Positions 1 through 64,000 of a stretch of DNA of 64,000 bases are shown piece after piece. Position 1 is the first letter of the stretch. Every line of letters starts with the position of its first letter. Position numbers and translations under genes: made by a program. Origin of the DNA: Candidatus Cloacimonadota bacterium (lineage in GTDB: Bacteria > Muiribacteriota > UBA6191); contig JAGSHD010000013.1 in assembly GCA_023954715.1 (NCBI GenBank), forward strand, positions 62,001 to 126,000, written 5' to 3'. A model generated the notes under the pieces. It worked only from the letters and a program-made list of their open reading frames with translations, was not told the DNA's origin and did not search any database.

Positions 1-311
1 CTACTTATGACTCTGGGGTAAAAAAAGAGTTATCAGAAGTGTATAATATGCCTCTTAGAATGATTTATACTATTGGAAACTCTGCCAAAACTATGGCTCA
101 ATATAAAATATTTAGAAAGCTAACAGAAGAGATCAATCGTTTTGTTCGATCAAGTTCAGCATTTGGAACTGATGAAATTTTAGAAATCCCATTAAAGCTA
201 AAAATGAAAATAGCTCCCGAAGAAACTGAAAAAATTCAGCGATCGGTAGTTGGTCCAGCTCCTAAAATAGTAGAAAAAAAGAAAAAAGGTTTCTTTTCAC
301 TAGGAAAATAG
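1..311 (+). CDS. C-terminal part of an unrecognised protein, cut by window edge
   Basis: The frame is open from the first bases of the window (codon phase starts at base 3) to a TAG at 309-311, so this is the last ~102 codons of a longer gene. A GTG at 39 is in frame, but nothing marks it as the true start. The visible part is helical and charged and ends in a lysine-rich tail (VEKKKKGFFSLGK). No signal peptide or family motif can be seen. I do not recognise it. Confidence 0.6.
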   Translation, partial: TYDSGVKKELSEVYNMPLRMIYTIGNSAKTMAQYKIFRKLTEEINRFVRSSSAFGTDEILEIPLKLKMKIAPEETEKIQRSVVGPAPKIVEKKKKGFFSLGK

Positions 312-590
312 CTCACCCAAGAATCTAACTTTAGCTTATCAATCTATACCAAACATTATAGTTTTTATATATCAATTTGAAACACAACATAAATAGTGTA
401 TCAAGTGTACTTTGTTTAAGTTAGTGGTTGAAGGCTTTACTATTACAAGTTTAATTTCAAGGGACTAATTCTTGTGATTGTGATAAAATTTGGACAAAAG
501 TAAGTCAGATTTTAGATAAATTGTATGATTTGTTGTAAAGTGTGCACTTCTTTGTGGTGGGGATATTAGATTAATACTTAAAGGTTCAAG

Positions 591-2960
591 ATGAAAAAAG
601 TCATAGTTATAGGTGTTTTGTTATTGCTAAGCAATTCAATCGTATTCTCACAGGTCAAAAATGTTTGTAAAACAATTCAAATTATTCAAGATTTAGATCC
701 AGTAGAGTATTCAAAACTACGCTCTTCTAAAAGTCATAAAAGTATACAAAAAACGGTCTTTAATTTAGGAGACCTTAGGAGTATGAGAGTTGATGAAGGC
801 TCTAGATTTTTATCCATGAGGTTAAAGTATAGTAGTCTGTCTTCTACTAAATTTGGTGTGGTTCGGGTAAATGTTTGGGTGGATGATGTTTTATATCAAA
901 GTCAGACAACAAATTTATTGAACTCTGCTAATAGTTTTTCTTCACAAGCTGCGCGTATTGCAGATCGAGATGTAGTGATTCAAGATGTTGGAGATGTTTT
1001 AAGAGATGATATCTTACCAGAGGGGGTTAAAGTTTTTGGTCGCTTTCAAGATTTACCAAATAGTAACTCTGAGGGTGTAAATGTATATTTGTATGATATT
1101 ACTGATAACTTTTCAGATCCTGGTCCTAATGGTGGTAGTTATATTGGAGGATACTTTGATCCTTTAGATGTGACTGGCTCAGGTAACTATATGAAAGCCG
1201 TTCACATGGATATCTACCCAAACAATCCAGGGGGACGTGTAGCAGAAGGCGTAACGAAAAAAGATTTTTATCACGTATTAGCTCACGAGTTTCAACATTT
1301 ATTACATAATCAATACGATCAAAATGAAACAATCTGGCTCAATGAGGGCTTATCTCAGTTTGCGATTTATCGGATTTTTCATGGAAAAACATTTCCAAGT
1401 ACGGCATCTAATATTATTGATACGCCACTGGATGCACCAAACCAAGTAAAATGGTGGTATGGCTATTCAAAAAATGGTTTCAAGCAAGGAGGGCCTCAGA
1501 CTTCTCATTTAATGACTTCTGATGAATCGGGATTGCAAGATTCATCGATTAATCAGTCCTTTAGTAAAAGACAAGACAATGTGGAGTTACGTGGGATAGG
1601 TTATTTATTCTTTTGTTATTTGTGGGAGCAATTAGGTGGCGGCTTTAATCTATCTAAACAATTGATATCAAGTTCAGCTGCTGCTGATGATGTATTTTTG
1701 AATGTTGCCTCATCTTCTTTGAATGGATTGTCCTCGATTCAAACGGCTATCAATTCAAAAGGTTTAAATTTTAATGATTTATTTAACTCATTTTCTATGG
1801 CAATGTATTTGAAAGCATCACAAGGTGCGCTATCTTTTAACTTTTTTCAAGATCATGTGGACAATACTAATTCAAGTCTAGCTTTAAATGTAAGTCAAAA
1901 TATTTTGAGTTTATCTCCTGATATGGTGGAGAGAGTGTATGGGTTAGATGCCTATGCATTTCGATTTATACACTTGAATGGTACAAGCACTAACGCTGTG
2001 ATTAATGTACAAGGAGCTCAAAACTTTCAGGCGACTTTATTTGGTTTGGACTCACTTGGAGGAAAAATCATTGAATATCAAAACTTGTCCTCAAGTCACA
2101 GCATATCTATTCCTGCAAATCAGCAAAGGATTTTATTAATTAGTAATGCAAATGCAAAATTTGTAGATGTATCTATTAAGTATATTCAGAGTTTAAGTGT
2201 ATCAGGTGATGTTGTTACTCCAGTATCCTTAACGGCTGGCTATATAGATGGTGATTTGCTAAATCCAGTTACCATTAACGGATTTCAAATTAAAAAACAA
2301 AGGCTTACAAATAATACCGGAAACACACTAGATCTATTAAATCCAAACCCTCAAGAAATACAAATTTCTGCTTGTATCGCTACTCAGGCATGTGTTCATG
2401 CTTCAAAACTAGCTGTAAAGCCTAAGCGCTCGGCAATGAGTGTTTCTGTAGGTGGAACTGATTATAGTTTTAGTAATTTATCATTAAATAATGGAGTGAG
2501 CTACGATTTATATTATGCTAACAAATCAGCAAGTAGTTTTTCTATGACCCCACGAGTAACGCAAGCCAGTGTCTTTACTGTTCCTAAAAATGCCGCTCCT
2601 ACTATCGTTTCAGATGTAAGTAGCTCTTTTGGATCCAGCACAGGTAGCGGAGGATGTTTTTTGGCTAGTGCTTCTTTTTTAGGAAAAGATAGTTATGAAG
2701 TACAAGTTTTATCATTATTTAGAGATAAATATTTATTAACAAATTCTCTTGGTCGAGCCTTTGTAAAAACTTATTATACCTATTCACCTCAGGTGGCTAA
2801 TTGGATGAAAACCAATTCTAAAATTATGTTTATCGGGCAAGTTTTATTGATCCCGTTAGTGTTTGTAAGCTCGCTTTTAAAGTTAGGCTTGTTTCAGCTC
2901 TTTCTTTTTTCGCTCCTACTGATGATTCTGTTACCCATAAAGCTTTCTAGAAGAAAGTAG
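591..2960 (+). CDS. Secreted M30-like zinc metalloprotease with CFI-box C-terminal module
   Basis: The 789-residue protein starts with a signal peptide (hydrophobic residues 4-20). An HEFQH zinc motif lies at residues 232-236, and a WLNEG motif follows with Glu252 as probable third ligand; this arrangement is typical of M30 (hyicolysin-like) and related gluzincins. A beta-rich, Ser/Asn-rich region follows. The C-terminus has a Gly-rich linker, then the CFI-type box beginning at Cys689 (GGCFLASASF), an FRDKYLL segment, a YYTYSP segment and two hydrophobic helices (about 745-789) ending in SRRK. A ribosome site (AAAGG) lies 6-7 bases before ATG. It is first of three tandem paralogs and the only one with an intact zinc site. 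The protein is probably exported and held at the membrane by its tail; its substrate is unknown. Confidence 0.8.
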   Translation: MKKVIVIGVLLLLSNSIVFSQVKNVCKTIQIIQDLDPVEYSKLRSSKSHKSIQKTVFNLGDLRSMRVDEGSRFLSMRLKYSSLSSTKFGVVRVNVWVDDVLYQSQTTNLLNSANSFSSQAARIADRDVVIQDVGDVLRDDILPEGVKVFGRFQDLPNSNSEGVNVYLYDITDNFSDPGPNGGSYIGGYFDPLDVTGSGNYMKAVHMDIYPNNPGGRVAEGVTKKDFYHVLAHEFQHLLHNQYDQNETIWLNEGLSQFAIYRIFHGKTFPSTASNIIDTPLDAPNQVKWWYGYSKNGFKQGGPQTSHLMTSDESGLQDSSINQSFSKRQDNVELRGIGYLFFCYLWEQLGGGFNLSKQLISSSAAADDVFLNVASSSLNGLSSIQTAINSKGLNFNDLFNSFSMAMYLKASQGALSFNFFQDHVDNTNSSLALNVSQNILSLSPDMVERVYGLDAYAFRFIHLNGTSTNAVINVQGAQNFQATLFGLDSLGGKIIEYQNLSSSHSISIPANQQRILLISNANAKFVDVSIKYIQSLSVSGDVVTPVSLTAGYIDGDLLNPVTINGFQIKKQRLTNNTGNTLDLLNPNPQEIQISACIATQACVHASKLAVKPKRSAMSVSVGGTDYSFSNLSLNNGVSYDLYYANKSASSFSMTPRVTQASVFTVPKNAAPTIVSDVSSSFGSSTGSGGCFLASASFLGKDSYEVQVLSLFRDKYLLTNSLGRAFVKTYYTYSPQVANWMKTNSKIMFIGQVLLIPLVFVSSLLKLGLFQLFLFSLLLMILLPIKLSRRK

Positions 2961-3009
2961 TTCATACTAAATCAAAGTGATAGGCTAGATAGGACAACTC
3001 TTATCGACT

Positions 3010-3038
3010 GTGGCTAAAACGAGTTTCGGAATAGCCAC
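3010..3038. other. Hairpin between two CFI-box genes
   Basis: GTGGCTA (3010-3016) and TAGCCAC (3032-3038) form a perfect 7-bp stem with a 15-base loop, 50 bases after the first CFI-box gene. No T-run follows, so a standard terminator is not supported. It could be an mRNA processing or stability element within the three-gene cluster. Confidence 0.3.
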
Positions 3039-3124
3039 CAATTCATCATTCAAAAAGTATCAATTATTAGTAGAATTTGTTCGATGTTGAATACGTGTTT
3101 CTTATTGAAAAGAGAGAAATTTTA

Positions 3125-5350
3125 ATGAACCTTATTCTTCGAGTTATTTGTTTTATATACTGTATTAACCTTACGAGTGCTGCATTAATCGGCGATCGAA
3201 GGGATTTTGACGTGCCAGATACTATTTCTGGACAGATCGAAACTTTCTCTGCTACGGCAAGATATACAGTCAACGTACGACCAGGATTAGACCTAACTGT
3301 ATGGGTAGAAGACTCTGTATATAATTCGAGTACTTTGAATGGACTAAATCAAACTGGTAAAGGGGATTTACTGCAGGATAGAACCAACGGTGTGATTGAG
3401 TTTGCTACTTGGCTAAAGACGGTATTGATTCCAGGTTTTGAGAACAGCTTTAAAACATTTTCAGAAGTAAACAACTCAGGTTCTCCAGGATTAAACTTTC
3501 TATTTTTAGATTTAAAAGATGGCTTTAGCACAAAAGGATCTTATTTTGCTTCGCACTTTAGTCCTTTAGATCAAGAGCCATCTACCGGATTTAATGGAAT
3601 GAACCTAATCTATTTAGATGTGAACCCTGGAACTATTGAGCTTGAAATTGAATCAGGGATTACAAAATTAAGTTTTTATAGGGAAGTGGTTCGAGTAATT
3701 TCTCGATTGCTACAATATCAATCGGATAAAACCGAAGAGACATGGATCAAAGAAGGCATTAGTCAGTTTATGACCTATCGACTTCTAAAAGAAAAAAGCT
3801 TTCCCAATTCTCAGAGCTTAATTTTAGATGCCCCCTCAAAAGGTATCTCAGAACTAAGTGAGTATTTTGAAGATATTTCTTTAATGAAAGCTGAGTATAA
3901 TTTTAATGAAGCAAATTTGGATCGTGTGTATTTTAGAAGAAATCAATTGTCTCCCAATGACAACATTGATTCAAAACGCTTTAGATCATTTTCTTACTTG
4001 TTTTTTACTTATCTGTTTCAAAGAGCTGGGGGCAGCTTTTTAGTATCAAAGACAGATGGGGATCGCTTTTTTTTAGATTTAATGAGCCAGCCTTTAGATG
4101 GTGTTTCTGGCTTAGAAGCATCGTTAGCTGCAAGAGGTTTACCTGATTTTAAGACTTTATATTCTGATTATATGTTGGCCTTAGTTTTAAGAAACCAAGA
4201 AAATAATTTTCATTTAGACTCTTTTAACACTCCTATAATAGATTTTACAAATAAAAAGACATTAACTACAGTTGGACAATTTGATTTAATTCAATTAGAA
4301 AAATATCAGTCAAATTTTTTAAATTTGACTAATCTAAACACTATTTATACCGCAACAACTCAATATACTCCTCAGCCATCTTTACAAAAGTCAAAAATTT
4401 ACTTATTAAAAACAGATGCTAAAGGAAACCATTATATATATCGAGAGATGTATGCCAACGATCTTTCGGAGTTTGTAGGAGAGCAAGAAAAAATGGTTTC
4501 TATGACTTTAAATTTAGATAGTTCGACGAAGCAATTTCATAGTCAACTAGTTATTGGAAACGCCTATCAAAAGGTTCAACTATTGATGGTAGGACAAGAA
4601 GCGTCTAGCGAAACCTCTGAAGCAGTTCAGACATTTATTGTAAATGATTCTAATCTACCCGCACAAAATCAGACAGGTGTTATTCAGGTTAGCCTAAATC
4701 AAGCGGGAGTATGGGAAGGTTTGACCTTTGAAAACCGAACAAATTCTCCAATTTTATGGTCTTTAGAAAAAAGTGTCATAACTACAAGGGTACATTTGTA
4801 TACTAAAAATACAAGTAACCTATCCCTTTCTACATTGGCACCAAAAACAGGAATAAAAGTGTCACTGCTTCGAGAGAATAGCAAGGCAGATTTTGTTTTG
4901 ATAAATGAAAATACTAATTTAGTTAATTTTAGTTTGTTTTATGAACCATTGGATTCGACACTTTTTCCGAAGAAAGAGCTTGTTGTACCGACTCCTTCTA
5001 CAGAACTAACAGAGGCAGAAAGAAGAAAAATTGCCGGAGGTGGAAGTGGAGGATGTTTTGTTGCTACAGCATCTTTTGGCTCTAAAAGTCACCCAATAGT
5101 AATTTTATTGAGTAAGTTTCGAGATCAGTATTTATTGAAAAATGGTGTGGGTGTACTTTTTGTTGAAAACTATTATAAATACTCTCCTCCCATTGCCAAT
5201 TGGATTTCAAAGTCCAAGTTGTTGAGATGGGGATGTCAGTTATTGTTATTGCCTCTAGTATTATTTGCTAGTTTATTAATGAGTTCTTTGTTACAAATAC
5301 TCGTATTAAGTTTATTCGTTTCTATTATTTTTTTAAGGTTAAAAAAATGA
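3125..5350 (+). CDS. Secreted CFI-box protein, protease paralog with inactivated zinc site
   Basis: The ATG at 3125 is preferred over an upstream in-frame ATG at 3077 because AAAGAGAG lies just before it and a signal peptide ([19 protein letters not shown]) follows at once. The 741-residue product aligns with the preceding protein through the whole protease region. The zinc motif is destroyed: the positions of His232, Glu233 and His236 are Arg190, Val191 and Arg194, while the WIKEG glutamate (Glu210) remains. The C-terminal module is complete: Gly-rich linker, Cys644 ([12 protein letters not shown]), FRDQYLL, YYKYSP and two membrane helices. The stop overlaps the next start (ATGA), so the two are translationally coupled. 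It is likely a pseudoenzyme with a binding or structural role. Confidence 0.75.
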
Positions 5351-8300
5351 AATTTTTAAGATTGTTATTACTTATTTTATGTCTTACTCCGTTTTCTGAA
5401 GCTATCATTTTTGAAAACACTCAATTTAATGATGTTGACTTTCAAAAAGCCAATGCCAATGTTTCTTTGGAGTTAAAGACCGTTGTTGAAACGATCAAAT
5501 TAATCACAGAAGAAACAATGAAAGTATATGGTGAAGTTACTCATCCATACTCTAATGTTGAAAATGAAGTAATTATCAATGTGCTCTTATATGACATTAT
5601 TGATCGTGATAGCAACGTCTCTAATAGAATGCCGGGATATTTTTCACAGTTTGACCAACTAAAAGAAAATGGTACGGGTGTTGATAAGATAATCAATGGT
5701 GTTTCAAATTTTGGGAATATAATTTATCTGGATTTGGATCCTTATGACCCTACTCTGAAACTAGCAACTTCAAGTAGTGACGTTACAACAAAGAGCTTGT
5801 TTGCCAATAGAAACTCTTTTTATGGTGCATATGCTGGATCGTTGGCTAAATTGATTCATTTTCAACGAATGAATGCAGGCATTAAAGATTATCAAATAGC
5901 TAATAATTTGATTAATATCGATTACAATTGGTTAGATTCGATACTGGCAAACTTTAACTCTTTTAGAGCGATGAAAAATTTAAATGTGGATCAGTATGGC
6001 GTAGAGCCAGGTGTAAAACTGCAAGTTACAACTGCCACATTGATTGGTGGCTTATTAACTTATCAAACGAGTAATGGGGATAGTTTGTACGATACAACGG
6101 GAGCCGTAAATAATCCAAACGATTATAGTTCAATAGATAAAAATATAGCCCCAAGATCATTAATCCACTATCTTAAAAATAAGCCAAAAGATCTCCCATT
6201 CCCTCATTTGTTTTATAAAGATCAAGTATTGCTAAAATATCAACAAAGTGAGATTTTAACAGAAAGAAACTATGGAGATTTATCAGATAATTTAGGTACA
6301 TTTCTCATGATATATATGTGGGAACAATTACAAAGTTTGGGGGTTGATGATGGTGATACAACTCGGCGTATGGGGGATCGCTTTATACAAGTTTTAGCTA
6401 ATTTAAAAAATACTTTCGAAATAGCTCCTGGAGTACAGTCGTCATTTTATCAGACTTCTACTGTGATCCCTGACCCAATACAAATTGCTAGTAGGAAAGC
6501 TTGCACGCAAGCGGGCGCACCGGTAGATAAAATTTGTCAAATTAATAAAGCGCTGTTTGATTTGTTAATGAGTGATGCCGATGTAGCAGACAGACCAGAT
6601 AGTTTCGCTAGTTTTATTGGTGTAAATCCAGAAAAGAGTAAAAAGAATAGAAACTTTCAAGATTACTTTGATGACATGGCGGTTGCAATGTATATGGATC
6701 GCCCAGCCACAGACCGCACAGCACCATTGAGTCGATATGAACTAAGAAATTTTGATATGGCTAAACTGGATAATATTTATGCAGGGCTTTCTAAGGAGAA
6801 TGTTTTTAGCTTCAATATTGGTCAAAGGCCTGGAGTAGATCATCGCTGTGAAATTAATAGTGCCAATACAGTAAACTGTGTTCCAACAGAACTAGTGAAA
6901 GTCATTTCATCTATATCTAGTAAATCTACGTCAGCTAGTTATACGGCTTCTGAAGAATTGTATTCGGCTCTTTTTTCTCAAGATTTCACACCCAATAAAG
7001 CAAATGTGAATCAGTACTCTATTGACTATTATAAGTTATTAAACTCGGCGTCAACAGCTGATATTTCATTTGGTATTGATGATGTTACACAGTTAAATGA
7101 TGTATCCTCAAAAAGATCATTTGTTAGAACTTCCATAAAGACGAAATTTATTGATCAAAATTCAAAAATGAATTATGGAATTACCACTTATATTGTAGGA
7201 AAATCAACTAGTGCAACAGATCAAACCTCGAGTAGAGTTTTATATGCATCCGGTATTCAAAAATCACAAATTGGTATACAGATTCCAAAAGCAAGTTTTT
7301 CTAATAGCTCCTTGAGTCGAGTTTCTTCAAAATCTAGGATAGAGAGAATAAGTAAAAACCGGGCTAGAGGTTCAGCGAGCATTTCTAAAAGACTAGAAGG
7401 GGTCCACGCCAGTATCCTCAAAAATTATAATTTGTCTAGATCAGTTGGGGCTATATCTGGGGTAACTCAGTGGGATCGATATAAAACAGTAAATGAAGTT
7501 AGAACAAACCCTTCAGTATATGATGTTGATACTGCCTTCAGAAATTATACGACAACTTTTAAAACTATAGATTTTTCCAAAACAGATGAAACAAAGGTCA
7601 TCTATAATAAAAATACAGCATTATTAAAAGAAAAAATCACTGGGACCTTTAGAAACTTAAGATATAAAATTTTGTTATGGGTAGATCAACAGAACTTATC
7701 TAAAGGGGATACAGAGGTTCCGCAGCCTGAGGATACAAGTGGTTCAACCATAGAAGAGGATCCAAATCCAACACAACAGGTTACAAAAGCAGTTGATATC
7801 GGGGCATTAGACTTTAGTAGTGGTAATCAAACGGGAGAAAGTGTAAATATATCTTCTTTGTCTGATTTGGATAATCCATATATTTTAAAGATTACAAACA
7901 ATACGGATGAAGCCATTTCTATTAAGTTTAGTTTAAACAACTCTACAAAAGCTTCAGAAAAGTTTTTATTAACGAATCCATCCGCTTCAAAATCTAGAGT
8001 TGCTGCAAATTGGAAAACCTTAATTCTAACTAAAAAGTCAATTCAGTACTCCACCTTTGCTCAGGATTCAATGGATGCATCTTATACGATTGCTCCTAGA
8101 AGTGTTAGAAGTTTTGGAATTGCTAATAAGGGCAACTCCAATGAAAGTCTATTATATGTACTTCAAAAAGTGCAGTCTTCTAGCTCTCAGGTGGGAGACC
8201 CCACTGTAGCAGCAGTAGAGAACAGCGGCGGTGGTGGCGGTGGCGGTTGTTTTATCGCTACAGCTGCCTATGGTAGTTTATACCATCCTATAGTAAAGGA

Positions 8301-8559
8301 TTTAGTTAAGTTTAGAGATCAAATTTTGTTGAAAAGTAATACGGGTACACAATTTGTTAACCTTTATTATACTTACTCTCCTAAAATTGCTAACTTTATC
8401 GCTGAAAGTCAGGTATTGAGGTGGCTAACAGCTATGGCATTATTACCATTATGGCTATTTTCAATAATAACTGTGTATAGCTTTAGTTTAAGTCTTGCAC
8501 TGATTTTCGCTTTGGCAGCTACTGGTTTAGTTTGGCTATTTCGTCCAAGACTTCGTTAG
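5347..8559 (+). CDS. Large secreted CFI-box protein, most diverged member of the triplet
   Basis: The start overlaps the previous stop by four bases (ATGA). The product has 1070 residues and a signal peptide ([19 protein letters not shown]). The region matching the zinc site reads [16 protein letters not shown]: His, Glu and His are replaced by Gly164, Ser165 and Lys168, and WLNEG has become WLDSI, so every ligand is gone. Long insertions (about residues 200-330 and 370-440) explain the greater length. A Gly7 run precedes Cys968, and the CFI box here is the classical form ([10 protein letters not shown]), followed by FRDQILL, YYTYSP and two hydrophobic helices. Its 3' end overlaps the convergent gene at 8519-9241 by 41 bases. 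It is presumably surface- or periplasm-exposed; its function is unknown. Confidence 0.75.
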
Positions 8560-9241
8560 CGTCATCAAACTGAGAGATTGTTTTAGATAAATCACTTTTG
8601 AAATCAATGACTAACTGATCTCCTTCAGCAATTTTACTGGATTTTAACTTTAGATTATCAATTTGTAGTAAGATACTTTTAACTTGAGAATAGTAATGGA
8701 TAATCTGTTGTTTATTGTTTTGATAAAGCTTTTGCTTTTCAAGAAGCGAATCTAAAATCTCTGTTTGCATGGATTTTGAGTGTTCATCGCTGATGCCGTT
8801 TATTTTTTCTTTGGCGATTTTAATTTCGCTATGGATCACTCGATGATTGGTATTTACATAGTCATCTAGCATGGCTAAAACTTTGTCCTTGTTTGAATAC
8901 ACTCCATTTTGTAGAGTAATCTCTAAATCTTGCATGAGATCAAGGATCACATCTTGTTCATTGTCCTGTAAGTGTTTTTTTAACTGAGTTAAATGGGATT
9001 GTAGAGTTTGCTCAAAGTTCGGAATATAAACTTGATCAATTTCTGGATGAGTTTTGATTTTTTCTATTCTTTTATTAATGTTTTCTTGGTGAGCAAGGCT
9101 AAGCTTTTTCTTTTGCCACCAACGAATGGACACAGTAAAAGTTGCTGCTAATGCTAAGAGAGTCACGATAGGGTAATAGTATAAAAAAGCAGATGAGCCG
9201 ATTAGAAGGCAGATTGCCGCTGCGAGTAATAATTCTTCCAT
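8519..9241 (-). CDS. Membrane-anchored coiled-coil protein of unknown function
   Basis: The 240-residue protein has two close N-terminal hydrophobic helices (about residues 4-40), then a long charged helical region predicted as coiled coil facing the cytoplasm. The last ~95 residues ([10 protein letters not shown] region onward) resemble the C-terminus of the FHA-domain protein at 28906-30054, including a shared EKQ...QN..K core. No clear Shine-Dalgarno precedes the ATG. The stop lies inside the end of the convergent CFI-box gene. Two similar dyads at 9301-9403 sit upstream and may control it. I do not recognise a named family. Confidence 0.65.
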
Positions 9242-9734
9242 AGAAATAATCCAATGATTTGATAACCTATACCAGATTGAAATAGTTAGATCTGTTTAGC
9301 TTGTATGTTTAAAAATACAATTTTACTCAAGTGTGATCATACATTACCTACAAAGGGGTAAGATGATTTTGATTAGTTTTTAAAATTGTATTTTAATATA
9401 CAAGAAAACTACAATAAAGTCATTTCATTGAAGTATTGTTCTTTACTAAAAAGCACCCTTGAAAAAGTTTTAGAACTCTTTGGATTTACTCAGAAGATTC
9501 TTCAACTATTTTACTGAAGCCTATAATTTCTAATGGATTGAAGTAATGCTTTGTACTAGCCGTTGTAAAGTTTAGTCAATGTAAAAAGCAATTGCTATTT
9601 GGTATGGCTTCTTTGAAGAAATTGTTATATAATATTTTGATAGAAAAGGTCTTTTATTGTTTTATTCTTAACTATAAAATATCCTGTTTGATTTCAAAAA
9701 ATTGTGTTAAAACTCTACCTCAAGCATTTTATTA
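9242..9734. other. Intergenic region between divergent genes
   Basis: These 493 bases separate the minus-strand coiled-coil gene from the plus-strand cyclase gene, so they should hold both promoters. Two dyads occupy 9301-9403. A TATAAT hexamer at 9628-9633 is a possible -10 for the cyclase, without a convincing -35. Two loosely similar segments start ATTGAAGTA (about 9427 and 9540). I see no gene here. Confidence 0.6.
9301..9403. promoter_or_regulatory. Pair of TTGTAT-n-ATACAA dyads, candidate operators
   Basis: The first site (9301-9320) is TTGTAT, 8 bases, ATACAA. The second (9386-9403) is TTGTAT, 6 bases, ATACAA. The flanks extend the match, so 9301-9325 and 9381-9403 are near-complete reverse complements of each other (TAAAATTGTATTTT is identical at one end). 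Both lie 60-160 bases upstream of the minus-strand gene that starts at 9241. Two copies of one dyad suggest a dimeric regulator binding twice, or a cruciform. The regulator is unknown. Confidence 0.45.
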
Positions 9735-12602
9735 ATGGATTTAGTTCGTTCAATTTTAACCTCACATAAAATTATGTCTTCAAAAGAGCTAGAGCTTGAA
9801 GATATAGTTATAAAGGACCTGTTTCATAGCCATCCGTCAGTAGTTATTTCCTCGTTAAAAACTTTAGAAAAAATGGGAGATACTAGTATTTTAGAGCATT
9901 CTAAAAATCTATTTAGGTCTTCTAAAGAAAGTATTAAACTAAAAGTTATTGATAACATGAAGGCAAGTTACCATGAGGAGTACAAAGAGTTTCTTTTAGG
10001 GATCCTTCATTCGAGCGAGAGTAAGGCAGTTGTCAACAGAGTTATATTGACACTAGGAGCAGCAGGGGATGACGAAGAGATACTACAGCAACTACGCAAT
10101 ATCGCAGGTTTTGCTACCAGTGATCTAGAAAAACGAAAAACTGGGATTAGTGCCTTAAAGTTGGCAAAGGATTTTTCTTTTTTATCTCAACTCTGGAAAG
10201 AATACGTAGTACATGATGAGGATTACGATTTGCTCAAGCATTCATTAGAGGCTGTGGCAGAATATCAAGATTCTGAGTTATTCCAAGAGCTCTATAGAAA
10301 GTATAGAGAAATCGGAGAGCCCCATACAGACAAGGGTGAACTTTTCGTAGTAGCAATGTTTGATACTTATGCTGAAGACTCATCGTCTCAAGTTTTAATG
10401 AATCAACTAAAAGAGCGACTAGTTTTAAAATGTCGATCTATTTCAGAGGCAGAGTGTAACTTTGTTTACAATATATTGATTAATTTGAAGCAAGTAGATA
10501 AGCCGTTTTTTGTAAAATGTATTAATGCTATTTTAATATCAAAACATATATCAAAATCAGGTCAAATTTTAAAAAAACAGGCCTTTTTAAAATTGTTTGA
10601 GGATATTAAGGATGATGAGATTTCGATTAAGGGGATCACATCAACTTACATCAAGATACTTTATAACTATCAAGCGCTCCTTCAAGCTAAAATCAGTGCG
10701 AGAGGGCCTGATAGACATCGTGAGTTAAAACAAGATTTTGTTGAGTTTTTTGATACTCTTGGTAACCAAAAACTTTTAACCATAGTTATCTCATATCTTA
10801 AGTCCAATCCAATTGAGCCAGCAAAAAGAGGGCTGATTTTAGGAGTTTTAGCGAAACTAAAAGACTCTTTATCTCCAAGACAAAAGATCCTAATGGCCAG
10901 TACACTCAAACTTTTAAGTGTTGAAGATACTAGGCACAGGGCTTCTTTAGGGATGGCATGCTCTAAAATAGATTTAACAGAGTCTATTTCAGGGATGCTG
11001 ACAGATTTGGAGACTTTAGTTGCCCTTGGTGGGGCCTTTCGTGGAGACAAGGTTTACAACACATACATGAAAATCTTTGATTTACTTGGGAGCTTCCCTA
11101 GTACTCGTAGGGTTCGATTGACACTTTTAAGTTGGATAGCCCATTCTGGCAAAGAAAAGGGGATGGAGTTTGTTCTAAATTATCTTGAAAATAAAGATGG
11201 TGCTACTGGTATAGCTGTTTTAAAAGATTTACCTCCTCAAGATGTTACTGATTTAAATTTTTTAAAAAATCGCTTTAAGGATGACCGTAGACTATCAGTT
11301 ATTTTTTTACAAAATCTATTTTTAATTTTTTCTAAAATCGAGGACGTAAAAGATCAAGACTGGCTACGGATATTAATGAACATATCGCAGGGTAAATATG
11401 GTGAAGTTCATGAGGCACTTAAATCAAGAACAGAATTCTTTTTATCAAAAAATGGTGGTTTAGTTGGTTTAAATAATGTGATGATTCGCATAAGAAAACG
11501 GCATTTTATCTTAAATCAAGGCGATATTGATTTATTGTTTTCTTATGTGGAAAACGTAGATGATTCTAAAAAAGATAGTTTAGAAGAGTTAAAAGACTTA
11601 TTGTATGGATGTATGAAAGAAGAGAATGACGACTTTTATGCTGATCTTGGATGTTTGCTATTTTTGATGGGCGAAAGTTATGGCGAAACGATGATCGTCA
11701 AAGGCTTAGATTCTACAGAGCCTTCTGTTGTTACTAAGGCAATTGAATATGCAAGAAGAATAAAAATTAACTCTTGTTGGGTTAAGATATTACATTGTAT
11801 TGCGATCGACTCTTTTTTAGTTCACCAAAAATTAGCGACCTATTTTGAAGAGGATGAGTCAACGATTGAAAAAAAGGCTTTATTATCAGAGTTACGATTT
11901 ATTCGAACTGGAGAAAGAGATGAATACGAAGCATCTCAAGATCAAGCCCTCTCCGATGATGAGCAAGATGAATTAAACTCCCTATTCGGCAAAATGCGAT
12001 CTTCAGGCTTGTCAAACAAGGCAAAATTTCAGTTTGAGCAAAATATGAAAGAGTTAACGATCTTTTTTATAGATATTGCCGGCTACACCAAAAAGTCTAA
12101 TACATTAGACATTTCAGAGATCATGTTAATGTTAGATGATTTTTCGAATTTGATTGTTCCAATCGGAGAAAAATTTAATGGTACATTGATTAAAAAAATT
12201 GGTGACTGTTTTATGTATACATTCGAAAATAGACTAGAGGCAGTATTGATGTCTTTAGAGGTGCAAGCTGAGTTAAAAGATTATAACGAGCATCACGTAG
12301 AAAGAGACAGAGTAAACACTCGTATTGGGCTCAATACTGGTAAAGTTTTTCTAAAAGAAAATGATGTATATGGTGATCCTGTAAATGTGGCTTCTCGAGT
12401 AGAGTCAAAAGCTCCCATGAACAGTCTTTTGATTAATGCCACTACTTTAGAGGGTATAGAAGACTTTATTGAATATGAAAAAATGGAGCCAATTATGGTT
12501 AAGGGTATCGATGACCCCTTACAGACCTTTCATGTTTTAGGCTCCAAGCCTGGTGTTGTTCAAACCTATTTAGATCAAAAAAGCCTCGAGCTTGAAGAGT
12601 AA
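9735..12602 (+). CDS. HEAT-type repeat protein fused to a class III adenylate/guanylate cyclase
   Basis: The 955-residue protein has about 750 residues of helical repeats, HEAT-like in the first ~250 (for example VISSLKTLEKMGD). A class III cyclase domain follows at about 770-950. The expected catalytic residues are present: metal-binding Asp780 (FIDIAGYT) and Asp824 (KKIGD), base-recognising Lys820 and Asp877 (NDVYGD), and transition-state Asn884 and Arg888 (VNVASR). Lys plus Asp favours ATP over GTP, so cAMP is the likely product. There is no signal peptide or membrane helix, so the enzyme is cytoplasmic and probably controlled by proteins docking on the repeats. It is a single gene, with no cyclic-nucleotide-binding protein beside it in this window. 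Confidence 0.85.
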   Translation: MDLVRSILTSHKIMSSKELELEDIVIKDLFHSHPSVVISSLKTLEKMGDTSILEHSKNLFRSSKESIKLKVIDNMKASYHEEYKEFLLGILHSSESKAVVNRVILTLGAAGDDEEILQQLRNIAGFATSDLEKRKTGISALKLAKDFSFLSQLWKEYVVHDEDYDLLKHSLEAVAEYQDSELFQELYRKYREIGEPHTDKGELFVVAMFDTYAEDSSSQVLMNQLKERLVLKCRSISEAECNFVYNILINLKQVDKPFFVKCINAILISKHISKSGQILKKQAFLKLFEDIKDDEISIKGITSTYIKILYNYQALLQAKISARGPDRHRELKQDFVEFFDTLGNQKLLTIVISYLKSNPIEPAKRGLILGVLAKLKDSLSPRQKILMASTLKLLSVEDTRHRASLGMACSKIDLTESISGMLTDLETLVALGGAFRGDKVYNTYMKIFDLLGSFPSTRRVRLTLLSWIAHSGKEKGMEFVLNYLENKDGATGIAVLKDLPPQDVTDLNFLKNRFKDDRRLSVIFLQNLFLIFSKIEDVKDQDWLRILMNISQGKYGEVHEALKSRTEFFLSKNGGLVGLNNVMIRIRKRHFILNQGDIDLLFSYVENVDDSKKDSLEELKDLLYGCMKEENDDFYADLGCLLFLMGESYGETMIVKGLDSTEPSVVTKAIEYARRIKINSCWVKILHCIAIDSFLVHQKLATYFEEDESTIEKKALLSELRFIRTGERDEYEASQDQALSDDEQDELNSLFGKMRSSGLSNKAKFQFEQNMKELTIFFIDIAGYTKKSNTLDISEIMLMLDDFSNLIVPIGEKFNGTLIKKIGDCFMYTFENRLEAVLMSLEVQAELKDYNEHHVERDRVNTRIGLNTGKVFLKENDVYGDPVNVASRVESKAPMNSLLINATTLEGIEDFIEYEKMEPIMVKGIDDPLQTFHVLGSKPGVVQTYLDQKSLELEE

Positions 12603-12660
12603 ATATAGTCAACACCCATTTTATAGATTAGAAAATCTCTAAAATCACACATTATCACCC

Positions 12661-12688
12661 TTGACTTCTGTCTATTTACAAGTATGAT
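12661..12688 (+). promoter_or_regulatory. Sigma70-type promoter for the secreted protein gene at 12725
   Basis: TTGACT (12661-12666) and TATGAT (12683-12688) are separated by 16 bases. This places transcription start about 30 bases before the GTG at 12725. It lies in the gap after the cyclase gene. Confidence 0.55.
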
Positions 12689-12724
12689 CTAGTCTGATTA
12701 TAAAATAATATTGGGAGAGTGTTT

Positions 12725-13645
12725 GTGTTACGAATTGTCGGTTTTTTTATTATACTAATAACGTGTTCATTACAAAATGTCCATACTGAAGAGCCATTTT
12801 TTGAAAGTCTTGAGCTTGCTAGCGATAAAGGTGTCGATGAAAGTGCAAGTCAAAAAGATTTATATAAGTCTTTTGAGGAAAAGAGTGATTTAAGCATAGA
12901 AAGAGCTTTAGTGTTAAATGAACAAGGGAAAAAAGTACAAGCCTTGAAGTTTCTTAGGGAAGCAGTTACGGAAACTAACTTTAAGAATGTTAAACTCCGT
13001 TACTTTTTAGCTAAACAATATTTACTTGTTATGAAGAGCAATAAAACTGCTCTTAAAAATAAAGACTACCAATCGAACTTACGATATCATGTTTCATTTG
13101 TGGAGGAGTTTGTTAATAGTGAAGAGTGTAATGCTGAGGATGCTGAATATTATACTTTAGGTCTAAAAACTCTCAAAGAAAAACAAGATCGTTTGTTTAA
13201 TGTAGACCGATCTCATACAAGTAAGAAGTTTAGTTATAAATCACTAAAAAAAGCGGCGACAGACGCTTATAATGTATGGCCAGGAACTTCTGGAAAGTGT
13301 TATCCTGTGTCAGTTTTGACTGCACGTAATAATGGATCAACAGGAGATGGATGGAGTTGGAAGTCATCTCAAAAGTATCGATGGAAATCCATGAGTTCTA
13401 TTGACGAAGCAATTTTAGATAATTCATTAAAGCCAGGAATGGTTATTTATGTTAATACAGCTCCTGGAGCAGATCCACAATCTTTAGATATGTCTTATTT
13501 GCCGCATTGGTTCACCTATCTAGGGAAAGACTCTGAAGGTGTTTCTCGTTTTTCAGATCAGTATACTACTAATTCAAGCTTAAAAGAGATGATTAACTTT
13601 GTCCCAGGTAGGTTGATAGATGCTTTTTTTGACCCCTACAATTAA
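12725..13645 (+). CDS. Secreted protein with a possible Cys-His peptidase-like C-terminal domain
   Basis: The start is taken as GTG 12725 because GGGAG (12713-12717) is 7 bases upstream; the in-frame GTG at 12719 is too close to it. The product (306 residues) has a signal peptide (LRIVGFFIILITCSLQNVHT), a helical middle resembling TPR-like hairpins (about 55-145), and a compact C-terminal domain. That domain has Cys in GKCYPVSVLTA, His in LPHWFTYLG, Asp in FSDQYTT, and a PGMVIYVN strand, the order seen in NlpC/P60-like papain-fold enzymes. This assignment is from motif order only. A promoter lies just upstream; no terminator is evident. Confidence 0.65.
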   Translation: MLRIVGFFIILITCSLQNVHTEEPFFESLELASDKGVDESASQKDLYKSFEEKSDLSIERALVLNEQGKKVQALKFLREAVTETNFKNVKLRYFLAKQYLLVMKSNKTALKNKDYQSNLRYHVSFVEEFVNSEECNAEDAEYYTLGLKTLKEKQDRLFNVDRSHTSKKFSYKSLKKAATDAYNVWPGTSGKCYPVSVLTARNNGSTGDGWSWKSSQKYRWKSMSSIDEAILDNSLKPGMVIYVNTAPGADPQSLDMSYLPHWFTYLGKDSEGVSRFSDQYTTNSSLKEMINFVPGRLIDAFFDPYN

Positions 13646-13999
13646 TAAGTTTGTTAATACCTGCCTATTGATTAGAAAAGAGTGGCACTTCAATATATTC
13701 TAAAAGCTATTGTATCTATCAATGTCAGTTAAAAAATGTTTATAAAGTAAGTCTTTTCATTGTGATTAGCGCCGAGTAAAGACTTAACTATGAGCACGAT
13801 AAGGTTTAACCCTTTATAAACTAGAATATGATGAGTTTTCTCACATAAATTATTGTGACAGCTCTATAAAAAAGAGTTCATAGATAGGTAAAACTTGTTA
13901 TTTTTCTATAATTTCATTACAATTCCTCAGTTATTTTGTTTGTTTTTGTCTGTTTTTGTTTAAAATTGACTGTAAAACTTAAATTTGGCGAGGAGCCAT
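13646..13999. other. Intergenic region without a visible gene
   Basis: This stretch of about 350 bases lies between two plus-strand genes. It contains a T/G-rich run of repeated TTTTGT units (about 13936-13963) shortly before the TPR gene. No clear terminator, RNA structure or open frame stands out. Confidence 0.5.
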
Positions 14000-16606
14000 A
14001 TGTCGACACAGATTCCTTTAAAAAAGAATACAAGCCATAAATATATTGATGAGGCTATGAAACTTCATGAAATGGGTAATATTGAAGACGCTATAGATGA
14101 TCTCTTAATTGCTAAGAGCCTAAACCCAAGAAAAATGGAGATTGGTAAAAAGCTGGCAAGTATCTACTTATCCGCTGGAAGCATCCAATTAGCCTTAGAT
14201 GAACTTCGAATATTATGGTTACAAAATCCAAATAGTGAAGAAATTATTTTAGAAATTGCTGAATTATATGTTCAATCTTCTCAAGCGAGCAAAGCAGGAG
14301 AGTTTTATAATAGGGCATTGCAAATAAACCCTAGCAACCAAGACGTTTTGGTAGTATACGGTAAATTATTGTTTGATTTAGAAGAGTATCAAGAGGCTTT
14401 AAAGATTTTTGAAAGACTTAAGTATCTTCAGATAGATAACGCCGAAGTTTTATTGTCTTTAGCAGACTGCTATTTAAAGCTAGACAGAAATATCAAAGCA
14501 ATCGAGCATTTAAAAATGGCATTTAAGCTAGCTCCTCATCTCAAAAAACTACGTATTCAATTAGCTACAGTATATATAAAAGAAGAGCTGTACGATGGTG
14601 GTTTACAATTGTTAAAGGACTTACAAGAAGATCAAGGTTTAAGTCTTCAAGAGTATATTTTGATGATTGATGCGCTTATGGGACAAAAAAACTATCATCA
14701 AGCCCAAGAGCTAATCAATCATTGCAAAGAAGAGTATCCAAAAGAAACAATTCTTTTGAAAAAAAGTATCACATTAAAAAAGAAACTAAATTTATTAGAT
14801 GAAGTAATGAATGATTATGGTTTTCTTTTAGATCAAGAGCAAAGTTTAGAGAACATCCAAGACTTTTGCTCCTTTTTAGAGGAAACAGACCAATATAATC
14901 ATTTACAAAAAGTGTTGGTAGAAATAAACCTAGATGAAGAATCCAATGCTTGGGCTAATTTGAAATTAGCTTTTTTATGTAAGCTAGATAATCCTGAATA
15001 TGCTTTGGAGTGTTTAAATAAAGCATTGCCTTTTTATAGTAAAGATGAGGATTTACATTTGCTAAAAGGTGAAATATTAATCTCCTTAAACTACTATGCA
15101 AAAGCGACTCAATGGTTTGAAAAATTAAAGGATAAGTTTCCTGGCTCAGAATATGATTACAAATTACAAGAGTTGATTCAGAAAGACAAAGCATATAAAG
15201 AGACTTTCTCTGTATTAAAAAAGGCCAGAGCAGCTCTGGAGTCTGGTCATTATAAAAAAGCACTAAGATACTATGAAGAAATTGTTGAAAAAGTGCCTGA
15301 TAACCGTGATTGGCTGGAGCAATTAGGCAGTTTATATTCTTATGATACCAACTATATATCAGCTATGGAAAGTTATGATAAGGCTTTAATATATTCTAGA
15401 GATGATCAAAAAGAAGAGTTGTTTGGTAATCAAATTCTTTTATCCACACTTTATGATGATTTTTCAAGAACAGTAGAGCTAGTAGATGAGCTTTCTCAAG
15501 TTAGTACACTTCAATTTTATCAAAAGCTACAGCAAATTAGGGCTTATAGGCATCTATTAGCAGAAAGGTCTAGAGATACTGAGTTTTTCTCTAGCTTATT
15601 GATTCAATATCAAAAACAAGAAAAGATTAGTCTTCAGCTAGAAGATAGTTTACTTTGTGGATATGCCTATCTTTACTTAGGATCTCATTTGTTAAATGTA
15701 GATGATTGGGTTTCTGGTGCAAGTAAAATGTTTAACAAAGTTATTTCTAGAACATCAGAAATAGCCTTACATCCATCAGCATACGAGGGGCTTTATCTCG
15801 TTGCAATGTTAAACTCTAATCAAGACAAGTTAATTTCTATCTTACGAGAGTGGATAAAAGTGGACGCTCGGGAAAAAACAAAGGAGTTATATCTTCAAGA
15901 GCTATCAAGGTTAAAACTATATAAAGAAGCTTTGATATTTTTACAAGAAGAAGTAAAAGCAAATCCAGAAAATCTAAAATGGAGGGTATATAAACTAAAT
16001 TTTGCATATACTTCATGGGCACATTTAGATAATAAACATATAAGAATAAACCAAAGCATAAAGCAATTAATGAGTAATTGTGCTCAAACGGGCGGTAAAG
16101 ACTCTTTAGCATATTTTGATTTATCTATGGCTTATTTAATATTTACAGCAGACCGTCCGAGTGCAGAGTTTTTATCAAGAGCGCAACAAGCTCTTAAAAA
16201 AGCTATTCGATTAGATTCGACACTGATAGAGTTCCATGAATACATGTTGTTGTGTTTTGATTATGAAGGAAAACTAGAAAAAATTCGTCCAGAATGGGTA
16301 AATAGTAAGAAGAAGGTTTATTTAGAAAAGCATATTTCATTAAGTCCTATAGCAGATAGACTATTAATGAAATTAGGTATATTGCTCTTAAATCAAAATG
16401 AAGACCATGACAATGGTAGAAAATATCTTATGAAGTCAATTACCTTAAATCCAGACTTAACGGAAATAGATTATTACTTAGGTAACTACTTTTTCAAAGA
16501 GTCCATGATGAAACCTTCTTATCATCATTATTTAAAATTTATCGAGCAAGCTATTCCTTATGTCCAATGGTCGCAAGTCAAAGAAAACATGCAAAGGATT
16601 TTATAG
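14000..16606 (+). CDS. Large cytoplasmic TPR-repeat protein
   Basis: ATG 14000 is preferred because GCGAGGAG ends 4 bases before it; an in-frame TTG at 13985 precedes that ribosome site. The 868-residue product is almost entirely tetratricopeptide repeats, recognisable as units such as DEAMKLHEMGNIEDAIDDLL, AGEFYNRALQINPSN and HYKKALRYYEEIVEKVPDN. It has no signal peptide or membrane segment. The stop overlaps the GTG start of tmk by one base, so the two are cotranslated. It is probably a scaffold; no specific partner can be named. Confidence 0.8.
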   Translation: MSTQIPLKKNTSHKYIDEAMKLHEMGNIEDAIDDLLIAKSLNPRKMEIGKKLASIYLSAGSIQLALDELRILWLQNPNSEEIILEIAELYVQSSQASKAGEFYNRALQINPSNQDVLVVYGKLLFDLEEYQEALKIFERLKYLQIDNAEVLLSLADCYLKLDRNIKAIEHLKMAFKLAPHLKKLRIQLATVYIKEELYDGGLQLLKDLQEDQGLSLQEYILMIDALMGQKNYHQAQELINHCKEEYPKETILLKKSITLKKKLNLLDEVMNDYGFLLDQEQSLENIQDFCSFLEETDQYNHLQKVLVEINLDEESNAWANLKLAFLCKLDNPEYALECLNKALPFYSKDEDLHLLKGEILISLNYYAKATQWFEKLKDKFPGSEYDYKLQELIQKDKAYKETFSVLKKARAALESGHYKKALRYYEEIVEKVPDNRDWLEQLGSLYSYDTNYISAMESYDKALIYSRDDQKEELFGNQILLSTLYDDFSRTVELVDELSQVSTLQFYQKLQQIRAYRHLLAERSRDTEFFSSLLIQYQKQEKISLQLEDSLLCGYAYLYLGSHLLNVDDWVSGASKMFNKVISRTSEIALHPSAYEGLYLVAMLNSNQDKLISILREWIKVDAREKTKELYLQELSRLKLYKEALIFLQEEVKANPENLKWRVYKLNFAYTSWAHLDNKHIRINQSIKQLMSNCAQTGGKDSLAYFDLSMAYLIFTADRPSAEFLSRAQQALKKAIRLDSTLIEFHEYMLLCFDYEGKLEKIRPEWVNSKKKVYLEKHISLSPIADRLLMKLGILLLNQNEDHDNGRKYLMKSITLNPDLTEIDYYLGNYFFKESMMKPSYHHYLKFIEQAIPYVQWSQVKENMQRIL

Positions 16607-17238
16607 TGAATAGTGGTAGGTTAATCACTTTTGAAGGTCCAGAAGGCGCAGGAAAAAGTACTCAAGTAAAGGCTCTCAAGGATTATTTAATAAAAGAGGG
16701 TTATAAGGTAACTTGTACATTCGAACCTGGGGGCGGACCGCAGCTTTGCACTAAAATTAGAGAGCTACTTTTATCTACTGAGCATGGAGATATTTCTGAT
16801 GAGACAGAACTATTTTTGATGTTAGCGGCAAGAGCAGAGCATGTACAATCATTAGTCCTACCGGCCCTATCTGATGGAGATATAGTTATTTGTGATCGTT
16901 TCATTGACTCTTCGGTTGCTTATCAAGGGTATGGACGTGGGATTGATGTTAAGACGATTGATAAAATGAATAGTTTTGCTATCAAAGGTAGATATCCTGA
17001 TTTAACAATAGTAATGGATATTAATCCAGAGCTTGGGCTTAAAAGAGCAGCAAGAACGGGTGCCTTGGATCGAATTGAAGGGGCAGCTTTGTCTTTCCAT
17101 GAAAGTGTACGTTCGGGTTTTTTATCTTTAGCTCAAGAGGGAGATCGATACTTTGTAGTTGATGCATCCCAAGATCTAGACACAATAAAGTGTGAGATAA
17201 AGGATCGTGTGCTTAAGTTGCTAAATTATGAAAATTGA
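16606..17238 (+). CDS. tmk: Thymidylate kinase
   Basis: This enzyme phosphorylates dTMP to dTDP with ATP in dTTP synthesis. The GTG at 16606 overlaps the preceding TAG, and AAAGGA lies 7 bases upstream; the resulting 210 residues match the family's length. Visible motifs are the P-loop GPEGAGKST, an EPGG segment (here EPGGGPQL, where most homologs have EPGGTP), the DRF motif in VICDRFIDSSVAYQGYGRG, and the LID region with RTGALDRIE. The gene sits between a TPR gene and a YaaR-family gene that starts inside its last codons, a tmk-yaaR neighbourhood also known from Bacillus. Confidence 0.95.
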   Translation: MNSGRLITFEGPEGAGKSTQVKALKDYLIKEGYKVTCTFEPGGGPQLCTKIRELLLSTEHGDISDETELFLMLAARAEHVQSLVLPALSDGDIVICDRFIDSSVAYQGYGRGIDVKTIDKMNSFAIKGRYPDLTIVMDINPELGLKRAARTGALDRIEGAALSFHESVRSGFLSLAQEGDRYFVVDASQDLDTIKCEIKDRVLKLLNYEN

Positions 17239-17686
17239 TTCAAGCTCTCCAAAAATAGTATCAAAAAAAGATAAAAAAAACTCAAAGACGGCTAAAAAGA
17301 CCAACAGCTTTTTTTCATCTCTTTTTCAGCCGATACAAGCTCTAGAAGAGCGTCCTCAAGAAAATCACTTCGACTATGAGTCTATCATGGATCAGTTAGA
17401 AGAAATTGGAAAAGAATTGATTCTAAAACGAAACATGGGTGCACTTAAAAGCTACAAAGAACGGGTTAGAGCTCTCATTAAAGAGTTTAGCAATAAGGCT
17501 CATGAGACTTCATTTTTAGTTGGAGGCTCACAATCAAATGATCACAATCAACTACAAATATCAAGAGTCATAAATGATAATCTTGTAGATATTACCAACC
17601 AGATTATGGGTAACGAAAAGTCTAGTGTAGACTTAGCAGCTACGATTGATAATATAAAAGGCTTGTTAGTTGATTATATGAAATGA
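17228..17686 (+). CDS. yaaR: YaaR-family (DUF327) protein
   Basis: The 152-residue protein has a lysine-rich, disordered first ~35 residues, then the helical YaaR core. The family pattern is visible in LKSYKERVRALIKEF, the ISRVINDNLVDITNQI stretch and the closing IDNIKGLLVDYM. It starts 11 bases inside tmk and is therefore coupled to it. YaaR proteins occur in Firmicutes and spirochaetes near tmk and holB; their role is not established. No holB follows here, so the neighbourhood is only partly conserved. Confidence 0.8.
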   Translation: MKIDSSSPKIVSKKDKKNSKTAKKTNSFFSSLFQPIQALEERPQENHFDYESIMDQLEEIGKELILKRNMGALKSYKERVRALIKEFSNKAHETSFLVGGSQSNDHNQLQISRVINDNLVDITNQIMGNEKSSVDLAATIDNIKGLLVDYMK

Positions 17687-17892
17687 TCTTTTCAGAAGTC
17701 CGCTACTTTCTGTGTACTAGGATACCTTTACAGAGGATAAACTTGAATTAAAATCCATATCCTTAGTCTATTTAATAGATAAATACTTTCTGATAGAGTA
17801 ATTTATTATCCAAATTTTAAGTAATTTACCAATGAATATATTATACTGCATTGGTTATACAGTTGTTGAAATTATAGAAAAAAGGGATTCAC

Positions 17893-18756
17893 TTGAAAGA
17901 GCAAGCATTTTACTTGTTAACAGGATTGGCCGGGGCAGGTAAAAGTACGGCCTTAAAAGCTCTAGAAGATTCAGATTTTTATTGTGTTGATAACTTACCT
18001 GCAGCCTTGTTTGATAAGTTTTTTGAACTATTAGCTCAAAGCATCGAAACAAGAAAAAATGTAGCTTTAGGGGTTGATATTCGATCCGGAAATCACTTTT
18101 CAAGTATTGTTAATTCATTAAAAATACTGGATGTTCATCAGATTCCTTATAAAGTAATTTTTTTGGATTGTAAAGATGAAGAGCTGATAAAACGTTTCAA
18201 AGAAACAAGAAGACGCCATCCAATTTATAAGAGTAATTTGAGCGAATCTATCAAAAGAGACAGAAAGCTCTTAAGCCCACTTTTAGATAATGCAGACATT
18301 GTTATCAATACGAGCAATTTAAAAACTAGAGAGTTAAGTAACAAGATCTTAGATATCATTAAATCTGATGATAAGAGTACAAAAATTGACATAAGTATTA
18401 GCTCTTTTGGTTTTAAACACGGAATTCCCCAAGATGCTGATATGGTATTAGACGTACGTTTTATGGACAATCCTTTTTATCAAGAGGGTCTTCGCAGTAA
18501 ACGTGGCTTTGATCAAGAGGTACAAGATTTTATCTTCAACAATCCTGATAGCTCAGGCTTTATAAATGAAACAAAAGATTATTTACTAAAACTGATTCCA
18601 AGATATGTTAAAGAAGGGCGAAAACAATTTTCTATTGCTATAGGGTGTACTGGGGGCCATCATCGTTCTGTAGCAAGTGTGGAGCTTATTGCTCAACAGA
18701 TTAGTGATTTACAAGAGGTATTTATCAATAAGTATCATAGAGATATTAAAAAGTAG
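17893..18756 (+). CDS. rapZ: RapZ/YvcJ-family nucleotide-binding regulator
   Basis: RapZ proteins sense glucosamine-6-phosphate and, in enterobacteria, guide RNase E to small RNAs; elsewhere the family is a P-loop nucleotide-binding regulator. The TTG start follows AAAAGGG by about 7 bases. The 287 residues show Walker A (GLAGAGKST, about residues 11-19), the VDNLP motif, DIRSG, the VIFLDC strand with an RFKETRRRHP segment, and the C-terminal GCTGGHHRSVA phosphate-binding loop. Length and motif order are typical. Eight bases separate it from nupC, so they form one transcript. The PTS/sigma54 genes that often accompany RapZ are not seen here. Confidence 0.93.
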   Translation: MKEQAFYLLTGLAGAGKSTALKALEDSDFYCVDNLPAALFDKFFELLAQSIETRKNVALGVDIRSGNHFSSIVNSLKILDVHQIPYKVIFLDCKDEELIKRFKETRRRHPIYKSNLSESIKRDRKLLSPLLDNADIVINTSNLKTRELSNKILDIIKSDDKSTKIDISISSFGFKHGIPQDADMVLDVRFMDNPFYQEGLRSKRGFDQEVQDFIFNNPDSSGFINETKDYLLKLIPRYVKEGRKQFSIAIGCTGGHHRSVASVELIAQQISDLQEVFINKYHRDIKK

Positions 18757-18764
18757 GAGCGCAA

Positions 18765-20009
18765 GTGGAGTTTATTAGAAGTATTGCTGGATTAGCAGGA
18801 TTTATTTTTATTGCATGGTGTTTTTCAAAAAACAAAAAGGCAATTAATTGGAAAACAGTGGGGATCGGGATTTCTATACAGTTTTGTTTGGCTGTAGTGG
18901 TTTTAACTGAAACAGTACAACGTATTGTTTTTAAGCCAATCAATGATTTTGTAATTACTCTTTTAGGTTTTTCTGAGGCAGGGGCTAGTTTTGTACTAAA
19001 AAGCTTTGTATCAAACTCAGTAGATCCAGCTAATATTAACTTTGCCTTTTGGGTATTGCCCACAGTCATCTTCTTTTCATCAATTATGGCTTTGTTATAT
19101 CATTTTGGTGTAATGCAACCAGTGATTCAAGCTATCTCTAAAGTAATGCAAAAATTAATGGGTACATCTGGTTCTGAGTCTATGTCTTGTTCAGCTAATA
19201 TTTTTGTAGGTCAAACAGAAGCACCTTTAATGATTAAGCCTTTTATCGACACCATGACAAAAAGTGAGCTTCATGCTGTAATGGTTGGAGGTTTTGGTAC
19301 GGTAGCTGGAGGTGTTTTAGCACTATATGTAGGGATCTTACAAGAAAGTATGCCTAATATTGCAGGACATTTGGCTACGGCATCTGTAATGGCTGCGCCT
19401 GGTGCTTTAGTGATTTCTAAAATTTTGTATCCCGAAACCGAAGAGTCAAATACCATGGGTGATATACAATTAGATGTAGAAAGTTTAGATTCAAACTTTA
19501 TTGAAGCAGCTGCTAGGGGAGCAACTGAAGGTATGCAACTTTTAATTAACATTGTTGCTATGTTGATTGCATTTGTAGCGTTGGTCACTATGTTAGATCA
19601 GAGTATTCTTTATGTATCTAAACTGATCAACCCTGCCTCTACTTTTTCTTTTACAAGCTTGCTTGGATATTTGTTTATGCCATTTGCTGCTTTAATGGGT
19701 GCTCCTTATCACGAGTGGGCATTGGTAGGTCAGCTACTTGGTAAAAAGGTAGTTTTAACTGAGCTCTTAGCATATGCAGAAATGTCATCTATGATTAAAG
19801 CAGGAACAATATCTGCTAAATCTCAGTTGCTATGTTCGTATGCATTATGTGGTTTTGCTAACTTTGCTAGTATTGGTATTCAAATCGGTGGACTTGGTGC
19901 CATGGCTCCAAATCGAAAGAGCGAGCTAGCTACCATGGGATTATCTGCCATGTTTGGTGGAATGCTTGTAACTTGTTGTACAGCAACAATAGCTGGAGCA
20001 TTTTTCTAA
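18765..20009 (+). CDS. nupC: NupC-family concentrative nucleoside transporter
   Basis: This inner-membrane symporter imports nucleosides with an ion gradient. The GTG follows AGGAG by about 8 bases. The 414 residues contain the family's hydrophobic helices and conserved segments, including GQTEAPLMIKPFI, a gating domain with MGAPYHEWALVGQLLGKKVV, and the C-terminal GFANFASIGIQIGG motif. It is cotranscribed with rapZ, and a terminator follows. Imported nucleosides could feed the salvage pathway in which tmk acts. Which nucleosides or which ion (H+ or Na+) it uses is not readable with confidence. Confidence 0.92.
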   Translation: MEFIRSIAGLAGFIFIAWCFSKNKKAINWKTVGIGISIQFCLAVVVLTETVQRIVFKPINDFVITLLGFSEAGASFVLKSFVSNSVDPANINFAFWVLPTVIFFSSIMALLYHFGVMQPVIQAISKVMQKLMGTSGSESMSCSANIFVGQTEAPLMIKPFIDTMTKSELHAVMVGGFGTVAGGVLALYVGILQESMPNIAGHLATASVMAAPGALVISKILYPETEESNTMGDIQLDVESLDSNFIEAAARGATEGMQLLINIVAMLIAFVALVTMLDQSILYVSKLINPASTFSFTSLLGYLFMPFAALMGAPYHEWALVGQLLGKKVVLTELLAYAEMSSMIKAGTISAKSQLLCSYALCGFANFASIGIQIGGLGAMAPNRKSELATMGLSAMFGGMLVTCCTATIAGAFF

Positions 20010-20025
20010 AATAAACTTATAAGTA

Positions 20026-20064
20026 AAAGCCCTGAAGCACTGCAAATGTTTTAGGGCTTTTTTT
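20026..20064 (+). terminator. Rho-independent terminator after nupC
   Basis: AAAGCCCT (20026-20033) pairs with AGGGCTTT (20053-20060), followed by a T run to 20064. It ends the rapZ-nupC transcript and faces the convergent MORN genes. Confidence 0.85.
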
Positions 20065-20143
20065 GATACAGATAAAATGGGGACTTAGTTCGTTGGTGTA
20101 TCTTTTGTTAAATGCTAAATTTAGTCTTCAAAATTAGTATTAG

Positions 20144-20869
20144 CTACTTTCTTTTAGAATCTCGATAATATGTTGTTCCACCTGTGAATATAGAGCACTT
20201 ATCTTTTTGAAAAACGCATTCAACATATTTACCATCTGTATAGATAATTTTACCAAGTCCATCACGAAGTCCTCTTTTGAAATCTCCTAGGTATTTTTCT
20301 CCATTGATATAGTGTAATGTTCCTTTGGTTCTACGGCCTCTCCAAAAGCTACCCTCATACTTTTGTCCACTTGGCCAAGTCATTGTACCGGTCCCAGCAT
20401 ATTCATCCCATCGAAATTGACCTGTATAGATGATACCGTTTTGTTGGGTATGAGTTCCTTGTAGAATCTCGCCATTATTCCAAACTCCGGTTAAAGTTGA
20501 GCCGTCAGAGTAAACTAACTTGCCGCTTCCGTGTAACTTTCCGAAAGCTACAAACCCTGTATAGTGGTTACCATTGCTCCACTTTTGAGTTCCGCTACCG
20601 TGTTGTACACCGTTTGAAAAAACACCCTTAGCACTTTGCTTAAATTTACCATTTTGATACCAGAATAATGAACCAGACCCATTAGCATAGCCATTTTTAC
20701 ATTGACCTTCATACTTTATTGTTTCATTAGGTAGTGGGTTAAAGTTTCTAACTTTACACTTGGTTGTTTGGTCTACAATATATACATATTTTTTTTTATC
20801 TATTGGGACTACGGTAGCGAAAGTTGTTGAAGATAGAATGATAGAAGCAATTAGGGTATTGAGTTTCAT
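20144..20869 (-). CDS. Secreted MORN-repeat protein (second of a pair)
   Basis: The start at 20869 is chosen for its ribosome site (AAGGA, 5 bases before ATG) and the signal peptide (MKLNTLIASIILSSTTFA). The 241-residue product has about seven MORN repeats, with units such as YTGFVAFGKLHGSGKLVYSD and YLGDFKRGLRDGLGKIIYTD, and ends in a short Cys-containing tail. MORN repeats form an extended beta ladder that binds lipids or proteins. It lies 23 bases after a close paralog and shares its layout: signal peptide, Lys/Cys segment (KCKVRNFNPL), then repeats. It is likely periplasmic or surface-located; its role is unknown. Confidence 0.8.
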   Translation of the reverse strand: MKLNTLIASIILSSTTFATVVPIDKKKYVYIVDQTTKCKVRNFNPLPNETIKYEGQCKNGYANGSGSLFWYQNGKFKQSAKGVFSNGVQHGSGTQKWSNGNHYTGFVAFGKLHGSGKLVYSDGSTLTGVWNNGEILQGTHTQQNGIIYTGQFRWDEYAGTGTMTWPSGQKYEGSFWRGRRTKGTLHYINGEKYLGDFKRGLRDGLGKIIYTDGKYVECVFQKDKCSIFTGGTTYYRDSKRK

Positions 20870-20892
20870 TTGATTCCTTGCGTTGACGTGAC

Positions 20893-21582
20893 TTACTTTT
20901 GTTTTTGCGAGGATGGGCATTTGCCATTTACAAAATTACATTTTAAAACTTTACCACTTTTGAATGTGACGGTACCTTCTCCGTATGCAAGTCCATCTTT
21001 AAAGGGTCCTTTATATTGATCCCCATTTGGAAGGTATAAAACTCCATGAGTTTGTTTACCTTTTAAAAATTTACCTTTATATCTAACTTTATTTGGCCAA
21101 GTAAGTTCACCAAATCCGTCGTAGTTCTCTGACGCAAACTGCCCAGTATATTTCATACCGTTTTTTAGAAAGTGGGTATCTTTTTTAAGTTCATTATTTT
21201 GCCAAACTCCAGCAAGCTTAGACTTGTCTCGCAGTAGCATCTCACCCTGTCCATGTAAAAGGCCGTTTGATATTGTTCCTCGATACTCCATACCGGTGAT
21301 CCATCTTCTAGAGCCTTTGCCGTGGAGTAGTCCATTTAAAAATGTACCCTTGTCCTCATGATCAAAAATACAATATTCATACCATCTGACGCTTCTTTGG
21401 CCGTTGACATATCCATTTTTACATTTTCCGGAGTATTCAATACTCTGGCCTTTTATAGGTTTTAATTTTTTGACTTTGCACTTTGATTCTTTATCTATCA
21501 TGTAATCAAGGGTGTTCTGTGATGAGGTAAAGATTGATGGCGTTAATATGACGCTTAGTAATAATACTAATTTTAGTTTCAT
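20893..21582 (-). CDS. Secreted MORN-repeat protein (first of a pair)
   Basis: The start is ATG 21582, preceded by AGGA and followed by a signal peptide (MKLKLVLLLSVILTPSIFTSS). The 229 residues hold a run of MORN repeats such as YRGTISNGLLHGQGEMLLRD and YKGPFKDGLAYGEGTVTFKS. It shares the KCKVKKLKPIKG lead-in and the C-terminal Cys pattern with its downstream partner, so the pair arose by duplication. Its ribosome site directly follows the T-run of the pgk terminator (minus strand), so some transcripts may be pgk read-through. Confidence 0.8.
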   Translation of the reverse strand: MKLKLVLLLSVILTPSIFTSSQNTLDYMIDKESKCKVKKLKPIKGQSIEYSGKCKNGYVNGQRSVRWYEYCIFDHEDKGTFLNGLLHGKGSRRWITGMEYRGTISNGLLHGQGEMLLRDKSKLAGVWQNNELKKDTHFLKNGMKYTGQFASENYDGFGELTWPNKVRYKGKFLKGKQTHGVLYLPNGDQYKGPFKDGLAYGEGTVTFKSGKVLKCNFVNGKCPSSQKQK

Positions 21583-21591
21583 ATAATTCCT

Positions 21592-21630
21592 AAAAAAAAC
21601 ACCCCTAAATATTATCATATAAAGGGGTTT
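21592..21630 (-). terminator. Rho-independent terminator after pgk
   Basis: On the minus strand ACCCCT (complement of 21628-21623) pairs with AGGGGT (complement of 21606-21601), followed by a run of eight T. It lies 20 bases after the pgk stop and ends almost at the ribosome site of the first MORN gene. Confidence 0.8.
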
Positions 21631-21649
21631 TTGATGGGTTATTTATAGT

Positions 21650-22822
21650 TTAAGATAAAGCTTCGATTCCGGGAAGAATTTTACCTTCTAAAAACTCAAG
21701 ACTAGCGCCACCACCAGTGGAAATATGATCCATTTTATCCTCATATCCCATTTGTGTAACTGCGGCAACAGAGTCGCCTCCACCAACAATCGTTTTTGAA
21801 TTTAGTACAGCCATTGTTTCACATACAACTTTGGTACCTGATGCATAATCAGCAATTTCAAAAATCCCCATAGGGCCATTCCATAAAACCGTTTTAGCAG
21901 ATTTTAGTAGGTCGCAATATTGCTTTTCTGTTTCAGAGCCAATATCAACTCCCATTGTTCCTTTTGGAATAGAGTTAACAGATACGTTTTGTGTCCCTGA
22001 ACTTTCTTTAATTTCAGAAGTAACTCGTACATCACTAGGAAGTACTAGTTTGTTTGGAAACTCTGCCATGATGCTTTTGGCATTTTCTAAAAAATCATCT
22101 TCACAAAGTGAGTTACCAATATCTAAACCCTGTGCTTTATAAAAGGTGAAGATCATTCCTCCACCAAGTAGTACTTTATCTGATTTTTCGAGTAGGCTTT
22201 TTAGCACTGTAAGTTTACTTGAGACTTTACTACCCCCAAGAAGAGTAATGAGAGGTTTATCTGGTGCAGTCAAAACTCCTCCTAGATACTCAATCTCTTT
22301 TTCAAGTAATAATCCAGGAGCACCGGGTAATAAAGTAGCAATTTGATAGGTGGATGCATGGGCTCTATGGGCTGTACCAAAGGCATCGTTTACATAAAAT
22401 TGAGCATGTTTAGAGAGTTTTTTAGCAAAATCAAGATCATTGGCTGTTTCTTCACTGTAAAAACGTAGGTTTTCGAGTAAAATAATACATTTTTCGCCTT
22501 TATGATCATTAACGGCTTTATCCACAGACTCACCGATGCAATCATTAACAAAGTAAACAGGAGAGGAAACTAGCTCATTCAGTCTTTTAGCGACGGGCTC
22601 AAGACTAAGATCTTTATTGATTTTACCTTTTGGTCGGCCTAAATGGGATGATAAAAGGATCGTACAACCTTTGTCGAGTAAAAATTGTAGAGTAGGAATG
22701 CTTTTAATAATCCTTGTTTCATCACTAATGACTTTGTCGTTTAAGGGTACATTGAGATCTGCTCTAACGAAAACGACACTATTGCTTAATTCAAGAGTAT
22801 CTAAGGTGTTTTTGGTTTTCAT
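21650..22822 (-). CDS. pgk: Phosphoglycerate kinase
   Basis: This glycolytic enzyme transfers phosphate between 1,3-bisphosphoglycerate and ADP. The ATG at 22822 has GGAGAA just upstream and gives the usual ~390 residues. The family blocks are visible in order: VRADLNVPL, SSHLGRPKG, NDAFGTAHRAHAS, GGSKVSSKL, LGGGMIFTF, NGPMGIFE, GGGDSVAAV and the closing ISTGGGASLEFLEG. It stands alone rather than beside gap or tpi, with its own promoter and terminator. It is divergent from the OPT transporter gene. Confidence 0.97.
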   Translation of the reverse strand: MKTKNTLDTLELSNSVVFVRADLNVPLNDKVISDETRIIKSIPTLQFLLDKGCTILLSSHLGRPKGKINKDLSLEPVAKRLNELVSSPVYFVNDCIGESVDKAVNDHKGEKCIILLENLRFYSEETANDLDFAKKLSKHAQFYVNDAFGTAHRAHASTYQIATLLPGAPGLLLEKEIEYLGGVLTAPDKPLITLLGGSKVSSKLTVLKSLLEKSDKVLLGGGMIFTFYKAQGLDIGNSLCEDDFLENAKSIMAEFPNKLVLPSDVRVTSEIKESSGTQNVSVNSIPKGTMGVDIGSETEKQYCDLLKSAKTVLWNGPMGIFEIADYASGTKVVCETMAVLNSKTIVGGGDSVAAVTQMGYEDKMDHISTGGGASLEFLEGKILPGIEALS

Positions 22823-22859
22823 TTTTTCTCCATATATAATTACGATGCTTGTTGTTTGC

Positions 22860-22888
22860 AGTATACTCCACTCTAATAAACAACACAA
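22860..22888 (-). promoter_or_regulatory. Sigma70-type promoter of pgk
   Basis: Read on the minus strand: TTGTGT (complement of 22883-22888), 17 bases, TATACT (complement of 22860-22865). This is about 40 bases upstream of the pgk start and back-to-back with the OPT promoter at 22922-22949. Confidence 0.55.
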
Positions 22889-22921
22889 TCAGGCATTTGT
22901 GATTAAAAACTCTTTAAAAGA

Positions 22922-22949
22922 TTGACAGCAGAAAATATATGATTAGAAT
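22922..22949 (+). promoter_or_regulatory. Sigma70-type promoter of the OPT transporter gene
   Basis: A perfect TTGACA (22922-22927) is followed after 16 bases by TAGAAT (22944-22949). This leaves an untranslated leader of about 65 bases before the ATG at 23022, which has a good ribosome site (AGAGGA). Confidence 0.6.
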
Positions 22950-23021
22950 TCAGAGTTTTAAAATAAAAAAAATCATATTTTATGAGAGTGCAAATTAAAA
23001 TATCAATTTAAAGAGGATAGT

Positions 23022-25211
23022 ATGGAAGAGAAAAAAGGCTTATCGCCATTAGCTTACGAAGTTATTGATGGAGATGAATACCCACCATTCGTTCCGGCAG
23101 AAGAAAATATGCCAGAGCTGACAATGAAAGCGATCGTCATCGGTGCTTTGATTGGTGCAGTTTTTGGTGCAGCAAATGCTTATTTGGGATTAAGAGTCGG
23201 TTTAACTGTATCAGCGTCAATTCCGGCGGCTGTAATGGCAGTAGCTATTTTTAAAGTTCTAAGAAATGGGACTTTGCTTGAGACAAACATGGTGCAAACA
23301 ATAGGTTCAGCTGGAGAGTCTTTAGCAGCTGGTGTGTGTTTTACGATCCCTGCATTTTTCTTGTTTGGTTTAAATCCATCGCAGTTTCAGATTGTAATCG
23401 TATCCATTTTGGGTGGAGTCATGGGTGTCTTGTTCATGATTCCTCTCAGAAAGTACTTGATTGTTAAAGAGCACGGTAAATTACCATATCCAGAAGGAAC
23501 AGCTTGTGCAGAGGTTTTGATAGCCGGCCAAGGTGATGTTTCTAGAGCTAAGCCATTATTTTATGGAATGGGGCTTGGTGGTTTATATCAATTCTTCATG
23601 AATAGCGATACTTTAGCCATGTGGGCAAAAGGCCCAGAGATTCACTTTAAAGCCATGTCAGAAAAGTTCTCAGGTATGCTTTTAGCAGCAGAAATAACCC
23701 CTGAGCTATTGGGTGTTGGATATATTGTGGGTCCAAGAATCGCGGCGATTATGTTTGCTGGTGGTTTACTTGGTTGGTTTGTGATGATACCAATGATCAT
23801 GATGTTTGGACAATATATTGATGTTGCTATTTATCCTGAAACTACAACTGCTTTAAAAGACATGACTGAGTGGGAAATTTGGTCTAAGTATGTACGTTAT
23901 GTAGGTGCTGGTGGTGTTGCTTTTGCTGGTATATTCTCATTAATAAAGTCTATTCCTGTAATTATTCAAAGTTTTTCAGCTGGAATTAAGGGTTTAGCAT
24001 CAGGGTCTAATAAAGAAGAAAAACGTACTCAACAAGATTTACCAATGAACTTTATATTGTTTGGCTCACTAGCTTTGGCAGTAGCTATTGCAGTTTATCT
24101 ATGTTCTACAGTGTTTCAATCAAATTTAATGGCAGGTGGAATAGCGGCTGTACTAGTAGTTGTTTTCTCCTTCTTTTTTGTAACTGTTTCATCAAGAATC
24201 GTTGGTTTGTTAGGATCTTCTTCTAATCCAATTTCTGGTATGACGATCGCTACACTTATTTTAACTTGTATTGCATTTTTAGCTGCTGGTTTAGGTGGAA
24301 TGGAAAATGTAAGCATTGCAGTTTTGAGTGTCGGTGCTTTTGTTTGTATCGCAGCAGCAATTGCGGGTGATACTTCTCAAGATTTAAAAACTGGTTTTTT
24401 AGCGGGAGCTACCCCAAAAAAGCAACAAATAGGTGAGTTTATAGGAGTGATTGCAGCAGGTCTTACCATGGGATCTGTAATGTATCTTTTAAAAGATGGA
24501 ATTGTCTCTGGTGAATACCCAGCTCCTCAAGCAAATTTAATGAAAATTGTGGTTGAAGGTGTAATGGGAGATAGCTTACCTTGGGCATTAGTTATGGCAG
24601 GAGTCTTTGTTGCTATTTTTATTGAAATGCTGGGGATAAATTCTCTTGCATTTGCGGTAGGGCTTTATTTACCAATGTCTTTGTCGGTGCCAATTATGAT
24701 TGGTGGATTGATTAGACTATGGATTGATTCTTCGACTAAGGATCCAAAGCAAGAGGATAGACGAGAGTCTGGAGTGTTGTATTGTTCTGGATTAATCGCG
24801 GGAGCTGCATTGGTTGGATTGCTGATTGCAGGAATGATTTCTATGAGAAATGATTACAGTTTGGCAGAGTCAATAAATAAAGCGCTAAAAGGTCCTGGAA
24901 TTGTTTTTTCTGATTCAACAAATAAAAGCTTAAAAGTAGATAAAAAAGATGTGAGTGGTAAATACGACTCTACTAATTTACAGTTTAAAGACGAGACTGA
25001 AGTCAAAAAGGTCTATGTACAATGGACAGCTGATGGCAAAACTCATAATCAATCTTTAGATGTTAAGAAGTGGGATAAAAAATGGGTAAAGGTAAGTGGT
25101 GATAAATTAGACGTTTCATCACAAGTACCACACGCTGAAAATAAAGGTATTTTTGCCTTCTTGCTTCTTGCCCTGTCGTTAGTATGGATTGTGCGTCCAG
25201 TGAAAGAGTAA
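23022..25211 (+). CDS. OPT-family oligopeptide/metal-chelate transporter
   Basis: The 729-residue inner-membrane protein belongs to the bacterial OPT family: an N-terminal ELTMKAIVIGALIGAVFGAA helix, the YLGLRVGLTVSASIPAAV motif, the KLPYPEGTACAEVL segment and about 14-16 hydrophobic helices. OPT members import short peptides or metal-siderophore chelates by ion symport. An oddity is a soluble, lysine-rich segment of roughly 90 residues (about 620-710, after NDYSLAESI) just before the last helix. Its own promoter and terminator make it a single-gene unit. The substrate cannot be read from sequence. Confidence 0.92.
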   Translation: MEEKKGLSPLAYEVIDGDEYPPFVPAEENMPELTMKAIVIGALIGAVFGAANAYLGLRVGLTVSASIPAAVMAVAIFKVLRNGTLLETNMVQTIGSAGESLAAGVCFTIPAFFLFGLNPSQFQIVIVSILGGVMGVLFMIPLRKYLIVKEHGKLPYPEGTACAEVLIAGQGDVSRAKPLFYGMGLGGLYQFFMNSDTLAMWAKGPEIHFKAMSEKFSGMLLAAEITPELLGVGYIVGPRIAAIMFAGGLLGWFVMIPMIMMFGQYIDVAIYPETTTALKDMTEWEIWSKYVRYVGAGGVAFAGIFSLIKSIPVIIQSFSAGIKGLASGSNKEEKRTQQDLPMNFILFGSLALAVAIAVYLCSTVFQSNLMAGGIAAVLVVVFSFFFVTVSSRIVGLLGSSSNPISGMTIATLILTCIAFLAAGLGGMENVSIAVLSVGAFVCIAAAIAGDTSQDLKTGFLAGATPKKQQIGEFIGVIAAGLTMGSVMYLLKDGIVSGEYPAPQANLMKIVVEGVMGDSLPWALVMAGVFVAIFIEMLGINSLAFAVGLYLPMSLSVPIMIGGLIRLWIDSSTKDPKQEDRRESGVLYCSGLIAGAALVGLLIAGMISMRNDYSLAESINKALKGPGIVFSDSTNKSLKVDKKDVSGKYDSTNLQFKDETEVKKVYVQWTADGKTHNQSLDVKKWDKKWVKVSGDKLDVSSQVPHAENKGIFAFLLLALSLVWIVRPVKE

Positions 25212-25242
25212 AATCTTTTCAACTAATTACATGATAAAAATA

Positions 25243-25277
25243 AAACCCCTACAATTTTTTGTGGGGGTTTCTTTTTT
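25243..25277 (+). terminator. Rho-independent terminator after the OPT gene
   Basis: AAACCCCTAC (25243-25252) pairs with GTGGGGGTTT (25261-25270) across a short T-rich loop, followed by CTTTTTT. The stem has one G-T pair. Confidence 0.85.
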
Positions 25278-25471
25278 AAGAGACAATCAATTGCTATATG
25301 TTCAGCCATAATTGTTTTTTGTTATATGGAAAATCAAAAAAATTTATCAAAACTATGTTTTGAATAAGATGAGTATCATGAAAAGTACAAAGCCCATTAA
25401 CGTGGGGTTTTATTCAGTAAACAATTGTAAAGCCATTTATATATAGAATGTCAGTAGATTTTTTACATGGA

Positions 25472-25684
25472 TTAGAAGCAAGTACTGTAATAAGACTCTA
25501 GGAGTTCATCATTTGCTTGAATGATTTTGTAGTCATCCCCTAAATGATGCGTAGTTTTAAAACAGTTAGCTTGTTGTATGGAGCTAAAGATTTTATACGG
25601 AGAATTTAGTTTTCCGTAATAGAGTGAAGAAGACTTTCCAAGTTGTAGTAAGTAAGTAATTGTGTTTTTTTGAAATTCAGTCAT
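25472..25684 (-). CDS. Possible small gene, 70 residues, function unknown
   Basis: The ATG at 25684 has GGAG 8 bases upstream; a GTG two codons earlier is an alternative. The product begins MTEFQKNTITYLLQLGKSSS and ends in ESYYSTCF, with no membrane helix or family motif visible. Support is the ribosome site, the otherwise empty gap, and a perfect dyad (25708-25725) just before the gene. It is transcribed away from tldD. It could be a small regulator, a peptide precursor, or a chance frame. Confidence 0.4.
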   Translation of the reverse strand: MTEFQKNTITYLLQLGKSSSLYYGKLNSPYKIFSSIQQANCFKTTHHLGDDYKIIQANDELLESYYSTCF

Positions 25685-25707
25685 GATCACATCTCCATAT
25701 ACTAAAT

Positions 25708-25725
25708 GTTACATATAAATGTAAC
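25708..25725. promoter_or_regulatory. Perfect dyad, candidate operator of the small gene
   Basis: GTTACAT (25708-25714), four bases, then ATGTAAC (25719-25725) is an exact inverted repeat 23 bases upstream of the small minus-strand gene. The position suits an operator overlapping its promoter. The sequence differs from the dyads at 9301-9403. Confidence 0.4.
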
Positions 25726-26067
25726 GAGTTTATCAATAATTAAAGATTAACTTTTATTTTAAGTCCGTCTTACTGTCAGTATTTAAAGTTCAATAATTAA
25801 AAGGCTATAATATAATTATGAAACACTTCTAAAAAGTGTCAATGGCTTTTTAACTTTTTTTATTAGTTTTATGAACTTACTTTAAATAAAAATCGATTAA
25901 TGATAAGAATAGGCATAAAACAAAAAGTGATAGAGTTTCGTTGTTTATTGACTAAAACAAGGCACTTTTACAATAGTTTCAACATATTAAATGTAGTTAG
26001 CTATTAATATAGCCCCGTACAATAAAGATTATCTTTTTAGGAATGGGACTAATATATAAGGATAGAA
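25726..26067. other. Intergenic region upstream of tldD
   Basis: About 340 very AT-rich bases with no open frame. A candidate tldD promoter is TTGACT (25948-25953), 15 bases, TACAAT (25969-25974); the short spacer makes it uncertain. A second TACAAT occurs near 26018. I see no RNA gene. Confidence 0.4.
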
Positions 26068-27513
26068 ATGAAGATTTTATTAAAAAAAGCAATTGACTTG
26101 GCTTTATCGATGGGGGCAGATTATGCAGACATACGATATAGCAAATTTGATTCTGAGAGTATATCAGTTAAAAACGGACAAGTTCAAGGGGTAGACTACC
26201 ATAGTGATTATGGTGTTGGTATCCGAGTTCTTTGTGGTGGGGCATGGGGTTTTGCATCCAATCCAGACCTTGATGATAGCGTTCGGATGGAGACGGTGGT
26301 TAAAAGAGCTGTAGATTTAGCCAAGGCATCTAATAAAGTCTCTGGAAACAACATCGAATTAGCAAAAAAAGAATCTGTGGAAGATGAGTGGGCATCTAAA
26401 TTTGAAGTTGATCCTTTTACAGTTCCTCTTGAAGAAAAGTTAGAGCTGCTGATGAAGTGTTGCGAAGAAATGTCTAAAGTTAGTGGTGTTGCAATTACTA
26501 ATGGTGGATTAGACTTTATTAGAGAAGACCGCCTATATATGGATACAGAAGGTAGTGAAATATCTCAAAAGTTTGTTCAATCAGGTGGAGGGATTTCTTG
26601 TATGTCACTATTAGGAGGAGAAGTTCAGCAGCGTTCTTACCCAAGTGCACATCGAGGAAACCATAATATGGCTGGGTACGAGTTTATTAAGGAGATGGAC
26701 TTTCTACAAGAGGCCCCTAGGCTAGCCAAAGAAGTTGTAGAATTGCATAAAGCTATATTATGTCCTACAGAAAAGATGGACATCATATTGGGTGGATCTC
26801 AGTTAGTATTGCAAGTACACGAATCATGTGGGCATGCTGTTGAGTTAGACAGAGTGTTAGGTTATGAAGCAAACTTTGCTGGTACAAGTTTCTTAACTCT
26901 AGATAAATGGAAAAACTACACCTATGGCTCTAAGAAGGTTAACCTAGTTCAAGACGGTACAACTACTAGAGCTATTGGCAGTGCAAAATATGATGATGAG
27001 GGTGTAGCTTGTACTAAATCTGATTTAGTGAAAGATGGCGAATTTGTTGGATACTTAAAGTCTAGAGATTCTGCTAAATTTGAGAATGGCGTATCCAATG
27101 GAGCTTGTCGTGCTCAAGGTTGGTATAACGTTCCCATCGTTAGAATGACAAACGTACATTTGCTTCCGGGTAACGAAACTCTAGATGAGTTAATTACATC
27201 TACCAAACGCGGTATATTCATGTGTGAGAATCGTTCTTGGTCTATTGATGATAAGCGCTGGAACTTTCAATTTGGGTCTGAACTTGGCTGGATGATAGAG
27301 AACGGAAAAATCACTGGCATGGTCAAAAATCCGACTTATACTGGTATCACCCCTGAGTTTTGGGGAAACTGTGAAGGTGTAGCTTCTAAAGATGAATGGA
27401 AAGTTTGGGGTACACCAAATTGTGGTAAGGGACAGCCTATGCAGGTTATTCGAGTTGGTCACGGAGTTTCGTACGCGAAATTTAAAGATGTAAAAGTAGG
27501 AGTATCGAAATGA
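26068..27513 (+). CDS. tldD: TldD, catalytic subunit of the TldD/TldE metalloprotease
   Basis: TldD/TldE is a cytoplasmic heterodimeric protease that in E. coli matures the microcin B17 precursor and degrades unfolded peptides such as CcdA. The 481 residues carry the zinc motif HExxxH as HESCGH at residues 251-256, within QVHESCGHAVELDRVLG. The N-terminal ADIRYSKFDSESISVKNGQV region and the C-terminal CENRSWSIDDKRWNFQFG and CGKGQPMQVIRVGHG stretches are typical. Its stop overlaps the tldE start (ATGA), ensuring balanced synthesis of both chains. No microcin gene is recognised next to it. Confidence 0.93.
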   Translation: MKILLKKAIDLALSMGADYADIRYSKFDSESISVKNGQVQGVDYHSDYGVGIRVLCGGAWGFASNPDLDDSVRMETVVKRAVDLAKASNKVSGNNIELAKKESVEDEWASKFEVDPFTVPLEEKLELLMKCCEEMSKVSGVAITNGGLDFIREDRLYMDTEGSEISQKFVQSGGGISCMSLLGGEVQQRSYPSAHRGNHNMAGYEFIKEMDFLQEAPRLAKEVVELHKAILCPTEKMDIILGGSQLVLQVHESCGHAVELDRVLGYEANFAGTSFLTLDKWKNYTYGSKKVNLVQDGTTTRAIGSAKYDDEGVACTKSDLVKDGEFVGYLKSRDSAKFENGVSNGACRAQGWYNVPIVRMTNVHLLPGNETLDELITSTKRGIFMCENRSWSIDDKRWNFQFGSELGWMIENGKITGMVKNPTYTGITPEFWGNCEGVASKDEWKVWGTPNCGKGQPMQVIRVGHGVSYAKFKDVKVGVSK

Positions 27514-28835
27514 TTAGTGTAGAAAATACCAAAGAGGTTTTTAAAGAAACTTTAAGTAAATCAGAAAATCCTACTCAAGTTATTTTGTCGGGTGGAAAAC
27601 AGCAATTAGCTCGAATAGGAAAAAATACTGTTTATCAAAATATGTTGAACAAAGAATATACCTTAAAAGTTCAAGTTGCTGATTATAAAAAGGTTGGAAA
27701 TGCTAGTACCAATCGTTTTTATGGTGAAGATGTAGAAAAAGCGATTCATAACGCTACATTTATAGCAAGGCATCAAGCTCAAGATCCGGATTGGGAGGGT
27801 TTTTTGAATGTTGATGATGAAATTGTAGATGATAAGTTTTATTGTAAAGATACAATGGACTCCTGTTTTGAAGAAAAGCTTGAAGAACTGAATGAAATCT
27901 TTATTGATGCAAAGCAAAAGAATGTAGAAATTGCCGGTGCTTTCTCTCATGGAGATTCTATTAGTGCTATTGGTAATCAAAACGGAATGTTTCGATATCA
28001 TGTAAATACAGATTGTGATTTTACTTTCTCTATTATGACGCCAAATGGTGGGACAGGTTGGTCAGAGTTTCATTCACATAGGTTGGCAGATATTAACCCC
28101 AAAGAACTGTATCGAGTTTCTTTAGAGAAAGCATTGCTGAGTGAAAACCCAATCGAAATTGATGGCGGAGAGTATACTGTAATTTTGGAACCACCCGCTG
28201 TTCAAAGCTTATTATTCTTTTTGGGGTATGCTGGATTTGGTGGATTAGGAGTTCAAGAGAAACGATCGTTCTTTTCTGAAAAGTTTGGTGAGAAAGTTTT
28301 TGGGGATAACATTTCTATCAGTGATAATTTTGCATTTGACCAAAGTTTTGGGGCACCGTTTGATTATGATGGGATTAGAAAGTCTAGTTTAAATATTATG
28401 GATAAAGGTGTATTTAATACTCCAGTATTTGATCGAGTTACAGCTCGAAAAATGAATAAAGTGGATACGGGACATGCATTACCATATCCAAGTCGATCTG
28501 GGCCTCTACCATTGAACTTATGTTTATCAGGAGGGGAAAGTAGTGTAGATGAAATGGTGAAATCCACTAAAAAAGGGATTTTAGTAACACGCTTCTTTTA
28601 TGATAACTTGATTGATCCAGGTCAATTGACATTAACTGGTATGACAAGAGATGGTACGTTTTTGATTGAGGATGGCAAGCTTGTATCTGGTATCAAAAAT
28701 ATGAGATACAATGAGTCTTTACCAAGAATCTTCAATTCAATTATAGCTTTATCAAAGCAATGTTGGAGTTTGAGAGGCTTTGGAAGACTATCTGTTCCGG
28801 CTATTAAAGTAGAAGGGTTTTCATTTAGCTCTTAG
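27510..28835 (+). CDS. tldE: TldE (PmbA), non-catalytic partner of TldD
   Basis: The 441-residue partner shares the TldD fold but lacks HExxxH, as is normal for TldE/PmbA. Typical stretches are RHQAQDPDWEGF near residue 90, the PAVQSLLFFLGYAGFGG region where TldD has its zinc motif, and the C-terminal LVTRFFYDNLIDPGQLTLTG. It overlaps tldD by four bases, and a strong terminator follows, giving a two-gene operon. It shapes the substrate channel of the heterodimer. Confidence 0.9.
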   Translation: MISVENTKEVFKETLSKSENPTQVILSGGKQQLARIGKNTVYQNMLNKEYTLKVQVADYKKVGNASTNRFYGEDVEKAIHNATFIARHQAQDPDWEGFLNVDDEIVDDKFYCKDTMDSCFEEKLEELNEIFIDAKQKNVEIAGAFSHGDSISAIGNQNGMFRYHVNTDCDFTFSIMTPNGGTGWSEFHSHRLADINPKELYRVSLEKALLSENPIEIDGGEYTVILEPPAVQSLLFFLGYAGFGGLGVQEKRSFFSEKFGEKVFGDNISISDNFAFDQSFGAPFDYDGIRKSSLNIMDKGVFNTPVFDRVTARKMNKVDTGHALPYPSRSGPLPLNLCLSGGESSVDEMVKSTKKGILVTRFFYDNLIDPGQLTLTGMTRDGTFLIEDGKLVSGIKNMRYNESLPRIFNSIIALSKQCWSLRGFGRLSVPAIKVEGFSFSS

Positions 28836-28860
28836 TTAGTGTTTACCAAAATAGATAAAC

Positions 28861-28890
28861 AAGAAGCGGCAAAAAAGTCGCTTCTTTTTT
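28861..28890 (+). terminator. Rho-independent terminator after tldE
   Basis: AAGAAGCGGC (28861-28870) and GTCGCTTCTT (28877-28886) form a stem with one G-T pair around an A-rich loop, followed by a T run. It also stands between tldE and the convergent FHA gene. Confidence 0.85.
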
Positions 28891-28905
28891 TATATATGGC
28901 TCTAT

Positions 28906-30054
28906 CTATTGTTGGTGTTGGTCCTCTAAGAGCTTTTTTTCATCCACGTCATTGAGTTGCTGAAACTCATTATAGTACTCATCAATCTCGGCTTGTAGCT
29001 CATGAAACCGCTCGCTGAAATCAGTAGAGATATCCTTAAAGGTATGAGTGATCAAAGTACCCTCTAAAAGATCTAGTTGGATTTGAAAATCTTGTAGTTT
29101 GAGTACTAGACCCATTAGTAAGTTTTTGGTGTTTTGATGCATTTTATCTTGTTTTTCAACTAGAGATAAACTTTTTTGAAGTTGTTTAGATAATCGTTCA
29201 TCTTGAACATTGTTGAGTTGTTTTTTTAGAGAGTGCTCTCGCTGCTGTAGCTTTTTTTGAATCTCTGGTTTGAGAGAAGTGTTTAAAGAGAAGATATCTT
29301 TTTCAACTTTAGGTAGCTTAACTTTTACAAAGTTTTTTATTTCAGCTTTAATATTTTTTAACAAATCCTGATCAAACTCTGGAAGGGCCCTTATCTTTTT
29401 TTGTACAACTTTTTCTTGGTCATAAATCTTTTGAGATATAGGTAATCGAAAGTTAGACATGGGTATTTGAGATTTTGTGAACTTTATTACCAAAGTATGG
29501 GCAATAGCTAAATAAGCTAAAGTGATAGCACAAGAGCTTAGTGATGGAAAGATTAAAAATAAAGAAAATAAGAGTAAAAAAGGGAAAGAAAGTAGTTTCA
29601 TGTAGACATCATTTGTCATGTATTGATCATGAGCTAATGCTGGTGGAAATACTTTGGCTAGATTGTTATTTACATAGTATTCAAAGGATAGTTCTGAAGA
29701 TGCTACATTGGCTGATGGTGTATGAAAAGTGCTTTGTACTACCTCTTTATTTTGATATTCAAACTGAATGGAAGTGGAAGAAAACTCAAGTAAATCACCA
29801 GGGACAAAAAAGCAGGATTGTGAAACTTTACTTTGATTTAAAAAGACTTCAGTATCAGAGGACAAGTTGCTTACTAAAAAACCGCTTGGTGTGAGTTTCA
29901 AATCAAGTTGGCGATCAGCAACATTTTGATCTCTAATGTGTACGTCACAGTCATTAGATTGACCTAAACTCAAACGTTGATTATATTTTAGTGCTTGTTT
30001 GTGACTAAAATTTAGAGCAGGTGAGTAGATATGTAAAATAATAATTCTTTCCAC
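28906..30054 (-). CDS. FHA-domain protein with membrane helices and coiled-coil tail
   Basis: The 382-residue protein (GTG start, weak ribosome site) has an N-terminal FHA domain at about residues 25-100: LSLGQSNDCDVHIRDQNVADRQLDL matches the GRS..D..I.D..VS.RH pattern, with Gln for Arg and RQ for RH, so phosphothreonine binding is uncertain. Two adjacent membrane helices (about 150-195) follow, then a long charged coiled coil. The last ~100 residues resemble the tail of the protein at 8519-9241. FHA proteins read Ser/Thr phosphorylation, but no kinase is seen in this window. The gene is divergent from the acidic secreted protein gene. Confidence 0.8.
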   Translation of the reverse strand: MERIIILHIYSPALNFSHKQALKYNQRLSLGQSNDCDVHIRDQNVADRQLDLKLTPSGFLVSNLSSDTEVFLNQSKVSQSCFFVPGDLLEFSSTSIQFEYQNKEVVQSTFHTPSANVASSELSFEYYVNNNLAKVFPPALAHDQYMTNDVYMKLLSFPFLLLFSLFLIFPSLSSCAITLAYLAIAHTLVIKFTKSQIPMSNFRLPISQKIYDQEKVVQKKIRALPEFDQDLLKNIKAEIKNFVKVKLPKVEKDIFSLNTSLKPEIQKKLQQREHSLKKQLNNVQDERLSKQLQKSLSLVEKQDKMHQNTKNLLMGLVLKLQDFQIQLDLLEGTLITHTFKDISTDFSERFHELQAEIDEYYNEFQQLNDVDEKKLLEDQHQQ

Positions 30055-30235
30055 GTAACTATTTTACACCAAATCCATCAAATTTTATTCAAAACCTACA
30101 GTTTTTTTTAATTTTTTTCGATATATTAATAAATTCTGCTAACAAAGCTTTTGTTTTTTATACTCAAATAATAGAAGTTTAAATAAAATGGATTTATAGT
30201 GTACAAGATTTAACTATGTTAAGAGTTATTGTACT

Positions 30236-31087
30236 ATGACCTCATTTAACAAAGCAAAACTATATAATATGCGCATATTTTTCTTTTTATATCTTTTAAG
30301 TTTTTCAACTTTAATTAGTCCACAACTCTCTTATACCTATGCAGAAGAAGTAGATGCAGAGGGCGATGAAGAGTACGAAGACGAAGAAGAGGGAGATGAA
30401 GAGTACGAAGAAGAAGGGTCTGACGAAGAATATGAAGAGTACGAAGAAGAGAGCTTTGACGAATATGCGGAGTTTGATGATGAAGAGGGAGAGTCCGGTG
30501 CAGAAGAAACTTTTCGAGGAAAAGTAGAAAACTTACTAGACTTTTTAGATCAGCATCGTGATATGAAAATTATCGCTGAACAATTCATTTACCCTTTTGG
30601 GGCAGATGGTCATAAACCTATGTTATCAAAAAACTTGATTCCATCTGTTGGAGAAAATATTGGTGGTTTTACAACAACTAAGGTTAATAGAGGCGGCTCC
30701 AAAAAGAAGAAAAAAGTGACGAGAGGTAAATTTGTAGCAATTGGTACAAAAGGGGCTCGTCCAAGTACTACGAGTAGTAAACGACGGTCATTTGGTGGTT
30801 TGAGTAGTGTAAGTAGTCCATCTTCTTCATCAAAAGCTAAAAAAGGGCCACCAGCAGCACCGGTAATATTACCACCATTTGTTATATCAGGTAAGTTTGG
30901 GATTCGTAACAATGAGTACATTATTATCGGAAATAGATTTTATACAGTAGACCAAAAGTTAAAAGGATCTAGAGCACTTAAGAAAGTGGTTGTGACTGGT
31001 ATAGACGATCAACTCGCCTATTTTGCCTATAAGGATCGCGAGTTTCAAAGAAAGATTCAAGCTACTAAAAAGATATTTGGTCAATAG
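30236..31087 (+). CDS. Secreted acidic protein with a PilP/GspC-like C-terminal domain
   Basis: The 283-residue product has four regions. A signal peptide follows a longer N-region (cleavage near SYTYA-EE). Residues ~37-90 are almost entirely Glu/Asp/Tyr/Gly, with repeated DEEYEE units. A basic Ser/Lys/Gly linker spans about 145-210. The C-terminal ~70 residues contain ISGKFGIRNNEYIIIGNRFY and KKVVVTGIDDQLAYFAY. That tail has the layout of PilP, GspC or MshK small beta domains (a strand, 'I-NG..Y.VGD', then 'G..V..I....V'), which bind secretins. A pilus or secretion role is an inference. The 3' end overlaps the convergent heptosyltransferase gene by 23 bases. Confidence 0.65.
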   Translation: MTSFNKAKLYNMRIFFFLYLLSFSTLISPQLSYTYAEEVDAEGDEEYEDEEEGDEEYEEEGSDEEYEEYEEESFDEYAEFDDEEGESGAEETFRGKVENLLDFLDQHRDMKIIAEQFIYPFGADGHKPMLSKNLIPSVGENIGGFTTTKVNRGGSKKKKKVTRGKFVAIGTKGARPSTTSSKRRSFGGLSSVSSPSSSSKAKKGPPAAPVILPPFVISGKFGIRNNEYIIIGNRFYTVDQKLKGSRALKKVVVTGIDDQLAYFAYKDREFQRKIQATKKIFGQ

Positions 31088-32129
31088 TTGATAAGACTTG
31101 TTGCGGTGTGATGTAAGTCATGCAGCTATGATGTGAGCATGTTTTTTTTCGACATGGATAGCAGGGGATTCCCCCACAATCTAAACCTGGATACTCATCC
31201 CAATATGGTTTGGTTTCTACGGCTAAAGCAGACCCACCAAAAAGCCCTATAGAAGGAACCTTAAAGGCACTAGCTAGGTGTAATGCTAGGGTATCTCCAG
31301 AAAGTAAAAAACTACACTTTTTAACTAAAAGTGCTAACTCAATTAAGGTTGTTTTATTAATTGCAGTTTGACAAGTTCCTGGTTTTAGTTCTTTTAAGAT
31401 CTCTAGGCTTGTAAGATAATCTTCATTACCACCACCCGTGAGTAAGATTCGATGCTTTGGATGTTTTTCTTTGAGCTTTTTTATTACTTCAATAAAATAA
31501 GGCGTTTTCCATCTTTTTGTGGCTTTACTGGCGCCAACATTTATGATTATGTATGGCATTCGAATACGCAAACGATGGATTAAATCACGAAATCCTTTGA
31601 CCTCGCTAGGTAAAAACTGAAAATTAAATGGGTCTTCTAGTTTATGTTGTGTTAGGCCAGAGTCAAAGAGTAGTTTTTGATAAAAATCAACTCGGTGCAT
31701 GACTTTTTCTGGGATTTCGGGGATGGTATAGGAGTGAAACAAATGGTTTAACTCCCGAGTATTTGCTTTATTAAAGCCGATTTTGTGTTTAGATCCGGTA
31801 AGCATACTAAGCCAACCAGATTTGAAAAGCCCTTGAAAATCAAATACTAAATCAAAATTTAAAGCTTTTAGTTTTTTACGGAATTTTAGATTGTTATAAA
31901 GTGTAACAAAAGGATTTACATTGAATATCTTTTTCTTTGGGAAAAGAATAAACTCCATGTTGGCTTGGTGCTTTACAACGGGATAAGACTTATCTTCTAT
32001 AGCCCAATGTATTTTGGCATTTGGGTAATTGAGTTGGATTTGCTGTATCGCAGGCAAGGTTTGAATAACATCACCAATAGCTCCAAGTCTTATAATAAGT
32101 ATGTTTTTAGGGTTTGATGGGAGTTTCAT
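31065..32129 (-). CDS. ADP-heptose:LPS heptosyltransferase-like glycosyltransferase (family 9)
   Basis: The 354-residue protein is a GT9 (GT-B fold) enzyme expected to add heptose to the LPS core on the cytoplasmic face of the inner membrane. Visible are the N-terminal ILIIRLGAIGDVIQTLPAI motif, VFDFQGLFKSG, INVGASKATKRWKTPYF at the domain junction, SGDTLALHLASAFKVPSIGLFG for ADP-sugar binding, and a Cys/His-rich tail (PCYPCRKKTC) common in this family. It starts three bases after a lipoprotein gene on the same strand. Which core heptose it adds cannot be told. Confidence 0.9.
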   Translation of the reverse strand: MKLPSNPKNILIIRLGAIGDVIQTLPAIQQIQLNYPNAKIHWAIEDKSYPVVKHQANMEFILFPKKKIFNVNPFVTLYNNLKFRKKLKALNFDLVFDFQGLFKSGWLSMLTGSKHKIGFNKANTRELNHLFHSYTIPEIPEKVMHRVDFYQKLLFDSGLTQHKLEDPFNFQFLPSEVKGFRDLIHRLRIRMPYIIINVGASKATKRWKTPYFIEVIKKLKEKHPKHRILLTGGGNEDYLTSLEILKELKPGTCQTAINKTTLIELALLVKKCSFLLSGDTLALHLASAFKVPSIGLFGGSALAVETKPYWDEYPGLDCGGIPCYPCRKKTCSHHSCMTYITPQQVLSTIDQISF

Positions 32130-32132
32130 GAT

Positions 32133-32825
32133 TTAGAAGTTCCTTGCGCGAGTTCTGCCACTGTTTTTGGCTAGTTCTTCACTTTCAAAGTAGATACGGT
32201 TTTTATCAGAAATCCTTTTTGCGCTTTTACTATCTACACGATAATAGCGCTTACCATTTTTTGAAGCTACAAAACCTGATTTGGGAGCAGTGTTTGAATC
32301 AATTTGATTTTCACTAGAGTTTACATCAATATAATGCTGAAATCTCAATAAAGAATCACGAGTTTGGGAGAGTTGAATATTTTGCCAAGTATCTTGAAAA
32401 TTTAGGTAGATATTATGTAGTTTGTTTTTATCCTTGATGGAGGCAAGGTTATCTACTAAGAGTTGTTTTGCCGGAAAGTAAGCTCCTCCGATTATAGCTT
32501 CTTTTTGATCTATAATGAGTAAATTGTGAGCAATTTTAAACTTTGCATCAATAATTTTAATAGAAAAGTGCTTAGAAGCATCGAAAATTAGATTTTCAGG
32601 AAAGGATTCAAAAGTACGGTCACTAATAATTCGAATCAAGATCCCTTTTGACTTGAGTTGGATTAGTTGATCTATCAGTTTGAGTGAGAAAATACCCGGA
32701 GTCATATAGTCTATCGTAACTTTAGCTTTGTTAAAATAGGGTTGTATTTTTAAATTGGGTTCTTTTTCAATGGCAGTACAAGTCATAATGAAGAGTAGAA
32801 AGATAAAGACTTTTAAAATACGCAA
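32133..32825 (-). CDS. Probable lipoprotein with a degenerate phospholipase-D-like domain
   Basis: The TTG at 32825 is chosen because AAGGA lies 7 bases upstream and the product then opens with a lipoprotein-like signal (MRILKVFIFLLFIMTC). An ATG 31 codons earlier lacks both. The 230-residue protein has one PLD-like half-domain: ISDRTF, then IAHNLLIIDQKEAIIGGAYF. Aligned with the usual HxK(x)4D...GSxN motif, the catalytic His and Lys are replaced (Ala and Asn). The C-terminus is basic (KNGKRYYRVDSKSAKRISDK), so nucleic acid or phospholipid binding is possible. It is cotranscribed with the heptosyltransferase, three bases apart. Confidence 0.6.
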   Translation of the reverse strand: MRILKVFIFLLFIMTCTAIEKEPNLKIQPYFNKAKVTIDYMTPGIFSLKLIDQLIQLKSKGILIRIISDRTFESFPENLIFDASKHFSIKIIDAKFKIAHNLLIIDQKEAIIGGAYFPAKQLLVDNLASIKDKNKLHNIYLNFQDTWQNIQLSQTRDSLLRFQHYIDVNSSENQIDSNTAPKSGFVASKNGKRYYRVDSKSAKRISDKNRIYFESEELAKNSGRTRARNF

Positions 32826-32908
32826 ATGGGGTTCCTTGTGTAGAGTTTCAATAACTTGTATAGGTTTTACAAAAGCTAGAAAGTATATATTAAGTTGAAA
32901 AAATAATC

Positions 32909-32946
32909 TATATATCAATTAAATCACTTGGTCTACTTGATATATA
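32909..32946. repeat. 10-bp inverted repeat in a divergent promoter region
   Basis: TATATATCAA (32909-32918) and TTGATATATA (32937-32946) are exact reverse complements separated by 18 bases. They sit in the 346-base gap (32826-33171) between the divergent lipoprotein gene and the PilT-like gene. The rest of that gap is AT-rich with no open frame. AT-rich dyads can arise by chance; an operator role is only possible. Confidence 0.35.
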
Positions 32947-33171
32947 TTGTTTAACATTAGAAGGAGTTGTATTTATTAAGTGGAGTTTTATCGATTGAAC
33001 TTTATAGGTTCTAGATTAGATATTTTAAATTGATGGATGCCTTCTATTGTGATTTTGCATAGATGTTTATAAACTGAGTAGAAAATATTTATACTTTTCG
33101 TTCGATAAGATTTAAGAAGAAAAACAGCTTTATAATTATTAGAGCGTTATTTGAATGGATTTTGAGGATTT

Positions 33172-34512
33172 ATGTCTTTTATAAAACAATTTAAGCAACA
33201 ATTAAAAGAGTGCAATGGTAAATTTACAGATCCCGTTTCATTTTTAGTAATGCAAAATACAGAGACTTTAACTTCTTTAAAGGAAGAGGACTTTGTTTTT
33301 TTACTAACTGTAACCAAAAAATTAAAAACAAAAAATGTAGACCAAGGTATATTAAAACAGGCGATTTATAAACTTGATATGATTCAAAAACAGTCTGGTA
33401 GTAGGCGAGTTGCTATTGAATCAACTTTGGATGATGAAGACTTTTCTCCAATATTAGAGTTAGCTAAATCTAGAAATGCAGAAGTAATTCATATTCGAAC
33501 CAATAAAAGACCGTTGTTTAGAATAGCTGGTGTGTTGATGGAGGTAGAAGAGGACTTATCAATTAGTGCGTCTCAATTACAAAAGATGATAGCTAATACT
33601 TTTAGCTCTGTACAATATAATCAATTTCAAACCATGAAATCGGTTTCATTTTCACTTTCATTGGCTGGAGTATCAAGATTTCGAGTTCATGCGTTTTATG
33701 AAAATGATAATATCAGATTGGTATTTAAACAGGTTCCTCTACAGATACCCGAGTTGAGTACTGCCAAGTTAGATCCCAAGTTATTAGATCTTTTACAACA
33801 CAATCAAGACTTATCGGGTCTTGTTTTAATCAATGGTCCTTCTAGGTCTGGTAAAAGTACAAGTTGTGCAGTGTTGCTAGAGTGGATTAATCAAAACCTC
33901 CCAAGAAAGGTATTCTGCTTAGAAGATCCCATCGAATATCTATTTCGAGATAACAAGTCTTCAGTTACTCAAAGAGAAAAGTATTCAGACTTTGAAGACC
34001 TATCTAAAGTGATTCAATACTCTCTCAAAGATGGAGTAGAGATTTTATATGTGACGAAAATTGATTCCTTAGAGACTCTAGAGATCGTTTTAACAGCAGC
34101 AGAAACAGGTGTATTAGTCATATCTACAGTTACAGCTATTGATGTAGTTAGAAGTATAGAGTCACTATTCTTTGGGGCTGATAAAACTGTGAAATTTGGT
34201 TATCAGCAGCGTTTATCTAGAGTGCTACTTTATGTTTCTGCCCAAATTTTAGTACCTAGAAGAGAGGGTGGAAAGGCTTTGGTGAAAGAGCAAGTAATGA
34301 TGGATTCCAGTACTAAAGGAATGGTACGAGAAGGGCAGTTTAAAGTCTTGTCGAATTTAATTGACCAAACCAAAAATGCTAAGATATTTTCATTTCATGC
34401 AGATTTTGAAGATTTGATAAAGCAATCAGAGTTAGAGTGGAACGAAGTTATGGATTTGATTCCAGATTACGAGTCTTTTGAAAAAAAGATGAGATCACAA
34501 GGGTTAATATAA
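33172..34512 (+). CDS. Divergent PilT/PilB-like secretion ATPase, catalytic motifs damaged
   Basis: The 446-residue protein has an extra N-terminal region (~120 residues), then the PilT architecture: a PAS-like N-domain (IHIRTNKRPLFRIAGVL), Walker A at residues 222-230 (GPSRSGKST), and the Asp-box EDPIEYLFR..SSVTQREK. In the Walker B region the PilT GExRD motif reads TKID, so the catalytic Glu is Lys296. The His-box ATLHT reads STVTA, so the His is Thr321. The AAETG motif is kept. Nucleotide binding is plausible, normal hydrolysis is not. A second PilT-like gene follows after 34 bases. It may be a partner subunit for pilus retraction or gliding. Confidence 0.8.
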   Translation: MSFIKQFKQQLKECNGKFTDPVSFLVMQNTETLTSLKEEDFVFLLTVTKKLKTKNVDQGILKQAIYKLDMIQKQSGSRRVAIESTLDDEDFSPILELAKSRNAEVIHIRTNKRPLFRIAGVLMEVEEDLSISASQLQKMIANTFSSVQYNQFQTMKSVSFSLSLAGVSRFRVHAFYENDNIRLVFKQVPLQIPELSTAKLDPKLLDLLQHNQDLSGLVLINGPSRSGKSTSCAVLLEWINQNLPRKVFCLEDPIEYLFRDNKSSVTQREKYSDFEDLSKVIQYSLKDGVEILYVTKIDSLETLEIVLTAAETGVLVISTVTAIDVVRSIESLFFGADKTVKFGYQQRLSRVLLYVSAQILVPRREGGKALVKEQVMMDSSTKGMVREGQFKVLSNLIDQTKNAKIFSFHADFEDLIKQSELEWNEVMDLIPDYESFEKKMRSQGLI

Positions 34513-34546
34513 ATCACTTGATATAAAAGCTGATGTAGGTAAAATT

Positions 34547-35560
34547 ATGAGAGATTTAATAAAAAAAGCAATCGAGTTGCAAGCAGATCGAGTTCATGTT
34601 GTATCAGGAACCATGCCAATTTGCCAAAAATACAAAGAGATTATTCAAATCTCAGATCAACGTACATTACCACCTCAGGTATATCAATTGATTGATGGAC
34701 TACTTGATGAAAAGCAAAAAAAGCGATTATTGAAGGACTCAGAACTCTTTACTTCTATAGATATAGATGACAAGCATTTTGCAAGAGCTCATGTATACAA
34801 GCAAAGAAGTACTTTGGCTATTTCTTTGAAAATTATCAATAAGAAAGTAAATAGTTTGAGTAATATTGGCTTTGATATGGATACTTTAGCAAATTTACTA
34901 AGGCAAAACAGCGGCTTAATTTTGGTTGCCGGTGCGCCTAACTCTGGTAAATCTTCTACTTGTGCTGCTTTAGTTCATCATTATGTATCGCAACGTTCGT
35001 ATCATGCCTTAAGACTATCAGAAACAATTGAAAAAGAGTTTATTGATTATCCAAGCAGTCTTGTTACCCAAAGGCTTGAAGATATAGACTATAAAAAAGA
35101 TGAGTCTATTGTAGATTCTATTTTGATGAGCGATATAGATATCTTAGATATGGGAGAGATTAAAGAGGCAAAAGACTTTAAATTAGCCTGTGATCTTTCG
35201 GCAAAAGGCCTACTAGTTGTCGCGTCCATCGTGGCAAGTGACATAGAAAACGTATTATTTAAATCCCTACACTGTATGGGGGATCCAGAGTTTTTCAGAA
35301 AAGCAATCTCAGAGAATCTTTTGGCTGTCATTCATCAAAGCTATTTTAGAAATAAAAGTAAAGAAGCCTTTTTTATCCATGAAATGTTTCGAGTATATCC
35401 ATCTGTTAAAAAGCATTTATTATTGGCAAACATAACCGCGATTATGAGCTTTTTAGAAAGTGGTGGAAAGTCAGACTGTTTGTTATATAAAAAAGCCTTC
35501 GAATTGTTAGTGGCTGATAACAAGATTCATGAAGAAGAGGTTCCTTCCACATATCGCTAG
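34547..35560 (+). CDS. Second divergent PilT-like ATPase
   Basis: The 337-residue protein has normal PilT length and a shortened PilT layout: N-domain (ADRVHVVSG..PICQKYKEI), Walker A at about 129-137 (GAPNSGKSS), and SLVTQR. The Walker B segment IDILDMGEIKEAKD retains Glu204. The Asp-box Glu-Asp is altered (SETIE for EDPIE), and the His-box has Val229 in place of His (ASIVA for ATLHT). It keeps the Walker B Glu that its upstream neighbour lacks, so a mixed hexamer with complementary sites is conceivable. It is convergent with the gene at 35564, with a gap of only three bases. Confidence 0.75.
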   Translation: MRDLIKKAIELQADRVHVVSGTMPICQKYKEIIQISDQRTLPPQVYQLIDGLLDEKQKKRLLKDSELFTSIDIDDKHFARAHVYKQRSTLAISLKIINKKVNSLSNIGFDMDTLANLLRQNSGLILVAGAPNSGKSSTCAALVHHYVSQRSYHALRLSETIEKEFIDYPSSLVTQRLEDIDYKKDESIVDSILMSDIDILDMGEIKEAKDFKLACDLSAKGLLVVASIVASDIENVLFKSLHCMGDPEFFRKAISENLLAVIHQSYFRNKSKEAFFIHEMFRVYPSVKKHLLLANITAIMSFLESGGKSDCLLYKKAFELLVADNKIHEEEVPSTYR

Positions 35561-35563
35561 ATC

Positions 35564-36223
35564 TTAGTGAGAGATTTTCCATTCAACCCATCCAGAAAAG
35601 TTCATGCTCTTTTTTGCACTAATTCCGATTTTTTGCCAAGCCCAAGGTGTTAAGTCAATTCCGGCAGGATTTTTTACTACTCGACCGTCAAAACGTCTCA
35701 TACGATGTTGAAAATAGTGAATCGCTCTTGGATTTGAGTTTGTTTTCCAATAGGGGTCATCTCGAAACCAAGGCCCTAAGTCTCTTACTTTCATTCGAAC
35801 CCAACGACCAACTCTACCATCTTTTTTGACGAGTCTAACTTTAATATGTTTTCCGATGATACTAACATGAGGTAAAGCAGCAGTAACTAGGCCCCATTTA
35901 ACTTTAGATCCATCTTTAAAGACATTTGTCTCACCCTTATTACCAGGTTTACCAAAACTTGTACCATAAACTCGAAATATTCCATTGCCTTGATACGATG
36001 ACTTAGTATTATTTAAAATAGATTGTGATACACGTTTTTTACGGCTAAACAAACTTTGAGAGACAATCTTTGAAAAGAGTCGATTAAAAGACTTCTTGTC
36101 ATTATGACTGATATATCCAGGATTACTTTGTTTCTTTTTTAGATATTTGAGAATTAAGTTTCCGGCGGGATCGTTTGCTATAGAACAGTTAAAGCAAATA
36201 TAAAATAAAATTAGGTATTTCAT
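35564..36223 (-). CDS. Secreted double-psi beta-barrel (RlpA/expansin-like) protein
   Basis: The 219-residue protein has a signal peptide (MKYLILFYICFNCSIA). A helical lead (about 20-85) is followed by a domain with RVYGTSFGKPG, WGLVTAALP, VRMKVRDLGPW..DDPYW and GIDLTPWAWQKIG. Asp in VRDLGPW and Asp in GIDLTP fit the two conserved acidic positions of double-psi barrels such as RlpA, MltA and expansins, which act on or bind peptidoglycan. No SPOR domain is present. The start overlaps the upstream binding-protein gene (ATGA), linking the two in one operon. A cell-wall role is inferred from fold and export. Confidence 0.65.
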   Translation of the reverse strand: MKYLILFYICFNCSIANDPAGNLILKYLKKKQSNPGYISHNDKKSFNRLFSKIVSQSLFSRKKRVSQSILNNTKSSYQGNGIFRVYGTSFGKPGNKGETNVFKDGSKVKWGLVTAALPHVSIIGKHIKVRLVKKDGRVGRWVRMKVRDLGPWFRDDPYWKTNSNPRAIHYFQHRMRRFDGRVVKNPAGIDLTPWAWQKIGISAKKSMNFSGWVEWKISH

Positions 36224-37896
36224 TTTTTAATGTTTTTATCTAGATCAAGCCAGATATTATGATAATTAAACTCAGACTCGCCAAAAGAGCTCAATTGTAT
36301 GCCTTGGACAAATTGATGGGCTAAAATGTAGGTTGTAGGAAAGTACAAGCAAATCCATGGGGAATCTTTCATTAATAGTTTTTGCGCTTGGTCGTAATAC
36401 TCGTTACGAATTTTAGAGTTATTAGTAAAGCGTGCACTTTCAATCAACTTGTCTACCTTAGGATTACAGTACCGTGAAGAGTTATTGTCATTGTCTATGT
36501 TATTACAAGTAAAATTATACCTTAGTACATTATCCGCATCAGCATAATCTAAAATCCAACCCATAGTAAAAAAACTAGCTTCTGCCTTAGATATAGAGCC
36601 AAAATGATTGGACCAATTTTGTAAAACCAGTTGAATCTCTATACCAATATCAAGTAGGTTAGATTGAACCATTCGCCCGATGCGATTTGTGCTGCCCTTG
36701 CGACCTGTAACATAGAGCTTTACCTCAGGAAAGTCAGATACTAATCCCTTTTCATCAAATGAAAACCCGCAATCAAGTAGGAGTCTTTTAGCTTTTTTAG
36801 GATTAAACTCATAAGGGTTATAATCTTTCATGTGTCCTAAAATACCTGGAGGAAGGGGAGAGTTAGCAGTAAAACCTCGATTGTTAAGTACATATTTAAC
36901 GATAACATCTTTGTTGATTGCATAATTGAAGGCTTGCCTCACTCGTACATCATCAAAGGGCTTTTGATTTACATTAAACGCTAAATACTGGATTTGAAGA
37001 CTTGGTTTCTCAAAAAATGAGTATTCACTAGATTTAATAGACTCTTTGAGTTCTTTTCTAGGTATAGAGTTGATGTGATGAAGTTTTTTTTCTTGAAAAA
37101 GACTGAATTCATTTAAATTGTTTTCTCGGCGAAACTGAAAACGAATAGCATCTAAATAAGGTCTACCTTTGAAGTAGTCAAGATTTGCTCTAATAATAAG
37201 GTCTTTTTTTGGGTCGAAGGATTGTAGTATGAAAGGGCCTGTACCAACGGGGTTGGCATGTAGTTGGTTTTTATTTGCAATGATGTCTTCTTGGGCTACT
37301 ATACTAAGAGCATGGGAGGATAATTCCATCAAAAATGAGGGAGAAGGAGCAACCAACTGAATCTCTAAGATATGTTCATCTAAGACTTTAATCCCAGACA
37401 CTTGCGTTGCTAGGTGATTTTGAAATTCTTTTACTCCAACGACTCCACTTAGTAAAGTGCTTTTATGAGGGCTATTGGTTTTTGGGTTTAAGACTCGCTC
37501 TAGAGAAAACTTAACATCTTGTGCTTTTAGCTCTCTACCTCTATTTTTGGTGGTATAAGAGTTTGTATTAAAGCTATCACCTAAAACCGTATGAAACCGG
37601 ATTTTTTCACGAAGATAAAAAGTATAAGTTTTTTGATCTTCGGAGATTTCCCATGACTTTACTATATCGGGGCTTGCTGATAAGTCTTGTCCCATACGAA
37701 ATAATCGAGAGTACAATTGTGCAATAACTTCACTTGAATCGGAGTCCGTTACAAAAGCAGGATCGAAGGTTTCAGGGAGATTTGTAAGTATTCGTTGATA
37801 AGTACCTCCAAACTTGGGTTTTTTATTTGTTTCTCCTTCAAGACAGTAAGCTTGAATAGATAATAATATAGTTAAAATAATATATGTAAGTTTCAT
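36220..37896 (-). CDS. ABC-type oligopeptide-binding protein (SBP family 5)
   Basis: The 558-residue protein has a signal peptide (MKLTYIILTILLSIQAYC) and the OppA/DppA fold: GGTYQRILTNLPETFDPAF at the start, VIAQLYSRLFRM, KSWEISEDQKTYTFYLREKIRFH, ANPVGTGPFIL and VRVRQAFNYAINKD. The Cys at the end of the signal lacks a convincing lipobox. It captures peptides in the periplasm for an ABC importer, but no permease or ATPase gene is in this window. Coupling to a double-psi-barrel protein suggests murein peptides as a possible ligand. A promoter lies about 60-85 bases upstream. Confidence 0.88.
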   Translation of the reverse strand: MKLTYIILTILLSIQAYCLEGETNKKPKFGGTYQRILTNLPETFDPAFVTDSDSSEVIAQLYSRLFRMGQDLSASPDIVKSWEISEDQKTYTFYLREKIRFHTVLGDSFNTNSYTTKNRGRELKAQDVKFSLERVLNPKTNSPHKSTLLSGVVGVKEFQNHLATQVSGIKVLDEHILEIQLVAPSPSFLMELSSHALSIVAQEDIIANKNQLHANPVGTGPFILQSFDPKKDLIIRANLDYFKGRPYLDAIRFQFRRENNLNEFSLFQEKKLHHINSIPRKELKESIKSSEYSFFEKPSLQIQYLAFNVNQKPFDDVRVRQAFNYAINKDVIVKYVLNNRGFTANSPLPPGILGHMKDYNPYEFNPKKAKRLLLDCGFSFDEKGLVSDFPEVKLYVTGRKGSTNRIGRMVQSNLLDIGIEIQLVLQNWSNHFGSISKAEASFFTMGWILDYADADNVLRYNFTCNNIDNDNNSSRYCNPKVDKLIESARFTNNSKIRNEYYDQAQKLLMKDSPWICLYFPTTYILAHQFVQGIQLSSFGESEFNYHNIWLDLDKNIKK

Positions 37897-37952
37897 TTGT
37901 TTGTGGTCCGTTGATCAAACTAAAGGTTGTAAAATAGTATATTTAAACCCTT

Positions 37953-37981
37953 AGTATACAATTGCCATACCAAAAGAACAA
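37953..37981 (-). promoter_or_regulatory. Sigma70-type promoter of the binding-protein operon
   Basis: On the minus strand TTGTTC (complement of 37976-37981), 17 bases, TATACT (complement of 37953-37958) precedes the gene that starts at 37896. Confidence 0.5.
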
Positions 37982-38071
37982 AGGGAAGATTATAGTGAGT
38001 AGAACCATAGATTAAGTTGCTAGACATATCCTAAGGCATAAACTGATATTTTGTTTTTCAAGAGTTTTGCG

Positions 38072-40116
<2,045 letters not shown>

Positions 40117-40132
40117 TTTTAAAGTAGGAATC

Positions 40133-41191
40133 ATGAGCAAGAAACAAGTAGAACACCCAAGAAAATTAATAGATCATTTGGATTTGTTTAATTCAAAAAT
40201 AGGAGAAGAACTATGTTGGCCCCTAACTGGTATCAATAGTGGATACACAGTGATTGATGAGGCTGTAGATACTTTTCGGCCTGGTTTATATATATTTGCT
40301 GGTGGGACCGGTACTGGTAAGAGTAGTTTTTTGAATAATCTTATGTTTGGCTTTTTATCTCAAAGTAAAAATGTTTGTGGGCTTCACTTTTCTTATGATG
40401 TTAACTATTTGGAGCAAGTTGGTAAGTATTTATCATTAGCATCTAACTTGCCTTTAGATCAGATAAAAAATCCAGCGAAAATATCAGAAGAAGACTTAGA
40501 AAAACGATTTGAAGGAATTGCAAAACTAGAAGAAATTCAAAGTAGAATGATTATTTTGGATCAAAACCATAATGTGCAACAAATAGATCAAATTGAAAAA
40601 GAAGTAGTGTCATTAAAACAAGAGTTTCCAGATTCTCCCGTTGTGATAGCCATTGATCCAATTTCTCAGTTGATTGATAGCTCCCATGCTTATGGAGAAG
40701 AAAGAGATAGCTACTTTGTTGTGGAGCTGAAAAGATTGGCTCGAGTTCATGGTGTAGTAGTTTTAATGGGAGTTGATTTAGATATTGGTGCACGTGAGTT
40801 TCGTCCAAAACTGTCTCAATTAGAAAAGAAAGTTGCTTTGATGTATGGTGCAGAGTTTATCGGATTGTTATATAATGACACCTTAAATAACTTTGATACG
40901 CCATTACTAGAGTGGGAATGGGCAACAAAAGATACAATGATTCCGATTATAGAGTTAAATATTGTGAAAAATAAATCCTCCTCTTATCTAGGTAGGTTGT
41001 TTTATCGTTTTTATGGTTCACAATGTCGCTACAAAGAATGTGTTAAAGCTGAAAATGAATATTATAATGAAATGATCGAGAACATGGATCATTTTGAAGA
41101 AGATCCTAAAAATAGAAAATCAATAAGCACTGGTAATAAAGTTTATGTCACACCCAAAAGAACCTTCGAAAAAAAATTCGAAATCGAATAA
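40133..41191 (+). CDS. Stand-alone DnaB-C/RecA-like ATPase
   Basis: The 352-residue protein resembles the C-terminal ATPase domain of DnaB-type helicases: WPLTGINSGYTVIDEAVDTF, RPGLYIFAGGTGTGKSSFLN (Walker A about residues 58-66), and VVIAIDPISQLID as Walker B. The DnaB N-terminal primase-binding domain is absent, and the C-terminal ~60 residues are acidic and unusual. It follows ligA by 16 bases with its own ribosome site (TAGGA), and its end overlaps a TPR gene by 47 bases. A role in DNA metabolism or as a KaiC/RadA-like regulator is possible. It is not the replicative helicase as drawn here. Confidence 0.75.
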   Translation: MSKKQVEHPRKLIDHLDLFNSKIGEELCWPLTGINSGYTVIDEAVDTFRPGLYIFAGGTGTGKSSFLNNLMFGFLSQSKNVCGLHFSYDVNYLEQVGKYLSLASNLPLDQIKNPAKISEEDLEKRFEGIAKLEEIQSRMIILDQNHNVQQIDQIEKEVVSLKQEFPDSPVVIAIDPISQLIDSSHAYGEERDSYFVVELKRLARVHGVVVLMGVDLDIGAREFRPKLSQLEKKVALMYGAEFIGLLYNDTLNNFDTPLLEWEWATKDTMIPIIELNIVKNKSSSYLGRLFYRFYGSQCRYKECVKAENEYYNEMIENMDHFEEDPKNRKSISTGNKVYVTPKRTFEKKFEIE

Positions 41192-43085
41192 ACCTCAAAA
41201 AATAATTAGAATTGATATTAAAACTCAATTCAAAGAAGCGCTAGAGTTTCACCAACAAGGAAATTACGAAGAAGCTCTATTGGCTTATCAGTTAATTCTG
41301 TCTGAAATGCCAAACCATAAAGCTGCCTTAATGAATCTTGGGGTGGTGCATTATGTTTGTGCTAATTATGACTCAGCTCGCGAATGTTTCGAGTCTATCC
41401 TTAAAGAAGAAGAAAAAGAGATTGATGCTCTTTACAATTTAGGTCGAGTTTTACAGGCTCAAAAGGAGTACTCTAAAAGTTTAGAATACCTTGAAAAGTC
41501 TTATGAGATAAATCCTGATGACCCTATGATTCAAAAAACTCTAGGTATTGGTTTTGGCAAACTAGGTTTTGACAAAGAAGCTGTAGATATGTTGTCAAGT
41601 TATCTTGATACATACCCAAATGACTGTAGCGTTTTATTAGCATTGAGTAAATCTTATATGAGCTTAGGGGAGTTTGTTGACGCAGGCTTTGTGCTAAACA
41701 GATTGTTAAGTATTGATGATCAAGAGCAAGCTGCCTATGAGCTTTTATCCGAGTGCTATTATCATCAATCTAAGATCGAGACCTCAATCGATGTATTGCG
41801 AAAACTATTAGTTCTACGAAAAAATGATTCTGGAATTTATAGAAAATTGGCAATGTACTACGGGCAAATTAAAGATTACTCTGAAGCAAGGCAATGTTAC
41901 TGGAAAGCTTATTCAATTGAGTCTAAGGGATTGAAAATTCAGGATGAAGGAATGTCTGGTTTTAACGCAGACATTGATCGATTGACTTTTCAAAGTTCAG
42001 TTTTAGCTATTACTGAAAAATACTCTCTGCAAAATAATTGGAAGGGTGCATTAAGAGAGTTTTCTCACCTGTCTAAAAAGTATCCAGACTCTATTATTCT
42101 TTTACAAGAAATAGCTTATTTATATCAATGTGTTGGTGAGTTCAGAAGAGCCGGTGGATACTACGAGCGAATTCTTGAAATGGATGAAGATAATTTAGAA
42201 GCATTATTGCAATTGATAAGAATTAGTATTGAAGTAAAGGACTACTCTTACGGTAAATTAAAGGCTGAAAAAGCCCTTAGTAAATACTCTGAAGTATTAG
42301 AGGTATATGAACTCGTCGGACTATTTTTGGTTTCTTTTGAAAGATACGAAGAGGGCTTGTCTTACTTTGAACATTGCAAAGAAAATAAATTTGATAGCTG
42401 TGGAGTCATGCTTGGCTCATCTGAGTGTTATATTGGGATAGAAGAGTTTGAAAAAGCTGTTGATTTATTAAAGTCGGCGGTTCGAATATTTCCGGATCAA
42501 GTAGACTTAAAGTTAAACTTGGCTAAATCATATCTAGGACTAGAAGAAATAAAAAAAGCACAAGAGGTTTTAGTTGAGTCTCGTTTGGCTTTTCCTGACA
42601 ATCTACAAGTATTGTCATTATCTGCAAGGGCAGCTGTTAAAGCTAGAAACCTAAAGAAGGCCGCTGAATATTGGGTGAAAATGTCTAGTTTAGCCCCTTT
42701 AAACAAAGAAGACTATGTCCCATTTATTAAGAGTCTGATTTTTTCAAGACAAGGGTCTTTAGCAGCCAAACACTTAAAGAGTTTTACTCGCTTTAAGCAT
42801 AAGAGTTTTGAGAGTGTGTACTTAGAAGCACTTATTTTTATTATTCAAAAAAATCGATTTCGTTTTGGTATTCCATGGCAAGAGCTTTGGAGTTTAGATG
42901 CTGAGCAAATGATTAAAAACTCTTATGAGATGAAAGCAATTTTAAGTGAAGAAGATATCGAGTTTATGATTCAGTTGCAGCCAGAAACACATCGTTTGTT
43001 TTCAAAAAAGCCTGAGATCAGAAAAGCAATAGAAGAGTGTTTTCAGATTTTGATTCAGCCAAGTTCATTAGAGCTAGTAAAGTAG
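41145..43085 (+). CDS. TPR-repeat protein
   Basis: The 646-residue protein begins with a basic tail (MSHPKEPSKKNSKSNKPQK) encoded inside the end of the preceding ATPase gene (47-base overlap), then has about fourteen tetratricopeptide units, for example FHQQGNYEEALLAYQLILSE and QKEYSKSLEYLEKSYEINPD. No signal peptide, membrane helix or catalytic domain is seen. It resembles the TPR protein at 14000-16606 in style, though I cannot claim direct orthology. No better start was found downstream, and the ribosome site is weak. It may act as a scaffold linked to the ATPase by coupled translation. Confidence 0.8.
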   Translation: MSHPKEPSKKNSKSNKPQKIIRIDIKTQFKEALEFHQQGNYEEALLAYQLILSEMPNHKAALMNLGVVHYVCANYDSARECFESILKEEEKEIDALYNLGRVLQAQKEYSKSLEYLEKSYEINPDDPMIQKTLGIGFGKLGFDKEAVDMLSSYLDTYPNDCSVLLALSKSYMSLGEFVDAGFVLNRLLSIDDQEQAAYELLSECYYHQSKIETSIDVLRKLLVLRKNDSGIYRKLAMYYGQIKDYSEARQCYWKAYSIESKGLKIQDEGMSGFNADIDRLTFQSSVLAITEKYSLQNNWKGALREFSHLSKKYPDSIILLQEIAYLYQCVGEFRRAGGYYERILEMDEDNLEALLQLIRISIEVKDYSYGKLKAEKALSKYSEVLEVYELVGLFLVSFERYEEGLSYFEHCKENKFDSCGVMLGSSECYIGIEEFEKAVDLLKSAVRIFPDQVDLKLNLAKSYLGLEEIKKAQEVLVESRLAFPDNLQVLSLSARAAVKARNLKKAAEYWVKMSSLAPLNKEDYVPFIKSLIFSRQGSLAAKHLKSFTRFKHKSFESVYLEALIFIIQKNRFRFGIPWQELWSLDAEQMIKNSYEMKAILSEEDIEFMIQLQPETHRLFSKKPEIRKAIEECFQILIQPSSLELVK

Positions 43086-43209
43086 ACTCAGTAATTGAGT
43101 TAGTTGAACTCTTTAAATTGGACTCCATTTACTTTTTAAGAAGCTTTGTTTATTATCTCGATTGATGGATTAATCCAAATCCTTTAAGACAACTTTGGCG
43201 AGACTAAAA

Positions 43210-44964
43210 ATGCAAAAAAAAGAAAGTTTAGTAGATTTTTTAAGAGAGTTATTTGTTTTTAGCTCCTCGTATATTCATCTATATTTCTTCGCATTTATTT
43301 TTTTAGCATTGTCCAATTTCTTTTCGGCTAAAATCCCAAATAGCGTTCAAAGTGCTATTGACTCTACTGCTAATGCTGGTGCTTCAGATAAAATTATATG
43401 GTTTGCTGGCATGATCATAGCTTGTGCTGGCGTACAGTTTATATTTCGAGTTTTAGCTCGAATACTAGTATACAGAGCCTGCCGAGAACAAGAGCATAGC
43501 TTACGAGACAAACTAATGGAAAAGGTCTGTAGTTTCTCAATAAAAACTTTGTCGCAAAAGTCTATTGGAGATTATGTGACCAATATGTCTGAGGATACGA
43601 CTCAAGTTAGGATTTTTGTTGGCTTTGGTTTTGTTCAGTTGGCTAATATTATTATGGTGTATGTGTTTTGCTTACCATATATGATAGCAATCTCTCCTAA
43701 GCTAACCATGTATGCGATTATCCCTTACCCATTATTGTTAATTTATATTGCTGTACTTAATCACAAACTATATTATCTGAATTTAGATATGAAAGCCAAA
43801 TTGGCTCAAGTAACAGATTTTGTTTCGCAATCTGTGTACGGCATATATGTGATTAAATCTTTTCATGCTATGACTTCTTTTTCACAAAAGTTTGATGCAG
43901 AAAGTGATGAGCTTTTTACTAAGCAATGGAGAGCAACTTTATACAACTTGATTTTGATGCCAGGCTTAATCCTAATCTCTAGTTTTGGAGAGTGGATAGT
44001 TATTTATTTAGGTGTACCTATGATTAACGCAGGTGAGATCAGTCAGGGTCAATTTATAGCCTATCATGGATATATCTCTATCTTGATTTTTTCTTCAGTA
44101 GCTGTTGGTTTTGGAGTTTCTACTTTTAACCGTGGATTTACTTCTTGGATTCGATTGCGTGAGATTTATACTTTAGAGTCTGAACCTGAAAAATCAGATG
44201 CTTTGGTAGAGTCTCCCAATAAACTAGAGGTGAGTAGGCTAAAATTTACTCACTATATTCATGATAAAGAGTCCTTTTCTTTGGATATCGAAAGTCTAAA
44301 TTTAGATTTAAATAAATCGATTGGTATATTTGGTCCGATTGGATCAGGAAAAAGTACTTTCATTAAATTGTTGGCTGGGATTTATCAGGCCAAAGAGGGT
44401 GATTTTCAATTCGACGATCAACTAATCTCATCAAAGCACTATGCTGATTTACGAAAGTTTATCTCGTATGTGCCTCAAAATGTATTTTTGTTTTCTAAAT
44501 CTATAGAAGATAATATTAGTTTTTTTGAAGATTTTACTCAAGATCAGATTAAAGATGCCCTAACTTTTGCAGATTTATTTTCTGATGTTGAAAAGTTTGA
44601 AAATGGTACTGAAACCATTGTGGGAGAGCGTGGTGTGCGTTTATCCTTAGGTCAAAAACAAAGGCTAACTTTAGCTCGATCTCACTTTCACCCAAAAGAT
44701 GTGCTTTTGATTGATGATTGTTTTTCAGCCTTAGATACAGTAACTGAAGAAACAATCCTACAATCATTGATACAATCAGATATTTATAAAACTTTGTTTT
44801 TGTGTAGTCATCGAATCTCTACTCTAAAACATTGTGAGCAAATTTTAGTGTTTGATAAAGGAGAGATTACTCATAAAGGTAGTCACGATCAATTACTAAA
44901 AACTTGCCCTTATTATCAAGAGATTTGGAGTATACAACAAATGTTTGAGGAGGTTTCCTCATGA
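43210..44964 (+). CDS. ABC exporter half-transporter with degenerate catalytic site
   Basis: ATG 43210 is preferred to the TTG at 43195 because GGCGAGA lies 6 bases before it. The 584 residues contain a six-helix membrane domain (about 25-310), then an ATPase domain with Walker A GPIGSGKST (~375-383), signature LSLGQKQR, and Walker B VLLIDDC. Asp503 stands where the catalytic Glu should be. Its stop overlaps the next gene, which has a normal Glu. One degenerate and one consensus site is the hallmark of heterodimeric exporters such as TM287/288 and BmrCD. The cargo (drug, lipid or peptide) is unknown. Confidence 0.9.
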   Translation: MQKKESLVDFLRELFVFSSSYIHLYFFAFIFLALSNFFSAKIPNSVQSAIDSTANAGASDKIIWFAGMIIACAGVQFIFRVLARILVYRACREQEHSLRDKLMEKVCSFSIKTLSQKSIGDYVTNMSEDTTQVRIFVGFGFVQLANIIMVYVFCLPYMIAISPKLTMYAIIPYPLLLIYIAVLNHKLYYLNLDMKAKLAQVTDFVSQSVYGIYVIKSFHAMTSFSQKFDAESDELFTKQWRATLYNLILMPGLILISSFGEWIVIYLGVPMINAGEISQGQFIAYHGYISILIFSSVAVGFGVSTFNRGFTSWIRLREIYTLESEPEKSDALVESPNKLEVSRLKFTHYIHDKESFSLDIESLNLDLNKSIGIFGPIGSGKSTFIKLLAGIYQAKEGDFQFDDQLISSKHYADLRKFISYVPQNVFLFSKSIEDNISFFEDFTQDQIKDALTFADLFSDVEKFENGTETIVGERGVRLSLGQKQRLTLARSHFHPKDVLLIDDCFSALDTVTEETILQSLIQSDIYKTLFLCSHRISTLKHCEQILVFDKGEITHKGSHDQLLKTCPYYQEIWSIQQMFEEVSS

Positions 44965-46667
44965 AAAAGTTTTTAATGCAAGAAGCCTATGTTTTTCGTT
45001 ATTGGTTATTGGCTTCATTTTTGTTGATCCCTATTGTTCAAGGGATACGTATTGTTCAACCTTGGCTTTTTAAATTAATCATAGATGTTGGTGAAGGCAC
45101 TAGTTATGGTTTAAATTTATTGCAATTAACTTTTGTATTACTAGCTTTTATTTTTGTAAATCATATCTTTCAATATTTACAAGGCTATATAACGGCTTTT
45201 GCTGGTGCAAGAATTGTCTTATCCATTAGAAAAAAGCTTTATAAACATTTATTACAATTACCTTATGGAACTTTTTCTCGATTAAAGTCAGGTCAAATCA
45301 TTGTACGTCTTAGCTCGGATGTGGAGTCAGTGGGTAACGCTCTTTCTGGAGTTTTAGTTCGTACACTCTCTGATATTTTGGCGATCGTCTCTATTTTAGT
45401 CGTTTTACTTACGATCAATGTACGATTAGCTATGTATATCGTAATTGGTATACCTTGTTTGATTTATATTACAGGTTTTATTGGTGGAAAAATCCGAAAA
45501 GGGATGACAGTAACGAAAAAGATCCTTTCTGAAATGACTAGCTTTTTTTCAGAAACAATCCAGGGTTTTGAGATCATTAAAAGTTTTGAAAAAGAAAAGG
45601 ATACTCATGCCTCTTTTCATAAATTATCAAGAAACTTCACAAACGAATTTCATAGATTAAATTTTTTCGAACCAACATATTATTCTTTTGTGGAGTTTTT
45701 CACTTCTTTTTTATTAGCCTGTTTGATTTTTGATGGCGGAAACCAAATATTAGAAAATACCTTGCAGTTTGGGGAGCTTGTAGCAGTTATAACTTATGTT
45801 CAACGAATTATGCATCCTATTCGTCATCTATCCGGTATGTTACACCAAGTCCTAAATGCTTATACGTCTATGCAGCGGATTTACTCTATTCTTGAAGAAA
45901 ACACAGAGAGAGATGTTATTTCTGATCATGAGCAAGCCATTGAAAAGTACTCTATTGAGTTTAAAGATGTGGAGTTTTCTTATGGTGAAGAGATGATCCT
46001 AAAGGGAGTCAACTTTACTATCGAAGAAGGGCAAAAAGTTGCCATCGTTGGTAGAACAGGGGCCGGAAAGTCAACCATTATAAAGTTGATCAATCGATTT
46101 TATTTAATTAACAAAGGTGAGATTTTGATTGGTGGAGTAAACATAGATAATGTTTCAAGACACTCGTTACGATCATCCATTGGTCTTGTTTTACAAGATG
46201 TATTTTTATATGCAGGATCTATTTTAGATAATTTAAGTTTATATGATGAGTCTAGGATACAAAAAGCCAAAGATTTTTGTAACAAACTTTTAGATAGAGA
46301 TTTATTTAGTGAGCAAATCATATCAAAAGATGTGGGGCAAAGTGGGGATAACTTCTCTATTGGAGAAAAGCAATTAGTAGCCTTTGGTAGAGTTTTTATT
46401 AAAGATGCAGAGATCTTTTTATTAGATGAAGCCACTTCAAATATTGATGTAAAAACAGAAAGCTTTCTTGAAGAGGAATTACATCACTTTATAGCAGATA
46501 AAACAGCAATCATTATTGCTCATCGTTTGTCGACCATTAGAAATGTAGATAAAATTATCGTGATGAAAGATGGACGAGTTGTAGAGACTGGCCAGTATCA
46601 AGAGTTGATTGATAAAAAAGGCGAGTTTTTTGAATATTTTAAACATCAGTATAAAGATATGTTGTAA
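44961..46667 (+). CDS. ABC exporter half-transporter, catalytically competent partner
   Basis: The 568-residue protein starts on an ATGA overlap with its partner. It has a membrane domain (about 15-300) and an ATPase domain with Walker A GRTGAGKST (~363), Q-loop LVLQDVFLYAGSI, signature FSIGEKQ (diverged from LSGGQ) and Walker B EIFLLDEATSNID with the catalytic Glu. An IIAHRLSTI switch His follows. The odd signature faces the partner's nucleotide site, consistent with an asymmetric heterodimer. The secreted VWA gene begins about 70 bases downstream, but a functional link is unproved. Confidence 0.92.
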   Translation: MKKFLMQEAYVFRYWLLASFLLIPIVQGIRIVQPWLFKLIIDVGEGTSYGLNLLQLTFVLLAFIFVNHIFQYLQGYITAFAGARIVLSIRKKLYKHLLQLPYGTFSRLKSGQIIVRLSSDVESVGNALSGVLVRTLSDILAIVSILVVLLTINVRLAMYIVIGIPCLIYITGFIGGKIRKGMTVTKKILSEMTSFFSETIQGFEIIKSFEKEKDTHASFHKLSRNFTNEFHRLNFFEPTYYSFVEFFTSFLLACLIFDGGNQILENTLQFGELVAVITYVQRIMHPIRHLSGMLHQVLNAYTSMQRIYSILEENTERDVISDHEQAIEKYSIEFKDVEFSYGEEMILKGVNFTIEEGQKVAIVGRTGAGKSTIIKLINRFYLINKGEILIGGVNIDNVSRHSLRSSIGLVLQDVFLYAGSILDNLSLYDESRIQKAKDFCNKLLDRDLFSEQIISKDVGQSGDNFSIGEKQLVAFGRVFIKDAEIFLLDEATSNIDVKTESFLEEELHHFIADKTAIIIAHRLSTIRNVDKIIVMKDGRVVETGQYQELIDKKGEFFEYFKHQYKDML

Positions 46668-46738
46668 AGCTTTAAAATAACTATATTCAGTTATTAAAAT
46701 ATGTTTCAAAATTTTTTGAGCTAATATACAATAGAGCT

Positions 46739-48001
46739 ATGATCACTTTATTTTTGTTTTTATTGATTGGGGTTTCTTGGGGACAAGAGACAAAAGTATT
46801 TTTAGAACCTCTTAATATTAGTAATTTTCCTCTAATCTCTGTTCAAAGTACTTTAAGCATAAGTACAGTTTTAACCACCAAAAAAATTCGTCGAAACTTT
46901 GAACTATATGAAGACTTACATAAAATAAAAGATTATGAGATTGAATTTGTAAAAGAAGCTAAAAAAATTGCTTTGATTATAGATACTTCTGGCTCTGTTA
47001 AAGATTTTATGGGTGAAATCAAATCAGGGGTACAAACTTTTATTGAAGGTATGGATAGTAAAGACGAAGCCTTGTTAGTTTCTTTTTCTGGAAATGTTAG
47101 GTTAAAGCAAGATTTAACCACTAAGAAGTCTTTACTTACTAAAGCGGTTGATAGTTTACAGGCAAAGGGTGGAACTCGCTTATATGATGGGCTCTATGGG
47201 GCCTTAGGCAAGTTACCTTATGATAACTCCATAGCAATTTTGTTTACAGATGGTAAAGATCAGTTTCACCCAGATGATAATAAACCATATAGTAAAAACT
47301 CTCTAAATAGTGCGATTGCTCGGTCTAGGCAAAAGCAAGCTCCAGTCTTTGTGATTGGGATTGGGGATGGTACGGACGAAACAATACTGTCCAATATTGC
47401 CCAATCTACCGGTGGGCAATATTTTAAAGTAAATGGAGCAAGAGCATTATCTAAAATCTACTCTCAGATATCCATGTTGTTGAGGGCTCGAGTAAAAATT
47501 AGATATGAGTCTCCTAACAAAAACTATGATGGAAAGTTACGTAGAGTTACCTTTAAAGAAGTAAAAACTAAGGTTCAGCATCAAAGGGTATATGCATTGG
47601 GAGAGGTTGACAGTAGTTTTTCACAGTATAGATCGGATTGGTTTGATCAAGATGCTTTGATGGATGTTTCTAGCTTAAACTTTAGTAAAAAAATGGATCT
47701 TTCTTACTCAGTAAACACACAATTGCTTGTAGAGGGTGGTAAACCTAGTTTAAAGCCAGGAGCTTTATCAATTGTAGGTCCTAGTAGTAGTGTGGACCTT
47801 TCCAACCCATTCAAGCCAAAAATAGTAGTAGATCCCGGATCAGTAAATTTTAAAGCTCCAGAGTTAAATGTGAGTCCCCTCAAAATAGATTCATCTGTTG
47901 ATCTTGATACTTCTATAGGCGGCTCATGGGGTATGCAAGACGACGATGATGAAGAAGATAATGACAATGATGATGAAATGGATTGGAGTGATGATGATTA
48001 A
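46739..48001 (+). CDS. Secreted von Willebrand factor A (VWA) domain protein
   Basis: The 420-residue protein has a signal peptide (MITLFLFLLIGVSWG) and a VWA domain from about residue 75 to 250. The metal-ion adhesion site is complete at its core: DTSGS at residues 82-86 (IALIIDTSGSVKDF), the GTRLYDGLYGAL threonine region, and AILFTDGKDQ. A proline/serine-rich region follows, then a very acidic tail (DDDDEEDNDNDDEMD). The next gene starts within its last codons. There is no membrane anchor, so it is released or held by partners. VWA domains bind ligands through a divalent metal; an adhesive or pilus-tip role is a guess. Confidence 0.82.
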   Translation: MITLFLFLLIGVSWGQETKVFLEPLNISNFPLISVQSTLSISTVLTTKKIRRNFELYEDLHKIKDYEIEFVKEAKKIALIIDTSGSVKDFMGEIKSGVQTFIEGMDSKDEALLVSFSGNVRLKQDLTTKKSLLTKAVDSLQAKGGTRLYDGLYGALGKLPYDNSIAILFTDGKDQFHPDDNKPYSKNSLNSAIARSRQKQAPVFVIGIGDGTDETILSNIAQSTGGQYFKVNGARALSKIYSQISMLLRARVKIRYESPNKNYDGKLRRVTFKEVKTKVQHQRVYALGEVDSSFSQYRSDWFDQDALMDVSSLNFSKKMDLSYSVNTQLLVEGGKPSLKPGALSIVGPSSSVDLSNPFKPKIVVDPGSVNFKAPELNVSPLKIDSSVDLDTSIGGSWGMQDDDDEEDNDNDDEMDWSDDD

Positions 48002-48797
48002 TATAAAAAGTATAATTGTAGGAGTGGGTTTGTCCTTAGCTTTAAACCCTATTTATTCATTAGATTTGTTTGGCCCATCAGGGAGCCCAGTCAATGAAAA
48101 AATGATGGAGTCTATGGAGACCCGGATTGATGAATATGTGGGTAAGTCATTAGATTCAAGCCTTAATATGTTTAATATGTCTGATCTTATGAGTGGTGAT
48201 ATGAAAAACTTTCAAAGTGATTTGAATACCGGAGTAAATAAGATCGTACAAGATAGCTTAAAGTTTTCTTTTGATTTACAAAAAGACATTATGAGTGGAG
48301 TTGCTAAAGACATGGGTGGATTACAAGACAAACTAGCTCCATTTATTCAAAAAACGATTGATGACTCTTTAAATATGGGTGATATGGGTGATCAAAGCTC
48401 TCAATTGTTTGATCAAAAAGAGTTTCAATCTAATTTAACTAATTATCTCTCTGAAACAATCTCTTCAAGCTTAGAAAGTGGACTCAAGTCATTGACTCAA
48501 GGTTTAACAGGTAAAAAGATGACAGGAGACTTTTTTAGAAGTTCAAACTTTATAGATAGTTTTCAGAGCTTTTCAAAACAAGATGCTGATTATAGCTCTA
48601 AATCAGACCATCAAGATGAAATGTTGGATTCTATGGGTGAGGGTTTAGATAAATCCTTATCTAGTTGGGGAGAGAAATTTGGAAAAGATATGGAGAGTTG
48701 GGGAGACAACTTCGGAAAACAAATGGAAGACTTTGGGGATAATCTAGGTAAATCGATTGAGTCTCAAATGAATAACATGTTTGGTGATGAGGATTAA
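47994..48797 (+). CDS. Secreted protein with amphipathic 11-residue repeats
   Basis: The ATG at 47994 is chosen because GGAG is 5 bases upstream and a signal peptide (MINIKSIIVGVGLSLALNPIYS) follows; it overlaps the VWA stop by 8 bases. The 267-residue product is Ser/Asp/Met/Gln-rich and almost wholly helical, with no Cys. Four tandem 11-residue units at about 213-256 (SMGEGLDKSLS, SWGEKFGKDME, SWGDNFGKQME, DFGDNLGKSIE) form an amphipathic helix like those of apolipoproteins or synuclein. Coupling to the VWA gene suggests the two act together. I recognise no family. Confidence 0.7.
   Translation: MINIKSIIVGVGLSLALNPIYSLDLFGPSGSPVNEKMMESMETRIDEYVGKSLDSSLNMFNMSDLMSGDMKNFQSDLNTGVNKIVQDSLKFSFDLQKDIMSGVAKDMGGLQDKLAPFIQKTIDDSLNMGDMGDQSSQLFDQKEFQSNLTNYLSETISSSLESGLKSLTQGLTGKKMTGDFFRSSNFIDSFQSFSKQDADYSSKSDHQDEMLDSMGEGLDKSLSSWGEKFGKDMESWGDNFGKQMEDFGDNLGKSIESQMNNMFGDED
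48663..48761 (+). repeat. Three 33-bp coding repeats (11-residue units)
   Basis: Units at 48663-48695, 48696-48728 and 48729-48761 encode SWGEKFGKDME, SWGDNFGKQME and DFGDNLGKSIE. Synonymous and conservative changes between units suggest selection on the helix periodicity. A fourth, weaker unit precedes them. Confidence 0.75.
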
Positions 48798-48831
48798 AAT
48801 AATTATTTAAATCTCTAAGAAACTCTACGAC

Positions 48832-49275
48832 TCAAATAATTATATCTTGTGAGTAGCAGTTTTCATCAATCTCACCATAATCTTCTTCGATGACTTCTTC
48901 ATCATCAAACTCTTCGATATCTAGCATATATTGGCCTGTATCTTCATTAATAATAAGCTCTCCCATGAGAGCTTCAAACTCTTCTAGAATAAGCAGGGGA
49001 GTTATTACTCCAGACTGAGTTAGGTTAAACTTTTTAAGTATGTTGATCTCTAGTGGATTAACAGGTTTACAAGAATAACTACAATGACTCAATGCAATTT
49101 TTTCATGAGAATACTCATCAAAAAAGATACGAAAATCAGATAATCGGCCAGAGTAGTAATGAAAGATGTGAAGTAGTTTGTTTGCTTGCTCTTCGTTAGT
49201 GATACAAGAAGACTTAACAGATAAGTTTCCTGTTTCTAACTTTTGAATCAAAAATAAAAATTGTTTTTCAGCCAT
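48832..49275 (-). CDS. Small acidic protein of unknown function
   Basis: The 147-residue protein has mixed alpha/beta character, several Cys (CITNEEQ, HCSYSCKPV) and a strongly acidic C-terminal third (EEFDDEEVIEEDYGEIDE). There is no signal peptide or known motif. No clear Shine-Dalgarno precedes the ATG, and the valS terminator lies immediately upstream on the same strand, so its expression signal is unclear. The acidic tail could mediate binding to a basic partner. It is convergent with the repeat-protein gene. Confidence 0.55.
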   Translation of the reverse strand: MAEKQFLFLIQKLETGNLSVKSSCITNEEQANKLLHIFHYYSGRLSDFRIFFDEYSHEKIALSHCSYSCKPVNPLEINILKKFNLTQSGVITPLLILEEFEALMGELIINEDTGQYMLDIEEFDDEEVIEEDYGEIDENCYSQDIII

Positions 49276-49282
49276 AATATTA

Positions 49283-49316
49283 TAAAAATTAAGCCTCCCA
49301 TAAAAATGAGAGGCTT
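49283..49316 (-). terminator. Rho-independent terminator after valS
   Basis: AAGCCTC (49291-49297) and GAGGCTT (49310-49316) form a 7-bp stem. Read on the minus strand it is followed by AATTTTTATA. It lies just after the valS stop. Confidence 0.75.
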
Positions 49317-49323
49317 TGAAAGA

Positions 49324-51783
49324 TTAGTTTACCTCAGGAGCCTTTGCCGTATAATCTACGCCTAATGTCCGATCCTCAAACTCAATTACGCTTAGTTCAC
49401 TTGATAAAGTCTCTATAGCTTTTAAATTTAAGCATCCAGAAGCTCTACATACATCGTTGAGACCTTTTTCGATAGATGGAAACTGAGAACCAATGTACTC
49501 AATGGCATCTAACTCTGTATTTAAACTCAATCTATTTTCAGTCTTAAACTTTCTGATAGCTCCAACAAAAGTTTTAGAGTCAAAATATACTTTTTCGTCT
49601 TCTTCTGAGATAAAACTATCATCACCTACTGGGTAAGCACATATATGAACAGAATCTACTTTTTCAATGTCTTTGAAAAAAGCGTGATAGATCTCTTCTG
49701 TGATATGTGGAATAAAGGGTGCCAAGAGTCGGATTAATGAAAATATTATTGTATATAATGCATTTTGTGCAGATTCTTTTGAGCCTTCACCATGGTCTTG
49801 TGGGTTATAGATACGATGTTTCATGAGCTCCATGTAATTATCACAAAAATCCCAAAAGAAAGTTTCAATCTCAGAGAGGGCTAGGGAGTACTCATACTGC
49901 TCTAGATGTTGGTTTGCTTTAGTACAAACCTTTTGTAGTAATGACACTAAACCTTTATCAATTGCAAAAGTAATTTTATTGGTATCTGGAGTATCAAAAC
50001 CATCTAAGTGCATTAAGGCAAACTTAGAGGCATTAAACAGTTTTGTAACTAATTTAGCAGCAATTTTAAACTCTTGCTCTTCGAAATAGCAATCCGCTCC
50101 AAGTTTAGCTCCTGCGGTCCAATATCGAATAACATCAGCACTATATTTTTCAATTAGTTGCTCAGGTCCGCTTGGGGCGTTTCCTTTTTTCTTAGAAATC
50201 TTTTCACCCTTTTTATAAAGAACATGGCCAGAGATCATGATGTCTTTCCATGGGATATCTTGTTGGTGAAACCATGATTTAACAATGGTGTAAAATGCCC
50301 ATGTTCGGATAATATCGTGTGCTTGAGGCCGCATGGACATAGGAGCTAATTTACTCTCTAAAGAGTTTTCTTCGCCCCATTTGTAGTTGACTTGTGGGGT
50401 TACAGAAGAAGTTGTCCATGTATCCATTATGTTTAAGTCACCTACAAGATTAGTAGAGTTACATTTAGGACAGTTTTTACTAGAAGAATTTTCTTTTGGA
50501 TCCACCGGTAACTCAGAGTCATCAGGAGTAACGTGAGTGCCACAATCTTCACAATGCCAAATTGGGAAAGGTACTCCAAAAAATCTTTGTCGTGAAATAC
50601 ACCAGTCCCAGCTAAGGTTTTCAACCCAGTGGATATATCTTTGTTTCATAAACTTAGGATACCAGTTGATTTTGTCAGCCAGTTTAAGAAGATCCTCTTT
50701 GTGATCCATAACTTTGATTACCCACTGTTTTGTGGATAAAAACTCGATGTCTGTGCCACATCGTTCATGGGTATTTACTGGATGAGAAATAGCATCGCTT
50801 TTTAAAAGTGTACCATCCTCTTCAAGTCGAGCTATGACTTGTTTTCGAGCTTCTTTGATTTTTAGGTTTTGAAACTCACCGGCAAGTTCTGTGGTTTTAC
50901 CGTATTTAGAGATAGATACACGTAAGGGTAGTTTATGTTTTTTAAACCATTCAATATCTGTTTTATCACCAAAAGTACAGCACATTACTGCTCCAGTACC
51001 TTTTTCCATGTCCGCTTTTTCGTCTGTAAGAATAGGAACTACATGTCCAAAAATTGGGACAATAGCATTTTTACCCACTAAAGATTTATATCTCGGATCA
51101 TCAGGATGAACAAAGATACATACACATGATGGAAGTAGCTCTGGACGAGTAGTACCAATGATGATCTCTCCGCCATCTTCTAATTGAAACTTAAGGTCGT
51201 TGAAAGAGGAGTCTTTGTCCACGGACTCAAGCTCGGCTTGAGCAATGGCAGTTTGGCATTCAACACACCACATATTAGGCTCATCTCGATGCTCTACTAA
51301 ATCTTTTTTATGTAAGTCTAAAAATGATCTTTGGGATATTCGTTGGCAATCATCTTGAATGGTTGCGTAAGTGAGGTTCCAGTCAGCTGAAAACCCTAGA
51401 GCAGTCCACATGTCTTGAAATTGTTTTTCGAGTTCAACAACTGTTGTTCGACATAAGTCATTAAACTCGCTTCTTTTCATTTTGTTTCCACGAACTTTTT
51501 TCTTTTTTTCAACAAATCTCTCTGTAGGTAAGCCGTTGTCATCGAAACCAAAAGGATAAAATACATTTTTACCGATCATTCGTTGGTATCTAGCAATAAT
51601 CTCTGCTTGCGTATAAGAATATACATGACCAATATGAAGAACACCTGAGACAGTAGGTGGAGGAGTATCTATGGAATAGATTTCTTTGTCAGAATTAGGA
51701 TCAAAAGCGAAAGTTTGATTTTCTTTCCAGTAATCTTGCCATTTTTTTTCTTCTAGTTGAGGTTTGTATTTTTTTGGTAGCAT
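49324..51783 (-). CDS. valS: Valyl-tRNA synthetase, archaeal/rickettsial type
   Basis: The enzyme charges tRNA-Val. The start at 51783 follows AAAGG by about 7 bases and gives 819 residues. The class I signature is HIGH at 50-53 (SGVLHIGHVYSYTQ), and the KMSKS loop appears as KISKK (GEKISKKKGN). The editing domain (TTRPELL), paired CxxC motifs and the anticodon-binding helical domain are present. The sequence follows the short 'type 2' ValRS of archaea and Rickettsia (for example FYPFGFDDNGLPTERFVEKK) and lacks the long C-terminal coiled coil of the usual bacterial form. It ends at a terminator. Confidence 0.95.
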   Translation of the reverse strand: MLPKKYKPQLEEKKWQDYWKENQTFAFDPNSDKEIYSIDTPPPTVSGVLHIGHVYSYTQAEIIARYQRMIGKNVFYPFGFDDNGLPTERFVEKKKKVRGNKMKRSEFNDLCRTTVVELEKQFQDMWTALGFSADWNLTYATIQDDCQRISQRSFLDLHKKDLVEHRDEPNMWCVECQTAIAQAELESVDKDSSFNDLKFQLEDGGEIIIGTTRPELLPSCVCIFVHPDDPRYKSLVGKNAIVPIFGHVVPILTDEKADMEKGTGAVMCCTFGDKTDIEWFKKHKLPLRVSISKYGKTTELAGEFQNLKIKEARKQVIARLEEDGTLLKSDAISHPVNTHERCGTDIEFLSTKQWVIKVMDHKEDLLKLADKINWYPKFMKQRYIHWVENLSWDWCISRQRFFGVPFPIWHCEDCGTHVTPDDSELPVDPKENSSSKNCPKCNSTNLVGDLNIMDTWTTSSVTPQVNYKWGEENSLESKLAPMSMRPQAHDIIRTWAFYTIVKSWFHQQDIPWKDIMISGHVLYKKGEKISKKKGNAPSGPEQLIEKYSADVIRYWTAGAKLGADCYFEEQEFKIAAKLVTKLFNASKFALMHLDGFDTPDTNKITFAIDKGLVSLLQKVCTKANQHLEQYEYSLALSEIETFFWDFCDNYMELMKHRIYNPQDHGEGSKESAQNALYTIIFSLIRLLAPFIPHITEEIYHAFFKDIEKVDSVHICAYPVGDDSFISEEDEKVYFDSKTFVGAIRKFKTENRLSLNTELDAIEYIGSQFPSIEKGLNDVCRASGCLNLKAIETLSSELSVIEFEDRTLGVDYTAKAPEVN

Positions 51784-52089
51784 CTGTTGCCTTTCTATTG
51801 GATGGGCTAATTGAATTTTAAATTGAATGCGACATTTTATACTGATGAGCATAAATAATCTAACTTTTTTGATTTTGTTCAGTAAATGATTCAAAATAGT
51901 TTATTGATATTACAAAAGATAGAAAATTAAATTTGATTCCGTTACTGAGTAGAAAAAAATTGCCAGTGAATTACTCACAGAGATTTTTGTGTGTTATATT
52001 ATGAGATAATATTATCTTGGAGTGAGAAGATTTTTCGTTTTTATCTCTTTATAGTATTAAAAGCTAATCAACTGTAATTTGGAAACTCT
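51784..52089. other. Divergent intergenic region between valS and the pilin operon
   Basis: About 300 AT-rich bases that must hold both promoters. A 14-bp perfect palindrome lies at 52004-52017, 72 bases before the pilin start. TATAAA-like and TATATT elements occur on both strands but without clear -35 partners. No open frame is seen. Confidence 0.5.
52004..52017. promoter_or_regulatory. 14-bp palindrome upstream of the pilin operon
   Basis: AGATAATATTATCT is an exact palindrome in the leader/promoter region of the operon starting at 52090. It could be an operator or overlap a -10 element. Its AT-richness raises the chance of coincidence. Confidence 0.35.
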
Positions 52090-55000
52090 ATGATCAAATA
52101 CCTTCGCAATCTTTCAAATAAAGGTTCCGTGTCTTTGATGGCTTTCATGGTATTGGGAGTGATCTTTGTAATTGGCTTGGCTTTTCGCCAGTTCACGATG
52201 AACAGTGTATTACAAATCTACCGATTTAAAACCAACGAAATCTCACTCGCGATGGGTGATGGACTGCTGGATATCTCTAAGAAAATAGCAGAAAGTCTAG
52301 CTAATACACCCGGTTCAAAGTTAGATGAAATGTTAACCAAAATGCAGGGTGATCAAACAGGTCCTGAAGAGCTTTTTTCAATTGAAAGTGGCGTGGTAAA
52401 AGGTGCAGCTGGAGATTATTCCGATGTGATTGCTAAACTTCTTGGCAATGAAGAAGGAGCAGCTGAAAAAATAACTGCCAAAGTTAAAATTATTCTTAGC
52501 AAAGATCAAAGTAATAAGTTTCCTTCACGAGACGGTGTAACCCAATACAAGGGAGAGTTTAAAGGAAAGGCAACCTTGATAGTACACTTTTGGATGGATC
52601 TTAAAATTAAGTATAAGGGTTCTAAGTCCGGGTATTTACAGACTACTCCAAAAACAATGCAATCCACATTTGAATTTAAAAGAGTCCGGATACAAGCTCC
52701 TGTTGTTCGGCATTTTACTTTTTTCGGTGCAGATTTGGGTAATGATGAAAACGGAGCTGATTATACGGGTGGCAAATTTAACAAATTATATGTTAACTCT
52801 GAGGGAAGTAAATACGGAGGCAAAAAGGGTGGTAATTATCCTTTTGCATATTTGACTTTAAATAATGGTAGCGATAGTAACTTTTCTGCAATCGCTGAAA
52901 AAGAAAGAAATCCCTTTAAAACTGATATCGGTTATGTGTATATGGGTACTGGTGGTGATGATAGTCGACAGCTTTATTTAAATTTAACTGCTGGTAAGGC
53001 AGAGGCATCAGAGAGTTTTCACCTATATCGTGGAAACCAAGGTGAAAGTGATTTTTATCGTCTGTTTACAGCGGATTATAAAACTACATTGACCAAAGAT
53101 TATGACGGTGCCAAAGAGCCATCACATAAAACGCAATTTCAAAAAGTAAGAGATCTGTTATCTCCAGAAAATGGAGAAAAATATAAAGACTCCGCTTCAA
53201 ATGGTTTACCATACTACTATCTAAGTAGAAAGGATTATGGTTATTCAGCCGCCTGGGAAAAACACCCAGAGTTTGGATTTAAAAGATCAACAAAAGGGAT
53301 TCCTGCCAATAACTTTCATTTATTTGGGAGAGGCGAAGAACCTAGTTTTTCTGTAGTGTTTGGAAACGTCTATCGAAGATGTTTGTCTCTAGCTGGATAC
53401 AAGCAAAGAAAAGCACCGGCTCAAAAGAAAAAGGGTAAAAGAAGCTTTGAATTTCAAGCAGGGCCAATTTATTTTTATGGTAATTATAAAGAGTTACATG
53501 CTCATAAGTTATTCATCAATGAGACAATTAGTGGCTCTGGTGGATCATCTGAAATGGATATTAGAAATGATCCAAAGTACGCACCAATTGAGGTATGGGA
53601 TCAGCGAATGAACTGGCAATGGCCTCAAAACAAAGAAGCTGAAAAAATGACTGGATCATGGGTTTTTGTTTCTGGTGACGGTTTGATGGGGAGATTGGTT
53701 CCCTCAATTATTGGCTTTTATGAGAAAAAACCAGACTTCTTTAGTTTGTCTACTAGTATCACTGGCGAAAAAGGAGATCCTAAATCAGATAAAATTTATG
53801 GGCAGACCATAGAAAATGCTATAGAAAGATCAGATAGTCAGCAAAGATTAATCTCTCCATTGATCGAAGAAATCTATAAGAGATATAAAGGCGATGGGGG
53901 AGATGGTTTTCCTGTTTTGTTTGAAGATAAGGGTGGAGTGTTATCTTGGACGAGTAAGGGGTCAAAGATCAGTGCTTATTATAAAGAGCTATTGCTGATG
54001 TTTTATTACAATAGCTATCAAGCAGTGGCCGCTTTTCATGTGAGTCAAGGTGAGGATTTAGACCAAATTCAGAGTTCCATCGAAGATTTTGCTGGCTATA
54101 CCACTAAAAACGATCAAGATATCATTAAAAGTGGAGCTCTTAGATGGTTTGAAATCATGGATTTATTGCAAGGAATGAGTGATAAAGGGGAAAAGTACTC
54201 TTTGAAAAAAGCTTGGTCCATGTCGTCTGGAGCCTTTGCTTCTAAATCCAAGGCTATCAAAATGAGACAATGGAATCCTACAAATAGTGGTGAAAGCAAC
54301 GGAAAACCTCATTATTTTACTCTACCAGACCCTTGGTTATCTAGGTCTTCTAAACCTCTGGCTATCGATCGAGATATCGAAGAAACTGTCAAAGGGAATG
54401 ATACATATATGACAAAGCATGAAAATCTTGGTAGCGAAGGTGGAGGAGAGTATTTGTTTAAGTTTTTTCGAAGACTGATGACGGATCCTGCTTGGGTTTT
54501 GCCATATAATTACTCATCGAGATTTTATTTTCCTAAGTTGAAAGAAGTATTTTTTGCAAAAGGGGCTAGTGCTCCCAATCGTGAAGAGTTGATGGCAAAT
54601 AGTGTTATCCCAGAAATTCGAGACTCAATCGGTTATGTTGGTGCATCTAATCCATATATGAACTTGGGAGACGAGGGAAAACCAACTCCACTAAATGAAG
54701 CGGCCCAAAGAAATATTGTTAAAGAATATAAAAAAGATGCTAATAAAGATAAGGGTTACTTTTTTGTGAAAGAGATGACAGGAGACTCGTTGGCAGAAGT
54801 TGACTTAGAGTCTTTATATAATGGACGCTGTATTTTTCAGTTTGATAATGAAGAGGGTTTAAGACGAAGATTGGTAAAAACGGATGGTAAATTAGATACT
54901 TCTGTTTGTGTCAATAACCTAACATTGCCAATATCTGGTATAAATATGACAGGTAAGGGTGTTATTTACGTTAGAAATAATCTTAAAATCACAGAGGATA

Positions 55001-55278
55001 TAGATACCGGTGGATTGTTAGTACTAATGGCAAAGTCTATTGATATTAAATCAGGAAAAGTTTTAAATAATGTAAGTTTGATACAAACAAGCGGTAAATT
55101 TAGCGCAAGATTTAGAGAGCTAAATGGTAACTTAGTTGTAAAAGAGTTAAACAACTCAATTGGCGGAACTCCCGTTGTACGATATAACCGTAATTTGAAA
55201 GCAGATGATTATGTAGTTAGCTTTCAGCCATTTATAAATACATGGGAAATGTGTGGTAACTCAGAAGGTGGATGTTAA
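52090..55278 (+). CDS. Very large PilX/GspK-like minor pilin
   Basis: The 1062-residue protein has a short basic leader (MIKYLRNLSNKG) and a hydrophobic helix (SVSLMAFMVLGVIFVIGLAF) like a class III prepilin, but no Glu at position 5 after the putative Gly-Ser cleavage. This is as in GspK and PilX-type proteins that cap the pilus tip. It is followed directly by PilV-like and PilW-like genes, the usual minor-pilin order. The huge remainder is Gly/Lys/Tyr-rich, beta-type, with few Cys; a short segment near 950-1010 resembles parallel beta repeats. Usual PilX proteins are under 300 residues, so this may be a tip adhesin. Confidence 0.7.
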   Translation: MIKYLRNLSNKGSVSLMAFMVLGVIFVIGLAFRQFTMNSVLQIYRFKTNEISLAMGDGLLDISKKIAESLANTPGSKLDEMLTKMQGDQTGPEELFSIESGVVKGAAGDYSDVIAKLLGNEEGAAEKITAKVKIILSKDQSNKFPSRDGVTQYKGEFKGKATLIVHFWMDLKIKYKGSKSGYLQTTPKTMQSTFEFKRVRIQAPVVRHFTFFGADLGNDENGADYTGGKFNKLYVNSEGSKYGGKKGGNYPFAYLTLNNGSDSNFSAIAEKERNPFKTDIGYVYMGTGGDDSRQLYLNLTAGKAEASESFHLYRGNQGESDFYRLFTADYKTTLTKDYDGAKEPSHKTQFQKVRDLLSPENGEKYKDSASNGLPYYYLSRKDYGYSAAWEKHPEFGFKRSTKGIPANNFHLFGRGEEPSFSVVFGNVYRRCLSLAGYKQRKAPAQKKKGKRSFEFQAGPIYFYGNYKELHAHKLFINETISGSGGSSEMDIRNDPKYAPIEVWDQRMNWQWPQNKEAEKMTGSWVFVSGDGLMGRLVPSIIGFYEKKPDFFSLSTSITGEKGDPKSDKIYGQTIENAIERSDSQQRLISPLIEEIYKRYKGDGGDGFPVLFEDKGGVLSWTSKGSKISAYYKELLLMFYYNSYQAVAAFHVSQGEDLDQIQSSIEDFAGYTTKNDQDIIKSGALRWFEIMDLLQGMSDKGEKYSLKKAWSMSSGAFASKSKAIKMRQWNPTNSGESNGKPHYFTLPDPWLSRSSKPLAIDRDIEETVKGNDTYMTKHENLGSEGGGEYLFKFFRRLMTDPAWVLPYNYSSRFYFPKLKEVFFAKGASAPNREELMANSVIPEIRDSIGYVGASNPYMNLGDEGKPTPLNEAAQRNIVKEYKKDANKDKGYFFVKEMTGDSLAEVDLESLYNGRCIFQFDNEEGLRRRLVKTDGKLDTSVCVNNLTLPISGINMTGKGVIYVRNNLKITEDIDTGGLLVLMAKSIDIKSGKVLNNVSLIQTSGKFSARFRELNGNLVVKELNNSIGGTPVVRYNRNLKADDYVVSFQPFINTWEMCGNSEGGC

Positions 55279-55838
55279 TGAAATCAATATTTTTTAAAAA
55301 TAAGGGTTTTACCATGCTGGAAGTTATTGTTGCCACTATGATTATGGCTACTGGCATTATTCCTATTTATCATCTAATGACCTCAGGCACTAGAGGTGTA
55401 GAGATCGGAGAAAGAGAGATTTTAGCCGTTGGTCATACCTCTTCAATCATAGAGTACTTTAAGGGGCTGCCTTTTAATTTAATTTTAAAACTTTGTGATG
55501 AGAATGGATCGCTTTCAGGTAAGCAACAAGGGTTTATGGTTTATGATCGTAATGACTCGGTCATGAAAAAAGATAGTGAGATCAGCGGTGAATGGATTTT
55601 AGATGCTAGCTCGGATACGGGTAATGTGTTTTTTTCACAACTTTTAAACCCAGGAATGCCAACTGCAAGTAAAGTCTACTTACCGCCTCTTGAAAAATAC
55701 TTTTTTGAAAGAAATATTACAATTGATTGCAGTACTCAAGGAGCTAAATATTGTATTGTTGCTTCTAAAATACAATGGCGAACAGATGGTACAAAAGAAC
55801 GAAGCTTTTCTTTAAAAACAGTGGTAACGGGACAATAA
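55278..55838 (+). CDS. PilV/GspI-like minor prepilin
   Basis: ATG 55278 overlaps the previous TAA by one base and has AGGTGG 6 bases upstream; an ATG two codons earlier is less likely. The 186-residue product has a class III prepilin signal: basic leader, KG|FTMLEVIVATMIMATGII with Phe1 and Glu5, then a globular domain with Cys in DCSTQGAKYC. It is processed by a prepilin peptidase (not in this window) and assembles into a pilus or pseudopilus with its neighbours. Confidence 0.85.
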   Translation: MKSIFFKNKGFTMLEVIVATMIMATGIIPIYHLMTSGTRGVEIGEREILAVGHTSSIIEYFKGLPFNLILKLCDENGSLSGKQQGFMVYDRNDSVMKKDSEISGEWILDASSDTGNVFFSQLLNPGMPTASKVYLPPLEKYFFERNITIDCSTQGAKYCIVASKIQWRTDGTKERSFSLKTVVTGQ

Positions 55839-56426
55839 ATGAAAAAGAAGGCATTTACATTAGTTGAAGTGATGATTGCAGGAATGATTGCCGGGACTAT
55901 TTCTATCATTTTAATGACTTTACTAACAAAATTTTATAAGAGTTCAGAGCAGTTTTCTGGGAAAGTACAAACGGCTCAACAATCAAATATTATTTTGTAT
56001 CACATGAAAATGGCTTTAAGAGGATTAGCTTCGACTCCAACTATTGAAGAAAACCTCTTAGAAGGCCAAGACTCCAAAGGGAACCAAATCAACTTTGATT
56101 TTACAGCTTCTGAAAACTCTATCTCTATAACTTATGGTGGAAATAACCCTAAAAATTTTGCTAAGGGTAAGGTTTTGGGGTTTAGAGTATTTTCAATGAT
56201 GCGTCCAGAGGATGGAGTGTCTTATGAAGGACAAGAGGATGCCTATCAGTTTAATATGTATAATATTGAACTCCTTATGGATGACCCCCAATCAAATGGT
56301 TTGTCTTCTCCAAAAACTGCCTTGCGCTATTACGGTATTGTTACAGTGAGAGTTCCAGGTGAAAAAGTGCCAGATCCTTCTTGGGTGAAAAACAGCGAGA
56401 GCTTTCCAAGTGGGGCTGGAGAATAA
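55839..56426 (+). CDS. PilW/GspJ-like minor prepilin
   Basis: This gene starts immediately after the preceding stop. The 195 residues begin MKKKA|FTLVEVMIAGMIAGTISIIL, a class III prepilin motif with Phe1 and Glu5; Ala rather than Gly precedes the cleavage site, which prepilin peptidases tolerate. A helix (KFYKSSEQFSGKVQTAQQSN) and beta domain follow. It completes a PilX-PilV-PilW-like set of minor pilins that would prime pilus assembly. The major pilin is not in this window. Confidence 0.85.
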   Translation: MKKKAFTLVEVMIAGMIAGTISIILMTLLTKFYKSSEQFSGKVQTAQQSNIILYHMKMALRGLASTPTIEENLLEGQDSKGNQINFDFTASENSISITYGGNNPKNFAKGKVLGFRVFSMMRPEDGVSYEGQEDAYQFNMYNIELLMDDPQSNGLSSPKTALRYYGIVTVRVPGEKVPDPSWVKNSESFPSGAGE

Positions 56427-56561
56427 GGTTTTTTCTATACTGAAAGTCTTTTCTGAAACAAATTCTTTGTAGTGTCGTAGTATATAATACAAGTTAAACA
56501 TAATTAATAAGGCCTATATCCGAAAGTGTAGCTAAATTAACGAAAGAGCTAGGGGATTGTA

Positions 56562-58397
56562 ATGTTAAAAAAATCTTTAAAAAGAAGTTTTATTCTATTT
56601 GCCGTGTGTGGAGCATTAGTACAAAATTCTGTATTTGCTGATGGCGATGATGATAAAAGTACAACGGCACCACTTCTTGGCCCAGTAGCTCCTGATACCA
56701 GTCCTGATATTGATATCACCAAAGGACCTGATTGGCTTTTTAATAACAATAGTAATGATAGCACTAGTACTTGGTTAACTGATCAAGATGGACGTTATGT
56801 TTATGTAGACGGAAAACCCGTCTTAAATAATGGTCGATTTGAAGTAACTCCAATTGGTGGAGGACAATATACTATCACAGATAATGAAAAGCAAATGAGC
56901 TTAATCCCTAGTAGAATAAGTTCAAAAGCAGAAACTCCACCGCTGGTACTTTTGCCTTACAGTGGAGATGATACCTCTTCAAATGATTTTTTTAATACTA
57001 GCTCAACTGGTACAGGTACTAGCAGTTTTGACTTTGGATCACAAGATCCAGAGACTACTTCTCCTTTGGATCGACAAAAATGTAGTGAAGCTGGATCTAC
57101 TGGAGGATCTGTGCCAGTAGGTAGTGCAGGCTCTGCAGGATGTGTTCAGAGTTTTATAGAGGCTAGTGAAGACGCAGGTCGGACAACTAACGCTATGGCT
57201 GGCTGCTCAGATCCTAACTTTATTGGGCCTCCTTCTCCTCAATGTGTAGAATCACAAAATGCTTTAGTTCCTGATATTGAAGAAAGCTCTGTAACTGACT
57301 CTATATCGTCATTTACGGAAGATGACGAGTCAGATGATACAGATGTAGATACTACTGATAGTGATAAAAGTAATAGTGATTCAGAAGATGATAAGGAAGA
57401 TACTCCAGTTCCATTGGAAGAAGTTGAAGTTGAGTCAACAAAATCAATTCAAGAGCAATTAGCTGAAATGGATCCAGCTGAAAGAAAAGCATTTTTGGCG
57501 GCAAATCCAGAAGTTGCCTCTATGCTAAAAGCAGAAAAGGATGGAGAAGAATCTGATAATGAGTCAGATGATGAAAATAATGATGATAAGTCCGATGCGG
57601 ATGACACGAACAGTGATGACGGGATATCTGATTCTACTTTAGAGATTACTTCAAGTTCTGATTCGACAGAGAATAGTGATGATTCAGAAAACAGTAATAA
57701 ATCGACCGATGATGAGTCAAATGATGACGAATCAGATGAAGATGACTCCGAAGAGGATGAAAATGAAGACTCAGACGATTCGGATAAAGGGGACTTTTTT
57801 GATGGTGACTTTGATCCAGAAGAATCGGATGAAGATGATGCAGATGAATTTGAAAATACCTCACGTCAGGATAATGATGTAGATGATATATTTGGTGACC
57901 CAAATGAGATTGATTTTGATAGTGATGACACAACTGGTTTACCAAACCCTGAGACAGCACTTGAAGTCACAAATTTAGAGCAAAGTGCGAAAAAACCAAA
58001 AACAGGTGTGAGTGCAGTGGACGAAGATACTGGAGAAGTTCTTGAAGAAGAAGAGATAGAGCTTAGCAGTGCTTTGGCTGATGCACAAAGTCAGATTGAT
58101 GCAGAAGAGTTTGTAGAAACAGGCTCCATTACTAAGATCAAGAAAAATGGTCAAGAAATGGGTACATCTATATCTAATAAAGAAGATTCTAACAAGGATA
58201 CTTTAGTAAATGAAACAAATATGAGTGTGTCTGAGATAATGGAAAGGTATGAGCATATTTATCAAGATGAGGCTGTCTTAAGAAATAAGATCAATCGATG
58301 TAAGCAGCTGAAGTCAGTTCAAAAGAAGAAAGTCAGTATTGCTGAATGTATCCGAGAAGATATAGATGCTTTTGGTGGACTATTAATTCAAGAGTAG
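56562..58397 (+). CDS. Secreted, extremely acidic Ser/Asp-rich protein
   Basis: The 611-residue product has a signal peptide (MLKKSLKRSFILFAVCGALVQNSVFA). Residues ~30-230 form a possible folded region with several Cys (RQKCSEAG, AGCVQSF, AGCSDPNF). Residues ~240-480 are dominated by Asp, Glu and Ser (DDESNDDESDEDDSEEDE), typical of calcium-binding or disordered surface stalks. The C-terminal ~60 residues are helical with two Cys (NRCKQL, AECIRE). A TATAAT at 56483-56488 may be its -10. It follows the minor pilins by 135 bases and is probably part of the same surface structure. No known family is recognised. Confidence 0.75.
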   Translation: MLKKSLKRSFILFAVCGALVQNSVFADGDDDKSTTAPLLGPVAPDTSPDIDITKGPDWLFNNNSNDSTSTWLTDQDGRYVYVDGKPVLNNGRFEVTPIGGGQYTITDNEKQMSLIPSRISSKAETPPLVLLPYSGDDTSSNDFFNTSSTGTGTSSFDFGSQDPETTSPLDRQKCSEAGSTGGSVPVGSAGSAGCVQSFIEASEDAGRTTNAMAGCSDPNFIGPPSPQCVESQNALVPDIEESSVTDSISSFTEDDESDDTDVDTTDSDKSNSDSEDDKEDTPVPLEEVEVESTKSIQEQLAEMDPAERKAFLAANPEVASMLKAEKDGEESDNESDDENNDDKSDADDTNSDDGISDSTLEITSSSDSTENSDDSENSNKSTDDESNDDESDEDDSEEDENEDSDDSDKGDFFDGDFDPEESDEDDADEFENTSRQDNDVDDIFGDPNEIDFDSDDTTGLPNPETALEVTNLEQSAKKPKTGVSAVDEDTGEVLEEEEIELSSALADAQSQIDAEEFVETGSITKIKKNGQEMGTSISNKEDSNKDTLVNETNMSVSEIMERYEHIYQDEAVLRNKINRCKQLKSVQKKKVSIAECIREDIDAFGGLLIQE

Positions 58398-58448
58398 TAC
58401 AAAGATTTACAGACAAAAATACTAAAAAATAATATAGTTATGTATGGA

Positions 58449-58480
58449 TAGCTTTAAGTGTATGCTTAAAGCTATTTTTA
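58449..58480 (+). terminator. Rho-independent terminator after the acidic protein gene
   Basis: TAGCTTTAAG (58449-58458) and CTTAAAGCTA (58465-58474) form a perfect 10-bp stem with a 6-base loop, followed by TTTTTA. Confidence 0.85.
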
Positions 58481-58516
58481 CATACTACTAGATATTTAAT
58501 TATATTGTCATATATC

Positions 58517-58545
58517 TTGGCATTAAATATTTTACTTAGTATAAT
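58517..58545 (+). promoter_or_regulatory. Strong sigma70-type promoter for the gene at 58590
   Basis: TTGGCA (58517-58522) and a consensus TATAAT (58540-58545) are 17 bases apart, shortly after the preceding terminator. The leader to the ATG is about 38 bases and includes the ribosome site GGAGA. Confidence 0.7.
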
Positions 58546-58589
58546 ATTTATATAGACTTGACAAAAAAATCAAAAGTTGGAGAAGCTTT

Positions 58590-60767
58590 ATGAAAAATAT
58601 ATTCATGATTTTAGCATTGTTTTTAGGGGTGTCGATTTGTTTTCATCAATCAACTTATGCTGAAGAAGGTGTAGATACATCTACAGAAGTGATTGAAACA
58701 GAAGACTTAAATTCTAATGATGAGGGCTTGGATGAAAGTTCTGACTCTGGTGAGGTAAATGGAGCGGCTTCATCTAGTGAGGTGTCTGCAGAAGAGCAAA
58801 AAGAAACGGCCATCAAAGAATGTAACAATATGTTTGAAAATGAGGGTCTGACTGGTAATAGTGTTTGTAAAAATGTTCAAACTACCGCTGAAAGCCAGAT
58901 GATCATCCAGTTTTATACTCATTGTAAAGCAACTAATGGTGGTCCGGGAGATGCGTGTAGAGAAAACACTGGTTATGGTTTAAAGCTAAACGAAGATATT
59001 ACCAAAGGTGCACTAGAGTCAAAAGTTTTCAGTGATGATATTGCGTTCTCAAGTGCAACAGGTGAGCCGATCGATATTATGTCCTATCATGCTGATGTAT
59101 TTTGTTCTACAGTTGGTGCAGCAAGATGTTTGGAGTTACATTCTCACTATATATTAAAGTTAATGCAAGGTGATCAAGCGGGAGCGACTGCTCTTTATAA
59201 TGGGCAAGAAACTACCGAGCAAAAATATATTAAAAGACAGTTAGATAGTGCCAAGGAGCAAGAGTTCTTTTTTGAAGGTAAAAGTGGCAGAACAATCAAC
59301 TTTTCTAAAGTTTGTAATGATGGTGGCAATGTAAAACAAGTTTTAAATAACAACTTTTATATAGGTGAAGACTCTACGAGTTTACATAATTCAATTGATG
59401 TGGGTTCAAACTTTATTTATGCCTGTGCTGCTAATCCTTCTTCGTGTGATAGTTCAAAAGGTGGGAGTGCTTCTAACTACTCTGATATATATTCTAGTAA
59501 TTTAATGGCAGACGGCTGTAATGATAAGTTTCTAGACACAGAAGGTGATAACTATTTGATGTCTGATCAAGCAATGAATGATATTGGTTTTATCAACGCT
59601 ATGAATGATGCTGACTCCATAGAAACAATGAAAGAAGCGCTAGAAGGACTAGGAGATCTTACTGAGGCTCAAAAAAAATATGTCTTTGAAAAGCGAATGA
59701 AGTTAATGGCAAAAACAAGCATCCTAAAGCAAAGTACAGATATAACAGAAGGCTCACTTTGCCAAGAAGCCGCTCAGATAGGGTCATTACCTATGAGTAA
59801 GGGTGGAGAAGTGTCAGATTATTGTAAAGAAGTTTACTTTTTAGAATATCAAAAACAACATGAAGATGAGTTAGACAAGATGTCGCAAGATGCTGGAACT
59901 CAATTGGATGAAGATAGTTTATTGGACAAGATGGCTGAAAAGCGTGAAGAAGAAAACGAAGCAATTGAAGATAAAGAGTCATTAGATGCTTTAGCAACTC
60001 ATCAAGCGTATCAAGAAATTGCAGTTTATGAGATTAGAAACAACCCAGAGTTAATTGCAAACTCAGCACTAGCAGGGCCAGATGGGCCCATTAAAATGGA
60101 GTCTGGTGTACTCAGTGTTTTAGAGTTTAGTGAAGAAAAGTACGGACCTTCAGAAAATCGTAAAGTGGACCTGGAAAATGGTATCGACATAGAAGTTAAA
60201 GACGGAAACTATTTGGCTGATGTACCTCAAGTTGGTGGACCAGATAGTGCAGGATTTAGTGCATTTGGCTTTGGTGGAGATAAAGGCTCAAATGGAAGTA
60301 GTTTTGGTGGAAGTAATGGAGCAGGGAGCAATGGTTCGTCTAATCCATCGGATTATGGTGGGGCAGTTACTATGAACACTTCATTGGCAGATCATGCCGA
60401 TTTTAGTTTTGTACCAAGAACAGACAATTCATCTAATGTTTACTCGTACCAAGAAGACTTGTTAATGAGAATGGATGATTATATTGCTAAAACTCCACAA
60501 GATAAAGCACAAACTAATACAAAAGAAAGTGGCGAAGGTTCATTTGATGATTATTTCAATGAGCTGTCTATAGACTTTGGTGTAGATCCTAAAAAGTTTG
60601 TTGGTTGGCAACGTATGGAGAATATCGACTTAGAGGCGAGCAAAGATTGTACTCAAAGTCCTTTAACATCAGGAACAGAGTCAGTGAATGATGATGCATC
60701 TGATGAGAATGTTGATATTTGTGAAGATGCGTTAACTAAATTACCAGAAATCAAGTTTGACGAATAA
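58590..60767 (+). CDS. Secreted acidic, Cys-containing protein of unknown function
   Basis: The 725-residue product has a signal peptide (MKNIFMILALFLGVSICFHQSTYA), an acidic Glu/Ser-rich stretch (~25-70), and a middle region with many Cys (KECNNMF, SVCKNV, THCKAT, DACREN, ADVFCST, AARCLE) suggesting disulfides. A helical part follows (~330-470), then a Gly/Ser/Asn-rich linker (GSNGSSFGGSNGAGSNG) and an acidic C-terminus with two Cys. It resembles the preceding acidic protein in composition but is not an obvious duplicate. Its own strong promoter and terminator flank it. It is probably an abundant periplasmic or surface protein; I recognise no family. Confidence 0.75.
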   Translation: MKNIFMILALFLGVSICFHQSTYAEEGVDTSTEVIETEDLNSNDEGLDESSDSGEVNGAASSSEVSAEEQKETAIKECNNMFENEGLTGNSVCKNVQTTAESQMIIQFYTHCKATNGGPGDACRENTGYGLKLNEDITKGALESKVFSDDIAFSSATGEPIDIMSYHADVFCSTVGAARCLELHSHYILKLMQGDQAGATALYNGQETTEQKYIKRQLDSAKEQEFFFEGKSGRTINFSKVCNDGGNVKQVLNNNFYIGEDSTSLHNSIDVGSNFIYACAANPSSCDSSKGGSASNYSDIYSSNLMADGCNDKFLDTEGDNYLMSDQAMNDIGFINAMNDADSIETMKEALEGLGDLTEAQKKYVFEKRMKLMAKTSILKQSTDITEGSLCQEAAQIGSLPMSKGGEVSDYCKEVYFLEYQKQHEDELDKMSQDAGTQLDEDSLLDKMAEKREEENEAIEDKESLDALATHQAYQEIAVYEIRNNPELIANSALAGPDGPIKMESGVLSVLEFSEEKYGPSENRKVDLENGIDIEVKDGNYLADVPQVGGPDSAGFSAFGFGGDKGSNGSSFGGSNGAGSNGSSNPSDYGGAVTMNTSLADHADFSFVPRTDNSSNVYSYQEDLLMRMDDYIAKTPQDKAQTNTKESGEGSFDDYFNELSIDFGVDPKKFVGWQRMENIDLEASKDCTQSPLTSGTESVNDDASDENVDICEDALTKLPEIKFDE

Positions 60768-60831
60768 GCCAGAAGTCAAACCTTCAAATCAGTATATAAA
60801 TACAACTTAATAAATTTTAGGTTTAAGTATC

Positions 60832-60866
60832 AAAGCAATTATTTTTAAAAGAAATAATTGCTTTTT
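60832..60866 (+). terminator. Rho-independent terminator
   Basis: AGCAATTATTT (60834-60844) and AAATAATTGCT (60852-60862) form an 11-bp perfect stem, followed by TTTT. It ends the transcript of the gene at 58590-60767. Confidence 0.85.
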
Positions 60867-60869
60867 GCA

Positions 60870-60897
60870 TTGCATGTGTAAAAAAACGCTCTATACT
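60870..60897 (+). promoter_or_regulatory. Sigma70-type promoter for the LytM-like gene
   Basis: TTGCAT (60870-60875), 16 bases, TATACT (60892-60897) lies directly after the terminator stem, about 55 bases before the ATG at 60952. Confidence 0.5.
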
Positions 60898-60951
60898 GTA
60901 AGCGGACTACACAGTAAACATAGATTAAAACTGTAGAGTAAGGTGAACTAT

Positions 60952-62226
60952 ATGACTCGAATATTGCTTTTATTTTTATTGATGAACAATCAATTTTTAC
61001 ATACATCCGAAGATTTATTTAAAGATATTTTGTTAAAAGAAAATGGATCTTACCAAGCAGAAAGTAGAAGCCCTATACAAACTGATATCTCCGTAGAAGA
61101 AAAGGTCTTTGAATCCCAATTGTATTTTAGTATTGCTGAAAAAGCAGAAGAGCGATTAAAAAAGGTAAGCCAAAAAATTGAGTTAATGGATCAGGCAATT
61201 ACTCTGCCTATAGCAATTGCACAAAAATATCAAAAAAAACAAAAAGAGTTGATTGTATATAAGAGTGAACTAGCCCATCGCGTGATTAAAGGATATTTAA
61301 ATTCCAAAAGACCGGAAAGCAAAGTAAAAACTCCTAAAGATTATACAATCAATCAGGCTTTAAAAGTCTCTCAGAAGCTCGATGGAGATGAGTTAGTTGA
61401 ATTTGTAGGTAACTGGGAAGCATCCTATACTTCTGTTGACGCTAAGCGCAAATTTGCACCGTATCTGGTTATGGTAGATATGTATGGCGTTGATCATCAC
61501 TTAAGTAAAAAAGCGAGTTTATCTTTAAAAAAGCAAAGAGAAGAAATCTATCAGTTTCGCACATCAAATTATAAAGCTCCACGAGAAGAAGAAGTAGAGT
61601 ATATCCACGATGTTATAAAAGTCCATAAAGGGGTAATGAGTTATCCCGTACAACGAAGTTTAGAGCGTGTAAAAAAAACTGAAAATCTCTTAAAGTCAAA
61701 CGAGTTAAAAGCTAAGCAAATATCTGTGCTTAGAGATCGACTTTATCGAGAGAAAGAGGCCTTAATTAGCTTTTTATCTAGAGATGGTTTAGAGATTTTT
61801 CCGAGTCATGCTAAAAATAAATCTAGTTTTGAAGACCGCTTTAAAGAATGGTTCGAAAAACAGCGAAATAAGAAAAAGGTTCAGAAGCTAGCATGGCCGT
61901 TAAAAGATGAAGGTGTGATTCTTACTAAGTTTACTGCTAAAACTCCATATTTAACTCTAAGACCTGAAGGACACTTACATGTGTTAAGCCCAATCAATGG
62001 ACAAGTGCTTCGAGCTACCCCCACAGAAATAAACTTAAGCTCCAAACATTTTGAGGTGACTTTAATGGGTAAGTTTGATTTGTTGACCAAGACTTCAGAT
62101 CAAGTGAAGTCTGGAGATAACTTAGCTATTATAGAGGATAAACAAGCACTTCAAGTTCATCTAAAAGTAGCAGTTCCTGGTCTCAAAACAAACTACAAAA
62201 CAACTGACTTTTTATCACATTTTTAA
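60952..62226 (+). CDS. Secreted coiled-coil protein with degenerate LytM/M23-like domain
   Basis: ATG 60952 is preferred (AAGGTG 6 bases upstream) over the GTG at 60943 that lies within that site. The 424-residue product has a signal peptide, long charged helices (about 60-300), and a C-terminal domain that runs LAWPLKDEGVILTKF, VLSPINGQVLRA, FEVTLMGKFDLLTKT, VKSGDNLAIIED and LQVHLKV. This is the strand order of M23/LytM endopeptidases such as EnvC and NlpD, but the HxxxD and HxH zinc ligands are missing. EnvC-type proteins without ligands activate amidases; a similar divisome or cell-wall role is inferred. Confidence 0.7.
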   Translation: MTRILLLFLLMNNQFLHTSEDLFKDILLKENGSYQAESRSPIQTDISVEEKVFESQLYFSIAEKAEERLKKVSQKIELMDQAITLPIAIAQKYQKKQKELIVYKSELAHRVIKGYLNSKRPESKVKTPKDYTINQALKVSQKLDGDELVEFVGNWEASYTSVDAKRKFAPYLVMVDMYGVDHHLSKKASLSLKKQREEIYQFRTSNYKAPREEEVEYIHDVIKVHKGVMSYPVQRSLERVKKTENLLKSNELKAKQISVLRDRLYREKEALISFLSRDGLEIFPSHAKNKSSFEDRFKEWFEKQRNKKKVQKLAWPLKDEGVILTKFTAKTPYLTLRPEGHLHVLSPINGQVLRATPTEINLSSKHFEVTLMGKFDLLTKTSDQVKSGDNLAIIEDKQALQVHLKVAVPGLKTNYKTTDFLSHF

Positions 62227-62426
62227 ATTTTTGAAAGCATATAAAAATTAAGTTTTTGGATTGTCTTTATTTAGTCTCAGTATGTGAGTTGAATCACTAA
62301 GCCATCGGTAGACAAACTCCGAAATTATAAAGATAAGCTCTCCTTCAAAAATAGGGTGGAGAGTCTGTATAAATGTAAGACTTTGTTGGGAATAGAAAAA
62401 ATCCAAGCTTAAACCTAGGATAACTT

Positions 62427-62855
62427 ATGAAAAATGGGATAAAACATATTTTCTTTTTATGTAGTTTCTTTGTGTTATTTGTGGGAATTGAGTATTGTGA
62501 CTACTTTCCTCATGAAGATCGCTGGATGATCAGTGTTTTAGAAAGTAAAGCCTTACTTTGGAAAGAAAAAGACTTTCAAACTAAGTTTTCATTTACAAGA
62601 GAGAAAAAAGTAAAAGTACAATTGATATTCAGTAGCTCTTACTATGATTACGATAGAAAGTGGAGATCAAGGGTGATTCAAAAAATGAATCTTCTGTATC
62701 CAAAGATTGTACATCAAGTACTTAAGTTTGGCTCACAAGACTTGTTGAGTGTTTTTGAGCCCAAATTAGATATTGAATGGGATATTTACTTATCAAGTAG
62801 TTTATACGGAGAATATAAACAAGGTAAACTACGATGGAAAAAAGGAATTTACTAG
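62427..62855 (+). CDS. Small membrane-anchored protein, unknown function
   Basis: The 142-residue protein has one N-terminal hydrophobic helix (HIFFLCSFFVLFVGIEY, signal anchor or signal peptide), then a basic, aromatic-rich domain (SSSYYDYDRKWRSRV and LRWKKGIY). AGGA lies about 6 bases before the ATG. Its end overlaps the next gene by 22 bases. No family is recognised. The cluster with the zinc-finger microprotein and the protease gene suggests co-expression. Confidence 0.65.
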   Translation: MKNGIKHIFFLCSFFVLFVGIEYCDYFPHEDRWMISVLESKALLWKEKDFQTKFSFTREKKVKVQLIFSSSYYDYDRKWRSRVIQKMNLLYPKIVHQVLKFGSQDLLSVFEPKLDIEWDIYLSSSLYGEYKQGKLRWKKGIY

Positions 62856-63037
62856 AAATGACGAACAAAAAGCTATGTGATATATGTGAATGTTTAGTAG
62901 ATGAGGAGCTATATGACTATCATCGATCCACCGAAGCCCATATTCTTTATAAAATTCAAGAGAGATACCCAATTTGGGTGAACTCCAAAGAAAAAGTAAT
63001 TTGGTTTTACCGAAATTTTTTACTAAAGGACCAATAA
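62834..63037 (+). CDS. C2H2 zinc-finger-like microprotein
   Basis: The 67-residue product contains Cys15-x2-Cys18-x11-His30-x5-His36 (LCDICECLVDEELYDYH), the spacing of U1/matrin-type C2H2 fingers, followed by a helix rich in Tyr/Trp/Lys. Translation may begin at ATG 62834 (AAGG 9 bases upstream) or at ATG 62858; the finger is intact in both. It overlaps the preceding gene by 22 bases and ends one base before the protease gene, so the three genes are coupled. It may bind nucleic acid or be a metal-structured adaptor. Confidence 0.65.
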   Translation: MEKRNLLEMTNKKLCDICECLVDEELYDYHRSTEAHILYKIQERYPIWVNSKEKVIWFYRNFLLKDQ

Positions 63038-63038
63038 G

Positions 63039-64000
63039 ATGAAGGGCTTTTTTGATAATTTAATTACAGAAAGAAAACTAAGAGAAGAGATTCACTATAC
63101 TTTGGCAGAAGACTCTCATTTAGATAATGAAGAAAATCTATTTATAGAATTATTGTACTCTACAGTTTTATCTTGGGATAAGTTGCTGAACTTATCTTGC
63201 GAGAGAGCAACAGAGTTTTTAGAAATGAAGTCTGCATCTGATCTACCTCATTTGTCACATTTAACCAATGCGAGGCTAGTTAAATTTTTGAAGAAGGCAA
63301 AAGGTAAGTTTTTGTTTTCTTCTAATTTTCGTAGTAAAAGCTCTAAAGAGATTCATAGATTGATCAGAGAAAACGCCGAGCAAGATTTTATTGATGAACT
63401 TAAAAATACTCGAGTTATACAATCTACTTCTGAATATGAAATACTACCCACACCACTTCGTTTAGACGTAGACCCTAGTTATACGGGGCGAGGGGTTACG
63501 ATTGCCTTTTTAGACGGTGGTTTCTATCCTCATCCAGATTTAATGAAACCAAGTCGTCGAGTAGTGGCATATAAAGATTTAGGTGATCCAGATCGACCTA
63601 AGTCTGACTTTGAAAAGCCAGATCATCGTAGTTGGCACGGTATGCAAACATCGGTTAGTGCTGTTGGAAATGGTTTTTTATCTCAAGGACTATATAAAGG
63701 GATAGCTTATGAGTCCAATGTAGCTTTATTGAAAGTTGCAGGGTCACAAGGGTTTTCAACCGAGTCTATAGTGGCAGGAATCGAGTGGTGTATTCGTAAA
63801 AGAAAACGATATAATATCCGAGTTTTAAATATTTCATTAGGTGTCAATGGCTCTGGGTCTTTTCGAGAGTCTGTGATAAACCATGCTGCTGAAGAAGCAG
63901 TTCAATCGGGTATCAATGTAGTTGTAGCCGCTGGTAATGACTCATGGGCAGAAGTAACCCCTCCCGGTAACTCTCCTAGTGTAATTACTGTAGGAGGATT
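63039..64000 (+). CDS. Subtilisin-like serine protease (S8), N-terminal part, cut by window edge
   Basis: ATG 63039 has AAAGGA 8 bases upstream. The frame stays open to the window end (about 320 codons seen). There is no signal peptide, so the protein appears cytoplasmic. Residues 1-145 are a helical, charged N-terminal region. The S8 domain shows the catalytic Asp159 (TIAFLDGGF), His200 (SWHGMQTS) and oxyanion-hole Asn300 (AAGNDSW); the catalytic Ser lies beyond the window. The motif order is normal, with GRGVTIAFLDGG and NISLG also present. The substrate is unknown. Confidence 0.9.
   Translation, partial: MKGFFDNLITERKLREEIHYTLAEDSHLDNEENLFIELLYSTVLSWDKLLNLSCERATEFLEMKSASDLPHLSHLTNARLVKFLKKAKGKFLFSSNFRSKSSKEIHRLIRENAEQDFIDELKNTRVIQSTSEYEILPTPLRLDVDPSYTGRGVTIAFLDGGFYPHPDLMKPSRRVVAYKDLGDPDRPKSDFEKPDHRSWHGMQTSVSAVGNGFLSQGLYKGIAYESNVALLKVAGSQGFSTESIVAGIEWCIRKRKRYNIRVLNISLGVNGSGSFRESVINHAAEEAVQSGINVVVAAGNDSWAEVTPPGNSPSVITVGG

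Follow-up and report, generated by a model that had tools for sequence, protein, structure and literature searches.

A predicted secreted zinc protease of a little-known marine bacterium is encoded next to two homologues that lack its HExxH residues, and the three genes, here called P1, P2 and P3, are consecutive intact frames on the plus strand. We put at roughly one half the probability that this array encodes a surface-anchored, lugdulysin/M30-like zinc protease (P1) together with two pseudoprotease partners (P2 and P3), which are kept for a non-catalytic job and act with P1 as a unit. We infer the zinc binding and activity of P1, the envelope location of the proteins, their physical complex and the role of P2 and P3. 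The array lies in the window, the 64,000-nucleotide stretch of DNA that was analysed and to which all unprefixed positions refer. The window genome (G000) was compared with a congener (G001) and two genomes of a sister genus (G002 and G003), a family sample of four genomes in two genera, and with a phylum sample of 40 genomes. A broad protein scan of the genome contigs gave NORP72 as the sole match; a 2022 paper places the MAG NORP72 in phylum UBP17 (PMC9426571).

Three adjacent genes share a protease domain and a CFI-box tail

P1 (591–2960, 789 residues) is a predicted secreted gluzincin-type zinc protease, in which a lugdulysin/M30-like domain is followed by a beta-rich region and a CFI-box tail. 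P2 (3125–5350) is a P1 homologue over its full length with the same kind of tail, and has 741 residues when read from the ATG at 3125, which suffices as a start (the longer alternative is a TTG at 3077). P3 (5347–8559) is larger, with 1070 residues, and consists of a degenerate protease domain, a unique middle region and a CFI-box tail. The stop codon of P2 and the start codon of P3 overlap as ATGA (5347–5350). P1 and P2 are separated by 164 bp, and about 280 bp lie 5' of P1; as regards co-transcription, these gaps count against reading the array as a unit. No intrinsic terminator or promoter scored above chance, and no terminator-like site was seen between the array genes. Judged by eye, each of the three N-termini resembles a signal peptide.

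The array is preceded by the 3' end (1–311, plus strand) of a conserved gene for a 313-residue secreted protein of unknown family, the start of which precedes the window. A minus-strand gene (8519–9241) for a 240-residue membrane/coiled-coil protein without a family match overlaps the 3' end of P3, and farther downstream (9735–12602) a HEAT-repeat protein is fused to an adenylate/guanylate cyclase domain; both hold their places in all four family genomes. Elsewhere the window encodes two adjoining MORN-repeat-like secreted proteins on the minus strand (20144–21618) and two adjoining PilT-like ATPases of 446 and 337 residues that are divergent from each other (33172–35560).

All three tails pass the curated NCBIfam cut-off of 40 bits for CFI-box-CTERM proteins (CFI_box_CTERM, NF041770), with C-terminal matches of 65.4 bits for P1 (2655–2861), 77.5 bits for P2 (5054–5260) and 79.4 bits for P3 (8248–8451). 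Six such tails occur in the window genome, and the other three sit on proteins of 3019, 4082 and 1596 residues (L090, L091 and L092), two of which carry PKD or FG-GAP domains; the 4082-residue protein is without any Pfam match. The array tail recalls MYXO-CTERM/myxosortase sorting, where secreted proteins bear a C-terminal signature with an invariant Cys, then a hydrophobic helix and a basic end (PMC11980579), but its motif is different and the tail is longer. In open-access papers we found no literature on CFI-box-CTERM proteins and no account of a processing enzyme or of tail function, and as candidate sorting enzymes the genome yielded generic Rce1-like and rhomboid genes only, none of them linked to the tail. 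We propose that the signal peptide of each array protein would direct its export and that the CFI-box tail would then anchor it at the envelope.

Profile-profile comparison (hhalign) matched P2 to P1 over 622 columns (E = 2.8e-64). A P3 profile that ended ahead of the tail matched P1 (E = 3.7e-14) and P2 (E = 4.3e-9), and controls with reversed P3 or unrelated neighbours gave E values of 0.13–0.7 at probabilities of <1%. Homology of the three proteins in the protease domain, and not in the tail alone, is beyond chance. An earlier note on this DNA had described three adjoining intact genes with a signal peptide, a protease-like region and a CFI-box tail in common. Its description is borne out by the frames, the tail scores and, by eye, the signal peptides, and its expectation of a shared fold outside the tail agrees with the profile-profile matches of P2 and P3 to the P1 protease domain.

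Among solved structures, P1 matched lugdulysin (7bb8, E = 1.5e-12), a metalloprotease of Staphylococcus lugdunensis that we take to be a member of MEROPS M30. Lugdulysin was matched by P2 as well (E = 1.5e-7), and was the top, weak match of the P3 profile (E = 0.016). P1 shares with lugdulysin and M30-type (hyicolysin) zinc metalloproteases the HExxH...WLNE arrangement and a sequence match over the catalytic domain, and P2 matches them by sequence. Unlike these enzymes, P1 has Arg in place of Tyr315, a CFI-box tail and dead paralogues alongside, and it matched no Pfam family, curated peptidase models included, at E up to 1. We also considered, and rejected, membership of the MXAN_6640 family of putative metalloproteases (NF045524): P1 scored 14.3 bits against a curated cut-off of 140, and the local matches around the HExxH in G002 P1 and in the phylum's other members were all far under the cut-off (14–51 bits). 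An AlphaFold model of P1 was good over the catalytic domain only; its best PDB matches by Foldseek were M1 gluzincin aminopeptidases (E = 4e-4), with TM-scores that are low because much of the model is poor. A model of P3 residues 1–530 together with its four orthologues had a pLDDT of 30, so the fold of P3 is assigned from sequence profiles.

P2 and P3 have lost the HExxH residues, and P1 carries an altered residue

P1 reads HEFQH...WLNEG, and the HExxH...distal Glu motif is the same in all P1 orthologues. By sequence comparison, His232 and His236 of HEFQH (1284–1298) and the distal Glu252 (1344–1346) would be the zinc ligands, and Glu233 the general base. In P2, the HExxH is replaced by RVISR (3692–3706), that is, His by Arg, Glu by Val and His by Arg, and the distal Glu is kept in WIKEG (3752–3754). 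In P3, which reads GSLAK (5836–5850) and WLDSI, every ligand is lost, Ser198 (5938–5940) standing in for the distal Glu. The earlier note had given the same residues for P1 and P2 and the loss of all ligands in P3, along with the 1070-residue length of P3 and the ATGA overlap, and all of these hold.

His, Glu, His and the distal Glu are present in 41/41 other relatives sampled in the phylum, so the loss of ligands is peculiar to P2 and P3, in all of whose orthologues it is fixed. All four P2 proteins have Arg, then Val, Thr or Ser, then Arg or Lys; they keep the distal Glu and have Arg at the column of lugdulysin Tyr315. P3 of the window's genus (2/2) has Gly or Glu, Ser and Lys, with Ser for the distal Glu and Leu for the Tyr; P3 of the sister genus (2/2) has Arg, Ser or Ala, and Lys, and keeps both the distal Glu and the Tyr. 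No His or general-base Glu stands at the HExxH positions of any P2 or P3 orthologue (four of each; the Glu at the first-His column of G001 P3 is unrelated), and the second-His position is Arg or Lys in every one. It is reasonable to infer that a basic side chain occupies the zinc site, beside the kept Glu in P2.

The Tyr column bears on P1 too. Lugdulysin Tyr315, which was mutated together with Glu242 in PDB 7bb9, is Tyr in all 40 relatives that have the column. P1 and P0, an additional HExxH copy in G001 described below, keep His, Glu, His and Glu, and have Arg at this column in five of five proteins (Arg334 in window P1, 1590–1592). P1, the enzyme, itself departs from the sampled relatives at a position where none of them varies, which makes the word active likely, not certain. 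We regard P1 as the likely enzyme of the array on the strength of its motif, with Arg334 as a qualification. The earlier claim of one active protease therefore stands in part: the full HExxH...E is present in all P1/P0 proteins, and against it are the Arg for Tyr and the two HExxH copies of G001. One could go further and suppose that P1 and P0 are no longer ordinary proteases, that they have kept zinc, exchanged Tyr for Arg and bind or process something else, and that the whole array is non-proteolytic. The Arg in 5/5 P1/P0 and 4/4 P2 proteins, against Tyr in 40/40 relatives, would fit such a change of function. However, the full motif is strictly kept in 5/5 P1/P0 proteins, and in other gluzincins the transition state is assisted by Arg or His; we consider a non-proteolytic array very improbable.

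P2 and P3 are maintained, and may have been inactivated separately

Between G000 and G001, P1, P2 and P3 are 69%, 75% and 61% identical, with dN of 0.24, 0.18 and 0.31 and omega of 0.15, 0.11 and 0.16, respectively; dS is 1.6–1.9, near saturation, so these omega values are rough. Between G002 and G003, omega is 0.03–0.07 where computable. Purifying selection acts on P2 and P3 with about the same strength as on P1, and P2 is conserved better than P1 between the congeners. The loss of all catalytic residues and the faster change of P3 might have marked the dead copies as decaying pseudogenes on their way out. However, long frames have stayed intact in four genomes at near-saturated synonymous divergence, which excludes decay, and dN/dS values of ~0.1–0.16 and the good conservation of P2 argue the same way. 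We reject pseudogene decay as already refuted, and agree with the earlier note that the dead copies are kept.

In the best tree, built with the active-site columns removed, P3 branches deeply and is split (96/94) from P1/P0, P2 and a distant HExxH paralogue. Constraining P2 and P3 together cost 7.3 log units and was not rejected (p-AU 0.135). Since P3 sits on a deeper branch than P2, two inactivations are needed, which suggests that P2 and P3 were inactivated separately, twice; one shared dead ancestor (p-AU 0.135) is less likely than two losses. The presence of Arg at the Tyr column in P1, P0 and P2, and not in sister-genus P3, points in the same direction. The idea of a single stepwise series, as first proposed, is not supported: P3 branches deeper than P2, and sister-genus P3 keeps the distal Glu and the Tyr. 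The distant paralogue (L048:5981–8479 and L079:1181–3637) has HELFH, keeps the Tyr, is without a CFI box and lies elsewhere in both congeners.

The array keeps its order, and P2 and P3 are fused in the sister genus

The order P1-P2-P3 is kept in 4/4 family genomes and between the same neighbours, the 313-residue secreted protein before, and the minus-strand 240-residue gene and the HEAT-repeat/adenylate-cyclase gene after. The cluster is spread over more than one contig in G002 and G003, and each piece agrees with this order. The triplet that the earlier note proposed to seek in related genomes thus recurs in fixed order and is not randomly present. No P2 or P3 orthologue was found in any other genome of the phylum sample (40 examined), and as far as these genomes show, the arrangement is confined to this family.

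Copy number varies within the family. Between the 313-residue gene and P1, G001 has the extra HExxH copy P0 (HEMQH, L040:12577–14877), which is absent from the window genome, so a one-protease stoichiometry is not fixed. The tree makes P0 a duplicate older than the G000/G001 split, and G000 has therefore probably lost it without a recognizable relic; none was found in the gap before P1 of G000. Other families of the phylum have at least two neighbouring HExxH copies of the same family with full motifs (L080, L081, L082, L083, L085 and L086), that is, tandem expansion without inactivation. The order of tpiA, the gene for a pilus-like PilX-type protein and that for the 313-residue secreted protein is the same in G004, which belongs to a different family of the class (L039:3770–7308, L093:455–4185); no P1 relative was found in G004.

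In the separately assembled genomes G002 and G003, no stop codon separates the end of P2 from P3, and the two form a single open frame (L041:3–3998 and L044:8730–11987). At the junction, NRRWLAFAYVLCMLAVSQVFA^NSG or KRQWIGMLLLLVLFATTRVSA^NSG comes after the hydrophobic end of the P2 tail; by eye, this stretch can still be taken for a signal peptide with a -3/-1 cleavage site (VFA^NS / VSA^NS). The longest exact word common to G002 and G003 over the alignable P2-P3 frame has 20 bases, GTGGAGGGAGGCATTGTGTT, and lies just upstream of the junction signal peptide; synonymous sites of the frame are otherwise near saturation (pS ~0.7). This word contains a Shine-Dalgarno-like GGAGGGAGG and an in-frame GTG, and GGAGGGAGG with the GTG looks like a conserved internal ribosome-binding site inside the open frame. 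In the sister genus, P2 and P3 may be made as one fused protein, this protein may be cut by signal peptidase, and P3 may be initiated on its own. The stop-start overlap in the window's genus and the fusion in the sister genus both tie P2 to P3, and the single frame strengthens this link.

P2 and P3 might nevertheless be independent surface proteins with a part in binding, adhesion or matrix. They would have put the protease fold and the CFI-box anchor to new use, would lie beside P1 only as a result of tandem duplication, and would make no contact with it. This is the chief rival. Tandem duplication accounts for the adjacency, P3 has its large unique middle region, and the genome's other CFI-box proteins (1596–4082 residues) include two with PKD or FG-GAP domains, which are typical of surface adhesion or matrix proteins. 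Against it, the order is kept in both genera with P1 always beside P2, P2 and P3 overlap or fuse, and none of the four family genomes has P2 or P3 without P1. We hold independent surface proteins to be a serious possibility at clearly less than even odds. The coupling of P2 to P3 could also mean that these two are the working unit and that P1 is a separate enzyme, possibly one that processes P2-P3 or shares their substrate. Overlap and fusion are indeed limited to P2 and P3, and P1 is set off by roughly 40–160 bp and varies in copy number (P0 in G001). P1 is nonetheless always directly upstream, and we think such a division improbable.

Two proposed pseudoprotease partners of a protease

In our preferred reading, in which P1 acts as a unit with P2 and P3, the latter two would be made together, through the stop-start overlap in the window's genus and from a single frame in the sister genus; being coupled or fused, they would be made in fixed proportion. 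The signal-peptidase-like site (VFA^NS / VSA^NS) could split P2 from P3 in the fused product. Within a protease assembly with P1, the most likely task of the P2-P3 subunits would be to bind or gate substrate, and basic residues would take the place of the zinc. By analogy with the inactive alpha subunit in M16B, non-cutting subunits that bind or gate substrate beside P1 would be the simplest use of P2 and P3. We offer a fuller version tentatively and consider it doubtful in its entirety: an M30-like enzyme whose oxyanion residue has changed from Tyr to Arg may depend for substrate handling on a double-pseudoprotease unit. This unit would be a translationally coupled pair in the window's genus and a polyprotein, perhaps split by signal peptidase, in the sister genus, where the internal start would provide P3 in a second way.

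Proteases with pseudoprotease partners are already known from mitochondria, chloroplasts and a few bacterial M16B operons. The alpha and beta subunits of the mitochondrial processing peptidase (MPP) and bacterial two-gene operons provide the M16B precedent for active/inactive pairs; alpha-MPP has Arg for a zinc His (HxxDR), and the related M16A and M16C are fused (PMC11266112). The array resembles M16B in its adjacent active and inactive homologues, in an order kept in 4/4 family genomes. Unlike M16B, it belongs to an unrelated family, being of the HExxH gluzincin type where M16B is an inverzincin with HxxEH, it has two dead copies, and its fusion joins dead with dead, not active with dead. 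FtsH/FtsHi and other pseudometallopeptidases have likewise lost HExxH ligands in a kept paralogue (PMC11266112, PMC8197885), but FtsH/FtsHi are AAA+ membrane proteases, with another fold and setting than the array. A review of inactive metallopeptidases does not mention M30 (PMC11266112), and in open-access papers we found no record of an M30-like enzyme with two dead paralogues that are fused in one genus; pseudoprotease partners are of a known kind.

If P1, P2 and P3 do form a complex, as the earlier note suggested, they would extend such partnerships to another family of proteases, in this case with a pair of dead subunits and with anchorage at the cell surface. The two genera differ in whether P3 retains its Glu and Tyr and in whether the genes are coupled or fused, which would then make the array a compact system for studying the path from a dead enzyme to a structural partner.
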